The notes beneath the pieces were generated by a model. It was given only the letters and a program-made list of their open reading frames with translations, was not told the origin of the DNA and searched no databases. Positions 1 to 64,000 of a stretch of DNA of 64,000 nt are shown piece after piece (position 1 is the first letter of the stretch; every line of letters begins with the position of its first letter). Location: positions 248,001 to 312,000 of the forward strand of contig NZ_JAHXBG010000002.1 in the NCBI RefSeq assembly GCF_020103725.1. Reading direction: 5' to 3'. The DNA is from Hyalangium gracile (GTDB taxonomy: Bacteria > Myxococcota > Myxococcia > Myxococcales > Myxococcaceae). Both the position numbers and the translations under genes were made by a program.

Positions 1-1777
1 GCTCGTCGAGCTTCGCGTCCTTGGGATCCTGCCGGGATTCCGGGGCCACAGGCGGAACGCCCGGGGTCGCCTTCGGACCCGTGGGGATGAGAGGAGCAGG
101 CGTAGGCGCGATCGCGACGGGTTCCTCTCTCTCCACACCCAGCGGCGGAAGATCGAAGGCCTCGTGGATGACCGGATCGAGGTCGACGAGCTCACGGCTC
201 GAGGACCAGAACTCCAGCAGCACCTCGCGCCTGTCGCCGTGGTTCGGGTCCCTCCGGTGGATCTTGTCGGTGACCGCGATGGGCAGACCGGCCTTGCCGG
301 TGCCGAAGTGGGCTCGCAAGGCAGGGGATGGGAAGTGTCCGGCCTTCAGATCGTCGGTGTACGTCTCCAGGGTGTGCTTGAGAACATCCTTGATGAGGAG
401 CCGTGGCACGAACCGTCCCGGGCTGACGCGCTCCTGCATGCGCTGGAGCGCCAGGGCGTTGAACGGATAGAGCCCAACGCCATCGCGCTGGCCGAAGGCG
501 TGGTGGCATTTCTCCTGAAAAGGACACTCCTCGCAGGCATTGGGCGGCTTCGCGGCCTGCTCGCTGCCCTGGTGCACGCCTTCGAACCAACCCTTGAGCT
601 CGTTTGCGGGTACGCGGGACGCGTTGAGGTAGCGCGCGACGAACTGCTGGATCTCCCCACTCTGCTCCATCTCCGTTGTCGCATGTGAGTCGATGTCTAG
701 GTTGACGGTGAAGGACGTCCGGTGCTTCACCGTCTCCCTGAAGTCGCGGAAGTAGCCGCTGGTACACGCCAGGGCCGTGCGGATGCCACAGAGAGGGCGA
801 TGGCCTTCCTGAGCGCTGCGGACCAGGAGTGCCTCGAGCAGCTGGTGCTCGATTCCCTGGAGCTTGGCGAAATCCTCGATGAGGAGGATGAGCTCGACGC
901 CCTTCTCCGCGAGGACTTCGCGCACCTCGGTCATCAGCTTCAGCAGCCCCTCTCCTCGCAGATGCAACAATGAGGAAATGGACGCATCCAGGTTGAAGTT
1001 GAGCCAGCGGACCGCTTCCTGGAGCACGCTAGGGTCGCTGAGCTGGAAGTACACTTCCCGAGCGGCGGCGCCAGCCTGATTCACTTCATCCAGCCTGAAG
1101 CTGAGATCGGCCTCCGTGAACTTCCTTCGCTCCGTCAGGCGCTCCACCCGATCAGAGCGACCCAGCACGTGGGTCGCCAGCCGATCGATGATGCCGCCAT
1201 CCGACAGGAAGTGCTTCCGGAAGACCGGGTCGTACAACAGGGCGGGCAAGGTCTGGACGCAGTACTCCTGCCCCTCCGTGAGGCCCACCATCCCATGAGC
1301 CCCGTTGGGGCCGATCTCAGTAGCGATGTTGTTGAGCAGCAGTTCGCGCGCCCGGCCCTCGGTGAGGGAGTCCGTCTCCTCATGCAGGCGCTTGCGGAAG
1401 GTGTCGAACCGCTCGCCCTCCAGGTCTCCGACGATCCGCTCGATAACGGAGCGCAGGTTGGTTCCCACCTTGGGAATGAGGAGGGGACGGCGCTTCTCCG
1501 TCTCGGGGATCTGGGTATGTAACCACCGAATGAGGTGGGACTTGCCCGTGCCCGCGTCCCCCAGGACGGGAACAAAGGCAAAGGACGAAGGACTCAGGAA
1601 GTCCTTCAGGAGTTCCTGCTCGCTGTAGGCCCGCGAAGCGGTGCCGTCCTGCAGGTCCTGGCGGGTCATCAACACGGGATGGTGCGTGGCGAGGAAGACC
1701 TCCTGAGGCACCTGAAGCGCCTCGGTGTCCATTACCTGCTCCACGCGCTCCCGCTTCCAGCAGTCGTACCGCTTCAT
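1..1777 (-). CDS. dpdH: DpdH-like P-loop ATPase, C-terminus beyond the window
   Basis: An open frame of at least 592 codons starts at an ATG at 1777 and runs off the window edge. Seen: a Walker A motif (GDAGTGKSHL) near residue 72, a Walker B-like LLIEDF near residue 296, and a Cys/His cluster (CEECPFQEKCHH) near residue 414 that could bind zinc. The start overlaps the stop of the gene before it by ATGA, and GGAGG lies 9 bases upstream. Known: in the Dpd 7-deazaguanine DNA system an AAA-type ATPase (DpdH) follows DpdE, DpdF and DpdG and belongs to the restriction arm. The assignment rests on gene order, size and the two helicases upstream; the ATPase alone would not be diagnostic. Its partner genes dpdI-K and the modification genes dpdA-C would have to lie beyond position 1. 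Confidence 0.7.
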   Translation of the reverse strand, partial: MKRYDCWKRERVEQVMDTEALQVPQEVFLATHHPVLMTRQDLQDGTASRAYSEQELLKDFLSPSSFAFVPVLGDAGTGKSHLIRWLHTQIPETEKRRPLLIPKVGTNLRSVIERIVGDLEGERFDTFRKRLHEETDSLTEGRARELLLNNIATEIGPNGAHGMVGLTEGQEYCVQTLPALLYDPVFRKHFLSDGGIIDRLATHVLGRSDRVERLTERRKFTEADLSFRLDEVNQAGAAAREVYFQLSDPSVLQEAVRWLNFNLDASISSLLHLRGEGLLKLMTEVREVLAEKGVELILLIEDFAKLQGIEHQLLEALLVRSAQEGHRPLCGIRTALACTSGYFRDFRETVKHRTSFTVNLDIDSHATTEMEQSGEIQQFVARYLNASRVPANELKGWFEGVHQGSEQAAKPPNACEECPFQEKCHHAFGQRDGVGLYPFNALALQRMQERVSPGRFVPRLLIKDVLKHTLETYTDDLKAGHFPSPALRAHFGTGKAGLPIAVTDKIHRRDPNHGDRREVLLEFWSSSRELVDLDPVIHEAFDLPPLGVEREEPVAIAPTPAPLIPTGPKATPGVPPVAPESRQDPKDAKLDE

Positions 1778-2739
1778 CCGCGTGCCTCCCCCCGCCACCG
1801 GACCTGCGAGTAGAGCACCACCTGATCGTCGTCTGGCAGTTGGACCGCGTCCGCATCGGACGCGTGGGACATTTCCACCACGCCCTCCTCCTGGAGACGG
1901 AGCCACGCATGGGCGCTGGCCCGGGTCAGGGTGCGACCATCCAGCGGCTTCGAGCGGCCCGCCTGCTCATTCTCACGCCGGAACACGCCTTCCTCGAAGA
2001 TGCCGCAGAGTCCGGCCAGGTCGGCCAGAACCTCCGTGAAGGCCCGGGACGCGCGGGGCTTGGGGAAGAGCTGGGGAAGGCGCAGACGCAGGTGCTTGGT
2101 GGGATCCGGAATGAGGAACTGGGTGCTTTTCTTGCTCGAGAACGTCCAGGTGAAGCCCAGGTAGCAACCCCACTCTCGCAGTTGCCCGTAGCGAGCCAGG
2201 TTGTTCATGTGCAGGGACCTGACCTGCTCTCGGTGTTCCCTATCCAGGAAGTTCCAGTCCGCTGGCGGTCGTTGGGGGTCGAAATCGAGGTACCAGGCGA
2301 TGGTGCGCGCCAGGTCGTGGTTGATCGGGTTCTCGGGCTTCAGGAAGAGATCACAGAGCGTGAGCGGAGCCAGGTCCTCGGCATGCTTCGGGTCTCGAGC
2401 CGCCTTCGGCAAGTCGGGAGAGAGGACCACGCCGTCTCCGTCCTTCTCGAGCAAGCGCATGCTCTCACACGCCGCCAGCACGCGCTTGATCATCCCGCGT
2501 CCACCCTTCTCCTCTCCCTCCGGCGCAGAGGGCTGTGCCGCGGCGCTGTCCTGCACCGGTGGCTCTGCTTCGGCCTCCTCCGGCTCCCCTTTCTTGGAGG
2601 AGAGGTCGGCCAGGCCCTGGGGCATCAGCACACGCTCCAGGGTCTCGCGTGATTCACGTTGTTTTCGCGCACGAAGGAGATACCGGTAGACGGCCAGAAC
2701 CCGGCTCGGCACCGCGTCCGGAATGCTGAAGACGCTCAT
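1774..2739 (-). CDS. dpdG: DpdG-like protein of the Dpd restriction module
   Basis: A 321-residue soluble protein with no enzyme motif that I can recognise. The first 40 residues and the stretch around 95-140 look helical and may be winged-helix-like. A low-complexity acidic/proline linker (about residues 52-90) separates them. It overlaps both neighbours by ATGA (the upstream gene ends at 2736, the downstream gene starts at 1777), so it is almost certainly translated together with the helicase and the ATPase. In described Dpd loci a protein of about this size, DpdG, sits exactly between DpdF and DpdH. The name is given mainly from this position; its role is unknown even in that system. Moderate confidence. 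Confidence 0.62.
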   Translation of the reverse strand: MSVFSIPDAVPSRVLAVYRYLLRARKQRESRETLERVLMPQGLADLSSKKGEPEEAEAEPPVQDSAAAQPSAPEGEEKGGRGMIKRVLAACESMRLLEKDGDGVVLSPDLPKAARDPKHAEDLAPLTLCDLFLKPENPINHDLARTIAWYLDFDPQRPPADWNFLDREHREQVRSLHMNNLARYGQLREWGCYLGFTWTFSSKKSTQFLIPDPTKHLRLRLPQLFPKPRASRAFTEVLADLAGLCGIFEEGVFRRENEQAGRSKPLDGRTLTRASAHAWLRLQEEGVVEMSHASDADAVQLPDDDQVVLYSQVRWRGEARG

Positions 2740-5330
2740 AGGGAGACTCTTACTCGGAACTCGTCAAAGGTGAGGCTGCGACAATCGAGGACATCCCTCA
2801 ACCTGCGATGGGGAGCGGTGGGGTCCACGGCATCCTGAGGGAGGAAGACCACCCGGGGAGGGGTCGGCAGACCCTCCGCCGTCCGGGCCGGCACATACAT
2901 CCTGGAAGGCACGGGGCGCTCACGCGGGTGGAAGACAAGGAGCGGCCCCAGCAGCTCGGAGTCGGGAAACCGCAACTCCTCGTGGAAGAAAACAAGATGG
3001 GGCGCGCGCTCGAACTCCATACGGTAGTCCTCCAGGACCTCACGAGGAGCGACGAGGTCCTGGAGTCCCTGCCCGACGAACCAGCGAAAAGCCCTCCGGC
3101 GGTGTCGAGGCCAGGAGGCATCCTCCGCAGCCCCCTGATAGTAGATGACGAGCATCTCCCCTCCCCCCATCAAGACACGAAGTCCCGGCTCCACCGTCCG
3201 GCTCGGGCGCCACGGCGAACGAGGAGGAGGCGCGGGCATCGTGGTGCGGTGGCGGCCTGCTCTCCAGCATGCGGCGCATCCGCCACAGGCCGGGGCGACG
3301 TCGATGGCCTGACGTGGGGGACGCCCTGGAATCCGATACACCTCGGCCAGGATCTCAGCGATGCAGCGGGCCCCTCTCAGGCACTCCATCATCAGCTCGT
3401 GGCCACGCCGGGCGAAGCCGCGCTGACGCTCGGGTTCGATGACGTGGGTCCACGTCTCGGGCAGGTTGTGTGCCTCGTCGAGGATCTCCACCACGCGCCG
3501 CCGGGAATATCGCTCGAACTCCTGGGCGTACCACGCCTCCGCGTCCTGGGAGCCCTCTGCCTCGGGGGCCAACCGGGGCGGAGCCTCCGAGGAGAGCCTC
3601 AGCAAACCGGCCCGGGTCATGAGGGTGAGCGTGCGGATGTTCCACAGGACGTTGTAGGAGCGCTCGGCCATGTCGATGCCGTCGCCTTGCAGGGTCCTGC
3701 TCACATCGAGCGGAACGCGGTAGCGCCCGTTCCCCAACGGTTCCGCTTGCTTGAACATCGAGTCCCAGCGCGGCTGCCCCAGCGCGATGCTGATGATCCT
3801 GTGCTGGCTCATGTCCTGAGCTACCTTGACATCCTGCCCTGTGTAGACGACGAGCGAGATGCTAGCCCGGCCATCCCGCCCTCCCCGCCCCACCTCCTGG
3901 TAGTACCGGTCCACGGTCTCTGGGACACAGGCGTGCACCACCGCTCGCACGTCCTCCTTGTCCACCCCCAATCCGAAGGCGGAAGTCGCCACCACCATGT
4001 CCGTGGCCCCGGCCTGCCATTGCCGGAGAACTCGCTGACGCTCGGGGGTGCTGGTCTGGCCCGTGACCTCCTCGCAGCGCAGGAATCCCTGGTCGCGCAG
4101 AAGCCTCGTCCATGACTGCGCGTCCGCCACCTCCGTGGTGTAGAGAATGAGGGGCCTGGGCAGGTGGCGCAGCGCCTCGAGGATGCGATCCTGCTTCTCG
4201 GAAGGCGATGCGCACCTCGCAAAATGGAAGGAAGGCTCGGGGCGCAGTTGCACCGCTGCGATGATTCCAAACTCACCCGGCTCCTTGAAGAGCGTCTCCA
4301 GCGTGTCCAGGCAGGACTCGGTGAGGGTGGCGGTCAGGAGCAGGGTCCGAAACGACGAGCCCTTCGGGCAGGCCCGCAGCAGGCCCCGCCGGATGCCCGC
4401 CAGCTCCTGGAAGGCGGAGCGGAACTCCTCGCCCCACTGCTCGATCATGTGGGCTTCGTCGACCACGAGGAGCCGGAGCAGACCGGCGCTGGCGGCGTCA
4501 TAGAGGGCGCTGCTGAGTGAGCCGAGGAGGCTCTCCGGAGAGGTGAAGACCATCCGCTGGGTCCCCTGCCGGATACGCTGGCGGATCCCCTGATTGCGTG
4601 CGCGTGCCTCCGCGTCCGTGGCCGAGAAGTAGGCCGTCGGATGGGCCACCAGGGTCCCCAGGGCACGTTCCTGATCGATGCCGAGCGCCGTCGTGGGGAC
4701 GACCACCACGGCGATGCCAGAGGGCTGAGAGAGCCACAGCGCCGGCACCTGCGCGAGCAGGCTCTTGCCAGCCCCCGTGGGCAACACCGCGACGAGCGTG
4801 GAATCCGGAGGGCTGGACAGTGCACATCGCAAGGCCTCCCGTTGCGCCACGGAGCGATAGGAGGACCGCTTCGCAATGGCGATGACGGGATCTCCCGGGG
4901 CGGGCTCGTACGTGCGGCGCGGCGTTTCGGCGAACGCGGCCTTCTCAATGTCCTGGGTCTCGGGCAGCCACGAGGGATGCCACTCCGAGGCCTGCACCCG
5001 AACGAAGCCCGTACGTGTGGGGAAGGCATCCAGACCGAACGACTCCCACTGCGAAGGCTCGAGCCAGGGAGGCGCCGCTGGCACGAGCAGGCTCTGACGC
5101 ACCTGACTCCCCTGCCGCTCCTGCTCGCGCCGAAGGACGTGCCTCACAAGGACGGCCAGATCACCGCGCCCAGGAACTCCTGCGGGAGGACCTTCTGTGC
5201 CACGAAGTGCCTCCACGGCCGACACGAGCCTGCGGTGACAGGGCTCCGTGAAGTCCTTGGGCGAGGCCGTGACCTCTCCGACCAGGTAGCGACGCAGGTG
5301 CTCGAATGGATCGACCACGGCCTCTTTCAT
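2736..5330 (-). CDS. dpdF: DpdF-like RecQ-type DEAH-box helicase
   Basis: An 864-residue superfamily 2 helicase. Seen: Walker A LPTGAGKSLL near residue 183, DEAH near 292, the SAT-like motif LLLTATLTE, and a RecQ-like motif VI (QEVGRGGRDGR). A compact Cys cluster (ACGGCAACW, near residue 685) resembles the zinc-binding region of RecQ proteins. The N-terminal 160 residues precede the helicase core and have no motif I know. The start ATG directly abuts the stop of the upstream SNF2 helicase (TGAATG), and the 3' end overlaps the next gene by four bases. A RecQ-like helicase of this size between a SNF2 helicase and a ~320-residue protein matches DpdF. Expected role: DNA unwinding or translocation during restriction of DNA lacking the deazaguanine mark. 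An orphan RecQ family helicase is the alternative. Confidence 0.75.
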   Translation of the reverse strand: MKEAVVDPFEHLRRYLVGEVTASPKDFTEPCHRRLVSAVEALRGTEGPPAGVPGRGDLAVLVRHVLRREQERQGSQVRQSLLVPAAPPWLEPSQWESFGLDAFPTRTGFVRVQASEWHPSWLPETQDIEKAAFAETPRRTYEPAPGDPVIAIAKRSSYRSVAQREALRCALSSPPDSTLVAVLPTGAGKSLLAQVPALWLSQPSGIAVVVVPTTALGIDQERALGTLVAHPTAYFSATDAEARARNQGIRQRIRQGTQRMVFTSPESLLGSLSSALYDAASAGLLRLLVVDEAHMIEQWGEEFRSAFQELAGIRRGLLRACPKGSSFRTLLLTATLTESCLDTLETLFKEPGEFGIIAAVQLRPEPSFHFARCASPSEKQDRILEALRHLPRPLILYTTEVADAQSWTRLLRDQGFLRCEEVTGQTSTPERQRVLRQWQAGATDMVVATSAFGLGVDKEDVRAVVHACVPETVDRYYQEVGRGGRDGRASISLVVYTGQDVKVAQDMSQHRIISIALGQPRWDSMFKQAEPLGNGRYRVPLDVSRTLQGDGIDMAERSYNVLWNIRTLTLMTRAGLLRLSSEAPPRLAPEAEGSQDAEAWYAQEFERYSRRRVVEILDEAHNLPETWTHVIEPERQRGFARRGHELMMECLRGARCIAEILAEVYRIPGRPPRQAIDVAPACGGCAACWRAGRHRTTMPAPPPRSPWRPSRTVEPGLRVLMGGGEMLVIYYQGAAEDASWPRHRRRAFRWFVGQGLQDLVAPREVLEDYRMEFERAPHLVFFHEELRFPDSELLGPLLVFHPRERPVPSRMYVPARTAEGLPTPPRVVFLPQDAVDPTAPHRRLRDVLDCRSLTFDEFRVRVSL

Positions 5331-8300
5331 TCATCCATCCTGCAGACGGCGACCGGAGAGGACGATGAACCCCACGGAGTCGAGTCGGATGGAAGGGCTT
5401 CGGATGCCCGACATCAGGGCCTGGGAGATGGTCTCTTCCACTTCCAGCTCCTGCCCGAGTGCCTCCTTGCGGTCGGGTTCATCCTGCTGCTCCCGGTAGA
5501 GCCGCAGGCGGAGTTGCTCCAGGCGGGCCGCCATCTCGGCCTCCGCCCGGCGCTCCACCTGCTCCGCGCGCTGGATGTAGCTGTCGCGCATGCGCAGGTG
5601 GACCTCGGAGGACTCCCTCATGCGCTGGCAGAGATGGGGCCATTCGCTGGGATCAACGACCTGATCGATGTCGCGCAGGTGGATCTTGGCGAGGTTCCAG
5701 TCGTTTCCACCTTTGTCATGGCTGAGGTAGGGCCGCTCGAGAAGGGACAGCCACTCGGGCTTGCGCACCTCCGAAGTGTCGTCCATGAAGATGGTCTCCA
5801 CGAAGGGGGGATAGAGGGAATCCGCCCATCGGCGCAGAGCGCCAGCATCAAAGAGCTTCCACCGGGCCCCCACCTCCAGCGCAGGCCCCAGATCCGCCTC
5901 CACGAGGTAGTTGAAGCGGAAGAAGAAGCGATCCTCCTGGGAAGAGGGAGCCCAGCCTGGCTGGTAACGCCACAGGGCGAAGCACTGCCCCCGGTCATCC
6001 CAGCGCATGTAGCGGGCTACGCTGTCGACGAAGCGATCTCCGAGCCGGAAGAGCCCGGTGCCGGGGATCTCGACCGCGGTCGCTCGGTGATGCGTGCCAT
6101 AGGCCGTCGCCCGGCGTACCCCATGCTGCTCGAAGAGCGGAAGGATGTGCTCGGCCAGGTAGTCCGTGGGGATCAACGTGCGGCGCGTGGCCTCGTACTG
6201 ATGGACGTTGGCGAAGTCCGGATGCGCGGACCGAGCGAACTGCAGGGCATCGACCACCCAGCCATCCATGGCCTGCTCGATGGGCATCGACTGGGCGTCG
6301 AAGGCCTTGAATGACTGGACGAACGTCCCCGTGGTGTCCCGAGACAGGGCCTCGATGGCATCGAGCGCGTCCTGCTCGGCCAGGCGAGCATGCTCCTGGT
6401 CGATCTTCGCGGTGATGTCCGGGATGAGTTCACTCAACCCCTGCGCCCCCTGGTGGAAGAGGGCCTTGCGGATGACGGGCATCCGCTCCTCGACGAAGAA
6501 CTGCAGCGCGGCGATGGATTGGCGGAAGACGCCGAAGCCGGTGTCCAGCATGGAGAACCAGGCGGAGTGCGAGGACGTCTCCACGTCCGGCCCCACGAAC
6601 ACACGGGAGCGCATCGGCTGGCTGCGACCAATCCGGTCCACGCGTCCGATGCGCTGCTCGATGCGGTTGGGAGACAGCGGCAGATCGAAGTGGATGACGA
6701 CGTCGGCCATCTGCAAGTTCCGGCCCTCCTCCCCTGTCCGATCGCAGACGAGCACATCACAGTCCGAGTCGACCTCGAGGAAGCGTTTGACCTCCTCCTC
6801 CACCTTGTCCGGCGCTAGCCCGAGCTTATGGCAGGCCACCTCCTCCTCTCCCAGTGCCTCGCGCAGCCGCTCGACGATAATCTGGCAGGCCCGGGTGTAC
6901 GCGGTGAAGACGAGAACCTTGGGAGCCGGCTCATCTACTTTCCTGCGCAGTTTCCGGATGATGGCCAGCAGTTCGTCGCATCGGTCTCCCTCCTCGGACT
7001 CCCGCTGGGAGACCTCGATCATCGCGGAAAGGATCTCCTCCTCTCCCTCCATCAGCGGGTGACGGCAGAGCAGCGCGAAGTCCTCTGTCGTGAAGTCATG
7101 CTTCAGCTGAGGATGGGGTTTGCGGTCGATGCGGCTTCGAACCACCTCCCCCAGGACTTCGAAGCACGTGCCCGCACTTTCCCAGAGGAGGCAGAAGAGC
7201 CGCACCAGGGACGGCTCCTGGGCCGGATCCTCCACGAGGTTCGTGTGCGCGAGGCTGCGCCAGTTCTCCAACAACTCCAGGATCTCTCCCCACCGCTCGT
7301 CGCTGTCGGACTCCTCGATGAGAGGCCGGTGCGCCGAAGAAGCAGCTTCGACATAGCGAAGCGCACGAAGCCCCTCTCCAACGGCGCGACGGCGGTTGCG
7401 GAGCATGCGGCGATAGAGGCGGTACGTCTCGCTCACATGGACACGGAGCGCGCGAATGGCCGCGTCCCGGAGGGCGCGCTCGGGTTGATCCAGGGTCTTC
7501 TCCAGCGCAGAGGCCAGAGCCTCGAGCTTCTCGTCTCCCGCGAACGTGACACGCAGGGTCTTCAGGTTCTGCCGGATGACGAACGGATGGACGCCCTCGC
7601 GCAGGGACAGGAGCAACTGGCCCACCTGCTGGCGCTTGACCACCCGTGCGCGGAAGCGCTCCTCGTCCTCCAGGCGGTACAGCCGGGGATCGAGCAGATG
7701 CAGCATCGCCAGGAAGCTGCGCTCGTTGTGGAGCGCGGGAGTCGCCGAGAGCAGAAGGAGCCGTCCCGCGCCATGAGCGAGTCGGCGGAAGGACTCGAAG
7801 CGGGCCCGCTCGGAAGCCTGATCGGAGAAGGCTAGCGCGGCGATGTGGTGGGCCTCATCGAGCACAACCAGACCCGGAATTGGCGCATCCCTGAGCTCCT
7901 CGAGCTCATCCGTTCCCAGCACCTCGACATCTCCCAGCTCGAAGGCCTCGAACTTCTCGAGCAGCTCCGCCTTCCATTGAGGAACGAGCATGGGGGGAAC
8001 GAAGAGGCGCACGCTTCCGCGCGGGTCATCGAGGAGAAACTGCCGCACGATGACTCCCGCTTCGATGGTCTTGCCCAGCCCCACTTCATCGGCCAGGAGG
8101 TAGCGCTGAACGGGATCCTCCAGAACCCGGCGCACGACCTCGACCTGATGGGGCACAAGCGCAATGGAGGCAGAGAGCAAGCCCGTCATGCCTCGGGCCG
8201 CGGCGCGCTGGTCCGTGAGGGAGCGGAAGAAGGCGTGGCGGCGATCGTGGAAGAAAGGCGTCTCGTGCGCCTTCATCTTGAGGATCTCGATGGGATCCAG

Positions 8301-8654
8301 GATGGGCTTGTTGCAGCGGACGAAGATCTGCCCCTCGGGAACATAGCGAGACTCCGCGTTGGGAAGATCCACTTCGTACTCCCCGTCGACCAGGCGCTGG
8401 ATGCGGCCGATCTGCCAGGGTTCGTCCTCATCCAACCGGAAGTAGCAGCGCGTCTGCGGACTGAGGCGATGGAGACTGACGTCACCGCGAGGCACGATCT
8501 GGCGTTCGCGCGCCGACTCGCTGGCGTCGACGAAGTACTCGATCGTGACTGTCTCTTCGTTGACCTCCGCCGCCTTACCGGGACCTTCGCTTCGGGTCCG
8601 AGCCACCACGATGGCTCCCAGTTCGAGAGCTGGCATGCCCCGAATTCTTTCCAT
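5331..8654 (-). CDS. dpdE: DpdE-like SNF2/RapA-type helicase
   Basis: A 1107-residue SNF2-family ATPase. Seen: Walker A ADEVGLGKTIEAG near residue 190, DEAH near 267, SATPALHNERSF, and motif VI QRIGRVDRIGR near residue 670, followed by about 430 residues of non-helicase C-terminal sequence ending in a charged coiled coil (around residues 1020-1080). The start is taken at 8654 because GGAGGGGG lies 6 bases upstream; an in-frame start 66 bases earlier has no such site. It is the first gene of the four-gene operon. RapA-like SNF2 ATPases occur in many phage-defence operons. The specific DpdE name follows from the neighbours DpdF, DpdG and DpdH in the same order. The alternative is a DISARM- or BREX-like helicase, but the usual partners of those systems are absent here. 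Confidence 0.75.
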   Translation of the reverse strand: MERIRGMPALELGAIVVARTRSEGPGKAAEVNEETVTIEYFVDASESARERQIVPRGDVSLHRLSPQTRCYFRLDEDEPWQIGRIQRLVDGEYEVDLPNAESRYVPEGQIFVRCNKPILDPIEILKMKAHETPFFHDRRHAFFRSLTDQRAAARGMTGLLSASIALVPHQVEVVRRVLEDPVQRYLLADEVGLGKTIEAGVIVRQFLLDDPRGSVRLFVPPMLVPQWKAELLEKFEAFELGDVEVLGTDELEELRDAPIPGLVVLDEAHHIAALAFSDQASERARFESFRRLAHGAGRLLLLSATPALHNERSFLAMLHLLDPRLYRLEDEERFRARVVKRQQVGQLLLSLREGVHPFVIRQNLKTLRVTFAGDEKLEALASALEKTLDQPERALRDAAIRALRVHVSETYRLYRRMLRNRRRAVGEGLRALRYVEAASSAHRPLIEESDSDERWGEILELLENWRSLAHTNLVEDPAQEPSLVRLFCLLWESAGTCFEVLGEVVRSRIDRKPHPQLKHDFTTEDFALLCRHPLMEGEEEILSAMIEVSQRESEEGDRCDELLAIIRKLRRKVDEPAPKVLVFTAYTRACQIIVERLREALGEEEVACHKLGLAPDKVEEEVKRFLEVDSDCDVLVCDRTGEEGRNLQMADVVIHFDLPLSPNRIEQRIGRVDRIGRSQPMRSRVFVGPDVETSSHSAWFSMLDTGFGVFRQSIAALQFFVEERMPVIRKALFHQGAQGLSELIPDITAKIDQEHARLAEQDALDAIEALSRDTTGTFVQSFKAFDAQSMPIEQAMDGWVVDALQFARSAHPDFANVHQYEATRRTLIPTDYLAEHILPLFEQHGVRRATAYGTHHRATAVEIPGTGLFRLGDRFVDSVARYMRWDDRGQCFALWRYQPGWAPSSQEDRFFFRFNYLVEADLGPALEVGARWKLFDAGALRRWADSLYPPFVETIFMDDTSEVRKPEWLSLLERPYLSHDKGGNDWNLAKIHLRDIDQVVDPSEWPHLCQRMRESSEVHLRMRDSYIQRAEQVERRAEAEMAARLEQLRLRLYREQQDEPDRKEALGQELEVEETISQALMSGIRSPSIRLDSVGFIVLSGRRLQDG

Positions 8655-8660
8655 GAACGG

Positions 8661-8668
8661 CCCCCTCC
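8661..8668 (-). promoter_or_regulatory. Ribosome binding site that fixes the dpdE start
   Basis: Read on the minus strand this is GGAGGGGG, six bases before the ATG at 8654. It favours that start over the in-frame upstream codon at 8720. Confidence 0.6.
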
Positions 8669-8980
8669 GTAGGCTCACAAAGACAGTCCAGAGATTAACA
8701 AGTTCGTCGCAACCCAGCACGATCGTTCAGCTTTCCCCGCCGGGTACGTTCCCACCCAGCGTGACGACCGGTGCGAGCCTCTTCGCTTTCAGTCCGGGTT
8801 CCCCTGAGAGGGTTCAGACTTTTTTTGGAAATGATTGCAGGCGGGCGAGGTCGTTTGGTCGAAATCGCATCCATGAAGGGGGGAGGAACAAAATGGCAAC
8901 GGCTGCGCATGGGGTGACACCGGCGGCAGGGGCGGAGGCGACATGATCCCACCGCGTGCTCACACGTCTCTGTCTCGAGT
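8669..8980. other. Non-coding stretch between dpdE and the helicase remnant
   Basis: About 310 bases without a convincing gene. It is locally more A+T-rich than its surroundings, with a run of seven T at about 8820 and an AT patch (AGATTAACA) at 8692-8700 just upstream of the dpdE ribosome site. The dpdE promoter must be here, but no clear -35/-10 pair could be assigned. Short open frames present look like chance. Confidence 0.5.
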
Positions 8981-9640
8981 TCTCCGGGGTTCGAGAAGGC
9001 CCAGGAGGCCCATGGCTTCCTCGAGCGGTACGCCCGGGAGCACGAATGGGTGATCTCCGCGCCGCTCCTCTGGAATCCGCGTGAGCAGAAGCAGCAGATC
9101 AACGTGCTCTACCTAGCCTGGAAGTGGGTGGACGAGCACCGCTTGGCGTTCCTCATCCCCTACCTGGTCCCCGGCAATCGCCGCCTCACCGACCAGGAAC
9201 TCAGCGCCCTACCACCCGAGGGGGAAGAGAACGAAACGACAGAGGATCCACACCGGAAGCCACGGCGGCGTGAGCCGGATCCCCTCGCTCTCGGTGAGGT
9301 GGAGCAGGTGCCCCCCATCGGCGCAGGCTACAAGCGCCTGCACCAGTTCTGGGCAAACGCCCTCCGGGACAAGGCGTCCACGGGCCAAGTCATCATCCGG
9401 TTGCAGGAGAAGCAGGCGGAGCGCCTCCATCAGAAGGAGGGGCCGCTCCCGACACGAGGCCTGCTCGTGCCCTCCATCGCGGGAGACCTGGAACCACTGC
9501 GCAATCAGGAGCACGCCATCAACCGGCTGCAGAACAGCCAGGCCTGGCACTCGCCTGCTGAACCCCGGGCAACGCGAGGCCGTGGCCAAGGCACTGGCGG
9601 CGCCGGACCTCTGCCTGATCCAGGGGCCTCCAGGCCGGCC
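8981..9640 (+). pseudogene. Remnant of an SF1 (DNA2/IGHMBP2-like) helicase gene, frameshifted and truncated
   Basis: From 8981 one frame encodes protein-like sequence (AREHEWVISAPLLW, LYLAWKWVDEHRLAFLIPY, then an acidic linker and HQFWANAL) up to about 9553. There the frame shifts by one base and continues as LLNPGQREAVAKAL and DLCLIQGPPG. This is the classic Q-motif plus the first half of Walker A (GPPGTGKT) of superfamily 1 helicases. The sequence breaks immediately after GPPG, and no GKT or later helicase motifs follow. No good start codon or ribosome site was found; a GTG at 9050 lies inside the coding-like stretch. It is read as a decayed 5' part of a helicase gene whose 3' part was deleted, next to the Dpd-like operon. 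The exact left end is uncertain. Confidence 0.7.
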
Positions 9641-9674
9641 AGTCCCGCATGCCCATGCCCGGGTAGAACGCCCC

Positions 9675-9713
9675 AAAAGAAAACGCGGGTGGGGAACGTG
9701 TCCCTCACCCGCG
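9675..9713 (-). terminator. Rho-independent terminator of the TPR protein gene
   Basis: On the minus strand an inverted repeat with arms CGCGGGTGAGGG and CCCCACCCGCG (one mismatch) is followed by a T-rich tract TTTTCTTTT at 9683-9675. It lies 22 bases beyond the stop of the minus-strand gene ending at 9735. Confidence 0.75.
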
Positions 9714-9734
9714 CGGAAGTTCTGCTACTGACGA

Positions 9735-10751
9735 CTACTGAGCCGGAGCCGGCGTGGGCGCGGCCGGAGCCGGAGCCGCCGGGGCCGGAGCCGCGGTGGC
9801 CGGAGCCGCTGCGGCCGGAGCCGGAGCCGCGGCGCCAGGAGCCGCCGCCGGCAGCTCACCGGCCTGACGCTTGGCCGAGTTCAGCCGCGCCTTCATCGCG
9901 CCGATGTACTGGCTGGCGGGATAGTTCGCCAGCGCCTCGCGGATCGTCGCCAGCGCGCGATCCAGCTGGTTGGTCTCCTGGTAGGACTGGGACAGCAGCA
10001 CCATCGCGTAGTCACGCGTCTTGGACTTCTTGTCGCCCTCGACGAAGCGGGCCAGCAGCGGCACCGCCTTCTCGTGCTGGTTGATGCTGTTGTACGCCGC
10101 GCCCAGGAAGAAGGACGCGTCCAGCGCATCGGCCTCGCTGGGGTTCATCGCCATGAAGCGCGACAGATCATCCGCCGCGGCCTTCATGTCGTTGCGCCGG
10201 AAGGCGGCCTTGCCACGCTCGAAGGCCGAGTCACCGATCTCCTTGCGCAGCAGCGCCGCGCGGTCGGTGAGCGCCTGGCGCTCCAGCGCCGACAGCCGCG
10301 AGGTGTCCAGCTTCACCAGCGCGTCGATGCCCTTGAGCCGCTCGTCGCCCGGCAGCGTGGTCATCAGCTTGTACACGTCCGCGGCCGCGCGCTGCGCGTT
10401 CTGGTTGGCGGCCAGCTCCGCGCGCTGCTTCTCCAACTGCGAGGTGACGTCCGCCACCGACTTCTCCAGCCGCTCGCGCTCGGCGTCCGCGGTGGAGGTG
10501 CTCGCGCGGGTGGTCATCACGGCGCCGCCCACGGCCAGCACGGCGAACAGGGCGTAGGCCACGCCCGAGGAGATCCACTGACGGCGCTGGAAGTCCTCGT
10601 GGCGCTTGCCCACCGCCTTCACCTCGGCGTGGAGGTTCTTCAGGAGGTTGTCCGTCTTGATGACGAGGTTGCGTGCCTCGATCACCTCCTTGCGGATCTC
10701 CGTGAGCTCCTTGTCGACTTCTGGCTTGGTGGATTCAGCAGCTGCTGCCAT
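9735..10751 (-). CDS. Membrane-anchored TPR/coiled-coil protein with Ala-Pro tail
   Basis: A 338-residue protein. Seen: a charged helical N-terminus, one membrane segment around residues 58-80 (GVAYALFAVLAVGGAVM), a coiled coil around 85-125, TPR-like helical repeats around 150-300, and a low-complexity Ala-Pro tail of about 35 residues. The topology suggests a short cytoplasmic N-terminus with the TPR part in the periplasm. The TPR part resembles outer-membrane assembly or YbgF/CpoB-like modules, but no exact family could be named. The start at 10751 is preferred because AGGA lies 8 bases upstream; the frame is open further back to 10862. A rho-independent terminator follows the stop, so it is transcribed on its own or as the last gene of a unit. 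Confidence 0.7.
   Translation of the reverse strand: MAAAAESTKPEVDKELTEIRKEVIEARNLVIKTDNLLKNLHAEVKAVGKRHEDFQRRQWISSGVAYALFAVLAVGGAVMTTRASTSTADAERERLEKSVADVTSQLEKQRAELAANQNAQRAAADVYKLMTTLPGDERLKGIDALVKLDTSRLSALERQALTDRAALLRKEIGDSAFERGKAAFRRNDMKAAADDLSRFMAMNPSEADALDASFFLGAAYNSINQHEKAVPLLARFVEGDKKSKTRDYAMVLLSQSYQETNQLDRALATIREALANYPASQYIGAMKARLNSAKRQAGELPAAAPGAAAPAPAAAAPATAAPAPAAPAPAAPTPAPAQ
9738..9845. repeat. Short degenerate tandem repeat (GCCGGAGCCG-like) coding the Ala-Pro tail
   Basis: Repeated 6-12 base units rich in GCCGGAGCC encode alternating Ala and Pro at the end of the TPR protein. It looks like slippage-prone coding low complexity rather than a separate element. Confidence 0.6.
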
Positions 10752-10912
10752 GGACATCTTCCTGGTAGGCCCGGAAACAACATCGGCCGGCTCGCGCATC
10801 GTAAAGTTTCCCCTGGACGGTTCGACGACTTTCGGCACCGGGAACAGGGTCCCGGTACCCACTCATTTCCGCCCGCCGTTCAGGAGCGACCAGGGGAACG
10901 AGCGCCCGTGTA

Positions 10913-11584
10913 TCAGAAGGGAACCCGTGAGGACGGGCCCGCATCCCTCGGAAACGTGTAGTTCACCCCCAGGGAGAACCAGCTTCCCCCGGCGTTGAAC
11001 GAGCCGAGATTCTCCGCCTGCTGCCCCACCGCGCCTCGGGCGAACACGATGCGGTACTCGGCGCTGATGCCCCAGGTGGGGTTCAGGCGGAAGGTCGCTC
11101 CCACGGTCCCTGCCCAGGCCTGCGAGAACGTCTCTCGCGCGGGCTGCCCTTCGAAGGCGGCCACCGCCAGCAGCGGACCGGTGAGCAGGCCCAGGAAGGG
11201 CACCACCCCGTCCGGGCCGATGTCCAGCCACCCCCGGAAGCGCAGCCCCAGCAGCGCGCCGTAGGCCCCCGTCGTCAGCCGAGGCTTGTCCGTGAGCCGG
11301 AGCCGCTCGCCCGTGACGAACAGGTCGATGCCGAGCTCCACCAGCTCCGACATGCCGTAGGCGAACGTGCCCGCGACCAGCGGACCTCCGTGCGAGCCCG
11401 GCCCGCGCTCCAGCTCCGGACGCTGCGAGTAGTAACGGTCGTAGAAGGTGGAGTTGGTGACGAGCCGCCACCCTCCCTGGATGGAGATGCGGCCCACGCC
11501 ATCGAGCGCCGGGGCGCCATCCTGGGCAGAGGCCGTGACGGCGGTGAAGGTGGCGATCAGGGTGAGCAGGAGGCTCGGGCGCAT
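10913..11584 (-). CDS. Predicted outer-membrane beta-barrel protein
   Basis: A 223-residue secreted protein. Seen: a signal peptide in the first 20 residues ending in ASAQ, then alternating polar/hydrophobic strands with aromatic girdles (WRLVTNSTFYDRYY, WGISAEYRIVFARG) and a near-terminal strand WFSLGVNYTF, typical of small outer-membrane barrels. No catalytic motif is visible, so a porin-like or structural role in the outer membrane is all that can be inferred. It lies 94 bases downstream of mutL on the same strand, which may be coincidence. The ATG at 11584 is chosen over a GTG three bases earlier. Family-level identity is unknown. Confidence 0.65.
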   Translation of the reverse strand: MRPSLLLTLIATFTAVTASAQDGAPALDGVGRISIQGGWRLVTNSTFYDRYYSQRPELERGPGSHGGPLVAGTFAYGMSELVELGIDLFVTGERLRLTDKPRLTTGAYGALLGLRFRGWLDIGPDGVVPFLGLLTGPLLAVAAFEGQPARETFSQAWAGTVGATFRLNPTWGISAEYRIVFARGAVGQQAENLGSFNAGGSWFSLGVNYTFPRDAGPSSRVPF

Positions 11585-11681
11585 CACGGACTCTTCCGGC
11601 GCGGTGCTACAGGGTTGTGGCGCACCGTAACAGCGACCCTGGGGCCGTCAATTTTCCGTCCGCGAGCCCCGCCCCACCGGC

Positions 11682-13484
11682 TCAGCGCGCGCGCCGCTCC
11701 AGCTCCAGCAGGGGCATCTCCAGCACCACCACCGTGCCGTGCCGGCACGTGGGGTGGAAGTCGGCCGCGTCCAGCTCGCCCAGCAGCGCCCGGAGCTGCG
11801 CGTCCGTGAGCTTGTCCGCCGAGGCCTGGGCGGCATGGCAGGCCATCACCCGGAGCGCCTCGGCCAGCCCCACCGCGTCCAGCGCCGTGCCGGGCGGCGG
11901 CAGCGCATGGGAGAGCGACTCCAGCAGCGCCCGGGGATCGACGCCCTCCAGGCCCGGAGGCACCGACTTGAGCGCGAAGCTCGTCCCGCCGAAGGGCTCC
12001 ACGTCGATCGCCAGCCGGGCCAGCGCGTCCCGCCCGTTCATCAGCGCCTTGGCCACCGGCAGCGGCAGATCCACCGTGGTGCCGAAGAGCGAGGGGGCCG
12101 GGCCCTTCCCCTCCTCCAGCAGGTGGTGGAAGTCCATCAGCCGCGCGCGCTCCAGGGCCGCGTGCCGGTCCAGCACCACGAGCGTGCCCCCCGAGCCCTC
12201 GCACACCTGGAAGCGATCGCCGAGCAGCCCCATGGGCTTGAGGGCGGCGAAGTAGCCAGGCGGAGGCGCCTCGTTGAGCATCGGCAGGGCCTGGCCGAAG
12301 GCGGGGGCCCGGCCCATGGGCACCGGGGGCGGCGGTGTTCCGGCGGTGGCGGGCGCATCCGCGGCGGTGGGCAGCGGCAGCGGAGCGCCCCAGGTGGCCT
12401 CCTGCGCCCGGGTGAGGAAGCGCTCCACGGCCTGGGCGTAGTGCGCGGCCTGGCGCTTCGGATCGGCCTCCTGCGGCGCGGGGCCCAGCCACGGCGCGGC
12501 CCGGAGCGTGCGCACGATGGCGGCCAGCACCGCGTCGTACACGCCGCGCGAGTCCGAGAAGCGGACCTCGAGCTTCTGCGGATGCACGTTCACGTCCACC
12601 GTGTGCGGATCCACGTCCAGGAAGAGCACCACCAGCGGCTGGCGCCCGGACGGCAGGTACTCCTGGTAGGCGCGCTGGATGGAGGAGATGAGGCCCCGGT
12701 CCCTCACGTAGCGGTGGTTGACGAAGGTGTAGATGCCACGCGCGGTGGGCAGGGTGTACTCGGGCGAGGCCACGAAGCCTGTGACGGTGACGCCCAGCCG
12801 CCGCTCCTCCACGGGGAACAGGTGGGGGTGCACGTCCGCCCCCAGCGCCGCGGCGATCCGCTCGGTGGGATCGTCCGGGCAGGCGGGGCTCGTGAAGAGC
12901 GGCAGCCCTCCGTGCTCCACGAGGAAGGACACCTCCGGGTGCGGCAGGGCGATCCGGATGACCGCCTCCTCCACGTGCTTGAGCTCCGTCTCGCCCCGGC
13001 GCATGAACTTGAGCCGCGCGGGCGTGTTGTAGAAGAGGTCCTCCACCGTCATCACCGTGCCCACTCGCGGCGGCGCGTCCTCCACCTGCGGCGGCGCCCC
13101 ACCCTCCACAGTCACCCGGGTGCCCACCTCGGCCCCCGGCTCGGCGGTGTGCAGGGAAAAGCGCGACACGGCGGCGATGGCCGGCAGCGCCTCGCCCCGG
13201 AAGCCCTTGCTGACCAGGTTGTGCAGATCGTCCAGTTCTCGAAGCTTGCTGGTGGCGTGACGCTCCAGACACAGCACCGCGTCCTCGCGCCCCATCCCGT
13301 GCCCGTCGTCCGAGATGACGATGCGCTGCAGCCCCCCACCCTCCAGCGCCACCTGCACCGTGCGCGCCCCCGCGTCGAGCGCGTTCTCCACCAGCTCCTT
13401 CACCACGGAGGCGGGACGCTCGACCACCTCGCCGGCGGCGATCTTGTTGATGAGGTCGTCACGGAGTCGGGCGATGCGGGCCAT
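11682..13484 (-). CDS. mutL: DNA mismatch repair protein MutL
   Basis: A 600-residue MutL. Seen: the GHKL ATPase motifs of the family in order, LINKIAAGEVVERPASVVKE and ELVENALDAG at residues 12-40, DDGHGM near 60, GFRGEAL near 94 and TRVTVEGG near 123. The N-terminal ATPase/transducer ends around residue 330, followed by a Pro/Ala-rich linker (about 365-395) and the C-terminal dimerisation domain. MutL couples mismatch recognition by MutS to downstream strand removal. The C-terminal domain lacks the DQHA(X)2E(X)4E endonuclease motif in intact form: DRHAALERARL is present near residue 466. I would therefore not claim nuclease activity. Length is normal for the family. Confidence 0.95.
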   Translation of the reverse strand: MARIARLRDDLINKIAAGEVVERPASVVKELVENALDAGARTVQVALEGGGLQRIVISDDGHGMGREDAVLCLERHATSKLRELDDLHNLVSKGFRGEALPAIAAVSRFSLHTAEPGAEVGTRVTVEGGAPPQVEDAPPRVGTVMTVEDLFYNTPARLKFMRRGETELKHVEEAVIRIALPHPEVSFLVEHGGLPLFTSPACPDDPTERIAAALGADVHPHLFPVEERRLGVTVTGFVASPEYTLPTARGIYTFVNHRYVRDRGLISSIQRAYQEYLPSGRQPLVVLFLDVDPHTVDVNVHPQKLEVRFSDSRGVYDAVLAAIVRTLRAAPWLGPAPQEADPKRQAAHYAQAVERFLTRAQEATWGAPLPLPTAADAPATAGTPPPPVPMGRAPAFGQALPMLNEAPPPGYFAALKPMGLLGDRFQVCEGSGGTLVVLDRHAALERARLMDFHHLLEEGKGPAPSLFGTTVDLPLPVAKALMNGRDALARLAIDVEPFGGTSFALKSVPPGLEGVDPRALLESLSHALPPPGTALDAVGLAEALRVMACHAAQASADKLTDAQLRALLGELDAADFHPTCRHGTVVVLEMPLLELERRAR

Positions 13485-13603
13485 GGGTGCGTTTCAGCCT
13501 CTCAGGGTAGTGCACCCAACGCAACACCTGGGACGTTGTCCTGTCTTTCCTACAGGAAAGGCTGACTTTCCCTCCGTTCTTCAGTAACACGCCCTCCTCG
13601 CGA

Positions 13604-14563
13604 ATGGATGCGACTCATGCAGGCAAGAGGGGGCTGCGCGTCGCCGTCACCGGCGCCAGCGGGGACTTCGGCAGGCTGCTGCTGCCGCTGCTCGAGAAGG
13701 ATCCCGCCGTGGAGAGCGTCCTGGTGCTGGACGTCACCCGGCCCGAGGGCGACAAGGTGGAGTACCACCGCGTGGATCTCACGCGCCACGACGCCGAGAG
13801 CGAGCTGACCGAGGCCCTCAGCGACAGGCCCGTGGACGCGCTCTACCACCTGGCCTTCCTGTTCGGTCCAGTACGCAACGGTTCGCTGGCGCACGAGCTG
13901 GAGGTGGTCGGCACCATCAACGTGCTGGCCGCCGTGGCGCGCGCCCGGCTGCCCAGGCTCGTGGTGCCCTCGCTCACCGCCGTCTATGGCGCCCGGGGCC
14001 AGCACCCCGCCCTGCTGCGCGAGGAGGCCCCCCTGCTGGGCTGCCCCCACAGCCGCTTCGTCACCGACAAGGTGCAGGTGGAGAATCAGGTGCGCTCGTT
14101 CCGCGAGCGCCACCCGGACACGCGCGTGCTCGTGCTGCGCTTCGCCCCCGTGCTCGGCCCCTCGGTGGACAATCCGGCCACGCGCATGCTCAAGCGCTCG
14201 GTGGTGCCCACGCTGCTGGGCTTCGATCCGCTGTGGCAGGCCATCCACGAGCAGGACGCCGCGCGCGCCATGCACCGGGCGCTCACCGCGGAGGCCTCGG
14301 GCGAGTTCAACATCGTCGGCCAGGGCGTCCTGCCGCTCTCCGGGCTCATCCGTCAGGCGGGCGCCCGGCCGATTCCCCTGCCCGGCCCGCTGTTCCGAGC
14401 GGCGCTGCACGCGCTGGGCACCGTGGGGGCGGGATTGCCCATCGCCCTGCTCGACTACATCCATTACAGCTGGGTCTCGGACGGGGAGAGGGCCGAGAGC
14501 GAGCTCGGTTTCATTCCCATCCATCACGCCCGGGATGCCGCAGCGGCGCTGAGGAGGAGTTGA
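13604..14563 (+). CDS. NAD-dependent epimerase/dehydratase (extended SDR)
   Basis: A 319-residue protein of the extended short-chain dehydrogenase family. Seen: a glycine-rich nucleotide motif VTGASGDFGRLL (TGxxGxxG) near residue 17, an Asp at the end of the second strand (VLDVT) favouring NAD, and YHLAFLFGPV. The serine/threonine and Tyr region (SLTAVYG) is present, but the usual YxxxK is not obvious: the expected position reads SRFVTDKVQVE with Phe for Tyr. It may bind nucleotide and act on a sugar or lipid-linked substrate, or it may be non-catalytic. It ends 3 bases before an acyltransferase gene, so the two form an operon, perhaps in membrane lipid metabolism. Confidence 0.75.
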   Translation: MDATHAGKRGLRVAVTGASGDFGRLLLPLLEKDPAVESVLVLDVTRPEGDKVEYHRVDLTRHDAESELTEALSDRPVDALYHLAFLFGPVRNGSLAHELEVVGTINVLAAVARARLPRLVVPSLTAVYGARGQHPALLREEAPLLGCPHSRFVTDKVQVENQVRSFRERHPDTRVLVLRFAPVLGPSVDNPATRMLKRSVVPTLLGFDPLWQAIHEQDAARAMHRALTAEASGEFNIVGQGVLPLSGLIRQAGARPIPLPGPLFRAALHALGTVGAGLPIALLDYIHYSWVSDGERAESELGFIPIHHARDAAAALRRS

Positions 14564-14566
14564 GTC

Positions 14567-16471
14567 ATGGCCACCAAGGGTGTGCTCGGGAACGATCCAT
14601 TCCAGCGCGGCGCCGCGCAGCGCCCCAGCGACACTCCGTCCACTCCGGCCACTCCGCTCCGTGAGCCCGGGGAGACCGCGGCTCCGGCTGCCGCGGCGAA
14701 GAAGGCCAGGCCCGCCAGCGGCAAGGGCGGCAAGGCGGCGAAGAAGGCCGAGCCCGCCAAGGCCTCCGGCAAGGGCCGCTCGAAGGCCGCCGAGAGCCCC
14801 GCCGCGGAGGCGAAGCCCTCCAAGGGTCGCAAGGGTCGGGCCGCGGGTCCCTCCACCGAGGAGACACACCGGCTGAGGGAGCCCGCGGCGCCTGTGACGC
14901 CTCGCAAGCGCCCGCCGGCCCGGGTTCCAGTGCTCGGTGGTTCGCCCGAAGCGACCCTGCCGCGCACGCCGAAGGAGCAGGAGGTGGACCGGGTGCTGGC
15001 CACCGCCGTCGCCATCGAGGCCACCGAGGCCGCCGCGGAGGTCGCCGCGGAGGTCGCGGTGGACACCCTCCTCACGCTCCAGACCCGGCAGCAGCAAGGG
15101 GCCGCGGGAGCCCCGCCGGGCTCGCTCGAGGAGACCTGGAACCGGGAGCTGGCCACCGCCGTCGTCGCCGAGGCCGCCGAGGCCGCCGCCGAGGCCGTCC
15201 TGGAGGCGGCGCTCGCGGCTGGAACCACTCCCGCCGGAGCGACGGACGAGGTACGAAGCTTCGAGGAGCGGACGGCGATCGCGGCCGCGTTCGAGGAGGA
15301 GGAAGACGAGGACGAGGACGAGGACACCGAGGATGTGTCCGCGGAGCCCTCCCCCCTGGTCTCGGCCGAGGTGACGGTCATCGACCGGGCCTACTCCGTG
15401 GAGGTCTCGGAGAGCGCCGACCTCGACGAGGCCCAGGCCGAGCCCGAGCAGGAGCTGCCGGACACGACCCGCGACGAGCTCCCGGCCGAGCGCCAGGCGC
15501 CCATCTCCCTGGTGCCGCCCCTCTCGGACGAGGAGCCCGCCCGGGAGCCTTTCTTCACCGATCAGGCCCAGCGCGAGCAGGAGGCGTCCGCTCCCCCGTC
15601 GGAGGGATTTTTCTCGCTGGCGAAGGAGATCGCCGTGCAGGCGCTGACGAGCGCCTCGGTGGGCAAGGCGCTGGGCACGGCCCACGGGCTGCTGGACGTG
15701 GTGCGCGCGAGCCTGGGCACCAGCGGCAGCACCTCTCTGGACGAGTACGGGCGGGACGCGGAGCTGGTGGGAGGCATCCAGCCGCTGCTGGACTTCCTCT
15801 ACGAGCGCTACTGGCGCGTCTCGGTGCAGGGCGCGGACCAGGTGCCACCGGGCGGCGCCATCCTCGTGGCCAACCACTCCGGGGCGCTGCCCTTCGACGG
15901 GCTGGTGGCCTCGCTGGCGCTGCTGCGCGAGCGCCCGGAGCTGCGCGAGCCGCGCTGGCTGGTGGAGGATCAGGTCTTCCACGCGCCCATGCTGGGCACG
16001 CTCTTCAACCGCCTGGGCGCGGTGCGCGCCTGCCCGGAGAACGCGGTGCGGCTGCTGGACGAGCAGCGCCCGGTGCTGGTGTTCCCCGAGGGCTACCAGG
16101 GGCTGAGCAAGCCGTTCGCGCAGCGCTATCAGCTCAAGCGCTTCGGGCGCGGCGGCTTCGTGAAGCTGGCGCTGCGCACGGGGGCCCCCATCATCCCGGT
16201 GGCCATCGTGGGCTCGGAGGAGACCTCACCGCTGCTGGGGCGCATCCCCGCCAGCTTCCTGGGCGTGCCGTACGTGCCGCTGACGAGCCCCGTGCCGCTG
16301 CCAGCCCGGTGGACGCTGCGCTTCGGCGAGCCGGTGGCCATGGAGGGGCTGGGCCCGGAGGCCGCGGATGATCTGGCCGAGGTGCAGCGCCTCACCGAGC
16401 GCACCCGCGAGGCCATCCAGGGCATGCTCCAGGCCCTGCTGCGCGAGCGCCGCTCCGTCTTCGCGGGCTGA
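14567..16471 (+). CDS. PlsC-family acyltransferase with a long disordered N-terminus
   Basis: A 634-residue protein. The C-terminal ~220 residues carry the lysophospholipid acyltransferase signature: VANHSGALPFDG (NHxxxxD type motif, with Ser-Gly replacing Gln-Ser), VFPEGYQGL near residue 508, and IIPVAIVGSE. The first ~340 residues are low complexity: Ala/Lys/Pro-rich (residues 20-120), Ala/Glu-rich (150-220) and a Glu/Asp run near residue 245-255. Known PlsC enzymes are about 250 residues, so the N-terminus is an added, probably disordered region that might serve for localisation. The likely reaction is transfer of an acyl chain from acyl-CoA or acyl-ACP to a lysolipid. It is transcribed with the upstream epimerase. 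Confidence 0.8.
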   Translation: MATKGVLGNDPFQRGAAQRPSDTPSTPATPLREPGETAAPAAAAKKARPASGKGGKAAKKAEPAKASGKGRSKAAESPAAEAKPSKGRKGRAAGPSTEETHRLREPAAPVTPRKRPPARVPVLGGSPEATLPRTPKEQEVDRVLATAVAIEATEAAAEVAAEVAVDTLLTLQTRQQQGAAGAPPGSLEETWNRELATAVVAEAAEAAAEAVLEAALAAGTTPAGATDEVRSFEERTAIAAAFEEEEDEDEDEDTEDVSAEPSPLVSAEVTVIDRAYSVEVSESADLDEAQAEPEQELPDTTRDELPAERQAPISLVPPLSDEEPAREPFFTDQAQREQEASAPPSEGFFSLAKEIAVQALTSASVGKALGTAHGLLDVVRASLGTSGSTSLDEYGRDAELVGGIQPLLDFLYERYWRVSVQGADQVPPGGAILVANHSGALPFDGLVASLALLRERPELREPRWLVEDQVFHAPMLGTLFNRLGAVRACPENAVRLLDEQRPVLVFPEGYQGLSKPFAQRYQLKRFGRGGFVKLALRTGAPIIPVAIVGSEETSPLLGRIPASFLGVPYVPLTSPVPLPARWTLRFGEPVAMEGLGPEAADDLAEVQRLTERTREAIQGMLQALLRERRSVFAG

Positions 16472-16479
16472 GCCCTCCT

Positions 16480-18453
<1,974 letters not shown>

Positions 18454-18706
18454 GGCCGGTCCGCCGACAGTTCGAAATCGCGTTGGGCCCAGGGCTGCAT
18501 CTGCACTCCGCCAGGCGAGGATCCGCCCCCAATCATCCTGCTGGGAGATCTAGCACAGGAGCCCAGAGGAGCAGCGCGAGCACGAGCCCACTGCGAGTAG
18601 AAGGCACGCGCACGCGGGTTGTGCTCCCACCCTCGGGGGCGACGCGTCATTTCCGACCTCCAGGGTCGGCCCGGACACTCCACACGGCTTCAGCATCGAG
18701 CGGCCG

Positions 18707-19585
<879 letters not shown>

Positions 19586-19676
19586 AACCGCTCAACTTTA
19601 ACACCCGGCAAATCCAGAAACGAGTGCAGGACTTGCGGGCGATGTAGGTGTCATTGAGCGCGCGGGCTTCTTTCGT

Positions 19677-22283
19677 TCACTGGATGTGGATCAGGCGCGT
19701 GCTGGAGACCGCCGGGCGCAAGGTTGCTCCCGAGGGATCCACCAGGGTGGCGGTGAGGACGAGCCCCTGGCCGGAGCAGCCGGAGGGCAGCTTCAGCTCC
19801 ACCTCGCCCCGTCCCTGGGAGGCGTCCACGTCTCCGCGCACGGGCTGGCCCTCGCAGCCGATGCCGCCCGTGAAGGAGAGCTGGATGTAGCCGTCATCCG
19901 TGGGGCCGCTGCCAATCCGGAGGCCGGTGGCGCGCACGCGGACGGTGCCTCCGCGTACCACGCTCTGCCCCTCCGCGGCGGGGAAGAGCCAGGTGAGCTC
20001 CGGGCGCCGATAGTCGAGCGCGGACCAGGCCCGGGTGAAGTCCTCGAGCCGATCGAGGTTCAGCGCATCCGCCTCGGCCAGTGCCGAGGGGCCCAGCCGG
20101 CCGCCGTCCGGCGCGCGGGCGGAGAGCGCCTGCACGAGCAGCAGCGCGCGCGTCCCCGTGAGATCGCCAAAGTAGGTCCGGTCCTCGAAGGGCGCGGGCG
20201 GCACCGGCAGGCGGACTCCCGACAGGGCCCGCGAGGGGTCCATCAGCACCGTCCACCGGTGGCCCAGGCGGTTGGAGAAGACAATCCTCAGCAGCGAGGC
20301 GCCGCCCAGCCCGGGATCCGTCACGAAGCGGAACTGGCGGCCCTCCAGGCCCCGGTAGGGGGTGGGCTCGAAGTTGTAGCGGGCCCCATCGGGGATGGGC
20401 AGGAAGCTGCCGGAGAGCGTGACGGGCGTGCTCCCCTTCGGATCGAAGGACAGCCCGGACAAGGGCTCCACGAGCGCGCTGCTGGCCGCGCCCGCGGAGG
20501 CATCATTGAGCGCCGCGTTGGAGGTGGCGAGAGTGATCAACCGGTACGCGCTGCCCTCCAGGCCGTGGTGCGCGGGGGCCATGCGGACGCTGACGAGCCC
20601 GGGCGCCGGCAGCCCGGCCTGCACGTCCGTGTTGGGGTCCGCGGGGGCCACGTTCACCGCCAGGCCCAGGCCGAGCGGCACCTGGCCCTGCCCGGGCACG
20701 CTCGCCGCTCCCAGGAGGAAGGCTCCGTCCAGGAAGGCGCCACGGTAGCGCGGCAGGGAAGGCACTCGGACGGCGAACTGGAAGCCCAGGGGGAGCTGCT
20801 GGAAGTCGTGATCCACCGAGGCGAAGTGCGTGGTGTCCTGGAAGTCCGGCGTGCCGTTGGCGAGCCCGGGCGTGGGCAGGAGCCGGAACTGCACGTCGCG
20901 GACGACGGAGGACTGGAAGCGCCGCAGCAGCGGGATGCTCTGGGCGAGCATCTGGCTCACATCCAGCGTGGGGCCGAAGAGGCTCGGTGGAAGCTCCGTG
21001 GGCGGCACGTCGCCCGAGATCGCCCACCCGGTGCGCGTGCCGCACCGTCCCGAGCGGATGGCCTCCTCGAGATCGCTGATCCCCGCGAGGCCGGCGTCAC
21101 ACACGCCCGCCACGCCGGGCGCCCAGTACTCGGCCCGGACCGGGCTGGAAGGCAGCGCCAGGTACGCGCCCCCAGGCAGCACCAGCTCGCGCGGCTGGCC
21201 CGCCAGGTTCAGGGTCACCTCCTCCGAGGGCCCCGCGAGCTGCTCGGGCGCCAGCTCCAGCCCGAGCCCTGGCATGGACAGGCCCGCGAAGCCCAGGTGC
21301 AGGTTCGCCGTGGCCGGCAGGTTGCGGAAGGTGCCCTTCGCGCCACCGTAGAGCTCCAGCGGGTTGCGCCGCAGCGGCAGCACCAGATCCCTCGAGCCCG
21401 CCGCCGTGTCGTAGTGCGCCAGCGTGAGGTAGCCGTAGTCCGCGTGGAACACCGTGAGGCTCACCACGTCCCGGGCCGGCACCCTCGCCACGCCCCCCAC
21501 GTCCGTGTCCGCAGAGCCGGTGATGGCGCCCGCCGCATCGGACACCACCACGCGCGCTCCGGGCAGCGGACGTCCGGTCAGCTCGTCCGTCACCACCACG
21601 CGGACCTGCTCGGCCTCTTCGTGCGCGGCCAGCACCGTCACCTGGGCGCGGCAGCTCGTCATGCCCACCCGGGCCTCGACGGCCGCCGAGGCCGTGGCCG
21701 GCGACGCCAGCGTGAAGGTGGCGCTCGTCCCCAGCCCACCACCCGTCACCGCCACCTCCGCCGCCGTCCAGGTGATGCCCTCGGTCAGCACCACGGGCTT
21801 GCCGGTGGCGTCCCGCACCGTCACCTCGAAGCGCACCTGCGTCCCCGCTCGGCCGATGACGAAGTCCGGCGTCACCTGGCAGGACGCCGCGACCGATGCC
21901 GCCGGAGCCACGCCACACCGCCCATCCCGGCACACCTGCCCCTCCCGGCAGTCCGCGTCCCGCGAGCACAGCGACACCGCGCACTTGCCCGTATCGCACT
22001 GGCAGCCCAGCGGGTTGTTGTCGCACTCGGCCAGCGCGTACTCGCCGCGCCGCGCCGCGCCGCAATCCTCCCGGGTGCGGCAGGCCGCCTCGCAGCGGGA
22101 GGCCGCCGTGTTGCAGAAGAACAGCGACGGGTTCGGGCAGTCCTGATCCACCGTACAGGGCACGGACTGGTCGCTCGAATGGGGGGGACGGTTGTCCGTG
22201 TCTTCACTCGCCGCGCAGCCCTCCACCAGGGGGCCCAGGCAGAGCAGGCCCAGCAACGGCAACAGGCGGGTCAGAGGATTCAT
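19677..22283 (-). CDS. Large Cys-rich lipoprotein with Ig-like/carboxypeptidase-regulatory domains
   Basis: An 868-residue predicted lipoprotein. Seen: a signal peptide with lipobox LVEGC near residue 22, then Cys-rich EB/disulphide modules (about 45-130, many CxxxxDC spacings such as CTVDQDCPN and CSRDADCREG), a beta-rich Ig-like segment (about 145-230), and a transthyretin-like/carboxypeptidase regulatory segment (about 238-300, DELTGRPLPGARVVVSDAAG). A long beta-rich C-terminus follows, which I cannot assign. The start at 22283 is chosen because it gives the lipoprotein signal; the frame is open further upstream to 22598. It is related in architecture and local sequence to the protein at 44729-47461. 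Probable role: cell-surface binding or structure; substrate unknown. Confidence 0.75.
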   Translation of the reverse strand: MNPLTRLLPLLGLLCLGPLVEGCAASEDTDNRPPHSSDQSVPCTVDQDCPNPSLFFCNTAASRCEAACRTREDCGAARRGEYALAECDNNPLGCQCDTGKCAVSLCSRDADCREGQVCRDGRCGVAPAASVAASCQVTPDFVIGRAGTQVRFEVTVRDATGKPVVLTEGITWTAAEVAVTGGGLGTSATFTLASPATASAAVEARVGMTSCRAQVTVLAAHEEAEQVRVVVTDELTGRPLPGARVVVSDAAGAITGSADTDVGGVARVPARDVVSLTVFHADYGYLTLAHYDTAAGSRDLVLPLRRNPLELYGGAKGTFRNLPATANLHLGFAGLSMPGLGLELAPEQLAGPSEEVTLNLAGQPRELVLPGGAYLALPSSPVRAEYWAPGVAGVCDAGLAGISDLEEAIRSGRCGTRTGWAISGDVPPTELPPSLFGPTLDVSQMLAQSIPLLRRFQSSVVRDVQFRLLPTPGLANGTPDFQDTTHFASVDHDFQQLPLGFQFAVRVPSLPRYRGAFLDGAFLLGAASVPGQGQVPLGLGLAVNVAPADPNTDVQAGLPAPGLVSVRMAPAHHGLEGSAYRLITLATSNAALNDASAGAASSALVEPLSGLSFDPKGSTPVTLSGSFLPIPDGARYNFEPTPYRGLEGRQFRFVTDPGLGGASLLRIVFSNRLGHRWTVLMDPSRALSGVRLPVPPAPFEDRTYFGDLTGTRALLLVQALSARAPDGGRLGPSALAEADALNLDRLEDFTRAWSALDYRRPELTWLFPAAEGQSVVRGGTVRVRATGLRIGSGPTDDGYIQLSFTGGIGCEGQPVRGDVDASQGRGEVELKLPSGCSGQGLVLTATLVDPSGATLRPAVSSTRLIHIQ

Positions 22284-22442
22284 GACGGACTCCAGGTTCT
22301 CTCTCGGGCACACGCCACGGACCTTACAGGCCAGGGGGACAACGCGCGAACGGCCCGGGCCCACGCTCCCTGGCGCTCCAGGCCGCTGGCGCCCGCTCGC
22401 CCGGCATTGGATTTCCCGCCGCGCCGGTTGATGATTCAGCCC

Positions 22443-22739
22443 ATGGCCCGCAATGAGCCCAAGTCCCTGGAATCCCTCCTCCCTCGTGTCCTCGCGCGGC
22501 TCGCCGAGGAGTCCGGGAAGGGGCACTCGCTGGCCCCTGTCTGGGCCGCGGCGGTGGGCCCGCAGATCGCCAAGCACACCTCGCCCTACACACTGCAAGG
22601 GGGCACGCTGGTGGTCACCGTGGCGAGCGCCGAGTGGGCGCGGACCTTGTCGCTGGAGGAGGCCTCGCTGTGTGAGCGGCTGAATGCCCGGCTGGGAGCG
22701 GGCACGGTGAAGGCGCTGTCGTTCCGGCTGGGGGGATGA
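22443..22739 (+). CDS. DUF721/DciA-like protein
   Basis: A 98-residue protein matching the DUF721 (DciA) pattern: a short helical start (SLESLLPRVLARL), then VWAAAVGPQIAKHTSPY, GGTLVVTVASAEWAR and a closing helix with ARLGAGTVKALSFRLGG. DciA-family proteins load or support the replicative helicase in bacteria without DnaC. Many DUF721 proteins are standalone and uncharacterised, so the role here is inferred only. An in-frame ATG 12 bases earlier (22431) is also possible; no strong ribosome site distinguishes them. It overlaps the next gene by four bases (ATGA), so the two are translationally coupled. The promoter must lie in the 159 bases shared with the divergent lipoprotein gene. Confidence 0.8.
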   Translation: MARNEPKSLESLLPRVLARLAEESGKGHSLAPVWAAAVGPQIAKHTSPYTLQGGTLVVTVASAEWARTLSLEEASLCERLNARLGAGTVKALSFRLGG

Positions 22740-24247
22740 TGCTCACCGCCGCCCTCACCGTCCTGCTGGCCGCCGCGCCGCTGACGACCGAGTCCATGGA
22801 GCAGCAGGCCGCCCAGCATGTGCTGCGCGAGTTCGAGCGCGTGGGGCGGCGCGCGCCCGCGCAGGATCCGGCGCTCGCGGAGGCGGCGCGGAGGCTGGCC
22901 CGGGAGGCGCTGAGCACGCGCAACCCCTCGGGCGTGCCGGATCTGCACTCGCTCACCCTGGCCGTCAGCGACTCGGGCGCCGCCGATCCCAGCCCCTTCC
23001 ACTTCGTCATCCGCGCCTGGGCGCACGCCCACGCCATCGAGACCTTCCTGGCGCGCAAGGACTTCAACACCGCGCCGGCCAGCCACTTCGGCGTGGGCGT
23101 CGTCACCGCGGGCGAGCGCGCGGCCCTCTTCCTGCTGCTGGCGGACCGCAAGGCCACGCTCCAGCGCTTCCCGCGCAACTTCCCGCGCGCCGGAGCCACC
23201 CAGGTGCTGTGCGGCGAGCTCACCCCGCCGCTGACGGGGGCGGACGTCTACGTCTCGGTGCCGGACGGCAACGTGGAGCGGGTGCCGCTGATGCGCAACG
23301 CGGGGGCGAAGTTCTGCGCGCAGCTGAAGTTCCCGAAGGTGGGGGGCTACACCGTGGAGGTGCTCGGCCGCTCGGCGAAGGGGCCGGAGGTGGCGGCGCT
23401 CTTCCTGGTGGACGTGGGCGGCCCCAGCCAGCGCGGCGGTGAGGAGCCCGTGGCCGAGCCCACCACCGTCGAGGAGGCCCGGCAGGCCATCCTCCGGCGC
23501 ATCAACAGCCTGCGCCTGGCCTACGGCCTGAGCGCGCTGACGCCGGATCCGGCGCTGGACACGGTGGCCCAGGCGTACAGCGATCGCATGGCCCGCGAGG
23601 GCTTCTTCGCCCACGTGGCGCCGGACGGCACGGATCTGCGCGGGCGCATGGCGGCCTCGGCCCCCGCGTACCGCAGCGCCGGGGAGAACCTGGGCATGGC
23701 CTCCGGGCCGCTGTCGGCGCACTTCGGCATCGAGCACAGCCCGGGCCACCGCAAGAACCTGCTGTCCACGCAGTTCACGCACGCGGGCATCGGCGTGACG
23801 TTCCAGACGGTGGACGGCCGCCCCCAGGCCATCGTCACCGAGGTGTTCTCCGCGCCGGTCCAGCTGAGCGCCAGGGCGGACCCGGTGGTGGAGACGTACA
23901 AGGCGCTGGAGGTCATCCGGAAGCAGTACAAGCTGCCGCCGCTCAAGCGCAGCGAGGCGCTCGAGCAGATCGCCACGGACCACGTGAAGCGAGCGCTGCG
24001 ACAGGACACGCCCAAGGCGCACCTGCCCGACTCGAACGTGCACGAGCGCGTCTTCCGCGCGCTGCAGAGCGCGCGCAGCGCCGCGGTGGACATCTACGTG
24101 GCGGAGGACCCCACGGCGGCGCCAGAGTCCAAGAGCCTGCTCGATGCCCGCAACAATCAAGTCGGCGTGGGCATCATCCGCGGGGACTCACTCACCTTCG
24201 GCAAGGACCGGTACTGGGTGGTGGTCATCTACACGACGCCGCGGTGA
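22736..24247 (+). CDS. Secreted CAP-domain (SCP/PR1-like) protein
   Basis: A 503-residue secreted protein. Seen: an N-terminal signal segment (TAALTVLLAAAPL), a region of about 220 residues without known motif, then a CAP domain around residues 245-380 with INSLRLAYGL, FFAHVAPDGTD, AGENLG and the final helix HSPGHRKNLL followed by GIGVTF. These carry the His/Glu/Glu/His cavity residues of the family. About 120 further residues follow, containing a second, incomplete CAP-like part. CAP proteins in bacteria are extracellular and mostly of unknown activity. It is coupled to the upstream DUF721 gene by an ATGA overlap. A hairpin lies 15 bases after the stop. Confidence 0.82.
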   Translation: MMLTAALTVLLAAAPLTTESMEQQAAQHVLREFERVGRRAPAQDPALAEAARRLAREALSTRNPSGVPDLHSLTLAVSDSGAADPSPFHFVIRAWAHAHAIETFLARKDFNTAPASHFGVGVVTAGERAALFLLLADRKATLQRFPRNFPRAGATQVLCGELTPPLTGADVYVSVPDGNVERVPLMRNAGAKFCAQLKFPKVGGYTVEVLGRSAKGPEVAALFLVDVGGPSQRGGEEPVAEPTTVEEARQAILRRINSLRLAYGLSALTPDPALDTVAQAYSDRMAREGFFAHVAPDGTDLRGRMAASAPAYRSAGENLGMASGPLSAHFGIEHSPGHRKNLLSTQFTHAGIGVTFQTVDGRPQAIVTEVFSAPVQLSARADPVVETYKALEVIRKQYKLPPLKRSEALEQIATDHVKRALRQDTPKAHLPDSNVHERVFRALQSARSAAVDIYVAEDPTAAPESKSLLDARNNQVGVGIIRGDSLTFGKDRYWVVVIYTTPR

Positions 24248-24262
24248 GCCTGCCTCGCCGGC

Positions 24263-24281
24263 GGCTCCCCCTGGGGGAGCC
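24263..24281 (+). terminator. GC-rich palindrome, possible terminator
   Basis: A perfect inverted repeat GGCTCCCCC-T-GGGGGAGCC located 15 bases after the CAP gene and 53 bases before the end of the convergent small gene. No T tract follows, so termination is plausible but not certain. Confidence 0.4.
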
Positions 24282-24333
24282 TCTCCGGGTCGTGGAGCCC
24301 GCTGACAGGCGGAGGGCTCCGGGACACGCGCCC

Positions 24334-24567
24334 TCAGACGGGGCGGCGCTGGGTGGCGTAGGCCTCGATGCCCATCTGGGGCGGCGCCACCTGCTGGTAC
24401 AGCGGGCACTTCATGCACGAGAACGACTGCCAGCCGCGACGCACGGCCTCGTCCAGGCAGTTGTCGTAGTGATGGCAGTTGAGGTTGCGGTGGCTCTCGA
24501 CGCCAGCGCGCTTGGGACCGGCCTCGGGGTTGATGGTCTGCGGCAGATCAGACGGACACGGCTTCAT
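24334..24567 (-). CDS. Small Cys-rich protein, putative zinc-binding
   Basis: A 77-residue protein beginning MKPCPSDLP. It contains a compact cluster CHHYDNC followed 14 residues later by CMKC (pattern Cys-His-His...Cys...Cys-x2-Cys), which could hold one metal ion. A WQSF motif lies between the pairs. No membrane segment or signal peptide. I do not recognise the family; the composition fits a small zinc-ribbon-like protein. The ATG at 24567 is preferred because GGGAGGG lies about 9 bases upstream, although the frame is open back to 24792. No gene is coupled to it on the same strand. Confidence 0.65.
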   Translation of the reverse strand: MKPCPSDLPQTINPEAGPKRAGVESHRNLNCHHYDNCLDEAVRRGWQSFSCMKCPLYQQVAPPQMGIEAYATQRRPV

Positions 24568-24933
24568 AGGATGGAGCCCTCCCACGGTAATCAGATCCCC
24601 CCCGAGCTCTGGTGAAACGGTGCTTCGGTACTGCGACTGCTGACGGCCGCCCCTACCACCGGTAGCGGGCGACCTCATGTGGCGGCGCAACCTAATGAGG
24701 TCCTCGGCGTGACGCAATGGGTCGAGGCCACATGTCTCCCTACATGACACTCCAACGGGTGGCGTGCACCCCGGAGGACTGCTGGTGAACACTCCCCAGG
24801 TCCTCTTGCGCGCGCCGATCTAGGACTTGTTGGGGCGGCTGTCAAACGACCCCCGGAACAGCTGCTCGGAGGAATGCCCCCGGAACGCCCTGCGTTAAAA
24901 TGCGCTCAGGGTGCGACCGGAGAGGCAAGACCC
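24568..24933. other. Divergent intergenic region, no gene seen
   Basis: About 365 bases between the small Cys-rich gene and the lytic transglycosylase gene. It contains a short inverted repeat around TACCACCGGTAG near 24654-24666, and the ribosome site GGAGAGG at about 24918 that serves the transglycosylase. Promoters for both divergent genes must be here; none could be assigned with confidence. Confidence 0.5.
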
Positions 24934-27069
24934 ATGAAGTGGAGTGGATTGGTGGCGGGGCTCTTTTCGGGGGCGGCGCTGGCGCAGGCCCCGGCGACGC
25001 TGGAGGCCGTGCGACTGCATCGTCCCGAGGCGGCGACGCTCGTCCGCGAGGAGCTGAAGGCCTGTGACGCGCGTAAGTGCCCGGATTCCGGGCGCCTGGC
25101 GCTGCTGGCCGGCACGCTGGTGCTCTCCGAGGGCGAGGCGGCCGAGGCCCGGCGGATCCTCGAGACCCACCCGCCTCCGGCCGCGCTGGAGGCCTTCCAC
25201 GCTTATTACCGGGGTCAGGCGGCCTTCTACTCGGGAGACGCGGCAGGGGCGGCGGCGGCCTTCTCCGAGGCCGTGCAGAAGGCTCCGCCCTCGCTGGAGC
25301 CCCGGGCGCGGGCCCGGCTGGGCGAGGCGCTGCTGAAGGCCGGGAAGGCCGCGAAGGCCGCGCCGGTGCTGGAGACGGCCGCCAGCCAGACGCCCTCGGC
25401 GGAGCTGTTCTACGAGCGCGCCCAGGCGCGGTTCGCCACGGGCAATGCGGCGGGCGCGAAGGAGGACCTGCGCACGGTGGTGCTGCGCTACGCCACGCAC
25501 CCGTACGCGGACGAGGCGCTCGCGCAGCTGGAGGCGCTCAAGCCGCCGGTGCGGCTGACGCTGTCCGAGCACCTGCGTCGGGCCCGGGAGCTGATGGAGG
25601 GCGGCCAGGCGTCGCGAGCGCTGACGGAGCTGGACACGGCGCAGGAGCGCAAGCTGGTGAAGAGCGCGCCGGAGCGGGCCGAGGTGGCGCTGGTGCGGGC
25701 GCAGGCGCTGTTCGCGACGGGCAAGGCGGAGGAGGCGGAGAAGTCGCTGGCCGAGGCTCGCAAGGGTCCGCCGCCGGTGGCCTCGGAGGCGGCGCTGGTG
25801 ACGGCGCGGCGGGCGCTGCGGGCCAACGAGAACGAGAAGGCGCGGGCGCTGATGGCGGGCCTGGACAAGGCCTGGGCGAAGTGGCCCGCGGGCAACGAGG
25901 GCGCGTTCTTCGCCGGCTGGCTGGATCTGCAGGGCGGGCGCTTCGAGGACGCGGTGAAGGCGTTCGCCAGCTTCGAGCAGCGCTACCCGCGCTCGCGGCG
26001 GCGGGACGAGGGCATGTGGTTCCGGGCGCTCGCGCTGCTGCGGCTGGAGAAGTACTCCGAGGCCCGGGAGCAGCTGGGCCGGCTGGTGGACAACTTCCCG
26101 CGCAGCAGCCTGGTGCCGCAGGCGCGCTACTGGATGGCGCGGAGCCAGGAGCTGGGCGGCGCGTCGGCGGACGTCACGGGCCCCGAGTACGAGGCGGTGA
26201 TCCGCATCGCTCCTGCCTCCTTCTATTCGCTGCTGGCCGGTGAGCGGCTGCGCGCGCTGGGCCGCACGCCCCCGCCGGTGTTCCCGGAGCCGCCGAAGCG
26301 GCTCACCGTGCAGCGTCCGCAGGAGCTGGAGCTGGCGGTGGCGCTCACGGAGGCGGGGCTCTTCCCGGACGCGTCCGAGGAGGTGGAGTCACGAGCCTCG
26401 CGCATCCGGTCGTCCGAGCAGGCCCTGCCGTTCGTGCACGCGCTCCTGTCGATGGGCGAGTACGGCTATGCGCACGCGGTCGCGGCGCGCCTGCTGTGGG
26501 GCCGGGCCTTCGGTGAGCGGGCTCCGGAGGCGCTGGCGGCCTTCTACCCGAAGGCGTTCGCCTCGGCGGTGGAGGCGGCGGCCACGCGCAACGAGGTGGA
26601 GCCGTACCTGGTGTGGGCGATCATGCGGCGGGAGAGCGCGTTCCGTCCGGAGGTGGCGAGCGCGGCGGATGCTCGCGGGCTGATGCAGATCATCCCGCCG
26701 ACGGGGACGGCGATCGCGGAGAAGCTCGCGGAGCCGCGCCCGAACCCGGCGGATCTGTTCGCGCCGGACCTCAACATCCGGTACGGGGCCTGGTACCTGT
26801 CGCAGCTGATGAAGCGCTTCTCGCACCCGGTGCTGGCGGCAGCGGCCTACAACGCGGGCCCGAAGGCCACGGCGAAGTGGGCGCAGGAGAAGGGCTCGCT
26901 GCCGCTGGATCTCTTCGTGGAGGAGATCCCCTTCCGAGAGACGCGAGGCTACGTGAAGCAGGTGGTGGCGGACCTCTACCTCTACCGCGCGTTCTACGGC
27001 GGAGGCGCGGCGCTCCCACCGCTGGCGCTGACGGTCCCCTCCCCCTCCGTGGAAGGCGTGAATTTCTAG
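24934..27069 (+). CDS. Soluble lytic murein transglycosylase (Slt-like) with TPR arm
   Basis: A 711-residue periplasmic enzyme. Seen: a signal peptide (LVAGLFSGAALAQ), a long superhelical arm of TPR-like repeats from about 20 to 520, and the C-terminal SLT domain (about 545-690). The SLT domain has the catalytic Glu in RRESAFRPE near residue 570, the ARGLMQIIP motif and AAAYNAGPKA. It cleaves the MurNAc-GlcNAc bond of peptidoglycan, forming 1,6-anhydro ends, as in Slt70. The start at 24934 is preferred because it gives the signal peptide and has GGAGAGG 9 bases upstream; the frame is open from 24874. The downstream toxin gene starts 57 bases later on the same strand but has its own ribosome site. 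Confidence 0.92.
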   Translation: MKWSGLVAGLFSGAALAQAPATLEAVRLHRPEAATLVREELKACDARKCPDSGRLALLAGTLVLSEGEAAEARRILETHPPPAALEAFHAYYRGQAAFYSGDAAGAAAAFSEAVQKAPPSLEPRARARLGEALLKAGKAAKAAPVLETAASQTPSAELFYERAQARFATGNAAGAKEDLRTVVLRYATHPYADEALAQLEALKPPVRLTLSEHLRRARELMEGGQASRALTELDTAQERKLVKSAPERAEVALVRAQALFATGKAEEAEKSLAEARKGPPPVASEAALVTARRALRANENEKARALMAGLDKAWAKWPAGNEGAFFAGWLDLQGGRFEDAVKAFASFEQRYPRSRRRDEGMWFRALALLRLEKYSEAREQLGRLVDNFPRSSLVPQARYWMARSQELGGASADVTGPEYEAVIRIAPASFYSLLAGERLRALGRTPPPVFPEPPKRLTVQRPQELELAVALTEAGLFPDASEEVESRASRIRSSEQALPFVHALLSMGEYGYAHAVAARLLWGRAFGERAPEALAAFYPKAFASAVEAAATRNEVEPYLVWAIMRRESAFRPEVASAADARGLMQIIPPTGTAIAEKLAEPRPNPADLFAPDLNIRYGAWYLSQLMKRFSHPVLAAAAYNAGPKATAKWAQEKGSLPLDLFVEEIPFRETRGYVKQVVADLYLYRAFYGGGAALPPLALTVPSPSVEGVNF

Positions 27070-27125
27070 AGGTCCTTCGGCCCCTCGCCGTAGGCTGGAC
27101 CCCTCCTCGGCGTGGAGGGCGTCAC

Positions 27126-28397
27126 ATGGCATGTCGCCTGACTGTCGCGATCTTGCTGATGGCTTTTGCCACCGCGTGCTCCTCGGCGCGCGTGGTTCGG
27201 CTGGACACAGGACAAGGTGTCCCACGAGAGCACCGGCCGCCCGCCTCGAACGCGCCCTTCCCGATAGCCGCAACCGCGTTCGAGAGCGCACTCTCGCGTC
27301 TGGTGCTGCAGGCTCCCCTCTCCCTCGTACCCGTCCAGCACGGCCAGCTGGTACGCGCGTCCCATCCCCACAACGATGGAGACACGCGATGGCAGCGCCT
27401 CATGAGCAGGAGCTATGCAGGCATCTGCGAACCAGGCCATCGAAGAGCCGATTGCCTCTCCCTGCTCGACGATGTGGCGGGCCTGACGGAGTGGGACAAG
27501 CTGGGGGTGGCCCTGGGCCTGTCGCTCGAACCCATGAAGGAGAGCATCTCTCGGGCGGTGGAGAACACCCTGGCCCCGCAGCTCTTCTATACGGTGATTG
27601 CCACGGGCCTCATTTCCTGGGCCATCCTGGCCGCCAATCCCGAGCCGGTCTTCACCAAGGCAGCGGCGATCGTCTCAGCGGTGATGTTGCTCTACCTGGG
27701 AGTGGAGACCTTCCTGGAGGTGGTCAGGGCGAGCAGGGAGCTGAAGCGGGCCTCTGACCGGGCCACCACCTTCGAGGAGTTGCAGCAGGCGGGTCGACGC
27801 TTCGCGCACCGGATAGGCCCCGAGGTGGCTCGTGTCTTCGTCCTTGCGGTGACGGTGGTCGTGAGCCACGGAATGGCTGGTGGCTCCGCGTGGCTGGCTG
27901 GACGGCTGTCGAGACTGCCTGGCTTCTCGGAGGCAGCGGTCCTGGGGGCCTCCCAGGTGGGCGTGAATCTGGCGAACGTGGGACAGGTGAGCGCGGTGGC
28001 TGTTTCCACCGAGGGCACCATCACCCTCACGCTGGCACCTGCGGCGGTGGCAATGGAGGCCCGGGATCCGCTACTGCACGAGCACCACATCGCTACCGAT
28101 AAGTGGCTCGAGGCCACTCACAGCGGGGGACCGTGGACACCCCAGTTCCAGAAGCTCTTTGATCGGGCCGGCATGTCGTTGAACGACCCCGCCAACAAGG
28201 TACGCGTCCGAGGCCATCGCGGGCCTCATCCCGAGGAGTACCACCGCGAGATCTTCCGTCGTCTGCGCGACTCCATGAGAGAGTGCCGCGGCACGCACCA
28301 GTGCCGCGAGGCCCTGACCTCGGAGCTCAAGAAGCTGGCACAGGAGATCTGCACGGAGAGCTCCTACCTCAACAAGCTGATCACCCCGAGCCAGTGA
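27126..28397 (+). CDS. Lipoprotein polymorphic toxin with C-terminal AHH nuclease domain (SitA-like)
   Basis: A 423-residue protein. Seen: a short signal peptide with lipobox FATAC (Cys near residue 18), a soluble middle part, hydrophobic segments around residues 155-200 and 240-300 (ARVFVLAVTVVVSHGMAG), and a C-terminal ~90-residue AHH-type nuclease domain with HEHHIATDKW and RGHRGPHPEEYH. The AHH family belongs to the HNH/Endo VII nucleases. In Myxococcus, SitA lipoprotein toxins are moved between siblings by outer-membrane exchange and paired with a SitI immunity protein; the lipobox, variable toxic tip and immunity gene 16 bases downstream fit that model. The SitA name is an inference; no SitB gene is seen. 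GGAGGG lies 8 bases before the ATG. Confidence 0.78.
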   Translation: MACRLTVAILLMAFATACSSARVVRLDTGQGVPREHRPPASNAPFPIAATAFESALSRLVLQAPLSLVPVQHGQLVRASHPHNDGDTRWQRLMSRSYAGICEPGHRRADCLSLLDDVAGLTEWDKLGVALGLSLEPMKESISRAVENTLAPQLFYTVIATGLISWAILAANPEPVFTKAAAIVSAVMLLYLGVETFLEVVRASRELKRASDRATTFEELQQAGRRFAHRIGPEVARVFVLAVTVVVSHGMAGGSAWLAGRLSRLPGFSEAAVLGASQVGVNLANVGQVSAVAVSTEGTITLTLAPAAVAMEARDPLLHEHHIATDKWLEATHSGGPWTPQFQKLFDRAGMSLNDPANKVRVRGHRGPHPEEYHREIFRRLRDSMRECRGTHQCREALTSELKKLAQEICTESSYLNKLITPSQ

Positions 28398-28413
28398 GAG
28401 CCAGGAGCGCTGA

Positions 28414-28983
28414 ATGCCCAAGCGGTACTTCGACCTGTTTGAGGATCTCCACGTTCCCGGGCGTTGGTCTCTGGATGACCCCGTGGATCCACGAGGACCT
28501 GAAGTAGACGTGTGGCAGTTCGAGCGGGGCAGCCGCATCGACGTGGAGGGACGACTCCGGGTCCCGGTGGACCGTCCTGGCAAGTCACTGGACTTCAGCA
28601 TGACACCCGTGGGCGGAGCCCCCGTCGTCCACGCACGAGTGGCCTCTCTCCTCGCGAGCATGGCGCCCACGGACGTGCAGCTCGTGCCCGTGGAGATAGA
28701 AGGCCAGACCGAGGAGTTCTTCATCCTCAACGTCACGCGGGTGGTGAAGTGCATCGACGACAAGGCCTCTGGAGAGGTCCAATATTGGAAGCCAGAGGAC
28801 GGGCGCCCCGAGAAGACCGGCAAGTACCGGGCTGTCCATGGCATGCGCATCGACCCGTCGAAGGTCGGTGATGCCAAGGTCTTCCGGCCCTGGGGCTGGA
28901 TGGGGGCACTCCTCGTCTCCGAGGAGATCAAGGAGGCCCTGGAGCGCAGCGGAGCGACAGGGACGAAGTTCAAGGAGGTCTGA
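28414..28983 (+). CDS. Imm11-type immunity protein for the AHH toxin
   Basis: A 189-residue cytoplasmic protein resembling the Imm11 (MXAN_0049/DUF1629) immunity family: it opens with KRYFDLFED and VPGRWSLDDP, and continues with VWQFERGS, LDFSMTPVGGAPVV and a C-terminal FVSEEIKEALE-like helix (VSEEIKEALERS). No catalytic motif. It starts 16 bases after the toxin gene with AGGAG eight bases before its ATG, the standard toxin-immunity arrangement. Expected role: bind and block the AHH nuclease when the lipoprotein toxin arrives from a sibling cell. Specificity for this toxin is inferred from adjacency only. Confidence 0.75.
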   Translation: MPKRYFDLFEDLHVPGRWSLDDPVDPRGPEVDVWQFERGSRIDVEGRLRVPVDRPGKSLDFSMTPVGGAPVVHARVASLLASMAPTDVQLVPVEIEGQTEEFFILNVTRVVKCIDDKASGEVQYWKPEDGRPEKTGKYRAVHGMRIDPSKVGDAKVFRPWGWMGALLVSEEIKEALERSGATGTKFKEV

Positions 28984-29026
28984 CGCCTCCTGCCTTCGGC
29001 CTCCCTTCAAGAGCCGAGCAGTGGGC

Positions 29027-29716
29027 TCAGCCGCCGCGCTTCGCGAGCCGACGGAGGATCTCGTCCTCCATCTTGTGGACCACCTCGGACAGGGGCAGCG
29101 AGCTGGAGTCCATGCGCACCGCGTCCTCGGCGGCCTTCAGCGGCGCCACGGCCCGGGCCGAGTCGTCCCGGTCCCGCTTGGTCTGGTCCGCCAGCACATC
29201 CTCGAGCGAGCTCTCCACGCCCTTCTGGAACAGCTCCTCGAAGCGGCGCCTGGCGCGCACCTCGGGCGAGGCCTCCAGAAAGAACTTGGCGTCCGCGTCC
29301 GGGAACACCACCGTGCCGATGTCCCGCCCCTCGAGGATGGCGCCCTTCTGGGCCTCCAGCGCCAGCCGCCGCTGCAGCGCCAGCAGCCCCGAGCGCACCA
29401 CCGGGCGGCTCGACACCTGCGAGGCCGCCATGGAGTTCTCCGGCGTGCGGATCTCCCCGGACACGTCCTGCCCGTCCAGGAAGACGTGGTTCTCCTCGCC
29501 CACCACCTGGAAGTGGATGTGGATGCGCCCGAGCAGCTCGCCCAGCCGCTCGTCGTCATCGAACGCGATGCTCTCGCGCCGGGCCATCAGCGCCACGCAC
29601 CGGTAGATGGCGCCCGTGTCCACCAGATCGAACCCGAGCCGCCGCGCCAGCAGCTTGGACACCGTGGACTTGCCGGCACCCGCGGGCCCGTCGATGGCGA
29701 CGATGAATGGTCTCAC
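29027..29716 (-). CDS. cmk: Cytidylate kinase
   Basis: A 229-residue CMP/dCMP kinase. Seen: P-loop DGPAGAGKSTVSKLLA at residues 9-24, DTGAIYR near 38 (substrate contact), the EGRDIGTVVFPDA motif near 130 and RRRFEEL. It phosphorylates CMP and dCMP to the diphosphates using ATP. It begins with GTG and lies 14 bases downstream of accA, so the two share a transcript. Length is normal. Confidence 0.95.
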   Translation of the reverse strand: MRPFIVAIDGPAGAGKSTVSKLLARRLGFDLVDTGAIYRCVALMARRESIAFDDDERLGELLGRIHIHFQVVGEENHVFLDGQDVSGEIRTPENSMAASQVSSRPVVRSGLLALQRRLALEAQKGAILEGRDIGTVVFPDADAKFFLEASPEVRARRRFEELFQKGVESSLEDVLADQTKRDRDDSARAVAPLKAAEDAVRMDSSSLPLSEVVHKMEDEILRRLAKRGG

Positions 29717-29730
29717 GCGCGCACTCTCCC

Positions 29731-30699
<969 letters not shown>

Positions 30700-30812
30700 G
30701 GCGCCGACCTAGCACCTGGCGCCCAGGGCTTCAACGTGCAACCCACTTCGCACCCCTGCCCCTGTTACGCGGTGCGTAGAATGAGCACTCTGTGCCTCCC
30801 GTCCGGAGAGAC

Positions 30813-31520
30813 ATGATGCGCCTGCTCCCCCCGCTGCTCGCCCTGCTCCTGGCCCTGCCGGCCGCCGCCCAGCCCGCCGCGCCCGCACCGTCCGCCAGGC
30901 AACTCAACACGGAGGGCTTCCGCCTCTACCAGGACGGCAAGTACCCCGAAGCCCTGGAGAAGTTCATGGCCGCGGTCCAGGCGGACCCCAAGCACGCCCT
31001 GGCCCAGTACAACGTGGCGGCCACACTCGGAGTGCTGCGCAAGCAGGGCCTCATCTGCGAGCACAGCGCCTACAAGAGCAGCATCGTCGAGCACCTCACC
31101 GCCGCGGTGAAGCTGGATGCGAAGCGGCTCAAGCGCGCCAAGGAGGACGCCGACCTGGACCCCATCCGGGACACGGTGGGGTGGCAGCGCCTGCTGGGCC
31201 TGTCCCCCACGCGCGCGGCGGACGTGCCGCAGATCCTTCGCAAGGTGGGCTGGCACGGCCCCGGCGTGGGCGTCTACGGGACGCTGGTGACGCTGCGCTT
31301 CGAGGACGGGGGCAAGGTGTCCATGGTGAAGAAGGTCCCCCAGGACGAGGGCCCGCCCAAGCCGGAAACCCTCACGGGCACCTACTCCGTGAAGGCCGGC
31401 AAGGTGGAGGTGCGCTTCCCCAACCAGAAGCCGGACACGGGCACCCTCGACGCCCAGGGCACGCTCACCTTCAAGACGCTGGGCCCCTTCTTCGACGCGC
31501 CGTCCGAGTGCGACGCCTGA
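30813..31520 (+). CDS. Secreted TPR-containing protein of unknown function
   Basis: A 235-residue protein. Seen: a signal peptide (LLPPLLALLLALPAAAQ), one TPR-like pair (NTEGFRLYQDGKYPEALEKF and the following helix, about residues 30-70), then a C-terminal ~70-residue beta-rich part (GTLVTLRFEDGGKV, GTYSVKAGKVEVRF) resembling a small lipocalin-like domain found in secreted proteins. No catalytic residues. The start at 30813 is favoured by GGAGAG 4-9 bases upstream. The divergent neighbour is accA and the convergent neighbour is the ArsA-like gene. Function unknown. Confidence 0.7.
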   Translation: MMRLLPPLLALLLALPAAAQPAAPAPSARQLNTEGFRLYQDGKYPEALEKFMAAVQADPKHALAQYNVAATLGVLRKQGLICEHSAYKSSIVEHLTAAVKLDAKRLKRAKEDADLDPIRDTVGWQRLLGLSPTRAADVPQILRKVGWHGPGVGVYGTLVTLRFEDGGKVSMVKKVPQDEGPPKPETLTGTYSVKAGKVEVRFPNQKPDTGTLDAQGTLTFKTLGPFFDAPSECDA

Positions 31521-31592
31521 AAAGCCGACACCCCCTCCCGCGCGCTCACGAGCGGCGGACAGGGGGCGCCACGTCCAGCTTCAGGCTGGCCC

Positions 31593-33548
31593 TCAGGCCG
31601 CCTTGATCTTCACCGGAGCGGACAGGGCGTACCAAGCGGTGCGGAACGCCTTCAGCTCGCGCAGGCCCGCCGGGTGACGGCCGAGCGCCGGAGCCATCGT
31701 CACCGGCAGGCCAATCTTCTTCTCGATGGCCTTGGCCGCGTTGAGCTCCAGCTTGCGGCGGTTCTCGCACTTGGGGCACGTGGACTTCGGGCCCACGCGG
31801 TTGACGAGCACCCGCTCCACCTGGAGCTTCTTCTCCTTCAGGTACTCCACCAGCCGCTCGGTGCGCGAGGCCGCCAGATCCTCGCCGCGCGTGACGACGA
31901 CGAAGCGGGACTCGGTGGGCGAGGCCAGCGCCTCCTCGAAGCGCTTCACGTGCTTGAGCATCGCGGCCACGTCATCGGCCAGCTCGCCCAGGCCCTTGGC
32001 CTTGTACTTGGACACGATGCCGTGCAGCGCGCCCAGCCACGTCTTCGCCGCGTCCGCCAGCTCCACCACCCGCATGGAGGTGATCATCGGCGACGGATCC
32101 ACGACGATGCGCTTGAAGCGCTCCTGCACCAGCGCGTCCGTGAGGCACGAGAGCGCCGCGAACTCGTCGATGCACGGCGGGGCGCACTCCAGCAGGTTGC
32201 GCAGCGCGACCAGGTCGGCCGGCACATCCCCCGTCTTCGGCGCGCCCTCGTAGGCCTTCTCCGCCTTCTCCTTCAGGCGCTTGCGCAGGGCGTTGAACCA
32301 GCCGTTCACGTCCAGCTCGCGGGCGTAGAGGCCCTTGGTGCCCTTCACCTGCGTCTCGGTGTCCGTCAGCCGGCTCTGCAGCACGTCCGACAGCGAGTGC
32401 GCCGGATCCGTGGAGATGAGGAGCACCGGCCCCTCCTTCTCCGTCAGCGTCACCGCGGCGGCCGCCGCGCACGAGCTCTTGCCCACCCCGCCCTGCCCCA
32501 CGAAGAAGATGAGCCGCGTGGGCGGCAGCGGCGGCGCGGCGATGGGCGGCATGGACGGCGCACGCACCAGCGCCGGAGGACCCTCGGCGGCCGAGAACTC
32601 CAGCGCCTTGGTCTCCTTGCCTCCACGCCACTCCTTGCCGAAGTCCTTGAGCCCGTCCACCCCGCGCGGCGCCAGCTCTCGCTTCCCGATGAGCTGCACC
32701 GGCACGGTCTTGTCCAACCCCTGGAACTTGCGCACGTGCGGGGCCTGAAGGCCTCGGCGGCCCTGACAGGCCGGACAGCCGCCGCGCTCCTCCACCTGGT
32801 TGACGAGAATCTCCGTCACCGGGATGGAGCGCTCGCGCAGCTGCGCGAAGTACATGCGCGTCTGCGCCTCGGGCACCGGCTCGGCCAGCGCCACCAGGTG
32901 GAACGCGGTGCGCGCCGGATCCTTGAGCAGCGCCAAGAGCCGCTCCGCCTTGCCGCCCACCTCTTCCAGGAAGCTCGGCTCGGCGGGAGCGGGCTCCTTC
33001 TTGCCCTTGCCGCCGCTGGCCGGCTTCTCCGCCCCGGCCTTCACGATGCCCAGGAACTTGCGCACGCCCTGGGGTAGATCGAAAAGGCGCAGGGTGTGGC
33101 TCGTGGGCGCGCAGTCCACGACGATGCGATCGAACTCCTTGGCCTCGAGCAGCTCCAGCACCTGGAAGAAGCTCACCAGCTCCTCGAGCCCCGGTACCGC
33201 CTGGGCGAAGAGCTTGCCGAGATCCTCCTCCGACAGCACCGAGCCCTTCGCGGCGGCCTTCTCCAGCGCGGGCACGTAATTCGCGGCGAAGGGCTTGAGC
33301 AGCGCCGCAGGCTCCAGTTCCGCCGCGTACAGCCCACCTTCGCCCTTGCCAGCCACCAGCTTCGTGGGCTTGGCTGGGAGCTTCTTCTTCACCAGATCGG
33401 ACAGCGTGCGCGCCGGATCCAGCGAAACCAGAAGCACCTTCTCCTTGGGCGCGTCATCAGCCAGATTCAACGCATAGGACGCGGCGAGCGTGCTCTTGCC
33501 AACACCACCCTTGCCGCCGAAGAAGTGAAGTACTCGCGCATCGCTCAT
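31593..33548 (-). CDS. Fused double ArsA/Get3-like P-loop ATPase
   Basis: A 651-residue protein made of two ArsA-type halves. Seen: half one with P-loop GGKGGVGKST near residue 12 and SLDPARTLSDL near 43; half two with GQGGVGKSSCAAA near residue 340 and STDPAHSLSD. Each half also has a Cys pair of the Get3 type (GGCPACQGRRG in the first, STCPKCENRRK in the second), which in Get3/ArsA-related proteins binds zinc at a dimer interface; here both half-sites sit in one chain. The known ArsA metal site Cys residues cannot be assigned. Cytoplasmic. It could be a tail-anchored protein-targeting or anion-pump ATPase, but no arsB partner is nearby. AAGGAAGG lies 8 bases before the chosen ATG. Confidence 0.85.
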   Translation of the reverse strand: MSDARVLHFFGGKGGVGKSTLAASYALNLADDAPKEKVLLVSLDPARTLSDLVKKKLPAKPTKLVAGKGEGGLYAAELEPAALLKPFAANYVPALEKAAAKGSVLSEEDLGKLFAQAVPGLEELVSFFQVLELLEAKEFDRIVVDCAPTSHTLRLFDLPQGVRKFLGIVKAGAEKPASGGKGKKEPAPAEPSFLEEVGGKAERLLALLKDPARTAFHLVALAEPVPEAQTRMYFAQLRERSIPVTEILVNQVEERGGCPACQGRRGLQAPHVRKFQGLDKTVPVQLIGKRELAPRGVDGLKDFGKEWRGGKETKALEFSAAEGPPALVRAPSMPPIAAPPLPPTRLIFFVGQGGVGKSSCAAAAAVTLTEKEGPVLLISTDPAHSLSDVLQSRLTDTETQVKGTKGLYARELDVNGWFNALRKRLKEKAEKAYEGAPKTGDVPADLVALRNLLECAPPCIDEFAALSCLTDALVQERFKRIVVDPSPMITSMRVVELADAAKTWLGALHGIVSKYKAKGLGELADDVAAMLKHVKRFEEALASPTESRFVVVTRGEDLAASRTERLVEYLKEKKLQVERVLVNRVGPKSTCPKCENRRKLELNAAKAIEKKIGLPVTMAPALGRHPAGLRELKAFRTAWYALSAPVKIKAA

Positions 33549-33835
33549 TGCGTCGTGGCCTTCCTTGACGCCCCCCGACGGCTCCAAATCGTCCATCCGT
33601 AGACAGCCGCAGATCAGGCGCTGGAGTTCCCAGCCAGGTCATGGCCTGCACCGGAACCCCATGTGTGAGAGGCCCCGAGAATCCCCCGTCCAGAGGGTAA
33701 AAGTCAAGAAGTGACGCGGGTTTTGCAGCACTGACACACCCTCATGACGCGGTGTGCCAGCCTGCCTGGAAGCACTGCTGCCGGGGAACTCCAAAGGCGC
33801 GAAATCCGGGCCGGAATTCCTACCTGGAGGGTCTA

Positions 33836-35275
<1,440 letters not shown>

Positions 35276-35356
35276 GATGAAGACCTCCCTACTGCGTTCA
35301 CTCGCAATCGATGAACCAACAACTGGATGTAAAGAAACGCGACCGATCGAAGGGAC

Positions 35357-36061
35357 TCAGGCGCGAGAGAAGATGAAGCGGCAGACACCGGCTCGGATCT
35401 GGAACTCCACGCCCAATTGCGCGCAGCGGAGCCCCAGCGCCGCCACCACGTCGGGCGTCTGCTCGGGCGCACTGCCCCCGGCATCCGTCACCTCGAGCAC
35501 CGCGTGCGAGCCCTCGACGCGTACGGCGACGCCCACCTCGGTCCCCGCCTCCGAGCGCGCGAAGGCGCGCAGCAGGGACTGGACGAGGAAGAAGCTCAGC
35601 TCGCTGGTGTCCTGCAGCCGCACCTTGACGTCTGGCTCGATGGCGGTCTGCAGCTTCAGGCGCCGCCGCCGGCTCTCGTGAGCCAGCACGTCCAGGGAGC
35701 GCCTGGCGACCTCGGACAGGCCCGCCTCCCCCGGCCCACCGCCGCGCAGGACGATGAAGTCCGAGAACTGGCGCAGGATGCCGTCCACGCGCTGGATCTG
35801 ATCGCGCATGGCCTTGATGTTCTTCGCCTGCGACGCAGGCACCTCGCCCGTCTCCCCCTTGAGCTTCTCGGAGAGCACCTCGAGGTTGATCGAGAGCGCG
35901 TTGAGCGGGTTGCGCACGTCGTGCAGGAGGCTATCCATGAGCGTGGGGACCGCGCCGTAGCGCGCCGCTCCCACCACCGGATCCGAGCCCTCCTGAACCG
36001 CAGGCACACTGGTCACTGCCGTGGACGTAACCACTGGGAACTCCTCAGGAAATATCACCAT
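35357..36061 (-). CDS. Short histidine-kinase-like protein with a degenerate ATP domain
   Basis: A 234-residue protein. Seen: a good H-box SLLHDVRNPLNALSINLEVL with His near residue 47 and the dimerisation helix after it (about 40-110). The C-terminal half looks like a HATPase fold, but the N-box Asn is replaced (FLVQSLLRAFARSEA), the G1 motif reads VTDAGGSA and no G2 lid is visible. It may therefore dimerise and relay or remove phosphate without kinase activity of its own. No membrane segment, so a cytoplasmic partner of the adjacent NtrC regulator is likely. No other gene is coupled on its 5' side. Degeneration could also mean that it works with another kinase. Confidence 0.75.
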   Translation of the reverse strand: MVIFPEEFPVVTSTAVTSVPAVQEGSDPVVGAARYGAVPTLMDSLLHDVRNPLNALSINLEVLSEKLKGETGEVPASQAKNIKAMRDQIQRVDGILRQFSDFIVLRGGGPGEAGLSEVARRSLDVLAHESRRRRLKLQTAIEPDVKVRLQDTSELSFFLVQSLLRAFARSEAGTEVGVAVRVEGSHAVLEVTDAGGSAPEQTPDVVAALGLRCAQLGVEFQIRAGVCRFIFSRA

Positions 36062-36260
36062 CCGCCGCGCCCCGCCTACCGGTGCGAGGATTTAGGGAGC
36101 GCCCTGTAAAACGGCAACCCCTGGGCCGGTAATTCTTGCCGAAGTCGAGGAAATCCCCTGTCAGTCCGCCTGCTTGGCAGGCTCCGGAAGTGTCCGCGGT
36201 GAGACGTTCCACTGGCACGCCCACCTCGCCCTGTCGACCGGTGAACGGTGCGTGAGGCGC

Positions 36261-36713
36261 TCAGCGAGGCTCGGGCGGCTGGGCGGCTTCACCGAGCCCG
36301 GTGAGCTCCAGGCCGATCTTCGCCGCGTACTCGAAGATGCGCGGATCCCGGTAGAACTCGCCGAAGACGATGCGGGTGCAGCCGCTGTTGGCGATCAGCT
36401 TGAAGCACGGCCAGCAGGGGCTGGCGGTGGTGTAGATGGTGGCCCCGTCGATGGCGACGCCGTTCTTGGCGGCCTGGATGATGGCGTTGGCCTCGGCGTG
36501 GACGGTGGCCACGCAGTGGCCGTTCTCCATCATGTGGCCCACGTCGTCGCAGTGAGGCAGGCCGCGGATGGAGCCGTTGTAGCCCGTGGAGAGGATGGTG
36601 CGGTCCCTCACGAGCAGGGCGCCCACGTGCTTGCGATCACAGGTGGCCCGGGTGGCCACCTGCCGCGCGATGTCCATGAAGTACTGATCCCACGAGCTGC
36701 GCTGCTGGGCCAA
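36261..36713 (-). CDS. Zinc-dependent deoxycytidylate-type deaminase
   Basis: A 150-residue cytidine/deoxycytidylate deaminase family enzyme. Seen: the zinc motifs TVHAEANAI (His ligand, catalytic Glu) near residue 80 and SPCWPC (two Cys ligands) near 106, plus GYNGSIRGLPHC. It probably converts dCMP to dUMP for thymidylate synthesis; ComEB-type proteins look the same. The start is a TTG at 36713 because a strong GGAGGAGG lies 4-11 bases upstream; a longer frame on the same strand extends back but has no such site. It stands alone between the divergent DUF5666-like gene and the histidine kinase-like gene. Confidence 0.87.
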   Translation of the reverse strand: MAQQRSSWDQYFMDIARQVATRATCDRKHVGALLVRDRTILSTGYNGSIRGLPHCDDVGHMMENGHCVATVHAEANAIIQAAKNGVAIDGATIYTTASPCWPCFKLIANSGCTRIVFGEFYRDPRIFEYAAKIGLELTGLGEAAQPPEPR

Positions 36714-36717
36714 GGCG

Positions 36718-36725
36718 CCTCCTCC
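36718..36725 (-). promoter_or_regulatory. Ribosome binding site that fixes the TTG start of the deaminase
   Basis: Minus-strand GGAGGAGG four bases before the TTG at 36713; no ATG is available at a suitable distance. Confidence 0.65.
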
Positions 36726-36867
36726 GATGCGAGCCGGCGCGCGGTGTAGCGCGACGGGCCGGGGATTCCAATGCCCCACACCTGTCGTCCGGCGGACGAA
36801 GGTCGGGCTTCGAACCTTGGTGCGATGCGCGCGCATCCCCAGTTTCCCTACCGGAGAGAGGGCCGGC

Positions 36868-37185
36868 ATGAGTCGAGGACACGTGGGGTGGTGGGGAGCG
36901 TTGCTGATTGCGGGGCCCGCGCTGGCGCAGGAGCCCGCCGCCGAGGTGCGGAGCCTGCGCGAGGTGCAAGGCCCCATCAAGGCGGTGAACGCGGCCGGGG
37001 GCACGCTGACCCTGGAGCACTCGGGCGGTCAGGTGGAGCTGCGGGTGGATGGCACCACCACCATCTTCCTGCCGGGCCGCACAGGACGACTGGAAGATTT
37101 GAGGACGGGCCAGCGCATCCGGGCGGCCTACGAGCCGAGGGAGCGCGGCGCGGCGGCGCAGTGGATCGAGCTGATGGAGCCCTGA
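36868..37185 (+). CDS. Small secreted beta-barrel protein, DUF5666-like
   Basis: A 105-residue secreted protein. Seen: a signal peptide (WGALLIAGPALAQ) and then one all-beta domain with the repeated pattern GPIKAVNAAGGTLTLEH, VELRVDGTTTIFL and RIRAAYEP, resembling the OB-like DUF5666 fold seen in many bacterial exported proteins. No catalytic residues. GGAGAGAGGG lies about 6-15 bases upstream of the ATG. It is followed by a glycosyltransferase gene 61 bases downstream; a shared transcript is possible. Function unknown. Confidence 0.65.
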   Translation: MSRGHVGWWGALLIAGPALAQEPAAEVRSLREVQGPIKAVNAAGGTLTLEHSGGQVELRVDGTTTIFLPGRTGRLEDLRTGQRIRAAYEPRERGAAAQWIELMEP

Positions 37186-37246
37186 AGTCCACAGTCCTGG
37201 AAAAGGCCGATCGCATCGCGGGGGCAAGTGACCTAGAAGAGAGGCG

Positions 37247-38392
37247 ATGCGTTTCCTGGTCGCCGCCCAGTTCCTCCCGGATCCGAACAGTGGGTCGGCG
37301 GGCTCGGTGCTGGCGGTAGGTCAGGCGCTGGCCGAGCGTGGGCACACGGTGGACTACGAGTGGCTGCCTCCGAACCGGGGACGGCTGCCCCACCCCGCGC
37401 TGCAGCGCCACTTCGAGATGCCGGCCCAGCAGCTCCGGGCGCTGGCCTCGCGGCTGAAGGCCCAGCCGTACGACGTGGTGATGGTGAGCCAGCCCTACGC
37501 ATACCTGGCCTACGAGCTGCTGCCCGCGCTGCACCCGCGCACGCTGTTCCTGAACCGCACCCACGGCTGGGAGCACCGCCTGCTGCGGGCCGAGCAGAGC
37601 CTGGGCTACGAGCCGACCAAGACGCTCGGGCGCCGGGTGCTGTCGGGCGCCAGCTCGGCGATGACGGTGATGGCATGCTGGCGGACGGCGCGGGCGGCCC
37701 ACGGGCTGGTCGCTCCGTCGTCGCTGTGCGCGCGCTTCATCCAGCAGACGTACTCGCTGCCCGACAGCAAGGTGGCCTTCATCGGCTACGGGCTCGACGC
37801 GGACTTCCTGGAGTGGCCCCGAGTCGAACCCGCCGTGCGCCTGCCGCGCCTGCTCTTCGTGGGCAACTACCTGGCCCGCAAGGGCACACGGCTCCTGGAG
37901 GAGGTGCTGCCGCGCATGGCCCGGCGCTTCCCGGGGCTGGAGCTGTCGTTCGTGGTGCAGCCGGAGGCGATGGCCGAGGTGGAGCGCCGGTACCGCCCGG
38001 CCTTCGGCGCGGGGCTGCGGGTGCACCGCTGGATGCCCAGGGCCGAGCTGCGGGAGCTCTACTCCGCGCACGAGGTGCTGCTGTTCCCCTCGCTCTTCGA
38101 GGGCTTCGGGAAGACGTGGCTGGAGGGCATGGCCTGCGGGCTGTGCGTCGTGGGCTTCGACGAGGGCGGGCTCGGGGATCTGGCGGAGCACGGCCGCGAG
38201 GCCCTCTTCTGCGAAGCGGGCGATGTGGCCGGCTGGGAGCGGCTGCTGGTGGAGGCGCTGGCGAATCCGGAGCGCGTGGCGGAGCTGCGCGGCAGGGCGC
38301 AGGAGCGTGCCCGCCAGCGCACCTGGGACGAGACGGCCAAGGACACCGAGCGCTTCTGCGAGCAGCTGCGCGCCGAGCGCGGCCTGGGCTGA
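37247..38392 (+). CDS. Glycosyltransferase, GT-B fold (family 4 type)
   Basis: A 381-residue cytoplasmic protein with a GT-B layout. Seen: an N-terminal Rossmann half with AQFLPDPNSGSAGSVLAVG, a second half starting near PRLLFVGNYLARKGTRLL, and the donor-binding region FPSLFEGFGKTWLEGMACG with the E-x7-E signature of GT4 retaining transferases (Glu of EGFG and Glu of LEGMA). The donor is probably a nucleotide sugar. No polysaccharide operon is evident nearby, so the acceptor is unknown. It ends about 150 bases before a secreted NTF2-like gene. Confidence 0.9.
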   Translation: MRFLVAAQFLPDPNSGSAGSVLAVGQALAERGHTVDYEWLPPNRGRLPHPALQRHFEMPAQQLRALASRLKAQPYDVVMVSQPYAYLAYELLPALHPRTLFLNRTHGWEHRLLRAEQSLGYEPTKTLGRRVLSGASSAMTVMACWRTARAAHGLVAPSSLCARFIQQTYSLPDSKVAFIGYGLDADFLEWPRVEPAVRLPRLLFVGNYLARKGTRLLEEVLPRMARRFPGLELSFVVQPEAMAEVERRYRPAFGAGLRVHRWMPRAELRELYSAHEVLLFPSLFEGFGKTWLEGMACGLCVVGFDEGGLGDLAEHGREALFCEAGDVAGWERLLVEALANPERVAELRGRAQERARQRTWDETAKDTERFCEQLRAERGLG

Positions 38393-38545
38393 CTCGGAGT
38401 CCATGCGCGGCCGGCCCGCGCTCGGGCTGAGCGTTGGCCATCCGAAGTCACGCGACAGCCACTGTCGACAAACTGACTGCTGGGTTTGACCTCGTTGGCG
38501 GACTGCCATAGGAGGCCGCCGTCATTTACCGAGGAGGGGTCACAA

Positions 38546-39190
38546 ATGAAGCGTACGATTCTGGTGTGTACCGCTGCCGTGGTCTTCGCTGGTTCCGCGT
38601 GGGCCCAGGACAAGGCGGCGAAGCCCGCGGCTCCCGCGGCGGCTCCCGCTCAGGGCGCTGGGGCGCAGGCAGGCGCGCCGCAGGGCAATGCGCCGGCCAT
38701 GGACATGACGAAGATGGGTCCGATGGCGCGCAAGCCCACCAACGAGAAGCAGACCAAGAAGGAGATCACCGACTTCTTCAAGAAGATGGAGGAGACCTCG
38801 CAGAAGGGCGACATGGAGGCCATGAACGCCATGATCGACTTCCCGGTCCTCATGGTGACCGACGACCTGAAGGGCACGCCCGAGTCGAAGTCGTACAGCC
38901 GTGAGGAGTACACGGCGATGATGAAGCCCATGCTCGACAGCATGCCGAAGGACATGAAGACGACCCACAAGCCGACGATCACGGTCCTCTCGGACTCGCT
39001 GGCGGCCGTGACCGACGACTTCACGATGACGGTGGGCAAGCAGAAGATCACCGGCCGCAACGCGGGCCTGCTCGTGAAGAAGGACGGTCAGTGGAAGTGG
39101 AAGTCGATGGTCGAGGCGGGCTGGGGCGGCATGGACGCTCCGGGCGCCGGTGGCAGCGGCCAGCCGGCCCCCACCGAGGGCAAGCAGTAA
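38546..39190 (+). CDS. Secreted protein with an NTF2/SnoaL-like domain
   Basis: A 214-residue exported protein. Seen: a signal peptide (VCTAAVVFAGSAWAQ), an Ala/Gln/Gly-rich linker (about 22-60), and a domain (about 65-190) that resembles NTF2/SnoaL-like folds: EITDFFKKMEETSQKGD, FPVLMVTDD, and TVGKQKITGRNAGLLVKKDGQWKWKSM near the end. No clear catalytic residues, so a ligand-binding or structural role is as likely as an enzyme. A strong GAGGAGGGG lies 6 bases before the ATG. It converges on msrA; a bulged hairpin and a 10-base inverted repeat lie between the two genes. Confidence 0.7.
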   Translation: MKRTILVCTAAVVFAGSAWAQDKAAKPAAPAAAPAQGAGAQAGAPQGNAPAMDMTKMGPMARKPTNEKQTKKEITDFFKKMEETSQKGDMEAMNAMIDFPVLMVTDDLKGTPESKSYSREEYTAMMKPMLDSMPKDMKTTHKPTITVLSDSLAAVTDDFTMTVGKQKITGRNAGLLVKKDGQWKWKSMVEAGWGGMDAPGAGGSGQPAPTEGKQ

Positions 39191-39245
39191 CGAAGAAGTC
39201 TCTTCACACCCCCTGCAAGAGTCCGCGCAACCTGAAACCGGCAGA

Positions 39246-39267
39246 GGGCCGAGTCCGCCTCCGGCCC
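39246..39267 (+). terminator. Possible terminator hairpin after the NTF2-like gene
   Basis: Arms GGGCCGAG and CTCCGGCCC (one-base bulge) around a five-base loop, 56 bases after the stop. No T tract follows. Confidence 0.4.
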
Positions 39268-39287
39268 CCCTGCCGGGCGAAACCTGT

Positions 39288-39318
39288 GCGAACTGGTCTG
39301 CTTGTCATACCAGTTCGC
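39288..39318. repeat. Perfect 10-base inverted repeat between convergent genes
   Basis: GCGAACTGGT and its exact complement ACCAGTTCGC, separated by 11 bases. It lies about 100 bases after the NTF2-like gene and 56 bases after the end of msrA on the other strand. It could form a bidirectional terminator hairpin, though it lacks T tracts, or be a protein-binding palindrome. Confidence 0.6.
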
Positions 39319-39373
39319 TGCCGGTCCGCCGACAGGGCGCCCCCCGGGGGGCAGGAACTCCTTCGGAGCGACA

Positions 39374-40069
39374 TCAGTGCTTGGGCGCGTCGTTCCCCCA
39401 GACTTCCTTGAGTCGCGCGTCGCGGCCGCATCCGAAGCGGTAGTAGCGATAGCGCACGGGATTCTTCTGGTAGTAGTCCTGGTGGTAGTCCTCGGCCGGG
39501 TAGAAGGTGGCGGCGGGGACGAGCTGCGTCACGATGGGCTGCTTGAAGCGGCCCGAGGCCTCGAGCTGCTTCCTGGACTCGTCGGCGAGCCGCTGCTGCT
39601 CCGCATCATGGAAGAAGATGGCGGAGCGGTACTGGGAGCCGTGGTCGCAGAACTGGGCGTTGGGCGTGAGCGGGTCCACGTTGTGCCAGAAGACATCGAG
39701 CAGCTGGGCGTAGGTCACCTTGCTCGGGTCGTAGACCACCTGGACGGCCTCGGCGTGGCCCGTGGTGCCGCTGGAGACCTCCTCATAGGTGGGGTTGGCC
39801 TTGGTGCCGCCGGTGTAGCCGGACGTCGTGGAGACCACGCCCGGCAGCTTGTCGAAGGGGCCCTCCATGCACCAGAAGCAGCCGCCGGCGAAGGTGGCGG
39901 TGGCCAGCCTGGGCTTCTCCTCCTTCGCGGGCGAGGCAGCAGGCTGCGCGGCCTGGGGCTCTGGCTTCTTGGAGGGCTCGGGAGTGGCTTGCCCGGAGGC
40001 CAGGGCGCCGATTCCCACCAGCGTGGAGGCGACAGCGAGCAAGACGAGACGGGTGGAGCGGGAGGTCAT
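39374..40069 (-). CDS. msrA: Peptide methionine sulfoxide reductase MsrA, exported form
   Basis: A 231-residue protein. Seen: a signal peptide (STRLVLLAVASTLVGIGALASG), a Pro/Ala-rich linker (about 28-50), and the MsrA domain with catalytic Cys in GGCFWCMEG near residue 64, GYTGGTKANPTYEEV, GHAEAVQVVYDP, FCDHGSQYRSA and a C-terminal Cys in RFGCGRD suited to recycling. It reduces methionine-S-sulfoxide in proteins, here in the envelope rather than the cytoplasm, protecting secreted or outer-membrane proteins from oxidative damage. Reductant supply in the periplasm is not apparent from the neighbours. Confidence 0.93.
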   Translation of the reverse strand: MTSRSTRLVLLAVASTLVGIGALASGQATPEPSKKPEPQAAQPAASPAKEEKPRLATATFAGGCFWCMEGPFDKLPGVVSTTSGYTGGTKANPTYEEVSSGTTGHAEAVQVVYDPSKVTYAQLLDVFWHNVDPLTPNAQFCDHGSQYRSAIFFHDAEQQRLADESRKQLEASGRFKQPIVTQLVPAATFYPAEDYHQDYYQKNPVRYRYYRFGCGRDARLKEVWGNDAPKH

Positions 40070-40129
40070 GGCAGTCCTTTCCTTCTCCCGCTGGTACGAA
40101 CGAGCCCCTCTTTGCGTTACATCCAGGCC

Positions 40130-41296
40130 TCAGCGGCGGGGCTCGAGGCCGTAGAGCTCGCTCCCGGCCAGCGGGCCACTGCTCGAGTGACCGCCTGCCA
40201 CCAGGACAGCCCCTGAGGGCAGCAGGCTGGCCGTGTGGTGCGAGCGAGCCGTGGCCAGCGCCCCCGCGGGGACCCAGCGCTCCGAGCGCGGCTCGTAGAG
40301 CTCCGCATGGGCGGAGGCGATGGCCCCCATGCCCCCGACCACCAGCACCTGCCCCGAAGGCAGCAGCGTCGCCGAGTGATGTTCCCGAGCCATGGCCATG
40401 GCGCCCACCGTCTTCCAGGTGCGCGAGGCCGGCGCGTAGAGCTCCGCGCCACTGTCGCCTCCCCCCGTCACCAGGACCGCACCCGAATCGAGCAGGGTCG
40501 CCGTGGGATGGACGCGCGGCCGCGCCATGAGGTCGACCTCGGACCAGGTTCGCGTGACCGGGTCGTACTCCTCCGCGCTGCTCAGCTCGCCCATCGCTCC
40601 GATGCCTCCCACCACGAGCACCTTCCCCGTGGGCAGCAGCACGGCCGCGTGGCCGTAGCGAGCCCGGCTCATGCGGCCCGCCAGCGAGAAGGTGCGGGAG
40701 ACAGGGTCGTACAGCTCCGCCCTCGAGAGCGCTCCCCCCACTCCGAAGCCACCCGCGATCAACACCTGCCCCGAAGGCAGGACCGTCGCGGTGTGCCCCG
40801 CTCGAAGCGAGGCCATCGCCCCCACGGGAGACCAGCGGCCCGTGCTGGAGTCGTACTCTTCCGCGCTGGCGAGGATGCCCTCTCGGAGGTTGTGCCCGCC
40901 GGCCACCAGCACCCGGCCCGAGCGCAGCACGCTGGCCGTATGGCCTCTGCGGGCCGAGCCCATCTCCCCCGTCCTCGACCAGCGCCGGGTGGCGGAGTCG
41001 TACACTTCCGCGCTCTCGCGGGCGTCGTCCGTGTAGCGCCCCGCGATCAGCACCTGGCCCGAGGGCAGCACGCTGGCCGTGTGATCATGGCGGGGCGCAT
41101 GCATGTCCTCCGCGGAGGACCAGCCGACCCGCTCGAAGCTGCCTGGAGGTGCCTGCCCGTCACCCACATCCCATGCGGAGCGCCGCTCCTCGGCGGGAGC
41201 ACCACAGCCCGCGGCGAGCACAGCCACTCCACCGATGAGCCACCAGGCGCGCCCCCTGCTCACGAGCCATGCGAGTGCCTCGCGTACTTGTCGCAT
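40130..41296 (-). CDS. Kelch-repeat lipoprotein
   Basis: A 388-residue lipoprotein. Seen: a signal peptide with lipobox VLAAGC near residue 31, then about seven Kelch repeats of roughly 48 residues. Each has the pattern HTASVLPSGQVLIAGG, AEVYDSATRRW and a double Gly, which together should close a beta-propeller. Kelch propellers bind proteins or carbohydrates; no catalytic motif is evident. The ATG at 41296 is chosen because it leaves a compact signal peptide; a TTG nine bases earlier is also open. The internal DNA repetition comes from the propeller and is not a mobile repeat. Confidence 0.85.
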   Translation of the reverse strand: MRQVREALAWLVSRGRAWWLIGGVAVLAAGCGAPAEERRSAWDVGDGQAPPGSFERVGWSSAEDMHAPRHDHTASVLPSGQVLIAGRYTDDARESAEVYDSATRRWSRTGEMGSARRGHTASVLRSGRVLVAGGHNLREGILASAEEYDSSTGRWSPVGAMASLRAGHTATVLPSGQVLIAGGFGVGGALSRAELYDPVSRTFSLAGRMSRARYGHAAVLLPTGKVLVVGGIGAMGELSSAEEYDPVTRTWSEVDLMARPRVHPTATLLDSGAVLVTGGGDSGAELYAPASRTWKTVGAMAMAREHHSATLLPSGQVLVVGGMGAIASAHAELYEPRSERWVPAGALATARSHHTASLLPSGAVLVAGGHSSSGPLAGSELYGLEPRR

Positions 41297-41380
41297 GCGG
41301 CGCAAGGTACGCGCCGCTCGGGGGAGCGCCTGTACCCCTCCGGGAGCATTGCCCCGGAGGAGCGAAGTCCCAGCGCCGCG

Positions 41381-42265
41381 CTACCGCTGCGCGGTCTGCC
41401 CGACGCCACCCTCGGAGGGGCGCGACAGCAGCCGGCCAAAGCCCTTGGACTCGAGGAACCCGCGCACCTTCGAGGTCGGCGCGGCGAACGTCTCGCCCGG
41501 CATCGGCACGTCGAAGCTGTAGTCCTTGTCCGCCACCGCGAAGCCCACCTTCGCCGTGCGGTAGCCCTCGACGATGGCCAGCAGCTTGCCCGTCTCCAGG
41601 CTGAAGATGCCGCCGCCCGAGGCCCCGTAGCCGATCGGCGCGTCCGTCTTCACCATCTTCGGGCGCTTGCTCTCGGGATCCCACTCCACCTGCGACAGCA
41701 TGCCGCCCGACAGCGACAGCGACTTGCCGAACGGGCACGCGGCCACCACCACGTCCTCGCCCAGCTCCAGCTCCGTGTCCGTGGCCAGCTCCGCCGCGGA
41801 CAGCTCATGCCCCGGCACGCGCAGCAGCGCCAGGTCCATCTCCGGCACCTGCCCCGTGGCCACCACCTCCACCGGGTACTCCGTCACCTCGGCCTGCCGC
41901 TCCTGGGTGACGAGCATCTTCGGGCTCTTCAGCCCGTCCACGTCCACCGCGTGCGCGTTGGTGATGACGTAGCTGGCCACGCCCTTCTCCGTGCGCTCGG
42001 TGGCGATCACCACGCCCGAGGCCGTGCGCCGGGACTTGCCACCCTCGGTGATCACCAGCCGTACCGTGTGCGGCAGGATCCCCCGGACCATCTGCTTGCG
42101 CGAGGGCCTCGCCGAGGCGACGGCGACCGCCTGCTCCACCGGCGCCGAGAGGCGCGGAGCCTCCGTGACGGGAGCCATGGGCGCGGCGGGAGACGACGAT
42201 GGAGCCGCGCTGGCGCAGGACAGCAGGGTGAACAGGGCCGGGGCCCCGAGGAGAAACCGGTTCAT
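41381..42265 (-). CDS. Trypsin-like serine protease, lipoprotein
   Basis: A 294-residue protein. Seen: a signal peptide with a lipobox-like TLLSC near residue 17, a linker, and a chymotrypsin-fold domain (about 65-260). Catalytic residues are identifiable as His in ITNAHAV, Asp in EMDLALLR and Ser in GASGGGIF, so a full triad is present. The Ser motif reads GASGGG rather than the common GNSGGP. It resembles the protease part of HtrA/DegP proteins but has no PDZ domain. It probably acts in the periplasm or on the cell surface. The adjacent PrkA gene is on the same strand 116 bases upstream; no coupling is seen. Confidence 0.85.
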   Translation of the reverse strand: MNRFLLGAPALFTLLSCASAAPSSSPAAPMAPVTEAPRLSAPVEQAVAVASARPSRKQMVRGILPHTVRLVITEGGKSRRTASGVVIATERTEKGVASYVITNAHAVDVDGLKSPKMLVTQERQAEVTEYPVEVVATGQVPEMDLALLRVPGHELSAAELATDTELELGEDVVVAACPFGKSLSLSGGMLSQVEWDPESKRPKMVKTDAPIGYGASGGGIFSLETGKLLAIVEGYRTAKVGFAVADKDYSFDVPMPGETFAAPTSKVRGFLESKGFGRLLSRPSEGGVGQTAQR

Positions 42266-42381
42266 CAACGCTCCGGGTGAGGGGTACGGGGTGCGTACAT
42301 CCTTGAAGGGATGGATCATCCCGTGGCCGGCCGTGATGCGAAAGCACCTCGGCCGACAGGCCCTCCCCTGCCCGGCTGCCC

Positions 42382-44631
42382 TCAGCCGTAGCGCTTCTTC
42401 ATCAGGAACAAGATGGCGTCCTTGGCGCAGTGCTCGCAGTAGCCGTACTTCTCCGCCATCGTCTTGAGCGTGCTCTCCACCTGCGTCTGCTCGCGCGAGG
42501 AGAGCGAGCCGCGCTCCTCGGACAGGTACTTGAGGACGTTCTCCTTGTTCTTGCGCAGCACCCGCTTGCGCTCCTCGAAGTAGTGGTCGCGCAGGCGCTT
42601 GAACATGTCCGGGAAGATGACCGAGTAGTCGATCTGCGCATCCGGGTTGTCCAGCCGGTGCGCGCCGATGTTGGAGATCAGCCCGCGGCGGTACTCGCCG
42701 GCGTCCTCTCCCTTGGGCATGACGATGGCCTCCAGCTCCGCCATGCGCTGCTCGTCCGGGCGCTCCATCTCCCCGGTGATGCGGTTGCGCATCTTCTCGC
42801 CGCGCACCCAGTGGCTCACGTGCTGGATGTAGCGCTCCACCAGCTCGCGGTACTGGCCCTCGGACACCAGCCCCATCGAGTCGCGGACCTCCGAGTCCAC
42901 CAGATCCAGGTACTGGCCCTCCACCGCGCGCACGAACTCCTCGTGATCGTGGTAGCCGTCCACCACCTCCTGCTGGAGGAACTCGAAGACGCTCTTGTCC
43001 TGGCAGATGGCCTGCAGCTCCTCGAACACCGCCAGCGCGTGCAGGCACTTGTAGTCCGGGCTCTGCGCGGCGTTGAAGAGCGCCATCTTGATCTCTCGCG
43101 CGCTGGCGCCCGAGCGGCCCTCGTAGTTCGGGTAGGCGTCGGACTCCTCGTAGAGCTCCGTGCGCAGCTTCTTGAGCTCCTTGGTGTTCGCCAGGCTCAG
43201 CCGCGCCGGGGCCCGCGCCTCCTCATAGAGGTGCATCTTCTCCAGCGGCGTGACGTGATCGACCAGCTCCTTCACGTCCGGGGCGTAGCGCTCCGGGATG
43301 GGCTTCTTCAGCCGCGTGAGCACCGCCCACATGGCGGCCACCTCGGTGGCGTGCGGCGACACGTGCTTGCCCACGGAGGTGGGGGTGATCTCCGCGTCGT
43401 ACACCTCCTGCTCCTGCTTGTAGCGGCGCAGGTAGGGCACGCGCACCAGCTCGATGCGGCCCTTGAACGAGGCGAAGTCCGGCAGCTCCTTGAAGGCCCC
43501 CAGGTGCTTCTCGTTGGCCGAGGCGATCAGCACCTCGTCCAGCTGCAGCACGAAGGGCTCGAGCGGCACCTGCGCCGTCTCGCTGAAGCCCAGCAGGTAC
43601 TTGAAGGCCTCCAGCGGGCGCTTGAGCAGGTCCGCGTACTCGATGAGCCCGCGGTTGGCGTGCACCAGCGGGCCGTGCGGCTCGTAGAGCACCACTCCGT
43701 GCAGGGCGGCCGGCAGGTTGAGCTGCGTGCGGTCCGCGGTGATCTGCTGGGCGATGGCGTCCACGCTCATCTGCGGCTCCACCGTCACCGTGCCCACCTG
43801 GTAGCGCCGGGAGATGTAGAAGCGCTCGATCTGCACGTGGCGCAGCACCTTCAGGTAGTCGCCCCCGTACGAGGCCAGCAGCGCGGTGTAGATGCGCCGG
43901 CACTTGTGGCACATCTCCCCGTCGCGGATGTAGTCCGAGAGGATGAAGTCCCCCGTCTCCCCGTCCCCGCTGCCCAGGCCCTTCTTCTTCAGCGCCGACT
44001 CCAGCATCTTGCGGCGCTCGGTGGGCGGGACGACGAAGAGCGGGTGATCGTTGAGCTCGCACGGCATCCGGACGTCGATGGCCTCCGCGTCCAGGTGCGC
44101 GAAGCTGCTGAGATCGCCCGTGCTCGCCGGCACCCGCTCGCCGAAGCCGATGGAGCCCTTGATCAGCTTCTCCGAGGGGAAGACCCAGCCCAGCCGGTAC
44201 AGCGCGCCCTGCGGCTGGTGCGAGTAGTCCTCCATGCCCGCCTTGAGCGCGTTGACGAGCGTCGACTTGGCGCTGCCGTTGGGCCCGTGCAGGAGGATGA
44301 GCTTGTTGATGCGGCCGGCGCGCACGAAGTTGCCCAGCAGCCGGTAGATGGCGTTCTGGATCTCCTCCTGGCCGGCCACCCGCCCGTCCCGATCGCTGGA
44401 CGGCACGTCGAACACCTTGAAGCGGCGGATGGTGCCGGTGGGGTGCGGCACCTGCTCGGTGCCGTAGTGGTCCATCACGTCGTGCAGGTACTGCGCGGCG
44501 TTGCGCGCCTGACTCCGTGGATCGTTGAAGAAGAGGGTGACGTACTCCTCGAAGGACAGGATGGACCTGTTCTTGACGAAGTCCGCAGACACCTGACTCC
44601 CGATGTCCTGCAGGTAGCGCCTGGCTTCCAC
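42382..44631 (-). CDS. prkA: PrkA-family serine protein kinase
   Basis: A 749-residue PrkA. Seen: an AAA-like N-terminal region with P-loop LLHGPNGSAKSTLVNAL near residue 120, the family signature YSHQPQGALYRLGWVFP, GFGERVPASTGDL, HKCRRIYTALLASYGGDY, the motif QLDEVLIASANEKHL, the C-terminal PrkA kinase-like region and a closing Cys pair YCEHCAK. PrkA proteins carry both ATPase and kinase-like domains and act in stress and starvation signalling; the family usually has SpoVR and YeaH/YhbH partners, but neither is adjacent here. GTG start with AGGAGAG five bases upstream. Slightly longer than the usual 640-690 residues. Confidence 0.9.
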   Translation of the reverse strand: MEARRYLQDIGSQVSADFVKNRSILSFEEYVTLFFNDPRSQARNAAQYLHDVMDHYGTEQVPHPTGTIRRFKVFDVPSSDRDGRVAGQEEIQNAIYRLLGNFVRAGRINKLILLHGPNGSAKSTLVNALKAGMEDYSHQPQGALYRLGWVFPSEKLIKGSIGFGERVPASTGDLSSFAHLDAEAIDVRMPCELNDHPLFVVPPTERRKMLESALKKKGLGSGDGETGDFILSDYIRDGEMCHKCRRIYTALLASYGGDYLKVLRHVQIERFYISRRYQVGTVTVEPQMSVDAIAQQITADRTQLNLPAALHGVVLYEPHGPLVHANRGLIEYADLLKRPLEAFKYLLGFSETAQVPLEPFVLQLDEVLIASANEKHLGAFKELPDFASFKGRIELVRVPYLRRYKQEQEVYDAEITPTSVGKHVSPHATEVAAMWAVLTRLKKPIPERYAPDVKELVDHVTPLEKMHLYEEARAPARLSLANTKELKKLRTELYEESDAYPNYEGRSGASAREIKMALFNAAQSPDYKCLHALAVFEELQAICQDKSVFEFLQQEVVDGYHDHEEFVRAVEGQYLDLVDSEVRDSMGLVSEGQYRELVERYIQHVSHWVRGEKMRNRITGEMERPDEQRMAELEAIVMPKGEDAGEYRRGLISNIGAHRLDNPDAQIDYSVIFPDMFKRLRDHYFEERKRVLRKNKENVLKYLSEERGSLSSREQTQVESTLKTMAEKYGYCEHCAKDAILFLMKKRYG

Positions 44632-44728
44632 GTCGTCTCTCCTGTGTGCTTGAGTCGTGGCCTATCTATGACACCAAGCGGCCGTCATTGCTCGGTGGAA
44701 CACGCGAACTTTCCCCCCGGTGCATCAG

Positions 44729-47461
44729 ATGTCCAGGGCCCTGCTTGCACTTCTGTTGGTGGCCACGCTCTCCGGGTGCCCGCCCGCCCCCTCGGCCCCC
44801 TGCGTCACGGACGCCGAGTGTCCAGAAGGACGCTGCCGCTTCGGCGGGTGTGGGCCGATGTGTCTGGATGACACCGACTGTGGCTCTGGACAGGCCTGCG
44901 CCGGGGGGATGTGCGCGGCCCGCCCGGAGTGTGCCTCCACCGAGGAGTGTGCGCGGGGCTTCACCTGCACGGAGGGCCAGTGCATGTGCGGCTCGGACGC
45001 GGCCTGTGCTTCCAACCAGGTGTGCCGCCAGGGCCGGTGCGAGGATCGCGGCCGGTGCACGGGGGATGCAGCCTGCCCGGACGGTCAGCGCTGCGAGGTG
45101 ACGCAGGGTGCCTGTCTGCCCGCCTGTACCACCGCCGCCAGCTGCGCTCCGAACGTGGATCCCCAGGTGGCCAACCTGCTCTTCGTCTGCCAGGGAGGAA
45201 CGTGCATCCGCCGGTGCATCAATGATGCCTCGTGTGGGGGGCAGGGGCTCATCTGCGAGGGGAACCTGTGCGCCCGCGCCGACTGCGCCACGCTAGCGGA
45301 CTGCCCCTCGGGCCAGTACTGCACCAGCGCCACGGCGGGCCGCTGCCAGGAGTACCGAGTCTGCCAGTCCCGCGAGGAGTGTCCCGAGAACACGGACTGC
45401 CGGGCCTTCGGCGCCTCCAGCTGTCCTCCCGGCTTCGACTGCTCGCTGAAGATCTGCCAGGAGCTGCCGCGCTGCCTCATCGACGCGGACTGCGCCGCTC
45501 CGGCCTTCTGTCAGCAGGGATACTGTCAGCCCTCCACCGCCTGTGGCTCGGAGGGTGCGTGTCCCACGGGTCAGCTCTGCGTGGCGCAGCGGTGTGTGCC
45601 CGGCGGGTGTCGGGGCCACGCGGACTGTCCGACGGGTCAGGCGTGCACGGATGGGGCGTGCCGCTCCGCCCCCTCGGCCTTGGAGATCTCCAGCCTGGCG
45701 CTCAGTCCCAACGCGGCGGTGCTGGGGGTTGGGGGCTCGCTGAAGCTCTCGCTCGTGGCCTTCACCTTCACAGGGGAGAGCTTCCCCTTCGTCTCCGGCA
45801 CCTTCTCGGTGGTGGACGCCAGCGGCTCGCCGAGCGATGCCGCCACGGTGACGTCCTCCGGAGAAGTGACGGCGGTGAAGGCCGGGACAGTCCGGATCCG
45901 AGCGAGCGTTTCGAATTCGGGGGTGACACCCGTGGAGGCCAGCCTCACGCTGCTGCCGACACTCGGCCAGGGCCGCCGGGTCACCGTGGTGGAGGCGGCC
46001 ACGAACCGCCCGCTGAGCGGAGTGGCGGTGCTCGGGTGTGACGCGCCTCCCGTCTCCGCGCCCTGCCCCGCTCCCGTCACGGTGACGACCGATGCCAGCG
46101 GCACCGCCTCCTTCCCCACCCTCACCGGAGCCACCGCGAGCTTCTCCGTCGCCTCGCCGGAGCTCCGCTCGGATGGCTACCCCCGCTACGACCGCCTCTC
46201 GGTGGCCGCGACGACCGCGCGCGACCTGCTGCTGCCCCTGGGCGAGAACCCCGTGCACGGCGCCGCGGGCTTCAGCGCGGGCATCCAGTTCTCCGAGGTC
46301 CACTCGAGCGGCTCGGCCTGGCTCGGCTTCTCGCTCCTCTCCGCCGGAGACGTGCCGGACCTGGACCTCGGCACGCTGCTGGGTGAGACCTTCTTCAGCA
46401 CCGTGCCGGGCCTGCCCCAGCCGGTGCCGCTGCCGGGCAGCGCCGTGGCCTATGCCTCCGCCGGCATCGGCCCGCCCGTGGAGCTCAAGGGGCGCTCTCT
46501 CGGACTGGGGCAGCCGGGACGCCGCGCCGCCGTGGCCTTCGCCGGGCGGACGGACCTGAGCCTGGCCGCGAGCCTCGGCTCCACCGATCTGCTGGCCTAC
46601 ACGGGGGCCATGGACTTCGCGCTCCAGGCCTTCACGCCGGTGCCCCTCGAGCCGCGCATCCCGGACACGACGGACGTGGACTCGGACGGCCGCTGCTCGG
46701 ACACCGCGCGCTGCGCCCAGGGCCCCGAGGATGTGCCGGACTACCTCCGGCTGCCCGGCTTCTCCCACCGTCCCCGCCGCGAGCAGCTGCGCCGCACGGA
46801 GGTGGTGTTCCCCCGGCTCCCCGCCGGGCTCGACACGGCGTTCGCCAGCGCGGTGGAGCTGTCCGCCGAGGCCGGACTCACACCGCTGGGGTTCTCGTCA
46901 CGCACTGGCGGTGCTCCCGCTCCGGACGGAACCCGCGCGCTGGAGCCCGTCCTGCTCCGCAGCGGTGCCCCCTACGGCGGAGTGGAGACAGGGACGCCCG
47001 GAGTCTGGGCCTTCGCCACCCAGGCCGCCCAGGCCCGAGGCGACCTCACCGGCCGTCTCACCCGAGCCACCTCCCTTCCCACGCGCGTGGTGTTCCCGCC
47101 CTTCCTGCCCCTGCCCGCCGCGACCTACGACGCGACGCAGCGTCTCTTCACGCCCTCCGCCGAGCGCTGGACGGCACTCGCCCGAGCAGGAGCCGAGCTG
47201 GCGCGCATCACCATCACCGGCGCTCGCAGCCGACACGTGGTGCTGCTGTCGATCTCCGAGGAGCAGCCGGCGCTGCGCCTCCCGGACTCGCCCCTGTCTT
47301 CCCAGGAAGACCCGGCGAACCAGGAATCTGCGACAGGCGAGATAGCAGCTATGGATCTTTCGAGTCCCACTACCCCCCAGGACATTCTGGACGTGCTAGG
47401 GGCGCAGCTGCCGGGGCTGACGGTCCACCTGGATGCTTACTCGCGGGCCCGTTCCTGGTGA
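44729..47461 (+). CDS. Large Cys-rich lipoprotein related to the one at 19677-22283
   Basis: A 910-residue predicted lipoprotein. Seen: signal peptide with lipobox TLSGC near residue 17, about eight Cys-rich modules in the first ~320 residues (CVTDAECPEGRC, CTGDAACPDGQRC, CRGHADCPTGQAC), an Ig-like part (about 325-415), a carboxypeptidase-regulatory-like segment (VEAATNRPLSGVAVLGC) and a long beta-rich C-terminus. It shares with the other protein the lipobox, the Cys modules, the regulatory segment, a LPLGENPVHGAAGF / LPLRRNPLELYGG block and a FLPLPAATYD / FLPIPDGARY block, so the two are distant paralogues. A probable surface-exposed protein of unknown ligand. The ATG at 44729 is preferred over a GTG nine bases earlier. 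Confidence 0.75.
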   Translation: MSRALLALLLVATLSGCPPAPSAPCVTDAECPEGRCRFGGCGPMCLDDTDCGSGQACAGGMCAARPECASTEECARGFTCTEGQCMCGSDAACASNQVCRQGRCEDRGRCTGDAACPDGQRCEVTQGACLPACTTAASCAPNVDPQVANLLFVCQGGTCIRRCINDASCGGQGLICEGNLCARADCATLADCPSGQYCTSATAGRCQEYRVCQSREECPENTDCRAFGASSCPPGFDCSLKICQELPRCLIDADCAAPAFCQQGYCQPSTACGSEGACPTGQLCVAQRCVPGGCRGHADCPTGQACTDGACRSAPSALEISSLALSPNAAVLGVGGSLKLSLVAFTFTGESFPFVSGTFSVVDASGSPSDAATVTSSGEVTAVKAGTVRIRASVSNSGVTPVEASLTLLPTLGQGRRVTVVEAATNRPLSGVAVLGCDAPPVSAPCPAPVTVTTDASGTASFPTLTGATASFSVASPELRSDGYPRYDRLSVAATTARDLLLPLGENPVHGAAGFSAGIQFSEVHSSGSAWLGFSLLSAGDVPDLDLGTLLGETFFSTVPGLPQPVPLPGSAVAYASAGIGPPVELKGRSLGLGQPGRRAAVAFAGRTDLSLAASLGSTDLLAYTGAMDFALQAFTPVPLEPRIPDTTDVDSDGRCSDTARCAQGPEDVPDYLRLPGFSHRPRREQLRRTEVVFPRLPAGLDTAFASAVELSAEAGLTPLGFSSRTGGAPAPDGTRALEPVLLRSGAPYGGVETGTPGVWAFATQAAQARGDLTGRLTRATSLPTRVVFPPFLPLPAATYDATQRLFTPSAERWTALARAGAELARITITGARSRHVVLLSISEEQPALRLPDSPLSSQEDPANQESATGEIAAMDLSSPTTPQDILDVLGAQLPGLTVHLDAYSRARSW

Positions 47462-47512
47462 AATAGCCTCTGTCACTCGTCCTCTCGCGGCCAACCTGGG
47501 AGTCCACGCCCG

Positions 47513-49036
<1,524 letters not shown>

Positions 49037-49043
49037 GGCTCCG

Positions 49044-50324
49044 ATGGCATCGAAGAAGGTCAGCCCCTACGCGAAGCGCCTCGCGGGGCTGGCGAAGACG
49101 ATCGCGAAGGCGAAGCCGGAGAAGCTCCATCCCCTCCTCTTCGACGCCTTCGTCGTCGTGGCGGCGACGGGCGACGCGAAGCGGGCGGCCAGGGTCCTCG
49201 ATTGGATGTACGGCCGTGTTCCCGCGCCCACCCAGGTGGCGCATGTGCTCTCCACGCAGGCGATCGATGGGTTCTGCGCCGCGGCCGGGCTGGGCGATCG
49301 AACGAAGGGCCTCCCGGCTCAAGGGAAGGTCACCGGCTCGCTCGCCGAGCGCGTGAAGCGAGCCGAGCTCCAGGTCCGTGAGCGCGTCACGGCCAACGCG
49401 TACGACGGCAACCCTCCGAAGGACGATGCCTGGGAGAAGAAAGAGGAGCCGTGGCGCACGATCGATAGATGGCGCCGCATCCAGACGCTCGCGGCGGCGA
49501 AGAAGGAGCAGGACGCGCTCACGCGGCTCGTCGGCTACCTCGCGGACCTCGACTCCAAGGCGAACGGCGCCGGGTATGGGGACGAGCTCGTGCTCGGGCT
49601 CGACCTCGCGCTGCGGAATGGCGGCGAGCAGTACATTCCAGGCTGGCTCGACCGACACGGACATCGCTTCGCGTCCTCGCCGGGCCTGCTGCTGGGGATG
49701 TTCTGCCTTCCAGCGGTCGCGACCGCTGTCGCGAAGGGCTTGCTGACCGGGACGATCGGCCTGTCGACGCGCGAACTCGACGAAGCGCTCGATGCGATCG
49801 AGGAAGCGCTCGAGAAGGTGATGAAGCCCGCGAGGACGGCTCCCAAGCCGGCGGCGAAGGTGCAGCGGCGCCGTGTCAGCGCCGAATACTCACAGGTCCA
49901 GCTCGAGCCCGCCGAGCTGAACTCTCAGGAGCAGAAGCAGGTCCATTTCCAGAAGAAGAGCGACCACACGCGCGGCATGTCACTCTTCCCCACGATGGTG
50001 GGGATCGCGACGCCTCCGGAGACGGTCTACGTCGACGCGGAGATCACGGTCGTCGATGGAGCGAGGAACAGCGTCGATCCGAAGGACGCCGTTCAGGCGG
50101 TCGCGTTCCCACTGAACGTGCGAGGGCCCCTCCTGCTCCGCAGCGCGACAGGCACCGAAGACGACCCGTTCGTCATCCCGAATGGGGACTACGACGTGCT
50201 CGCGTCCTTCTTCGAGAAGAAAGCTCCCCGCGCCTCGGCTGGAATGCGTGTCTTCCGGCTCGAGCTCTCGTTCCATCCCGCGAAGAGCCTCGGAGCGCCG
50301 AAGACGCTGCGGCTGGAAGGCTGA
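49044..50324 (+). CDS. Unknown protein co-transcribed with the short Hsp70
   Basis: A 426-residue cytoplasmic protein that I do not recognise. Seen: a basic helical N-terminus (KKVSPYAKRLAGLAKTIAK), a helical middle (residues ~120-270) with LATAVAKGLL-like repeats, an Arg/Lys/Pro-rich linker near 275-290, and a C-terminal ~130-residue beta-rich domain beginning near GMSLFPTMVGIATPPE. That domain contains DAEITVVDGA, VAFPLNVRGPLLLRS and PNGDYDVLASFFEK, and is reminiscent of ComJ-type nuclease inhibitor folds, but only weakly. It starts 7 bases after the Hsp70 stop. It may be an Hsp70 client or co-chaperone. It converges with the acyl carrier protein gene 10 bases away. Confidence 0.55.
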   Translation: MASKKVSPYAKRLAGLAKTIAKAKPEKLHPLLFDAFVVVAATGDAKRAARVLDWMYGRVPAPTQVAHVLSTQAIDGFCAAAGLGDRTKGLPAQGKVTGSLAERVKRAELQVRERVTANAYDGNPPKDDAWEKKEEPWRTIDRWRRIQTLAAAKKEQDALTRLVGYLADLDSKANGAGYGDELVLGLDLALRNGGEQYIPGWLDRHGHRFASSPGLLLGMFCLPAVATAVAKGLLTGTIGLSTRELDEALDAIEEALEKVMKPARTAPKPAAKVQRRRVSAEYSQVQLEPAELNSQEQKQVHFQKKSDHTRGMSLFPTMVGIATPPETVYVDAEITVVDGARNSVDPKDAVQAVAFPLNVRGPLLLRSATGTEDDPFVIPNGDYDVLASFFEKKAPRASAGMRVFRLELSFHPAKSLGAPKTLRLEG

Positions 50325-50333
50325 CCGGCCAGC

Positions 50334-50756
50334 TCAGGCGCTCTGGCCCTGGCACTTTGCGAGCACCAGGTTCACGAACGTCCGCACGGAGAACAGGGTG
50401 AGGATCTGAGAGGGACGCAGCCCGGGCTGGATGCGGTGGGAGGCCTCCGGCATCAGCTCGCGGAGCCGCGTCAGCCCCGCCTCCGAGATGACGCCTCCGG
50501 GCGCGAACTCCTCGTCGGACATGGTGCCTCGGGCGGCACGCTCCATCTCCCCGCGAGTAATCTGGATGTCGAAGGCGCGCTCCAGCTTGAAGACGATGTC
50601 CAGGAAGTCGAGCGACTCGGCGCCGAGCTCCTCCATGAGGATGCTCTCGAGCTTCACCTCGGAGATGTCCCGGGCCAGCGCTTCGGCGACGACCTCGCGC
50701 ACCGTCTGCTCCGTCTTCTGGACCTCATCCCGGCTGGGTGCGACTGCGACGGTCAT
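50334..50756 (-). CDS. Acyl carrier protein with a long C-terminal extension
   Basis: A 140-residue ACP, last gene of the ketosynthase operon. Seen: helix I (VREVVAEALA), the 4'-phosphopantetheine attachment motif GAESLDFLD with Ser near residue 53, and helix II/III (VFKLERAFDIQI). A normal ACP ends around 80 residues; here about 55 residues follow, including LRELMPEASHRIQPGLRPSQ, which may dock a partner. Glu-Ser-Leu replaces the common Asp-Ser-Leu. The start overlaps the stop of the nitroreductase gene by ATGA. It should carry the growing chain made by the upstream ketosynthases. Confidence 0.88.
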   Translation of the reverse strand: MTVAVAPSRDEVQKTEQTVREVVAEALARDISEVKLESILMEELGAESLDFLDIVFKLERAFDIQITRGEMERAARGTMSDEEFAPGGVISEAGLTRLRELMPEASHRIQPGLRPSQILTLFSVRTFVNLVLAKCQGQSA

Positions 50757-51427
50757 GACTGGGCCTCCCGAGGCTCGGCGTCATCCTCGAACCACGTCAC
50801 TACCTGCGCAAGGGGCTTGCGAGAGGGCTTCGTCGGGAGCTGCTCCGGGTAGCCGACGGCCATGGCTCCGACCATCTTCCACGGCTCCCGGATGTCCAGC
50901 AGGCGCTGGATCTCGTCGCGAGCGATCATCGGTCCGGACATCCAGCAGGCGCCCAGCCCCTCGGCCTGGGCCTGGAGCAGCAGGGCCATGCAGGCGGCAC
51001 TCGTCGAACAGAGCTCCGCCTGCATCGAGGCGGCGGTGTGGAACTTCGTCGGGTCCCCTCCCCCGGAGGCCACGAGGTTGGCGATGAGGTCCGGATAGAC
51101 GCGGTACTGCGGCACGATGATGGCCGTGGCGGTGGAGAGGGGCTCGTGGAAGAAGTCCCCGTACTGGCCGAAGTCCTCCGCGTGGTGGCCCTGCCGGATG
51201 ATGGCCTTCATTTCCTCGGCTCGGAGGCGAACGGCCTCGGTGATGCGCTGGCGGAGGGTGCTCTTGGTCACGACCGCGAAGCGCCAGGGCTGGCGGTTGG
51301 TGGGGGAAGGAGCCGTCACCGCCGCCTGCATCAGCCGCTCCAGCACGGCGCGGGGAACCGGCTGGGCCGTGAAGGCGCGCACGCTCCTGCGCAGGGAGAG
51401 GAGATCCAGAAAGGATTCGCCATTCAT
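50753..51427 (-). CDS. Nitroreductase-family flavoprotein
   Basis: A 224-residue FMN enzyme of the nitroreductase fold. Seen: [30 protein letters not shown] (FMN contact), and [11 protein letters not shown]. Members use NAD(P)H to reduce nitro groups, quinones, enones or act as oxidases in biosynthetic clusters. Here it sits between the ACP and the FabG-like gene, overlapping both by ATGA, so it most likely acts on the acyl intermediate, for example as a double-bond reductase or oxidase. A second possible ATG is in another frame; the start at 51427 agrees with the overlap pattern. Substrate is inferred only. Confidence 0.85.
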
Positions 51428-52167
51428 TCGAGCTTGAACCCTCCATCCACGTTCCACACCTGACCGGTGACGTAGCTGGCGTCCGAGGAGCACAGGAAGG
51501 CCACCACCTTCGCCACCTCCTCGGGCCGCCCAGGACGCCGCAGCAGGATGCGCTTCTTCACCTCATCGGGCGCAAGGGCGAGGATGTCCCGGGTCATCTC
51601 GGTCTCGATGACTCCGGGGGCGACCGCGTTCACCCGGATGTTCCTGGGGGCCAGCTCCACGGCAAGGGCTCGCACGAAGGACTCCACCGCGCCCTTGGTG
51701 GCGGCGTAGAGGCTCTGGCCCCGCCCGGGGCGCTGCCCCGCGACCGAGGAGAGCGCCACGATGGAGCCCCTCCGACGCCCGAGCATGCGCTTCGTGGCCT
51801 CGCGGCAGCAGTGCACCACGCCGTCCAGGTTGATGGCACGGACCGCGTCGAGGTCCTCGGGAGTGCTCGCGCCCAGGAGCGTGTCCCGGGTGACTCCAGC
51901 GCCGCAGACGAGCACGTCGACGGGGCCGAGCTGGCGCTCCGCGTCCTCGAAGAGGCGGGCCACCTGCGCCGCGTCCGTGACGTCCGCCTTCAGCAGGAGC
52001 GCCTTCTGGCCGAGCGCCTCCACCTCGCGTGCGACCTCCGCCGCACGAGCCTCCTGGTCGCGAAAGCCGATGCCTACGGAGTAGCCACGGCGCGCCAGCT
52101 CCAGCACGACGGCCCGGCCGATTCCCCGTGAGCCTCCGGTCACCAGCGCCACGGTTGGGTCGCTCAT
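51424..52167 (-). CDS. FabG-like 3-ketoacyl-ACP reductase (SDR)
   Basis: A 247-residue classical SDR. Seen: [11 protein letters not shown] for NADP binding, [12 protein letters not shown], catalytic Ser in ALSSVAG, YxxxK as YAATK near residue 156, and [16 protein letters not shown]. In a cluster with ketosynthases, a dehydratase and an ACP it most likely reduces the beta-keto group of the ACP-bound chain to the hydroxyl. The start overlaps the stop of the upstream ketosynthase-like gene by ATGA, and its own stop overlaps the nitroreductase start. Confidence 0.92.
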
Positions 52168-53363
52168 GGGGCACCTCGCAAGGCGGGAGCATCCGTGATT
52201 TCGATTCGGACCGCAGCCGCCAGCCCCGGCGCCCCCGTGGAGAGCGCCAGTGCCGATCGCGCATCTGTCGGCTGGGACTCTCGAAGAGGGATGAGCGGGC
52301 CTTCCGCAGGCTCACGCAGGCCCGTGATGCCGGGGAGCACGCCTCGGCCCAGGCAGTTCCCGAGGGCGATCGCCTGAACCAACGTGGTGGCGGCTCCCAG
52401 TTGTCCGAAGGCGGCCTGGACCGCCGTGAGCCTCGCGCCCTCCCCTAGCGATCCCGCCAGCACCGTTCTCTCCTCCGTGTCCAGCCCAGGCACCGCCCTC
52501 CCGGCGCCGTCCACGACCGTGTCTGCTCGCGCGACTCGTGCAGCGACGGCAGCGAGGGTCTCCGAGCCAGGCTCCGAGGGACGGCCATCGCCCCCATCCG
52601 CAGCCGTGATCGACATGAGCGCTCCCCCGCTACCCGGCCGTTGCAGCACGAGCGCCGCGGCGGCCTCTCCGGGGACGAAGCCGCCCGCTTGGACGTCATA
52701 AGGAGCCGCGAGGCGCGCCAGCTCCGCGGTGGTCGCGGCCCCACGCGCGGCAAGGTCGACCAGGGTCTCGGGCTCGAGCAGCGAGTCGTAGGCGAACACC
52801 AGCGCCACATCGATGCTCCCCGCGTCGAGCGCCCGGATGGCCGCGCCGAGCGCCTGGGAGCCTGCCGTGGCTCCGCCGTACGTCGCGCCATCACCCCGCG
52901 CCGACAGGTCCGCCGCGAGCAGGGCATGCGCGTTGTTGGAGAGGTGCTTGAGCATCCAGTACGGGTGGATGCGCTTGAGGCCTCGCTCCCACGTGCCGCT
53001 CTGCTCCGGCTGCTGCCCGGAGAGCGCCTCCATCATGTCGTCCCAGTGGGCGCGCAGTCCGCCGTAGCCACAGAAGATGCCTAGCCGCTCTCCGGAAACC
53101 TCACAGCCACGGGTGCGTGCCTGCTGGAGCGCTTCATGCGCGGCCTCCAGCCCGAAGAGGCCCATCCTTCGCAGGAAGCGCGAGTGCTTGGAGCGCTGCG
53201 GAGAGGAGAGGATCGGCGCACCGATGCGGCAGGCGTAGGTGCGGGTCTCGAAGCGAAGCTGGTCCGTCGCGGCCCGCTCTCCCGCGAGGAGCCGACCCAC
53301 GGCGGTGTCCACCGTGTCTCCCAGCGGCGTGCGCCAGGCCTGGCCGACGACGTCCACGCTCAT
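52164..53363 (-). CDS. Ketosynthase-fold protein lacking all three catalytic residues (CLF-like)
   Basis: A 399-residue thiolase-fold protein of the KAS family. The active-site Cys of ketosynthases is replaced ([13 protein letters not shown], Thr where Cys is expected). The first His motif HGTGT is absent (VVDGAGRAV in its place), and the second, GH in active enzymes, reads [10 protein letters not shown]. The fold motifs ([28 protein letters not shown]) are retained. It is the second inactive member in this operon and directly follows an intact ketosynthase, overlapping it by ATGA. By analogy with type II PKS it may be a chain-length factor partner of that enzyme. Confidence 0.82.
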
Positions 53364-54643
53364 GACCATCTCCCGAGGATGATGGTCGCGTTCTGGCCTC
53401 CGAACCCGAAGGAGTTCGAGAGCACCGTGTCCACGTGGGCCTCGCGCGGCCGCTCGCCAATGACGTCGATGTCGCACTCGGGATCGCGCTCGCGGTGGTG
53501 CGCCGTCCCAGGCAGGCAGTCACGCTGGAAGGGTAGCAGACAGGCCGCCAGCTCGACGGCTCCCGAGGCCGCCATCAGGTGTCCCACCGCGCCCTTGATG
53601 GAGCTGACCGGCACGTGGCCCAGCACCTCGCGGATGGCCCGAGCCTCCGCGGGATCGTTGAGCGGCGTGCCCGTGCCGTGGGCATTCACATAGCCGATGT
53701 CGCGAGCGGAGAGACCGGCACGCTTCAGCGCCTGCTGCATGGCCCGCTTCGCCATGGCGCCATCCGGCAGAGGGGCCGTGGCCCTGTAGGCGTCCTGGGT
53801 GCTCCCCCACCCGAGGATGCGTGCCAGGGGGAGTGCGCCGCGCGCGAGGGCTCGCTCCTCCGACTCAACGACGAACATGGCGGCGCCTTCGCCGATGACG
53901 AGCCCATCCCGCCGCCGATCAAAGGGGCGGCACGCATCCGGCTCGGCACGAGGCGAAGGGGCTCCCAGGCGGGACATTCCTCCGAGCCCGAGGGGATTCA
54001 CCATCGAGTCGCTCGCGCCGCACAGCACTCGCGTGGCCGCACCGCGCTCGATGAGCGAGGCGGCGTGGGCCACCGCGAGCGTGCCCGCCGCGCACGCCGA
54101 GACGTGCGGTATCACGGGCCCTCCGAGGCGCAGCATCGAAGTGAGCCCCTCGGCACAGAGATCGATCCGGGAACGGAAGCGCACCCGAGGCAATGGCGCA
54201 CCGGACTCGGCGGCCCAGTCGATGGACGGGCGTCCTCCCTCCTTGCGCAGCAGCGGCCCGAAGTCCTCTAGGAAGGCCTGCTCCAGCCCGAGGGCCATGG
54301 ACAGCCAGGTGTCCTGGCCATCGTCGCCGCAGCCCGCCTGGCGCCAGGCCTCCAGCGCGGCGACCCACCCGAAGCCAATCTTCCTGTCGCGCAGTGCTCC
54401 GGACTGCTCCCAGGCCTCGATGGCGACCTCGGACAGGTGTCCACCCAGGGCTTCCCGGAGCCAGGTTCCATTCGTCTCCAGGACCGGCACCTCTCCAGCC
54501 ACCCGGGTCGGGAGCTTCGAGGCGTCGAAGTGACGGATGGGCCCCACGGCGGCTCGGCCCTCGCTGAGCGCGTTCCAGAACGCCCGTGTCCCCAGACCCA
54601 GGGCGGAGACGATCCCGCAGCCCGTGATGACGGCGCGGCTCAC
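53360..54643 (-). CDS. Beta-ketoacyl synthase, catalytically complete
   Basis: A 427-residue KAS II-type enzyme. Seen: VSACAAGTLAVAHA with the active-site Cys near residue 183, AHGTGTPLND near 318, IKGAVGHLMAASG near 351 and SNSFGFGGQNA near the end, which gives Cys-His-His. It catalyses decarboxylative condensation of an acyl thioester with malonyl-ACP. It lies between two ketosynthase-like proteins that have lost their catalytic residues and overlaps both by ATGA, which suggests a KS-CLF pair with one of them. The operon has a second intact ketosynthase upstream, so two different condensation steps or chain lengths may be involved. Confidence 0.92.
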   Translation of the reverse strand: MSRAVITGCGIVSALGLGTRAFWNALSEGRAAVGPIRHFDASKLPTRVAGEVPVLETNGTWLREALGGHLSEVAIEAWEQSGALRDRKIGFGWVAALEAWRQAGCGDDGQDTWLSMALGLEQAFLEDFGPLLRKEGGRPSIDWAAESGAPLPRVRFRSRIDLCAEGLTSMLRLGGPVIPHVSACAAGTLAVAHAASLIERGAATRVLCGASDSMVNPLGLGGMSRLGAPSPRAEPDACRPFDRRRDGLVIGEGAAMFVVESEERALARGALPLARILGWGSTQDAYRATAPLPDGAMAKRAMQQALKRAGLSARDIGYVNAHGTGTPLNDPAEARAIREVLGHVPVSSIKGAVGHLMAASGAVELAACLLPFQRDCLPGTAHHRERDPECDIDVIGERPREAHVDTVLSNSFGFGGQNATIILGRWS

Positions 54644-55680
54644 GACGTCCCCTCCCGGACGAGCCCTACGATCCCCAGGCTCTCATCCGGTCCCGCGACG
54701 AGCACCCCCACCCGCAGCGCTCCCTCCTGGAGGAGATCCAGCGCCACCACCGTCGCCAAGGCCGCGGAGGCGGCCAGCGTCTCACCGAAGAACTCGGAGG
54801 CCTGGAGAACAGCTCCCGTCCCCACCGTGGCGGCGATCTCGTGCGCGCTCCCTCCGCGCCCGGAAGAGGCCGCGAGCACCACCACCTCCGGGTTGAAAGC
54901 GATGAGGGAGCGCCTCGCGGACTCGAGCGAGAGATCGATCTGCTGCCTCCGAGGGTGGACCTCACAGCGCTCGAGGATGGCGAGCGAACTCCCGGTTCCC
55001 TGAGGGGCCAGCGCGAGCACCGCAGCGCCCTCTCCCGGCATCACGGATGCGTATCCGTCACGGCGCAGCTCCGCCCAGGTCACAGGATGAAGCGCCGAGT
55101 CCGCACCGCCCGCGAGCGCCGTCTCGCACTCGCCTGAGGCGACCGCGTAGCGCGCCTCCGCCAGCGCCAGCACCGTGCCCGCCCCTCGTGAGAAGATCGC
55201 GGCGTTCGGGCCCCTCAGCCCCTCGCGGATGGCGGCATGGCAGAGGGTGTAGTTGTTCATCAGCTGGAAGGCGAACAGCGGATTGCAGGCGTTGAGGCCT
55301 GCGGTGCCAAACCGCCCCACATCGAAGTGAGCCTCCGAGAAGCTCCCTTCGAGCATCGCCTCGAGCTCCTCCACCGCGCCCCCCGAGGCGCCCACGCCCA
55401 GGAAGAAGCCTGTCTCCTCCCTCGGCAGGGACGGCATCTCCTGGAAGAGCTGGCGGGCCGCCACGCAGGACAGGCGTGCCCCTCGGCTCATCAGCTTGCG
55501 CTGGCGTGGTTCCACGTCCTGAGCCGCGGGCAATGCGGGCACCTGCGCGGCGAGGATGCCTCCGAGCGCCTCACACGGCGTGGCAGCGCTCGTGCCCGTG
55601 CGAAGCGCCTGACCGAGACCGCGCCAGCCCAGCCCTCGGGCACTCACAGCGGAGGCAGCGACCACGGCCACGGGCCTCAT
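54640..55680 (-). CDS. Ketosynthase-like protein without catalytic residues (CLF-like)
   Basis: A 346-residue, shortened KAS-fold protein. The nucleophile position reads IFSRGAGTVLA, with Arg where the Cys of SACAAGT should be. The HGTGT motif reads AASSGRGGS, and the second His reads FFGETLAASAAL. It is clearly homologous (NYTLCHAAIREGL, GGADSALHPVTW) but cannot condense. It follows the intact ketosynthase (55677-56876) with an ATGA overlap and precedes the next intact one. It most likely acts as a chain-length factor or as a structural partner. Confidence 0.82.
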   Translation of the reverse strand: MRPVAVVAASAVSARGLGWRGLGQALRTGTSAATPCEALGGILAAQVPALPAAQDVEPRQRKLMSRGARLSCVAARQLFQEMPSLPREETGFFLGVGASGGAVEELEAMLEGSFSEAHFDVGRFGTAGLNACNPLFAFQLMNNYTLCHAAIREGLRGPNAAIFSRGAGTVLALAEARYAVASGECETALAGGADSALHPVTWAELRRDGYASVMPGEGAAVLALAPQGTGSSLAILERCEVHPRRQQIDLSLESARRSLIAFNPEVVVLAASSGRGGSAHEIAATVGTGAVLQASEFFGETLAASAALATVVALDLLQEGALRVGVLVAGPDESLGIVGLVREGTS

Positions 55681-56876
55681 GCGCGGACCACCACGAGGCT
55701 CGTATTCGCTCCACCGAAGGCGAACGCATTGACCAGGGCGGAGTCCACCCGCTTGCGCAGCGCCGTCCCCTGCACGTGGGGAAGCTCGCAGCGGGGATCC
55801 GGGTGACGGAGGCCGGCGGTCGGAAGGATCTCTCCCCGCTCCAACGCATGGAGTGCGCAGAGCAAGCCCAGCGCTCCCGCGCCAGCGATCCAGTGGCCCA
55901 GGGCTCCTTTCACGGAGCTCACATGAGCCTGCGCCAGCCGCGAGCCCAGCACTCGCCGGAGCGCCTGAGCCTCCACCTCATCGTTGAGCTGTGTCGAGGT
56001 GCCGTGCGCCTGCACGCAGTCCACGGCCTCCAGCTTCGCCTCTCGCAGCGCGGCGCGCATGGCCATCGCGGCGCCCTCGCCCTCCGGATCCGGAGCCGTG
56101 AGGTGCCAGGCGTCAAGCGAGCGCCCCACCCCCGCCACCGAGGCCCGAGCGTTGCCCCGCTCCGCCGCGAGGACGACCATGGCCGCACCCTCTCCCACCA
56201 CGAAGCCATCCCGATGCGCATCGAAGGGGCACGAGACGCCACGGGCCGACAGCGCCCCCAGCAGCCCGAAGCCAGCCAGCATCAGCGGATCCACGTCGGC
56301 CCCGACGCCGCCGCACAGCGCCACGTCCACCTCACTCCGGCGGATGGCTCGCACGCCCTCGGCGATGGCCGCCGCGCCCGAGGAACACGCCAGGGACAGC
56401 GTCTCACACGGCCCGCGAGCCCTGAACTCCCCCGCCAGCATCGAAGCCACCGCCGCCGGAGACACCGCCGCCGCGTCGATACGGGGAGCCAGCTCTCGCG
56501 CCCGCTGGCCGAACGCGCCATGGTCGAAGCGAGCACCGCCTCCCGCCGCCTGAGCCAGCGCCAGCACCGTGGAGTAGCTCGCGCGGCCCGACTCGGCCCC
56601 GATGAAGACGCCCACCCGCTCCGGAGCGGCCTCCAGGCCCGCCTGGGCCCAGGCCTCACGCGCGGCCCGCAGGGCGAACTCCCTCCGGCGATCCTCCGCG
56701 CCCTCGGCGATGCCTCTCACCGGCGCCGCGACCTGGCACGGGAAGCCCTCCACGTCGAAGTGCTCCACCCGCGCGACGGCACTCTCCCCTCGCGCAAGGG
56801 CCTCGGCGGTGCTCGGCCAGTCCAGCCCGAGCGACGAGACCGCGCCCACGCCGCGCACAAAGGCCTCACGCCTCAT
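55677..56876 (-). CDS. Beta-ketoacyl synthase, catalytically complete
   Basis: A 399-residue KAS. Seen: SLACSSGAAAIAEG with active-site Cys near residue 164, QAHGTSTQLND near 291, VKGALGHWIAG near 322 and FAFGGANTSLVV. It is the first ketosynthase of the operon, 30 bases after the dehydratase, and overlaps the following inactive homologue by ATGA. With that partner it resembles the KS-CLF pairs of type II PKS and aryl polyene clusters. The product is unknown. Confidence 0.92.
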   Translation of the reverse strand: MRREAFVRGVGAVSSLGLDWPSTAEALARGESAVARVEHFDVEGFPCQVAAPVRGIAEGAEDRRREFALRAAREAWAQAGLEAAPERVGVFIGAESGRASYSTVLALAQAAGGGARFDHGAFGQRARELAPRIDAAAVSPAAVASMLAGEFRARGPCETLSLACSSGAAAIAEGVRAIRRSEVDVALCGGVGADVDPLMLAGFGLLGALSARGVSCPFDAHRDGFVVGEGAAMVVLAAERGNARASVAGVGRSLDAWHLTAPDPEGEGAAMAMRAALREAKLEAVDCVQAHGTSTQLNDEVEAQALRRVLGSRLAQAHVSSVKGALGHWIAGAGALGLLCALHALERGEILPTAGLRHPDPRCELPHVQGTALRKRVDSALVNAFAFGGANTSLVVVRA

Positions 56877-56906
56877 GGCCGCACCCCGCGTGTGGCACCC
56901 GCGCCC

Positions 56907-57374
56907 TCACGGCTCCTCCGCGGCTCCCGTGAGCCAGACGTTGAGCACCTCACGACGGCGCGCGCGCAGCTTCTCGCTCTTCACCTCGGCGAAGGCGAAC
57001 GTGAGCTCGGCCTCGGCCGCGAGCTGCCCATCCACGGAGGCCGTCGCGCGCACCTGACCGCCCTCTTCACGGGCAGTGATGAGGCGCGCCTCCAGCTCCA
57101 GCTTGTCTCCAGGGCGCACCATGCGGCGGAACTTTGCCCGATCCACCATCGTCAGGAGCGCGTGGAGATCGTTGCGCCCGCGCTCGCGCATGGTGGCCTC
57201 CACCAGGACGCCGCCGAGCTGCGCCAGGGACTCGACGATGAGCGCGCCGGGCATGACGGGGTGGCCGGGGAAGTGGTCGACGAAGATGTCGTCCGAGAGC
57301 GAGACGCACTTGACGCCATGAGCCACCTCGGATGGCACCAGGCGCGTGATGCGGTCGAGCAGGACGTAGCGCAC
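56907..57374 (-). CDS. FabZ/FabA-like hotdog dehydratase
   Basis: A 155-residue hotdog-fold protein. Seen: HFPGHPVMPGALIVESLAQ with the catalytic His in the FabZ motif and Glu/Gln in the following helix, and DRAKFRRMVRPGDKLELEA. It should remove water from 3-hydroxyacyl-ACP, and would work with the FabG-like reductase in the same operon. It is the first gene of the unit. The GTG at 57374 is preferred because GGAGG is seven bases upstream; a GTG two codons earlier is only one base from that site. The divergent radical SAM gene starts 186 bases away. Confidence 0.9.
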   Translation of the reverse strand: MRYVLLDRITRLVPSEVAHGVKCVSLSDDIFVDHFPGHPVMPGALIVESLAQLGGVLVEATMRERGRNDLHALLTMVDRAKFRRMVRPGDKLELEARLITAREEGGQVRATASVDGQLAAEAELTFAFAEVKSEKLRARRREVLNVWLTGAAEEP

Positions 57375-57560
57375 GAGCACTCCTCCGCGTGCCGGGCCGG
57401 GCCTCCAGGAAGCGCCGCCGCCGGAGCGTGACGGGCTGCGCTATAGCACGCGCCCCAAGACCCTGGACAGGCGCACTCCGGACAAGCACGATGCCTCCAC
57501 CTGAGTCGCCCGATGCGCGCGTCTGTCGTGCCCCGATTCGTGGCGTCCACGGAGGCCTCC
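57375..57560. promoter_or_regulatory. Divergent promoter region with a palindrome
   Basis: The 186 bases between the dehydratase (minus) and the first radical SAM gene (plus) must carry promoters for both operons. A palindrome GCTATAGC at 57440-57447, within GCGCTATAGCACG, has a TATAGC that could serve as a -10, or the palindrome could be an operator. No -35 element was recognised. Confidence 0.45.
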
Positions 57561-59309
57561 ATGGAGTGCACGAGCTGCGCGCCCGTACCGGGAGTGGTCC
57601 AGCGGCCGGACAAGCCCCACACCTTCCTGCACCACGAGCCCTCTCGCTGCGAGCGCTGCGCCCAGTCGGTGGAGGCGCGCGTCGTGCTGCGCAAGGGCGA
57701 GGTCTGGGCCCTGAAGTTCTGCACCACCTGCGGCCAGACGGAGGCCAAGGTCGCCGACAGCGCGGACGCGTACCTGAACGCCTGGGTGAAGCGCGGAGAG
57801 GTGACCGATGACGCGCGAGACCACCTCTTCAAGCACACCACCTCCACCTGCCCCCAATGCCTGGCGCTGCTGCAGGCCGAGGTCGTCATCCGCCGAGGCA
57901 AGGTCTACTTCAAGAAGAACTGTCGCAAGTGCGGTCCCTCTGAGGCGCTGGTGAGCGAGGACGCGCGCTACTACGTGCGAGCCTACACCTTCGCTCGCGC
58001 GGGCACCGAGCCGCTGAAGTTCGCGGCCGAGGTGAAGCACGGCTGTCCCACCGACTGCGGCACCTGCTCGGACCACGAGCAGCACACCTGCCTGCCCATC
58101 GTCGAGGTGACGGACCACTGCAACCTCGAGTGCCCCATCTGCATCGTCAACAACCAGTACTCCAACCACATCGAGCTGGACACGTTCCAGCGCATCGTGA
58201 ACGGGATGGTGGAGCGCGAGGGACAGCTCGAGTCGCTGGCGCTCTCGGGCGGCGAGCCCACCAGCCACCCACGGATCCTCGAGCTGCTGCGGATCGCGAA
58301 CCGGCCGGAGATCGGCCGCATCGTGCTCATCACCAACGGCCTGCGCCTGGGCCGGGACCGAGCCTTCGCCGAGGCCGTGAAAGCCACTGGCGCCTACGTG
58401 GGGCTGCAGCTCGACGGCTTCACGGCGGACACGCACGAGAAGATCCGCGGGCGAGATCTCACCAAGGACAAGCAGGCGGCGCTGAAGATGCTGGAGGAGC
58501 TGAACATCCCCACGCAGATCATCTTCGTGGCCACGCGCGGGGTGAACGAGCACCAGATCGGCCAGGTGGTGCAGCTGCTCCTGGAGAAGGACTTCGTCCT
58601 CTCGCTCAACTTCCAGCCGGCCGCCTACACGGGCTTCGGCGGAGGCGCCTTCAAGCACGATCCGATGGATCGGCTCACCATCCCGGGCCTCATCCAGCGC
58701 ATCGAGGAGCAGACGGGCGGCAAGCTCAAGGTCAGCGACTTCTCGCCCCTGCCCTGCTCGCATCCGCAGTGCGTGTCGCTCACCTACCTACTGAAGCTGA
58801 ACGACGGCTCGTACATGCCCTTCGGGCGCTTCGTGGACTTCAAGCGCCACGGGACGCTGCTGCGCTCGTCGGCCACGCTGGGAGCGTCGCCGGAGATCCA
58901 TGACGCGCTGGAGGAAGTGATCCACGACGTCTTCGCCCGCCAGGACGAGGTGGAGCGAGGAACGGATGTCCTCAAGGCGCTGCGGCGCTCGCTGGACGTG
59001 ATGTTCCCGGACCGCAAGCTGACCAACAAGGAGTCCGTGCTCATCGGCGAGCAGCAGGCCAAGAGTATCTTCCTCCACCACTACATGGACCGGCACGACT
59101 TCGACCTGGAGCGGCTGCGCAAGTGCTGCCACCACTACCCGCAGGTGGATGGCCGCGTGATGCCGGCGTGCGGCTTCAACATGTTCCACCGCGGCGCGGC
59201 CAAGGGCCCGAAGACGGAGCTGGCTGCCTGGGGCAAGAAACCGTGGACGACGAACGTGCCCGTGAACGCGGCGGGCCCGGCGTCGTTCAAGCTGCCGGTG
59301 CTCAAATGA
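57561..59309 (+). CDS. Radical SAM enzyme of the Tes-like (tetraether lipid synthase) type, first copy
   Basis: A 582-residue radical SAM protein. Seen: two tandem N-terminal Cys modules (CERC...CTTCG near residues 33-65 and CPQC...CRKCG near 95-130), the block HGCPTDCGTC with HTC seven residues further on, and the SAM [4Fe-4S] motif CNLECPIC near 190. The C-terminal CCHHYPQ...RVMPACGFN follows. These match the pattern of Tes-like enzymes: an N-terminal CxxC...CxxHG-type knuckle, HGCPxDCGxC-HTC, the CxxxCxxC cluster, and a C-terminal CC...CxxN. Known Tes enzymes join lipid tails by C-C bonds. The N-terminal module is duplicated here with CxxCG in place of CxxHG. The start is chosen from GGAGG five bases upstream. 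It overlaps the following SDR by ATGA. Confidence 0.78.
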   Translation: MECTSCAPVPGVVQRPDKPHTFLHHEPSRCERCAQSVEARVVLRKGEVWALKFCTTCGQTEAKVADSADAYLNAWVKRGEVTDDARDHLFKHTTSTCPQCLALLQAEVVIRRGKVYFKKNCRKCGPSEALVSEDARYYVRAYTFARAGTEPLKFAAEVKHGCPTDCGTCSDHEQHTCLPIVEVTDHCNLECPICIVNNQYSNHIELDTFQRIVNGMVEREGQLESLALSGGEPTSHPRILELLRIANRPEIGRIVLITNGLRLGRDRAFAEAVKATGAYVGLQLDGFTADTHEKIRGRDLTKDKQAALKMLEELNIPTQIIFVATRGVNEHQIGQVVQLLLEKDFVLSLNFQPAAYTGFGGGAFKHDPMDRLTIPGLIQRIEEQTGGKLKVSDFSPLPCSHPQCVSLTYLLKLNDGSYMPFGRFVDFKRHGTLLRSSATLGASPEIHDALEEVIHDVFARQDEVERGTDVLKALRRSLDVMFPDRKLTNKESVLIGEQQAKSIFLHHYMDRHDFDLERLRKCCHHYPQVDGRVMPACGFNMFHRGAAKGPKTELAAWGKKPWTTNVPVNAAGPASFKLPVLK

Positions 59310-60046
59310 AGCTGCTGGAGGGCCGCACGGCGCTCGTCACTGGCGGCTCGCGAGGGCTGGGGCGAGCCATCTGCCTGACCCTGGCGCGCGAGGGCGCCAA
59401 CGTCGCCTTCTGCTACGCCCGCTCCGAGGAGCACGCCGCGGAGACGCTCGCGCGCATCCAGGAGCACGGCGTGCGCGGCCAGGCCTTCAAGGTCTCCGTG
59501 CTGGACAAGCCCGCGGTGCAGCGGATGGTGCGCACCCTGGAACAGGAGTCGGGAGGCGTGGACATCCTGGTGAACAACGCGGGCGTGGGCCAGGTGGTGC
59601 CGCTGGCGCTCATGGAGGAGGAGGACTGGGACCGCGTGATGAACACCAACGTCAAGGGCGCGTTCCTCGTCACCCAGGCGGCCATCCGCGGGATGATCCA
59701 CCGCAAGCGCGGCCGCATCCTCAACATCAGCTCGCTGGCCGGGGTGAAGATGATGCAGGCCCCCGTGCACTACTGCGCGGCGAAGGCGGCGCTCAAGGGC
59801 TTCACGGAGGCGCTGGCCAAGGAGCTCGGCCGCTACGGCGTCACGGTGAACTGCCTGGCGCCAGGCGTCCTGGAGGAAGGCGTCTCCGGCAACCTCCCGC
59901 AGCCGCGGCTCGAGGAGTACCTGCGCAACTGCGCCCTGGGGCGCGTGGGCACGATGGCGGAGGTCGCCGAGGTGGCCGCCTTCCTCGTCTCGGATCGCAA
60001 CAGCTACATGAACGGAGCCACGCTCGTCCTGGACGGCGCGGTGTAG
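59306..60046 (+). CDS. SDR reductase coupled to the first radical SAM gene
   Basis: A 246-residue FabG-type SDR. Seen: TGGSRGLGRAI for NADP, NNAGVG, NISSLAG with the catalytic Ser and YCAAK (Tyr-x3-Lys). The end motif EYLRNCALGRVGT is shared with the second SDR of the operon. It overlaps the radical SAM gene by ATGA and so is made together with it. Likely role: reduction of a keto group on the carrier-bound or lipid intermediate before or after the radical step. It is closely related to the protein at 61546-62289, as if the pair had been duplicated. Confidence 0.87.
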   Translation: MKLLEGRTALVTGGSRGLGRAICLTLAREGANVAFCYARSEEHAAETLARIQEHGVRGQAFKVSVLDKPAVQRMVRTLEQESGGVDILVNNAGVGQVVPLALMEEEDWDRVMNTNVKGAFLVTQAAIRGMIHRKRGRILNISSLAGVKMMQAPVHYCAAKAALKGFTEALAKELGRYGVTVNCLAPGVLEEGVSGNLPQPRLEEYLRNCALGRVGTMAEVAEVAAFLVSDRNSYMNGATLVLDGAV

Positions 60047-60055
60047 GGAGGGCGC

Positions 60056-61549
60056 ATGCCGGATGGATCCGTCGTCGCGGAGCGGCTGCTGCACGAGACG
60101 ACCAGCCTGTGTCGGCACTGCAAGAACGCGGTGCCCGCGCGGGTGGTGGCCGTCGGCGGCGAGGTGCACATGCGCAAGCGGTGCGAGTCGCATGGCGACC
60201 AGTCCGTGATGCTCTCGGATGACTCGGCCTGGTACGAGCGCACGCGCGCCATCGCCACGCCTCCCGCGCCTCCGGTGGCGCGCAAGGAGGTCCAGCATGG
60301 CTGCCCGTTCGACTGCGGCGCCTGCTCCGCGCACGAGCAGAAGGTGCGCCTGCCAGTGGTGACCATCACCAGCGCGTGCAACCTCAACTGCCCCATCTGC
60401 TACGTGCACAACAAGAACGAGGGCGCGTTCCACATGACGCTCGAGGAGTTCGACAAGATCCTCGGGCACCTGGTGAAGGACCACGGCGGCGAGCTGGACC
60501 TCATCAACTTCACGGGCGGCGAGCCCACGGTGCACCCGCACTTCCTCGAGTTCATCGAGCACGCCCACACAGCCGGGGCCCACCGCGTCACGATCTGCAG
60601 CAATGGCATCAAGCTCGCGCAGGACGAGCGGCTCGTGCAGCGGCTGGGGGAGCTTCAGGCGCGGGTGGCGCTCTCGTTCGACTCCTTCGAGCCCTCCGTG
60701 GACCAGGCGATGCAGGGAGCGCGGCTGCTGGACATCAAGCTTCGGTGCCTGGACCTGCTCGACAAGCACAACGTAGACACCACGCTCATCCCGGTGATGA
60801 CGCGCGGGTACAACGATCACGAGATCGGCCGCATCATCCAGCTCGGGCTGGAGCGCTCCTGCGTGCGGCACCTGGAGATCCACACCATCACCTATACCGG
60901 GCAGGGAGGCGTCAGCTTCGATCGCTCGGGGCGAATCTCGATGCACGAGGTGCTGCGGCGCATCGAGGAGACGACCGGGGGGATGCTGCGCGAGCAGGAC
61001 TTCGTGCCCTCCCCTTGCGCGCACCCGCTCTGCTACCAGATCGCCTACCTGCTGCTGGATCCGGAGGGCGGACCTCCGGTGCCGTTCACGCGCTTCATGC
61101 CGGCCGAGCAGTTCTACCAGGTGCTCGGCGAGCGCCTGTACCTGGAGCCGAGCCCGCGCCTGGAGGTGGCGATGCACGACGCCATCGATCGGCTGTGGGC
61201 CTTCGGCGGCGACGAGGCCGAGCGCACGCTGCGGATGCTGAAGCACCTGCTCGGCGTGCTCTTCCCACAGGGGAGGACGCTCAGCCGGCACGAGGGGCTG
61301 CGCGCCTCGGAGCGGTGGGTGAAGGCCGTCTACGTCCACTCGCACATGGACGAGGAGACCTTCGACGTGGAGCGGGTGATGCGCTGCTGTGACTCCAACT
61401 GCTACCCGGATGGGACCACCATCCCGGTGTGCAACTACAACGTGCTGTACCGGGAGAAGGAGGCGAAGTTCATGCGCGCGCCGAAGGCCTGGAACGAGCG
61501 GAGCGGCGGCTTCAAGCTCCCGGTCCTCAACAACGGGAGAGGCCAGTGA
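60056..61549 (+). CDS. Radical SAM enzyme of the Tes-like type, second copy
   Basis: A 497-residue relative of the first copy, shorter because it has only one N-terminal Cys module (CRHCK...KRCESHG). That module has the CxxHG form typical of Tes-family proteins. Seen: HGCPFDCGAC followed by HEQKVRL, so the fourth Cys of the HTC position is missing; the SAM motif CNLNCPIC near residue 110; FTGGEPTVHP; and the C-terminal CCDSNCYPDG...IPVCNYN. The SAM cluster is intact, so 5'-deoxyadenosyl radical chemistry is expected. The missing Cys may mean a changed auxiliary metal site. GGGAGGG lies three bases before the ATG. Overlaps the following SDR (GTGA). Confidence 0.78.
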   Translation: MPDGSVVAERLLHETTSLCRHCKNAVPARVVAVGGEVHMRKRCESHGDQSVMLSDDSAWYERTRAIATPPAPPVARKEVQHGCPFDCGACSAHEQKVRLPVVTITSACNLNCPICYVHNKNEGAFHMTLEEFDKILGHLVKDHGGELDLINFTGGEPTVHPHFLEFIEHAHTAGAHRVTICSNGIKLAQDERLVQRLGELQARVALSFDSFEPSVDQAMQGARLLDIKLRCLDLLDKHNVDTTLIPVMTRGYNDHEIGRIIQLGLERSCVRHLEIHTITYTGQGGVSFDRSGRISMHEVLRRIEETTGGMLREQDFVPSPCAHPLCYQIAYLLLDPEGGPPVPFTRFMPAEQFYQVLGERLYLEPSPRLEVAMHDAIDRLWAFGGDEAERTLRMLKHLLGVLFPQGRTLSRHEGLRASERWVKAVYVHSHMDEETFDVERVMRCCDSNCYPDGTTIPVCNYNVLYREKEAKFMRAPKAWNERSGGFKLPVLNNGRGQ

Positions 61550-62289
61550 CGCCGCGCATGGAGGGAAAGCGCTGCCTCGTCACCGGCGGCTCGCGCGGGT
61601 TGGGGCGGGCCATCTGCCAGGAGCTGGCGCGGGCGGGAGCACGTGTGGCCTTCACGTACTCGCGGAACACGCAGGACGCGGAGGAGGCTCGCGCGCGCAT
61701 TGCCGAGGCCGGCTCGGAGCCGCTGGTCTTCCAGGGCTCGGTGGCGGACGCCGAGCACGTGAAGAAGACGGTGGCCTCCGTGACGGAGGCCTGGGGCGGC
61801 ATCGACGTGCTCGTGAACAACGCGGGCGCCAACCAGGTCCTCCCGATCGCGCTCATCGAGGAGTCGGACTGGGACCTGGTGATGGACGTCAACGTCAAGG
61901 GGACCTACCTGTTCTCGCGGGCGGTGCTGCGACCGATGATCCGCGCTCGGGCGGGACGCATCCTGAACATCGGCTCGTTCGCCTCGGAGCGAGTGGTGGA
62001 GGCGCCCGTGCACTACGCGGCGGCCAAGTCCGCGCTGCGCGGGTTCACGGAGGCTCTCGCGCGGGAGGTGGGGCGCTACTCCATCCAGGTGAACCTGCTG
62101 GCGCCAGGGCTGATGGAGGCGGGACTGTCTCGCTCCCTGCCGCAGCACCGGCTGAATGAGTACCTCGGGCAGTGCTCGCTGGGGCGGCTCGGCACGGTGG
62201 AGGAGCTCGCGCGCATGGCTGTCTTCCTCGTCTCGGACGAGAACACGTTCATGACGGGCGCGAAGGTCGTCGCCGACGGTGGGCTGTAG
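61546..62289 (+). CDS. SDR reductase coupled to the second radical SAM gene
   Basis: A 247-residue SDR, close homologue of the SDR at 59306-60046. Seen: TGGSRGLGRAI, NIGSFAS, YAAAK, and EYLGQCSLGRLGT near the end. The GTG start at 61546 gives the overlap with the radical SAM stop (61549) and has GGAG six bases upstream; an ATG at 61558 is also open. The same gene pair, radical SAM then SDR, occurs twice in this operon. The function is probably NADPH-dependent reduction of a ketone. Confidence 0.87.
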   Translation: MTPRMEGKRCLVTGGSRGLGRAICQELARAGARVAFTYSRNTQDAEEARARIAEAGSEPLVFQGSVADAEHVKKTVASVTEAWGGIDVLVNNAGANQVLPIALIEESDWDLVMDVNVKGTYLFSRAVLRPMIRARAGRILNIGSFASERVVEAPVHYAAAKSALRGFTEALAREVGRYSIQVNLLAPGLMEAGLSRSLPQHRLNEYLGQCSLGRLGTVEELARMAVFLVSDENTFMTGAKVVADGGL

Positions 62290-62298
62290 GAGCATGGG

Positions 62299-63606
62299 AT
62301 GACGTTCAGCGTCGAAGACATCCTGCGCAGGGGGTTCGAGGACTTCCGCGAGTTCGTCAACCCGCTCATTGCGCTGCGCGCGGAGGTGGCCGGAGAGCCC
62401 ACGCGCGTCGTCCACGCACGAGAGGGCCGCCTGGAGGATGTCGAGGGCCACCTGATCGAGGACTTCCACGGGACGCAGGCCTTCGGGCACCGCAACCCCG
62501 CGATCGCGGCGGCGGTGCGCCAGTTTCTGGAGACGGACTCGCCCTCGTGGTTCCCCTCACGCGTGAACCCGTACGCGGGGAGCCTGGCGCGGCGCCTGTG
62601 CGAGCGCACCGGGTACTACTCCAACGCCTTCTTCGCGAGCTCCGGAAGCGAGGCGGTGGAGGCGGCCCTCAAGCTGGCCCGAGCGGTGACGCGCAGGCCG
62701 CGGGTGCTGTCGCTCGAGCGGGCGTACCACGGCTGCACCATGGGGAGCTGCGGCCTGATGACACCCGGGACGTTCCGGGACCCGTTCGATCCGCACCTGC
62801 CGGGCGTGGGTCCCCTGCCATTCGGAGACATCGACGCGCTGGCGAAGGCGCTGGAGCAGAAGGACGTGGCGGCCGTGGTGGTCGAGCCGATCCAGCTCGA
62901 GGGCGGCGTGCGTCCCCTGCCCCCCGAGTACATCGACGCGCTCTGCGAGCTGACGCAGCGGCACGGCACGCTCCTCGTGGCCGACGAGGTCCAGACGGGA
63001 CTGGGGCGCACGGGCCGATTCCTCGCGAGCGAGCGCTGGCCGCGCCGACCCGAGTGCGTGTTGCTGGCGAAGCACCTCGGCGGCGGACTCCTGCCCATCT
63101 CGGCGATGCTCACCCGGCGCGAGCTGTTCGAGACGGCGTACGGGAAGAACTTCGAGACGGCCGAGGCGCACAACTGCACCTTCAGCGGGAGCGCCATGGT
63201 GTGTGTCGCCGCGCACGCCGCGCTGGATCTGCTGACAGACTCGCTCATCGAGCACGTGCGCGACGTGGGAGCGGGCTTCCACTCCGGGCTCACGGAGGCG
63301 CTCTCCTCGCTGCCCCTATTCGAAGAGGTGCGCGGGGCCGGGCTGGTGGCGGGCATCGTGCTGAAGCCCACCGAGCACCCGTGGCTGTCCTTCGAGCACT
63401 TCGGCATGGAAGATCTGGCCCACCGGCCGACGATAGGACTGCTCCTGTGCCACCGCTTGTACAAGCGCGGCTACTTCTGCTTCGTCTGCGGCCATGACTG
63501 GAGCGTGCTGAGGCTGCAGCCGCGCTTCACCATCGCGCCCGATGCGCTGGCCACCTTCACCCGGGTCGCCCGGGAGGAACTGGAGTTCCTGTGCAATCTC
63601 GACTGA
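62299..63606 (+). CDS. Class III pyridoxal-phosphate aminotransferase
   Basis: A 435-residue fold-type I aminotransferase of class III. Seen: FASSGSEAVEAALKLAR for phosphate contact, VADEVQTGLGRTG with the PLP-binding Asp near residue 229, and LLAKHLGGGLLP with the Schiff-base Lys at about residue 258, followed by FSGSAMVC. Class III enzymes often act on omega-amino or aldehyde/ketone substrates. In this cluster it would aminate a carbonyl on a chain made by the ketosynthases or by the radical SAM step. It starts 10 bases after the previous gene and overlaps the next one. Confidence 0.9.
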   Translation: MTFSVEDILRRGFEDFREFVNPLIALRAEVAGEPTRVVHAREGRLEDVEGHLIEDFHGTQAFGHRNPAIAAAVRQFLETDSPSWFPSRVNPYAGSLARRLCERTGYYSNAFFASSGSEAVEAALKLARAVTRRPRVLSLERAYHGCTMGSCGLMTPGTFRDPFDPHLPGVGPLPFGDIDALAKALEQKDVAAVVVEPIQLEGGVRPLPPEYIDALCELTQRHGTLLVADEVQTGLGRTGRFLASERWPRRPECVLLAKHLGGGLLPISAMLTRRELFETAYGKNFETAEAHNCTFSGSAMVCVAAHAALDLLTDSLIEHVRDVGAGFHSGLTEALSSLPLFEEVRGAGLVAGIVLKPTEHPWLSFEHFGMEDLAHRPTIGLLLCHRLYKRGYFCFVCGHDWSVLRLQPRFTIAPDALATFTRVAREELEFLCNLD

Positions 63607-64000
63607 ATCCGCCTCGAGCGCTCGTCTTCGGAGGTACGGGAGCCGTGGGCTCGGAGGTGCTCCGAGGCTTGGCTCGCGCGAACGTCCCCACAGCCTTCAG
63701 CTGGCACCAGTCCAAGGAGCGGGCGCACGCCCTGGCCAGCGAGCTGTCGATGCGCCCGCTGCAGGTGGACCTCGCGGACGCCACGGCGACGCGCGGGGCA
63801 CTGCGAGCGCTGCGGGAGGAAGGTTTCGTGCCCAACCTCTTCATCCACTGCGCGGGGACGAACCCGAGCGCTTCGCTCGCGGATATCACGGATGAGAGCT
63901 GGCACAGGACGATGGCGGTGAACTGCCAGTCGGCGTTCATCGCCTGCCAGGAGCTGACTCCCGCCATGGCTCAGGCCGGCGAAGGGCACCTCGTGCTCGT
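63591..64000 (+). CDS. Third SDR of the operon, cut by the window end
   Basis: At least 136 residues of an SDR: FGGTGAVGSEVLRGL (TGxxGxxG motif), HCAGTNPSASL and MAVNCQSAF. The frame begins with GTG at 63591, inside the end of the aminotransferase gene (which stops at 63606), so the genes overlap. The catalytic Ser-Tyr-Lys part lies beyond the window. It seems to be a separate reductase rather than a copy of the two upstream SDRs. Confidence 0.78.
   Translation, partial: MQSRLNPPRALVFGGTGAVGSEVLRGLARANVPTAFSWHQSKERAHALASELSMRPLQVDLADATATRGALRALREEGFVPNLFIHCAGTNPSASLADITDESWHRTMAVNCQSAFIACQELTPAMAQAGEGHLVL

Follow-up and report, generated by a model that had tools for sequence, protein, structure and literature searches.

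A conserved and apparently undescribed gene set of Hyalangium gracile, combining KS·CLF-type and Tes-like enzymes, suggests a novel kind of bacterial lipid

Gene content of two divergent operons

The window, a 64,000-bp stretch of the Hyalangium gracile genome, was found to contain two operons that diverge from a common promoter region. The minus-strand operon (50334-57374) encodes an ACP, a nitroreductase, a FabG, four KS-like proteins, and a FabZ-like dehydratase. The plus-strand operon (57561-64316) encodes two Tes-like radical SAM enzymes, three SDR-like proteins, and a class III aminotransferase. The intergenic gap (57375..57560) measures 186 bp given a DH start at GTG 57374 and a TES1 start at ATG 57561. 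Most TES1 orthologues listed share a start of the form M-D/E-C-x-x-C; the TES1 searches were run on a longer frame from 57513. Domain searches of both operons bore out the gene content, order, and strands of the first-pass annotation, and its 186-bp gap holds with these starts. The cluster extends further than was described there: SDR3 runs past the window end to 64316, and a third Tes-like gene (TES3), a fatty-acid hydroxylase, and two membrane proteins (MEM1 and MEM2) are encoded beyond it.

On the minus strand, the ACP gene (50334..50756; Pfam PP-binding, 6.7e-8) encodes a long acyl carrier protein of 140 aa. The Ser of its GAESLDF motif is present in 22/22 rows at >=40% identity; rows under 30-40% identity, a limit set by family, were left out of active-site counts. 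NFR (50753..51427; Pfam Nitroreductase, 4e-33 on a longer frame to 51493) belongs to the FMN nitroreductase family, and among its relatives of solved structure are an F420:glutamate ligase domain, iodotyrosine deiodinase, and BluB-like proteins. The FabG-like ketoacyl reductase (51424..52167) has Ser/Tyr/Lys intact, and DH (56907..57374; Pfam FabA, 1.9e-21; FabZ, 124 bits) is a FabZ-like hot-dog dehydratase.

The four KS-like genes lie between FabG and DH on the same strand. KS1 (55677..56876) and KS3 (53360..54643; PDB KAS II, 8.3e-71) are ketosynthases with intact catalytic residues, Cys-His-His in KS3. KS2 (54640..55680) and KS4 (52164..53369) are CLF-like: KS2 is short (346 aa) with its active-site Cys replaced, and KS4 is without this Cys and matches only the N-terminal ketoacyl-synt domain in Pfam. 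Among aligned orthologue rows, leaving out matches covering <60% of the query, the active-site Cys is kept in 14/14 for KS1 and 19/19 for KS3, and in 0/12 for KS2 and 0/14 for KS4. One contig (L074) is present twice and is counted twice here, as in the Tes ligand and active-site counts. In other words, a Cys-His-His KS stands beside a KS homologue without Cys, together with an ACP, which is the make-up of a type II KS·CLF system. Gene order suggests that the four make up two KS·CLF pairs. The KS/CLF-type chain building proposed in the first-pass annotation is upheld to this extent.

On the plus strand, SDR genes adjoin both Tes-like genes: SDR1 (59306..60046), whose start overlaps the TES1 stop, and SDR2 (61546..62289) each have Tyr-Lys intact. 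SDR3 (63591..64316), which crosses the window end at 64000, has the Tyr and Lys of catalysis replaced (HFAASQ). Thus, three SDR-like proteins are encoded as annotated, but one is degenerate, without the usual SDR catalytic residues. AMT (62299..63606; Pfam Aminotran_3, 6e-67) is a class III PLP aminotransferase with its Lys in LLAKHLGGG, and its best NCBIfam match is PigE (282 bits vs a cut-off of 850).

Past the window end, in window numbering, lie a GST-like gene (64344-64988, plus) and, on the minus strand, the fatty-acid hydroxylase (66205-67425), TES3 (67442-69106), MEM1 (71715-72284), and MEM2 (72281-73567 at the longest). The hydroxylase resembles the ornithine-lipid hydroxylase OlsE at 76 bits, below the cut-off of 475. 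MEM1 and MEM2 homologues recur in other copies of the cluster. AlphaFold gives MEM2 an all-helical low-confidence fold (mean pLDDT 62.8); this structure had no PDB match at E<0.001, and the Pfam matches of the protein were no better than E 0.36, with none in NCBIfam. Some copies are flanked by lipid-type genes (acyltransferase 3, LPG-synthase TM, zinc phospholipase C); neighbour lists were made by tblastn, as all-frames clustering was too noisy and the home-made gene caller imperfect.

The Tes-like radical SAM enzymes

The first-pass annotation recognised the two Tes-like genes of the window, TES1 (57561..59309, plus) and TES2 (60056..61549, plus); TES3 adds a third outside it. The TES proteins share the domain order and metal-ligand pattern of archaeal Tes / GDGT-MAS (MJ0619, PDB 7tol), which TES1 and TES2 match at 1e-60 and 7.5e-62. 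TES1 matches Pfam Radical_SAM and, in two stretches, Zn_ribbon_HMPTM, with a second zinc-ribbon stretch at its N-terminus. The Tes metal-ligand columns, namely the CX3CX2C radical SAM motif, the rubredoxin-like set, and two auxiliary [Fe4S4] sets, are kept in TES2 and in nearly all of 92 rows (L074 included twice). C-terminal Cys losses in these rows involve the 7 most distant rows and the second Cys of a CC pair. That second Cys is Pro or Ser in 12/29 TES3 rows (Pro in the TES3 of this locus) and lost in 3/32 TES2 rows. TES1 and TES2 here have four C-terminal cysteines and TES3 has three. The fourth rubredoxin ligand is Cys instead of His in 16/31 TES1 rows.

Unlike archaeal Tes, these enzymes are bacterial, occur as three paralogues in the near version of the cluster, and are linked to KS·CLF, SDR, and aminotransferase genes. 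They also differ at two positions. According to one study, Met439 and Tyr459 are invariant in about 1000 archaeal Tes enzymes, variants M439A and Y459F/L are still active, and Tes couples saturated lipid chains (PMC9433317). Here, the labile Met439 column holds His in 85/92 rows, including all KS-linked TES rows and excluding the 7 most distant rows. The Tyr459 column is Tyr in 27/31 TES1 rows and in no TES2 or TES3 row, though a Tyr stands two residues past it in most TES2 rows. The Met439 plus Tyr459 pair of Tes was therefore not found. The NCBIfam Tes model NF045702 (cut-off 450 bits) was likewise not reached, with best stretches at 246, 202, and 201 bits and whole proteins at 265, 237, and 230, and the TrsS model of NCBIfam scores slightly higher on the TES proteins.

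What do these enzymes do? In the Tes tree, from which 11 near-identical or repeated rows were removed (92 to 81), the TES1, TES2, and TES3 sequences of the near version each have a clade of their own and hence probably catalyze distinct steps. Because Met439 is His and TES2 and TES3 have no Tyr at the Tyr459 column, the reaction may differ from that of Tes. These departures, together with the SDRs beside TES1 and TES2, would fit some other C-H chemistry (dehydrogenation, methylation, or oxidation) carried out with the paired SDRs, a reading that overlaps partly with the others; the Pfam name HMPTM, which we take to record an earlier methylase assignment, leans the same way. We consider it unlikely, as the C-terminal cysteines are kept, four in TES1 and TES2 and three in TES3, and in Tes the cysteines there bind the cluster that carries a carbon-sulfur intermediate.

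Linkage of the two gene sets across genomes

The co-occurrence of KS pairs and Tes-like genes extends beyond this genome: further copies of the gene set are found in isolates of Myxococcota and Massilia, and MAGs from other phyla carry it as well. In 195 Myxococcota genomes, that of H. gracile included, all 6 KS3 matches better than 1e-80 lie within 2.8-3.3 kb of a Tes-like gene. This cut was chosen after the scores were seen; the best match beyond it is at 4e-70, and from there on the scores equal or approach those of ordinary FabF. Since 6/6 clear KS3 matches have a Tes-like gene nearby, the linkage is not due to chance. An earlier threshold of 1e-60, which lets in ordinary FabF, matched 14/14 genomes, 11 of them sure and 3 unsure (G147, G152, G154), and in one of the sure genomes (G157) KS3 and TES1 lie on different contigs. 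In 294 genomes of one family, that to which the search tool assigns a Massilia genome, TES1 is divergent beside DH-KS1 in 6/6 full-length TES1 orthologues.

The linkage of the operons in relatives is thus upheld in these two samples, but not everywhere. Modules are rearranged between genomes. For example, in 4/4 Polyangium species the TES2-SDR2-AMT-SDR3 block and KS3/TES1/TES3 lie on different contigs. Furthermore, of the 15 Myxococcota genomes that have a Tes-like match, 9 lack a KS3 match at better than 1e-80. Such observations would be expected if the TES proteins act on ordinary membrane lipids like Tes or Mss, with the KS·CLF-aminotransferase genes making another metabolite and the two sets merely sharing a location. 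This appears distinctly improbable in view of KS3 lying <4 kb from a Tes-like gene in every one of the six Myxococcota genomes and KS1-DH adjoining TES1 in all six of the Massilia family. It is also disfavoured by the Met439 column, which is His in every KS-linked TES row, but this His is found too in short loci in which no KS is visible, e.g. L038 and L039.

Comparison with known pathways and a proposed product

Searches of the open-access literature brought up no described pathway that joins Tes-like enzymes with KS·CLF. This agrees with the first-pass annotation, and the cluster does not match the genes for aryl polyenes, cispentacin, or anammox ladderanes. The core of aryl-polyene and highly reducing type II PKS systems consists of KS·CLF, ketoreductase, dehydratase, and ACP. 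The cluster could accordingly be read as a polyene or pigment pathway of this kind with radical SAM tailoring enzymes. In a KS tree cleared of near-identical or repeated rows, however, KS1-KS4 fall in their own clades, apart from two KS genes of CFT073, which we take to belong to its aryl-polyene locus. Moreover, the LolA-like, MMPL, thioesterase, glycosyltransferase, and acyl-CoA synthetase genes annotated at the CFT073 locus are not among the genes scanned here. The KS tree and gene content do not support an aryl polyene identity, and a polyene or pigment pathway of this kind is very unlikely.

The cispentacin genes AmcB-AmcH, as described in PMC10698177, resemble the cluster in having a KS and its shortened KS-like partner, a dedicated ACP for the two, a FabZ-kind hot-dog enzyme, and a class III aminotransferase, which there acts on an ACP-bound keto group. 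Cispentacin also has an adenylating 2-oxoglutarate ligase (AmcH) and a thioesterase (AmcD), neither of which is among the genes scanned here, and the words "radical SAM" are absent from that paper. Scores with the AmcF, AmcB, and AmcE models lie below the cut-offs (KS3 198 and KS1 179 bits, cut-off 325; ACP 22, cut-off 80; DH 44, cut-off 140).

The anammox ladderane candidates share FASII genes, KS paralogues with altered active sites, and several radical SAM genes with the cluster (PMC2649909, PMC4790861). A polycyclic (ladder-like or multi-ring) acyl lipid could arise in the same proposed way, by intramolecular ring closure of a KS·CLF polyene by radical SAM enzymes. A polyene is conceivable because the nitroreductase is the only candidate double-bond reductase, the domain search of both operons naming no classical enoyl reductase beyond generic SDR matches. 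This alternative is nevertheless improbable. A clear Tes-family gene was found in 0/25 anammox-like planctomycete genomes, so designated by an HZS-alpha match in a frame of about 715-844 aa. Their best Tes-model match was 81.8 bits vs 201-246 here, and nearly all such matches lie on the radical SAM core alone. In addition, no phytoene-desaturase-like gene is among the genes scanned here, and the words aminotransferase and nitroreductase, both genes present in the cluster, are absent from PMC2649909. Ladderane identity is therefore unsupported.

Among bacterial enzymes, Mss is alike in joining acyl chains, with a Tes-like catalytic architecture reported from models in PMC13274423 and PMC11868695. 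As described there, Mss works on ordinary acyl glycerolipids and Ger/PlsA form ether bonds, which sets them apart from the cluster.

The reading that we favour, at a probability of about one half, is that the product is an amino lipid with chains that Tes-type reactions cross-link or cyclise, made by a single, horizontally mobile pathway. An acyl chain of set length would be built by two KS·CLF pairs, served by a dedicated ACP, FabG, and dehydratase, as the folds and residues of these proteins suggest. An SDR and the class III aminotransferase may convert a hydroxyl or keto group to an amine, perhaps while ACP-bound, for which AmcC of cispentacin is a precedent. Three distinct Tes-type enzymes, two with an adjoining SDR gene, would then form bonds between unactivated carbons in the hydrophobic chain(s), as their ligands suggest. 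The outcome would be an amino-functionalised lipid, cyclised or tail-to-tail (bolaform, membrane-spanning), which the membrane hydroxylase, MEM1, and MEM2 might finish or place.

The amino-lipid proposal is supported by the conserved linkage, the Cys in KS1/KS3 and not in KS2/KS4, the retained Tes ligands, the OlsE-like hydroxylase, the lipid-type neighbours, and the nesting of the Massilia copy among myxobacterial copies in the TES1, KS1, and KS2 clades. The Met439 His, the Tyr459 column, the low Tes scores, and the slightly higher TrsS scores argue against it, as do the Polyangium split, the nine Tes genomes without a clear KS3, and the lack of a release enzyme or starter ligase among the genes scanned at the locus. 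The amino-modified or cross-linked lipid of the first-pass annotation has thus gained from the nearly complete Tes ligands and the lipid-type genes of some copies, and it is still a product that we infer. A bolder and more tentative version is a new bacterial lipid class, made outside normal fatty-acid/phospholipid metabolism by a gene set that is passed between phyla. It would be an amino tetra- or bolaform lipid, its aminated KS·CLF chains linked at as many as three positions by a new Tes branch in which His takes the place of the labile ligand.

As of 2025, synthesis of membrane-spanning lipids by bacterial Tes homologues was reported to lack experimental confirmation (PMC11868695). In named Massilia and Polyangium strains, the Tes-like genes described here are accompanied by a chain-building set, and the substrate and product of a bacterial Tes branch could thereby be found. 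Such genes would be a source of new enzymes for C-H to C-C coupling and possibly of a new lipid biomarker. A distant version of the set is present in Sorangium cellulosum So ce26.

Gene content and layout of the cluster

The cluster represents a conserved and apparently undescribed pathway that includes a new branch of the Tes (archaeal tetraether lipid synthase) family. Tes is a remarkable enzyme family, and the cluster is found in cultured strains. The genome holding the window comprises 11.7 Mb in 81 contigs. The minus-strand block runs from the divergent gap through the FabZ-like dehydratase DH (56907-57374), four ketosynthase-like genes, KS1 (55677-56876), KS2 (54640-55680), KS3 (53360-54643) and KS4 (52164-53369), FabG (51424-52167) and the nitroreductase NFR (50753-51427), and ends with ACP (50334-50756). 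The plus-strand block consists of the Tes-like radical SAM gene TES1 (57561-59309), the short-chain dehydrogenase-like gene SDR1 (59306-60046), TES2 (60056-61549), SDR2 (61546-62289), the class III aminotransferase AMT (62299-63606) and SDR3 (63591-64316). These divergent operons are as the first-pass annotation described them, except that it counted two Tes-like genes and a third, TES3, lies past the window end (67442-69106, minus strand).

Also past the window end are a GST-like gene (64344-64988), a fatty-acid hydroxylase (66205-67425, minus strand) and two membrane protein genes, MEM1 (71715-72284) and MEM2 (72281-73567 at longest), both of which occur in other cluster copies. A clostripain-family peptidase (69158-70561) between TES3 and MEM1 was found in none of the other copies mapped by tblastn. 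The GST-like gene and the hydroxylase are separated by a 1.2-kb low-GC stretch (64989-66204; L003:989-2204; 57% GC versus 69% for the window), in which a 216-aa minus-strand ORF encodes a VanZ-family protein (Pfam 3.4e-19); an Rfam search of this stretch gave no match.

Recurrence and linkage across genomes

A search of public genomes for TES2 relatives yielded 43 loci. In tblastn maps, four blocks recurred: DH-KS1-KS2-KS3-KS4-FabG-NFR-ACP, the TES1-SDR1 pair, TES2-SDR2-AMT-SDR3, and TES3. The blocks were reshuffled between copies, and some copies lacked one or more of them. Their hosts are myxobacteria, Massilia and metagenome-assembled genomes (MAGs) whose labels read gammaproteobacterial or proteobacterial. 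Sorangium So ce26 carries a more distant version, in which a single KS stands beside a short partner, and so do MAGs that bear the labels Planctomycetota, Elusimicrobia and others; KS3 shows 40-42% identity there along its full length. The near version is the one with KS1-KS4 and TES1-TES3. The spread outside Myxococcota and Massilia is based on MAGs, whose taxon labels are those of the public records.

Among 195 Myxococcota genomes, six (the window's own counted) had a KS3 match better than 1e-80, and in all six a Tes-like gene lay at a distance of 2.8-3.3 kb; the KS matches that followed ranged from 4e-70 downward to FabF level. A Tes-like match at 1e-60 was present in 15 of the 195, nine of which had no KS3 match better than 1e-80: six with a 33% Tes-like match only, and G050, G056 and G143 (Tes-like gene on a 3.6-kb contig). 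In G056, a related myxobacterium, at least two kinds of Tes-like genes lie side by side on one 11-kb contig (L038), and no KS3 orthologue was found at the 1e-80 threshold. The cluster is patchy, because only one of seven genomes of the window's genus had a Tes-like match.

The Massilia-side survey covered 294 genomes, the family of one Massilia genome by the survey's own definition. Six had full-length TES1 (71-72% identity) and a seventh, G608, a partial one. In all six, SDR1-TES1 was divergent from DH-KS1 and TES3 lay ~16 kb from TES1 on the same contig. In 17 more, the sole match was at 31-33%. TES2-SDR2-AMT-SDR3 was on a separate contig from KS3, TES1 and TES3 in all four Polyangium species, and ~40 kb away from the KS block in So ce26. 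Thus, the genes associate by genome, but not always by position. The co-occurrence of KS and Tes-like genes that the first-pass annotation proposed to check is seen in Myxococcota and Massilia isolates and in MAGs of other phyla.

Many copies also carry a SPASM radical SAM gene (L027:2758-4113, Massilia L132/L133, L084, L091, L134), which in most of them adjoins a second class III aminotransferase gene; the best match to the SPASM gene in the window's genome is only 33%. Putative P450 and Rieske oxygenase genes, assigned from their sequence, lie among or beside the cluster genes in L025 (G013).

The Tes-like enzymes

The archaeal tetraether synthase structure 7tol was the sole solved relative of TES1 and of TES2 at 1e-30 or better; for TES2, all others were at 1e-8 or weaker. 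Positions were mapped by phmmer alignment, in which the motif C9X2C12X20C33X2H36 fits at an offset of 20. Across 92 aligned Tes-like rows, the ligands of the rubredoxin site, of the N-terminal cluster and of the radical SAM cluster are conserved with few exceptions, and most rows also have the C-terminal cysteines. Of 29 TES3 rows, 12, including the window's, lack the second Cys of the C-terminal CC pair.

PMC9433317 describes Met439 and Tyr459 as invariant across 1000 archaeal Tes homologues, and M439A and Y459F/L variants as active all the same. In contrast, 85 of the 92 rows carry His in the column of the labile Met439. At the Tyr459 column, Tyr occurs in 27 of 31 TES1 rows and in no TES2 or TES3 row; in most TES2 rows a Tyr lies two positions downstream. 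The seven rows without His are the most distant (L029, L030, L031, L040, L042, L046, L050), with no KS gene in the 4-20 kb of flanking DNA examined. Some rows that do carry His, such as L038 and L039, likewise show no KS in the DNA examined.

Near-version TES1, TES2 and TES3 form separate clades in the Tes tree, with modest support for the wider TES1 group (90/66); two such genes are present in the distant version, one TES1-like and the other TES2/3-like. Massilia falls inside myxobacterial groups, its neighbours being the same for TES1, KS1 and KS2, a nesting that argues for transfer of the gene set between phyla.

Other myxobacteria (L030, L031, L040; also L029, L042) have a separate, 31-33% identical Tes-like gene whose C-terminal cluster cysteines are mostly gone; a fatty-acid-hydroxylase match lies near it in L030, L031 and L040.

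Proposed pathway and known pathways

The active-site Cys is present in all aligned rows of KS1 (14/14) and KS3 (19/19) and in none of KS2 (0/12) or KS4 (0/14), window rows counted. Judged from sequence, this distribution and the gene order are the pattern of two putative KS·CLF pairs. KS1-KS4 form four clades with bootstrap not fully settled, and near- and distant-version KS3 cluster together. The KS3 group is placed, with weak support, close to FabF and FabB of E. coli and to two E. coli CFT073 KS genes, yet outside them. We take the CFT073 locus to be an aryl-polyene locus.

Tyr-x3-Lys is retained in FabG (16/16 rows) and SDR2 (33/33); all 23 SDR1 rows have the Lys, and one of them has lost the Tyr. 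Of the 32 SDR3 rows shown (of 35), 27 lack the catalytic Lys and 5 have it, so that SDR3, a conserved but degenerate SDR, may act as a structural partner, as CLFs do. The AMT Lys is kept in all 33 rows shown (of 39) and the ACP Ser in 22/22.

Linkage, folds and residues of the cluster are observed, and we infer the substrate, step order and product of its pathway. The KS·CLF pairs would build a chain on the dedicated ACP, an SDR and AMT would introduce an amine on it, and the three TES enzymes would connect carbons of the chain or chains. The amine step is likened to that of AmcC, which, according to PMC10698177, aminates a keto group carried by the ACP when cispentacin is made. The best named model for AMT is PigE (282 bits, cut-off 850).

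Rival readings partly overlap, and their odds do not sum to one. None of the characterised pathways compared matched: ladderane, aryl polyene and cispentacin fail on gene content or model scores, and no description of the cluster was found in the open-access literature searched. Every Amc model scored under its cut-off, and the aryl polyene accessory genes were absent from the genes scanned. For ladderanes, 25 planctomycete genomes, chosen among 76 with an HZS-alpha match, were presumed anammox-like because the match lies in a ~715-844-aa frame. Their Tes-model matches were weak, 81.8 bits at best versus 201-246 for the window's three TES, and nearly all the others span the radical SAM core only, as in control bacteria. 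Those 76 genomes were among 392 planctomycete genomes searched with Pfam HZS_alpha (PF18582). In many of them the matching frames were large or repeated, so that a match to this model is by itself no marker of anammox bacteria.
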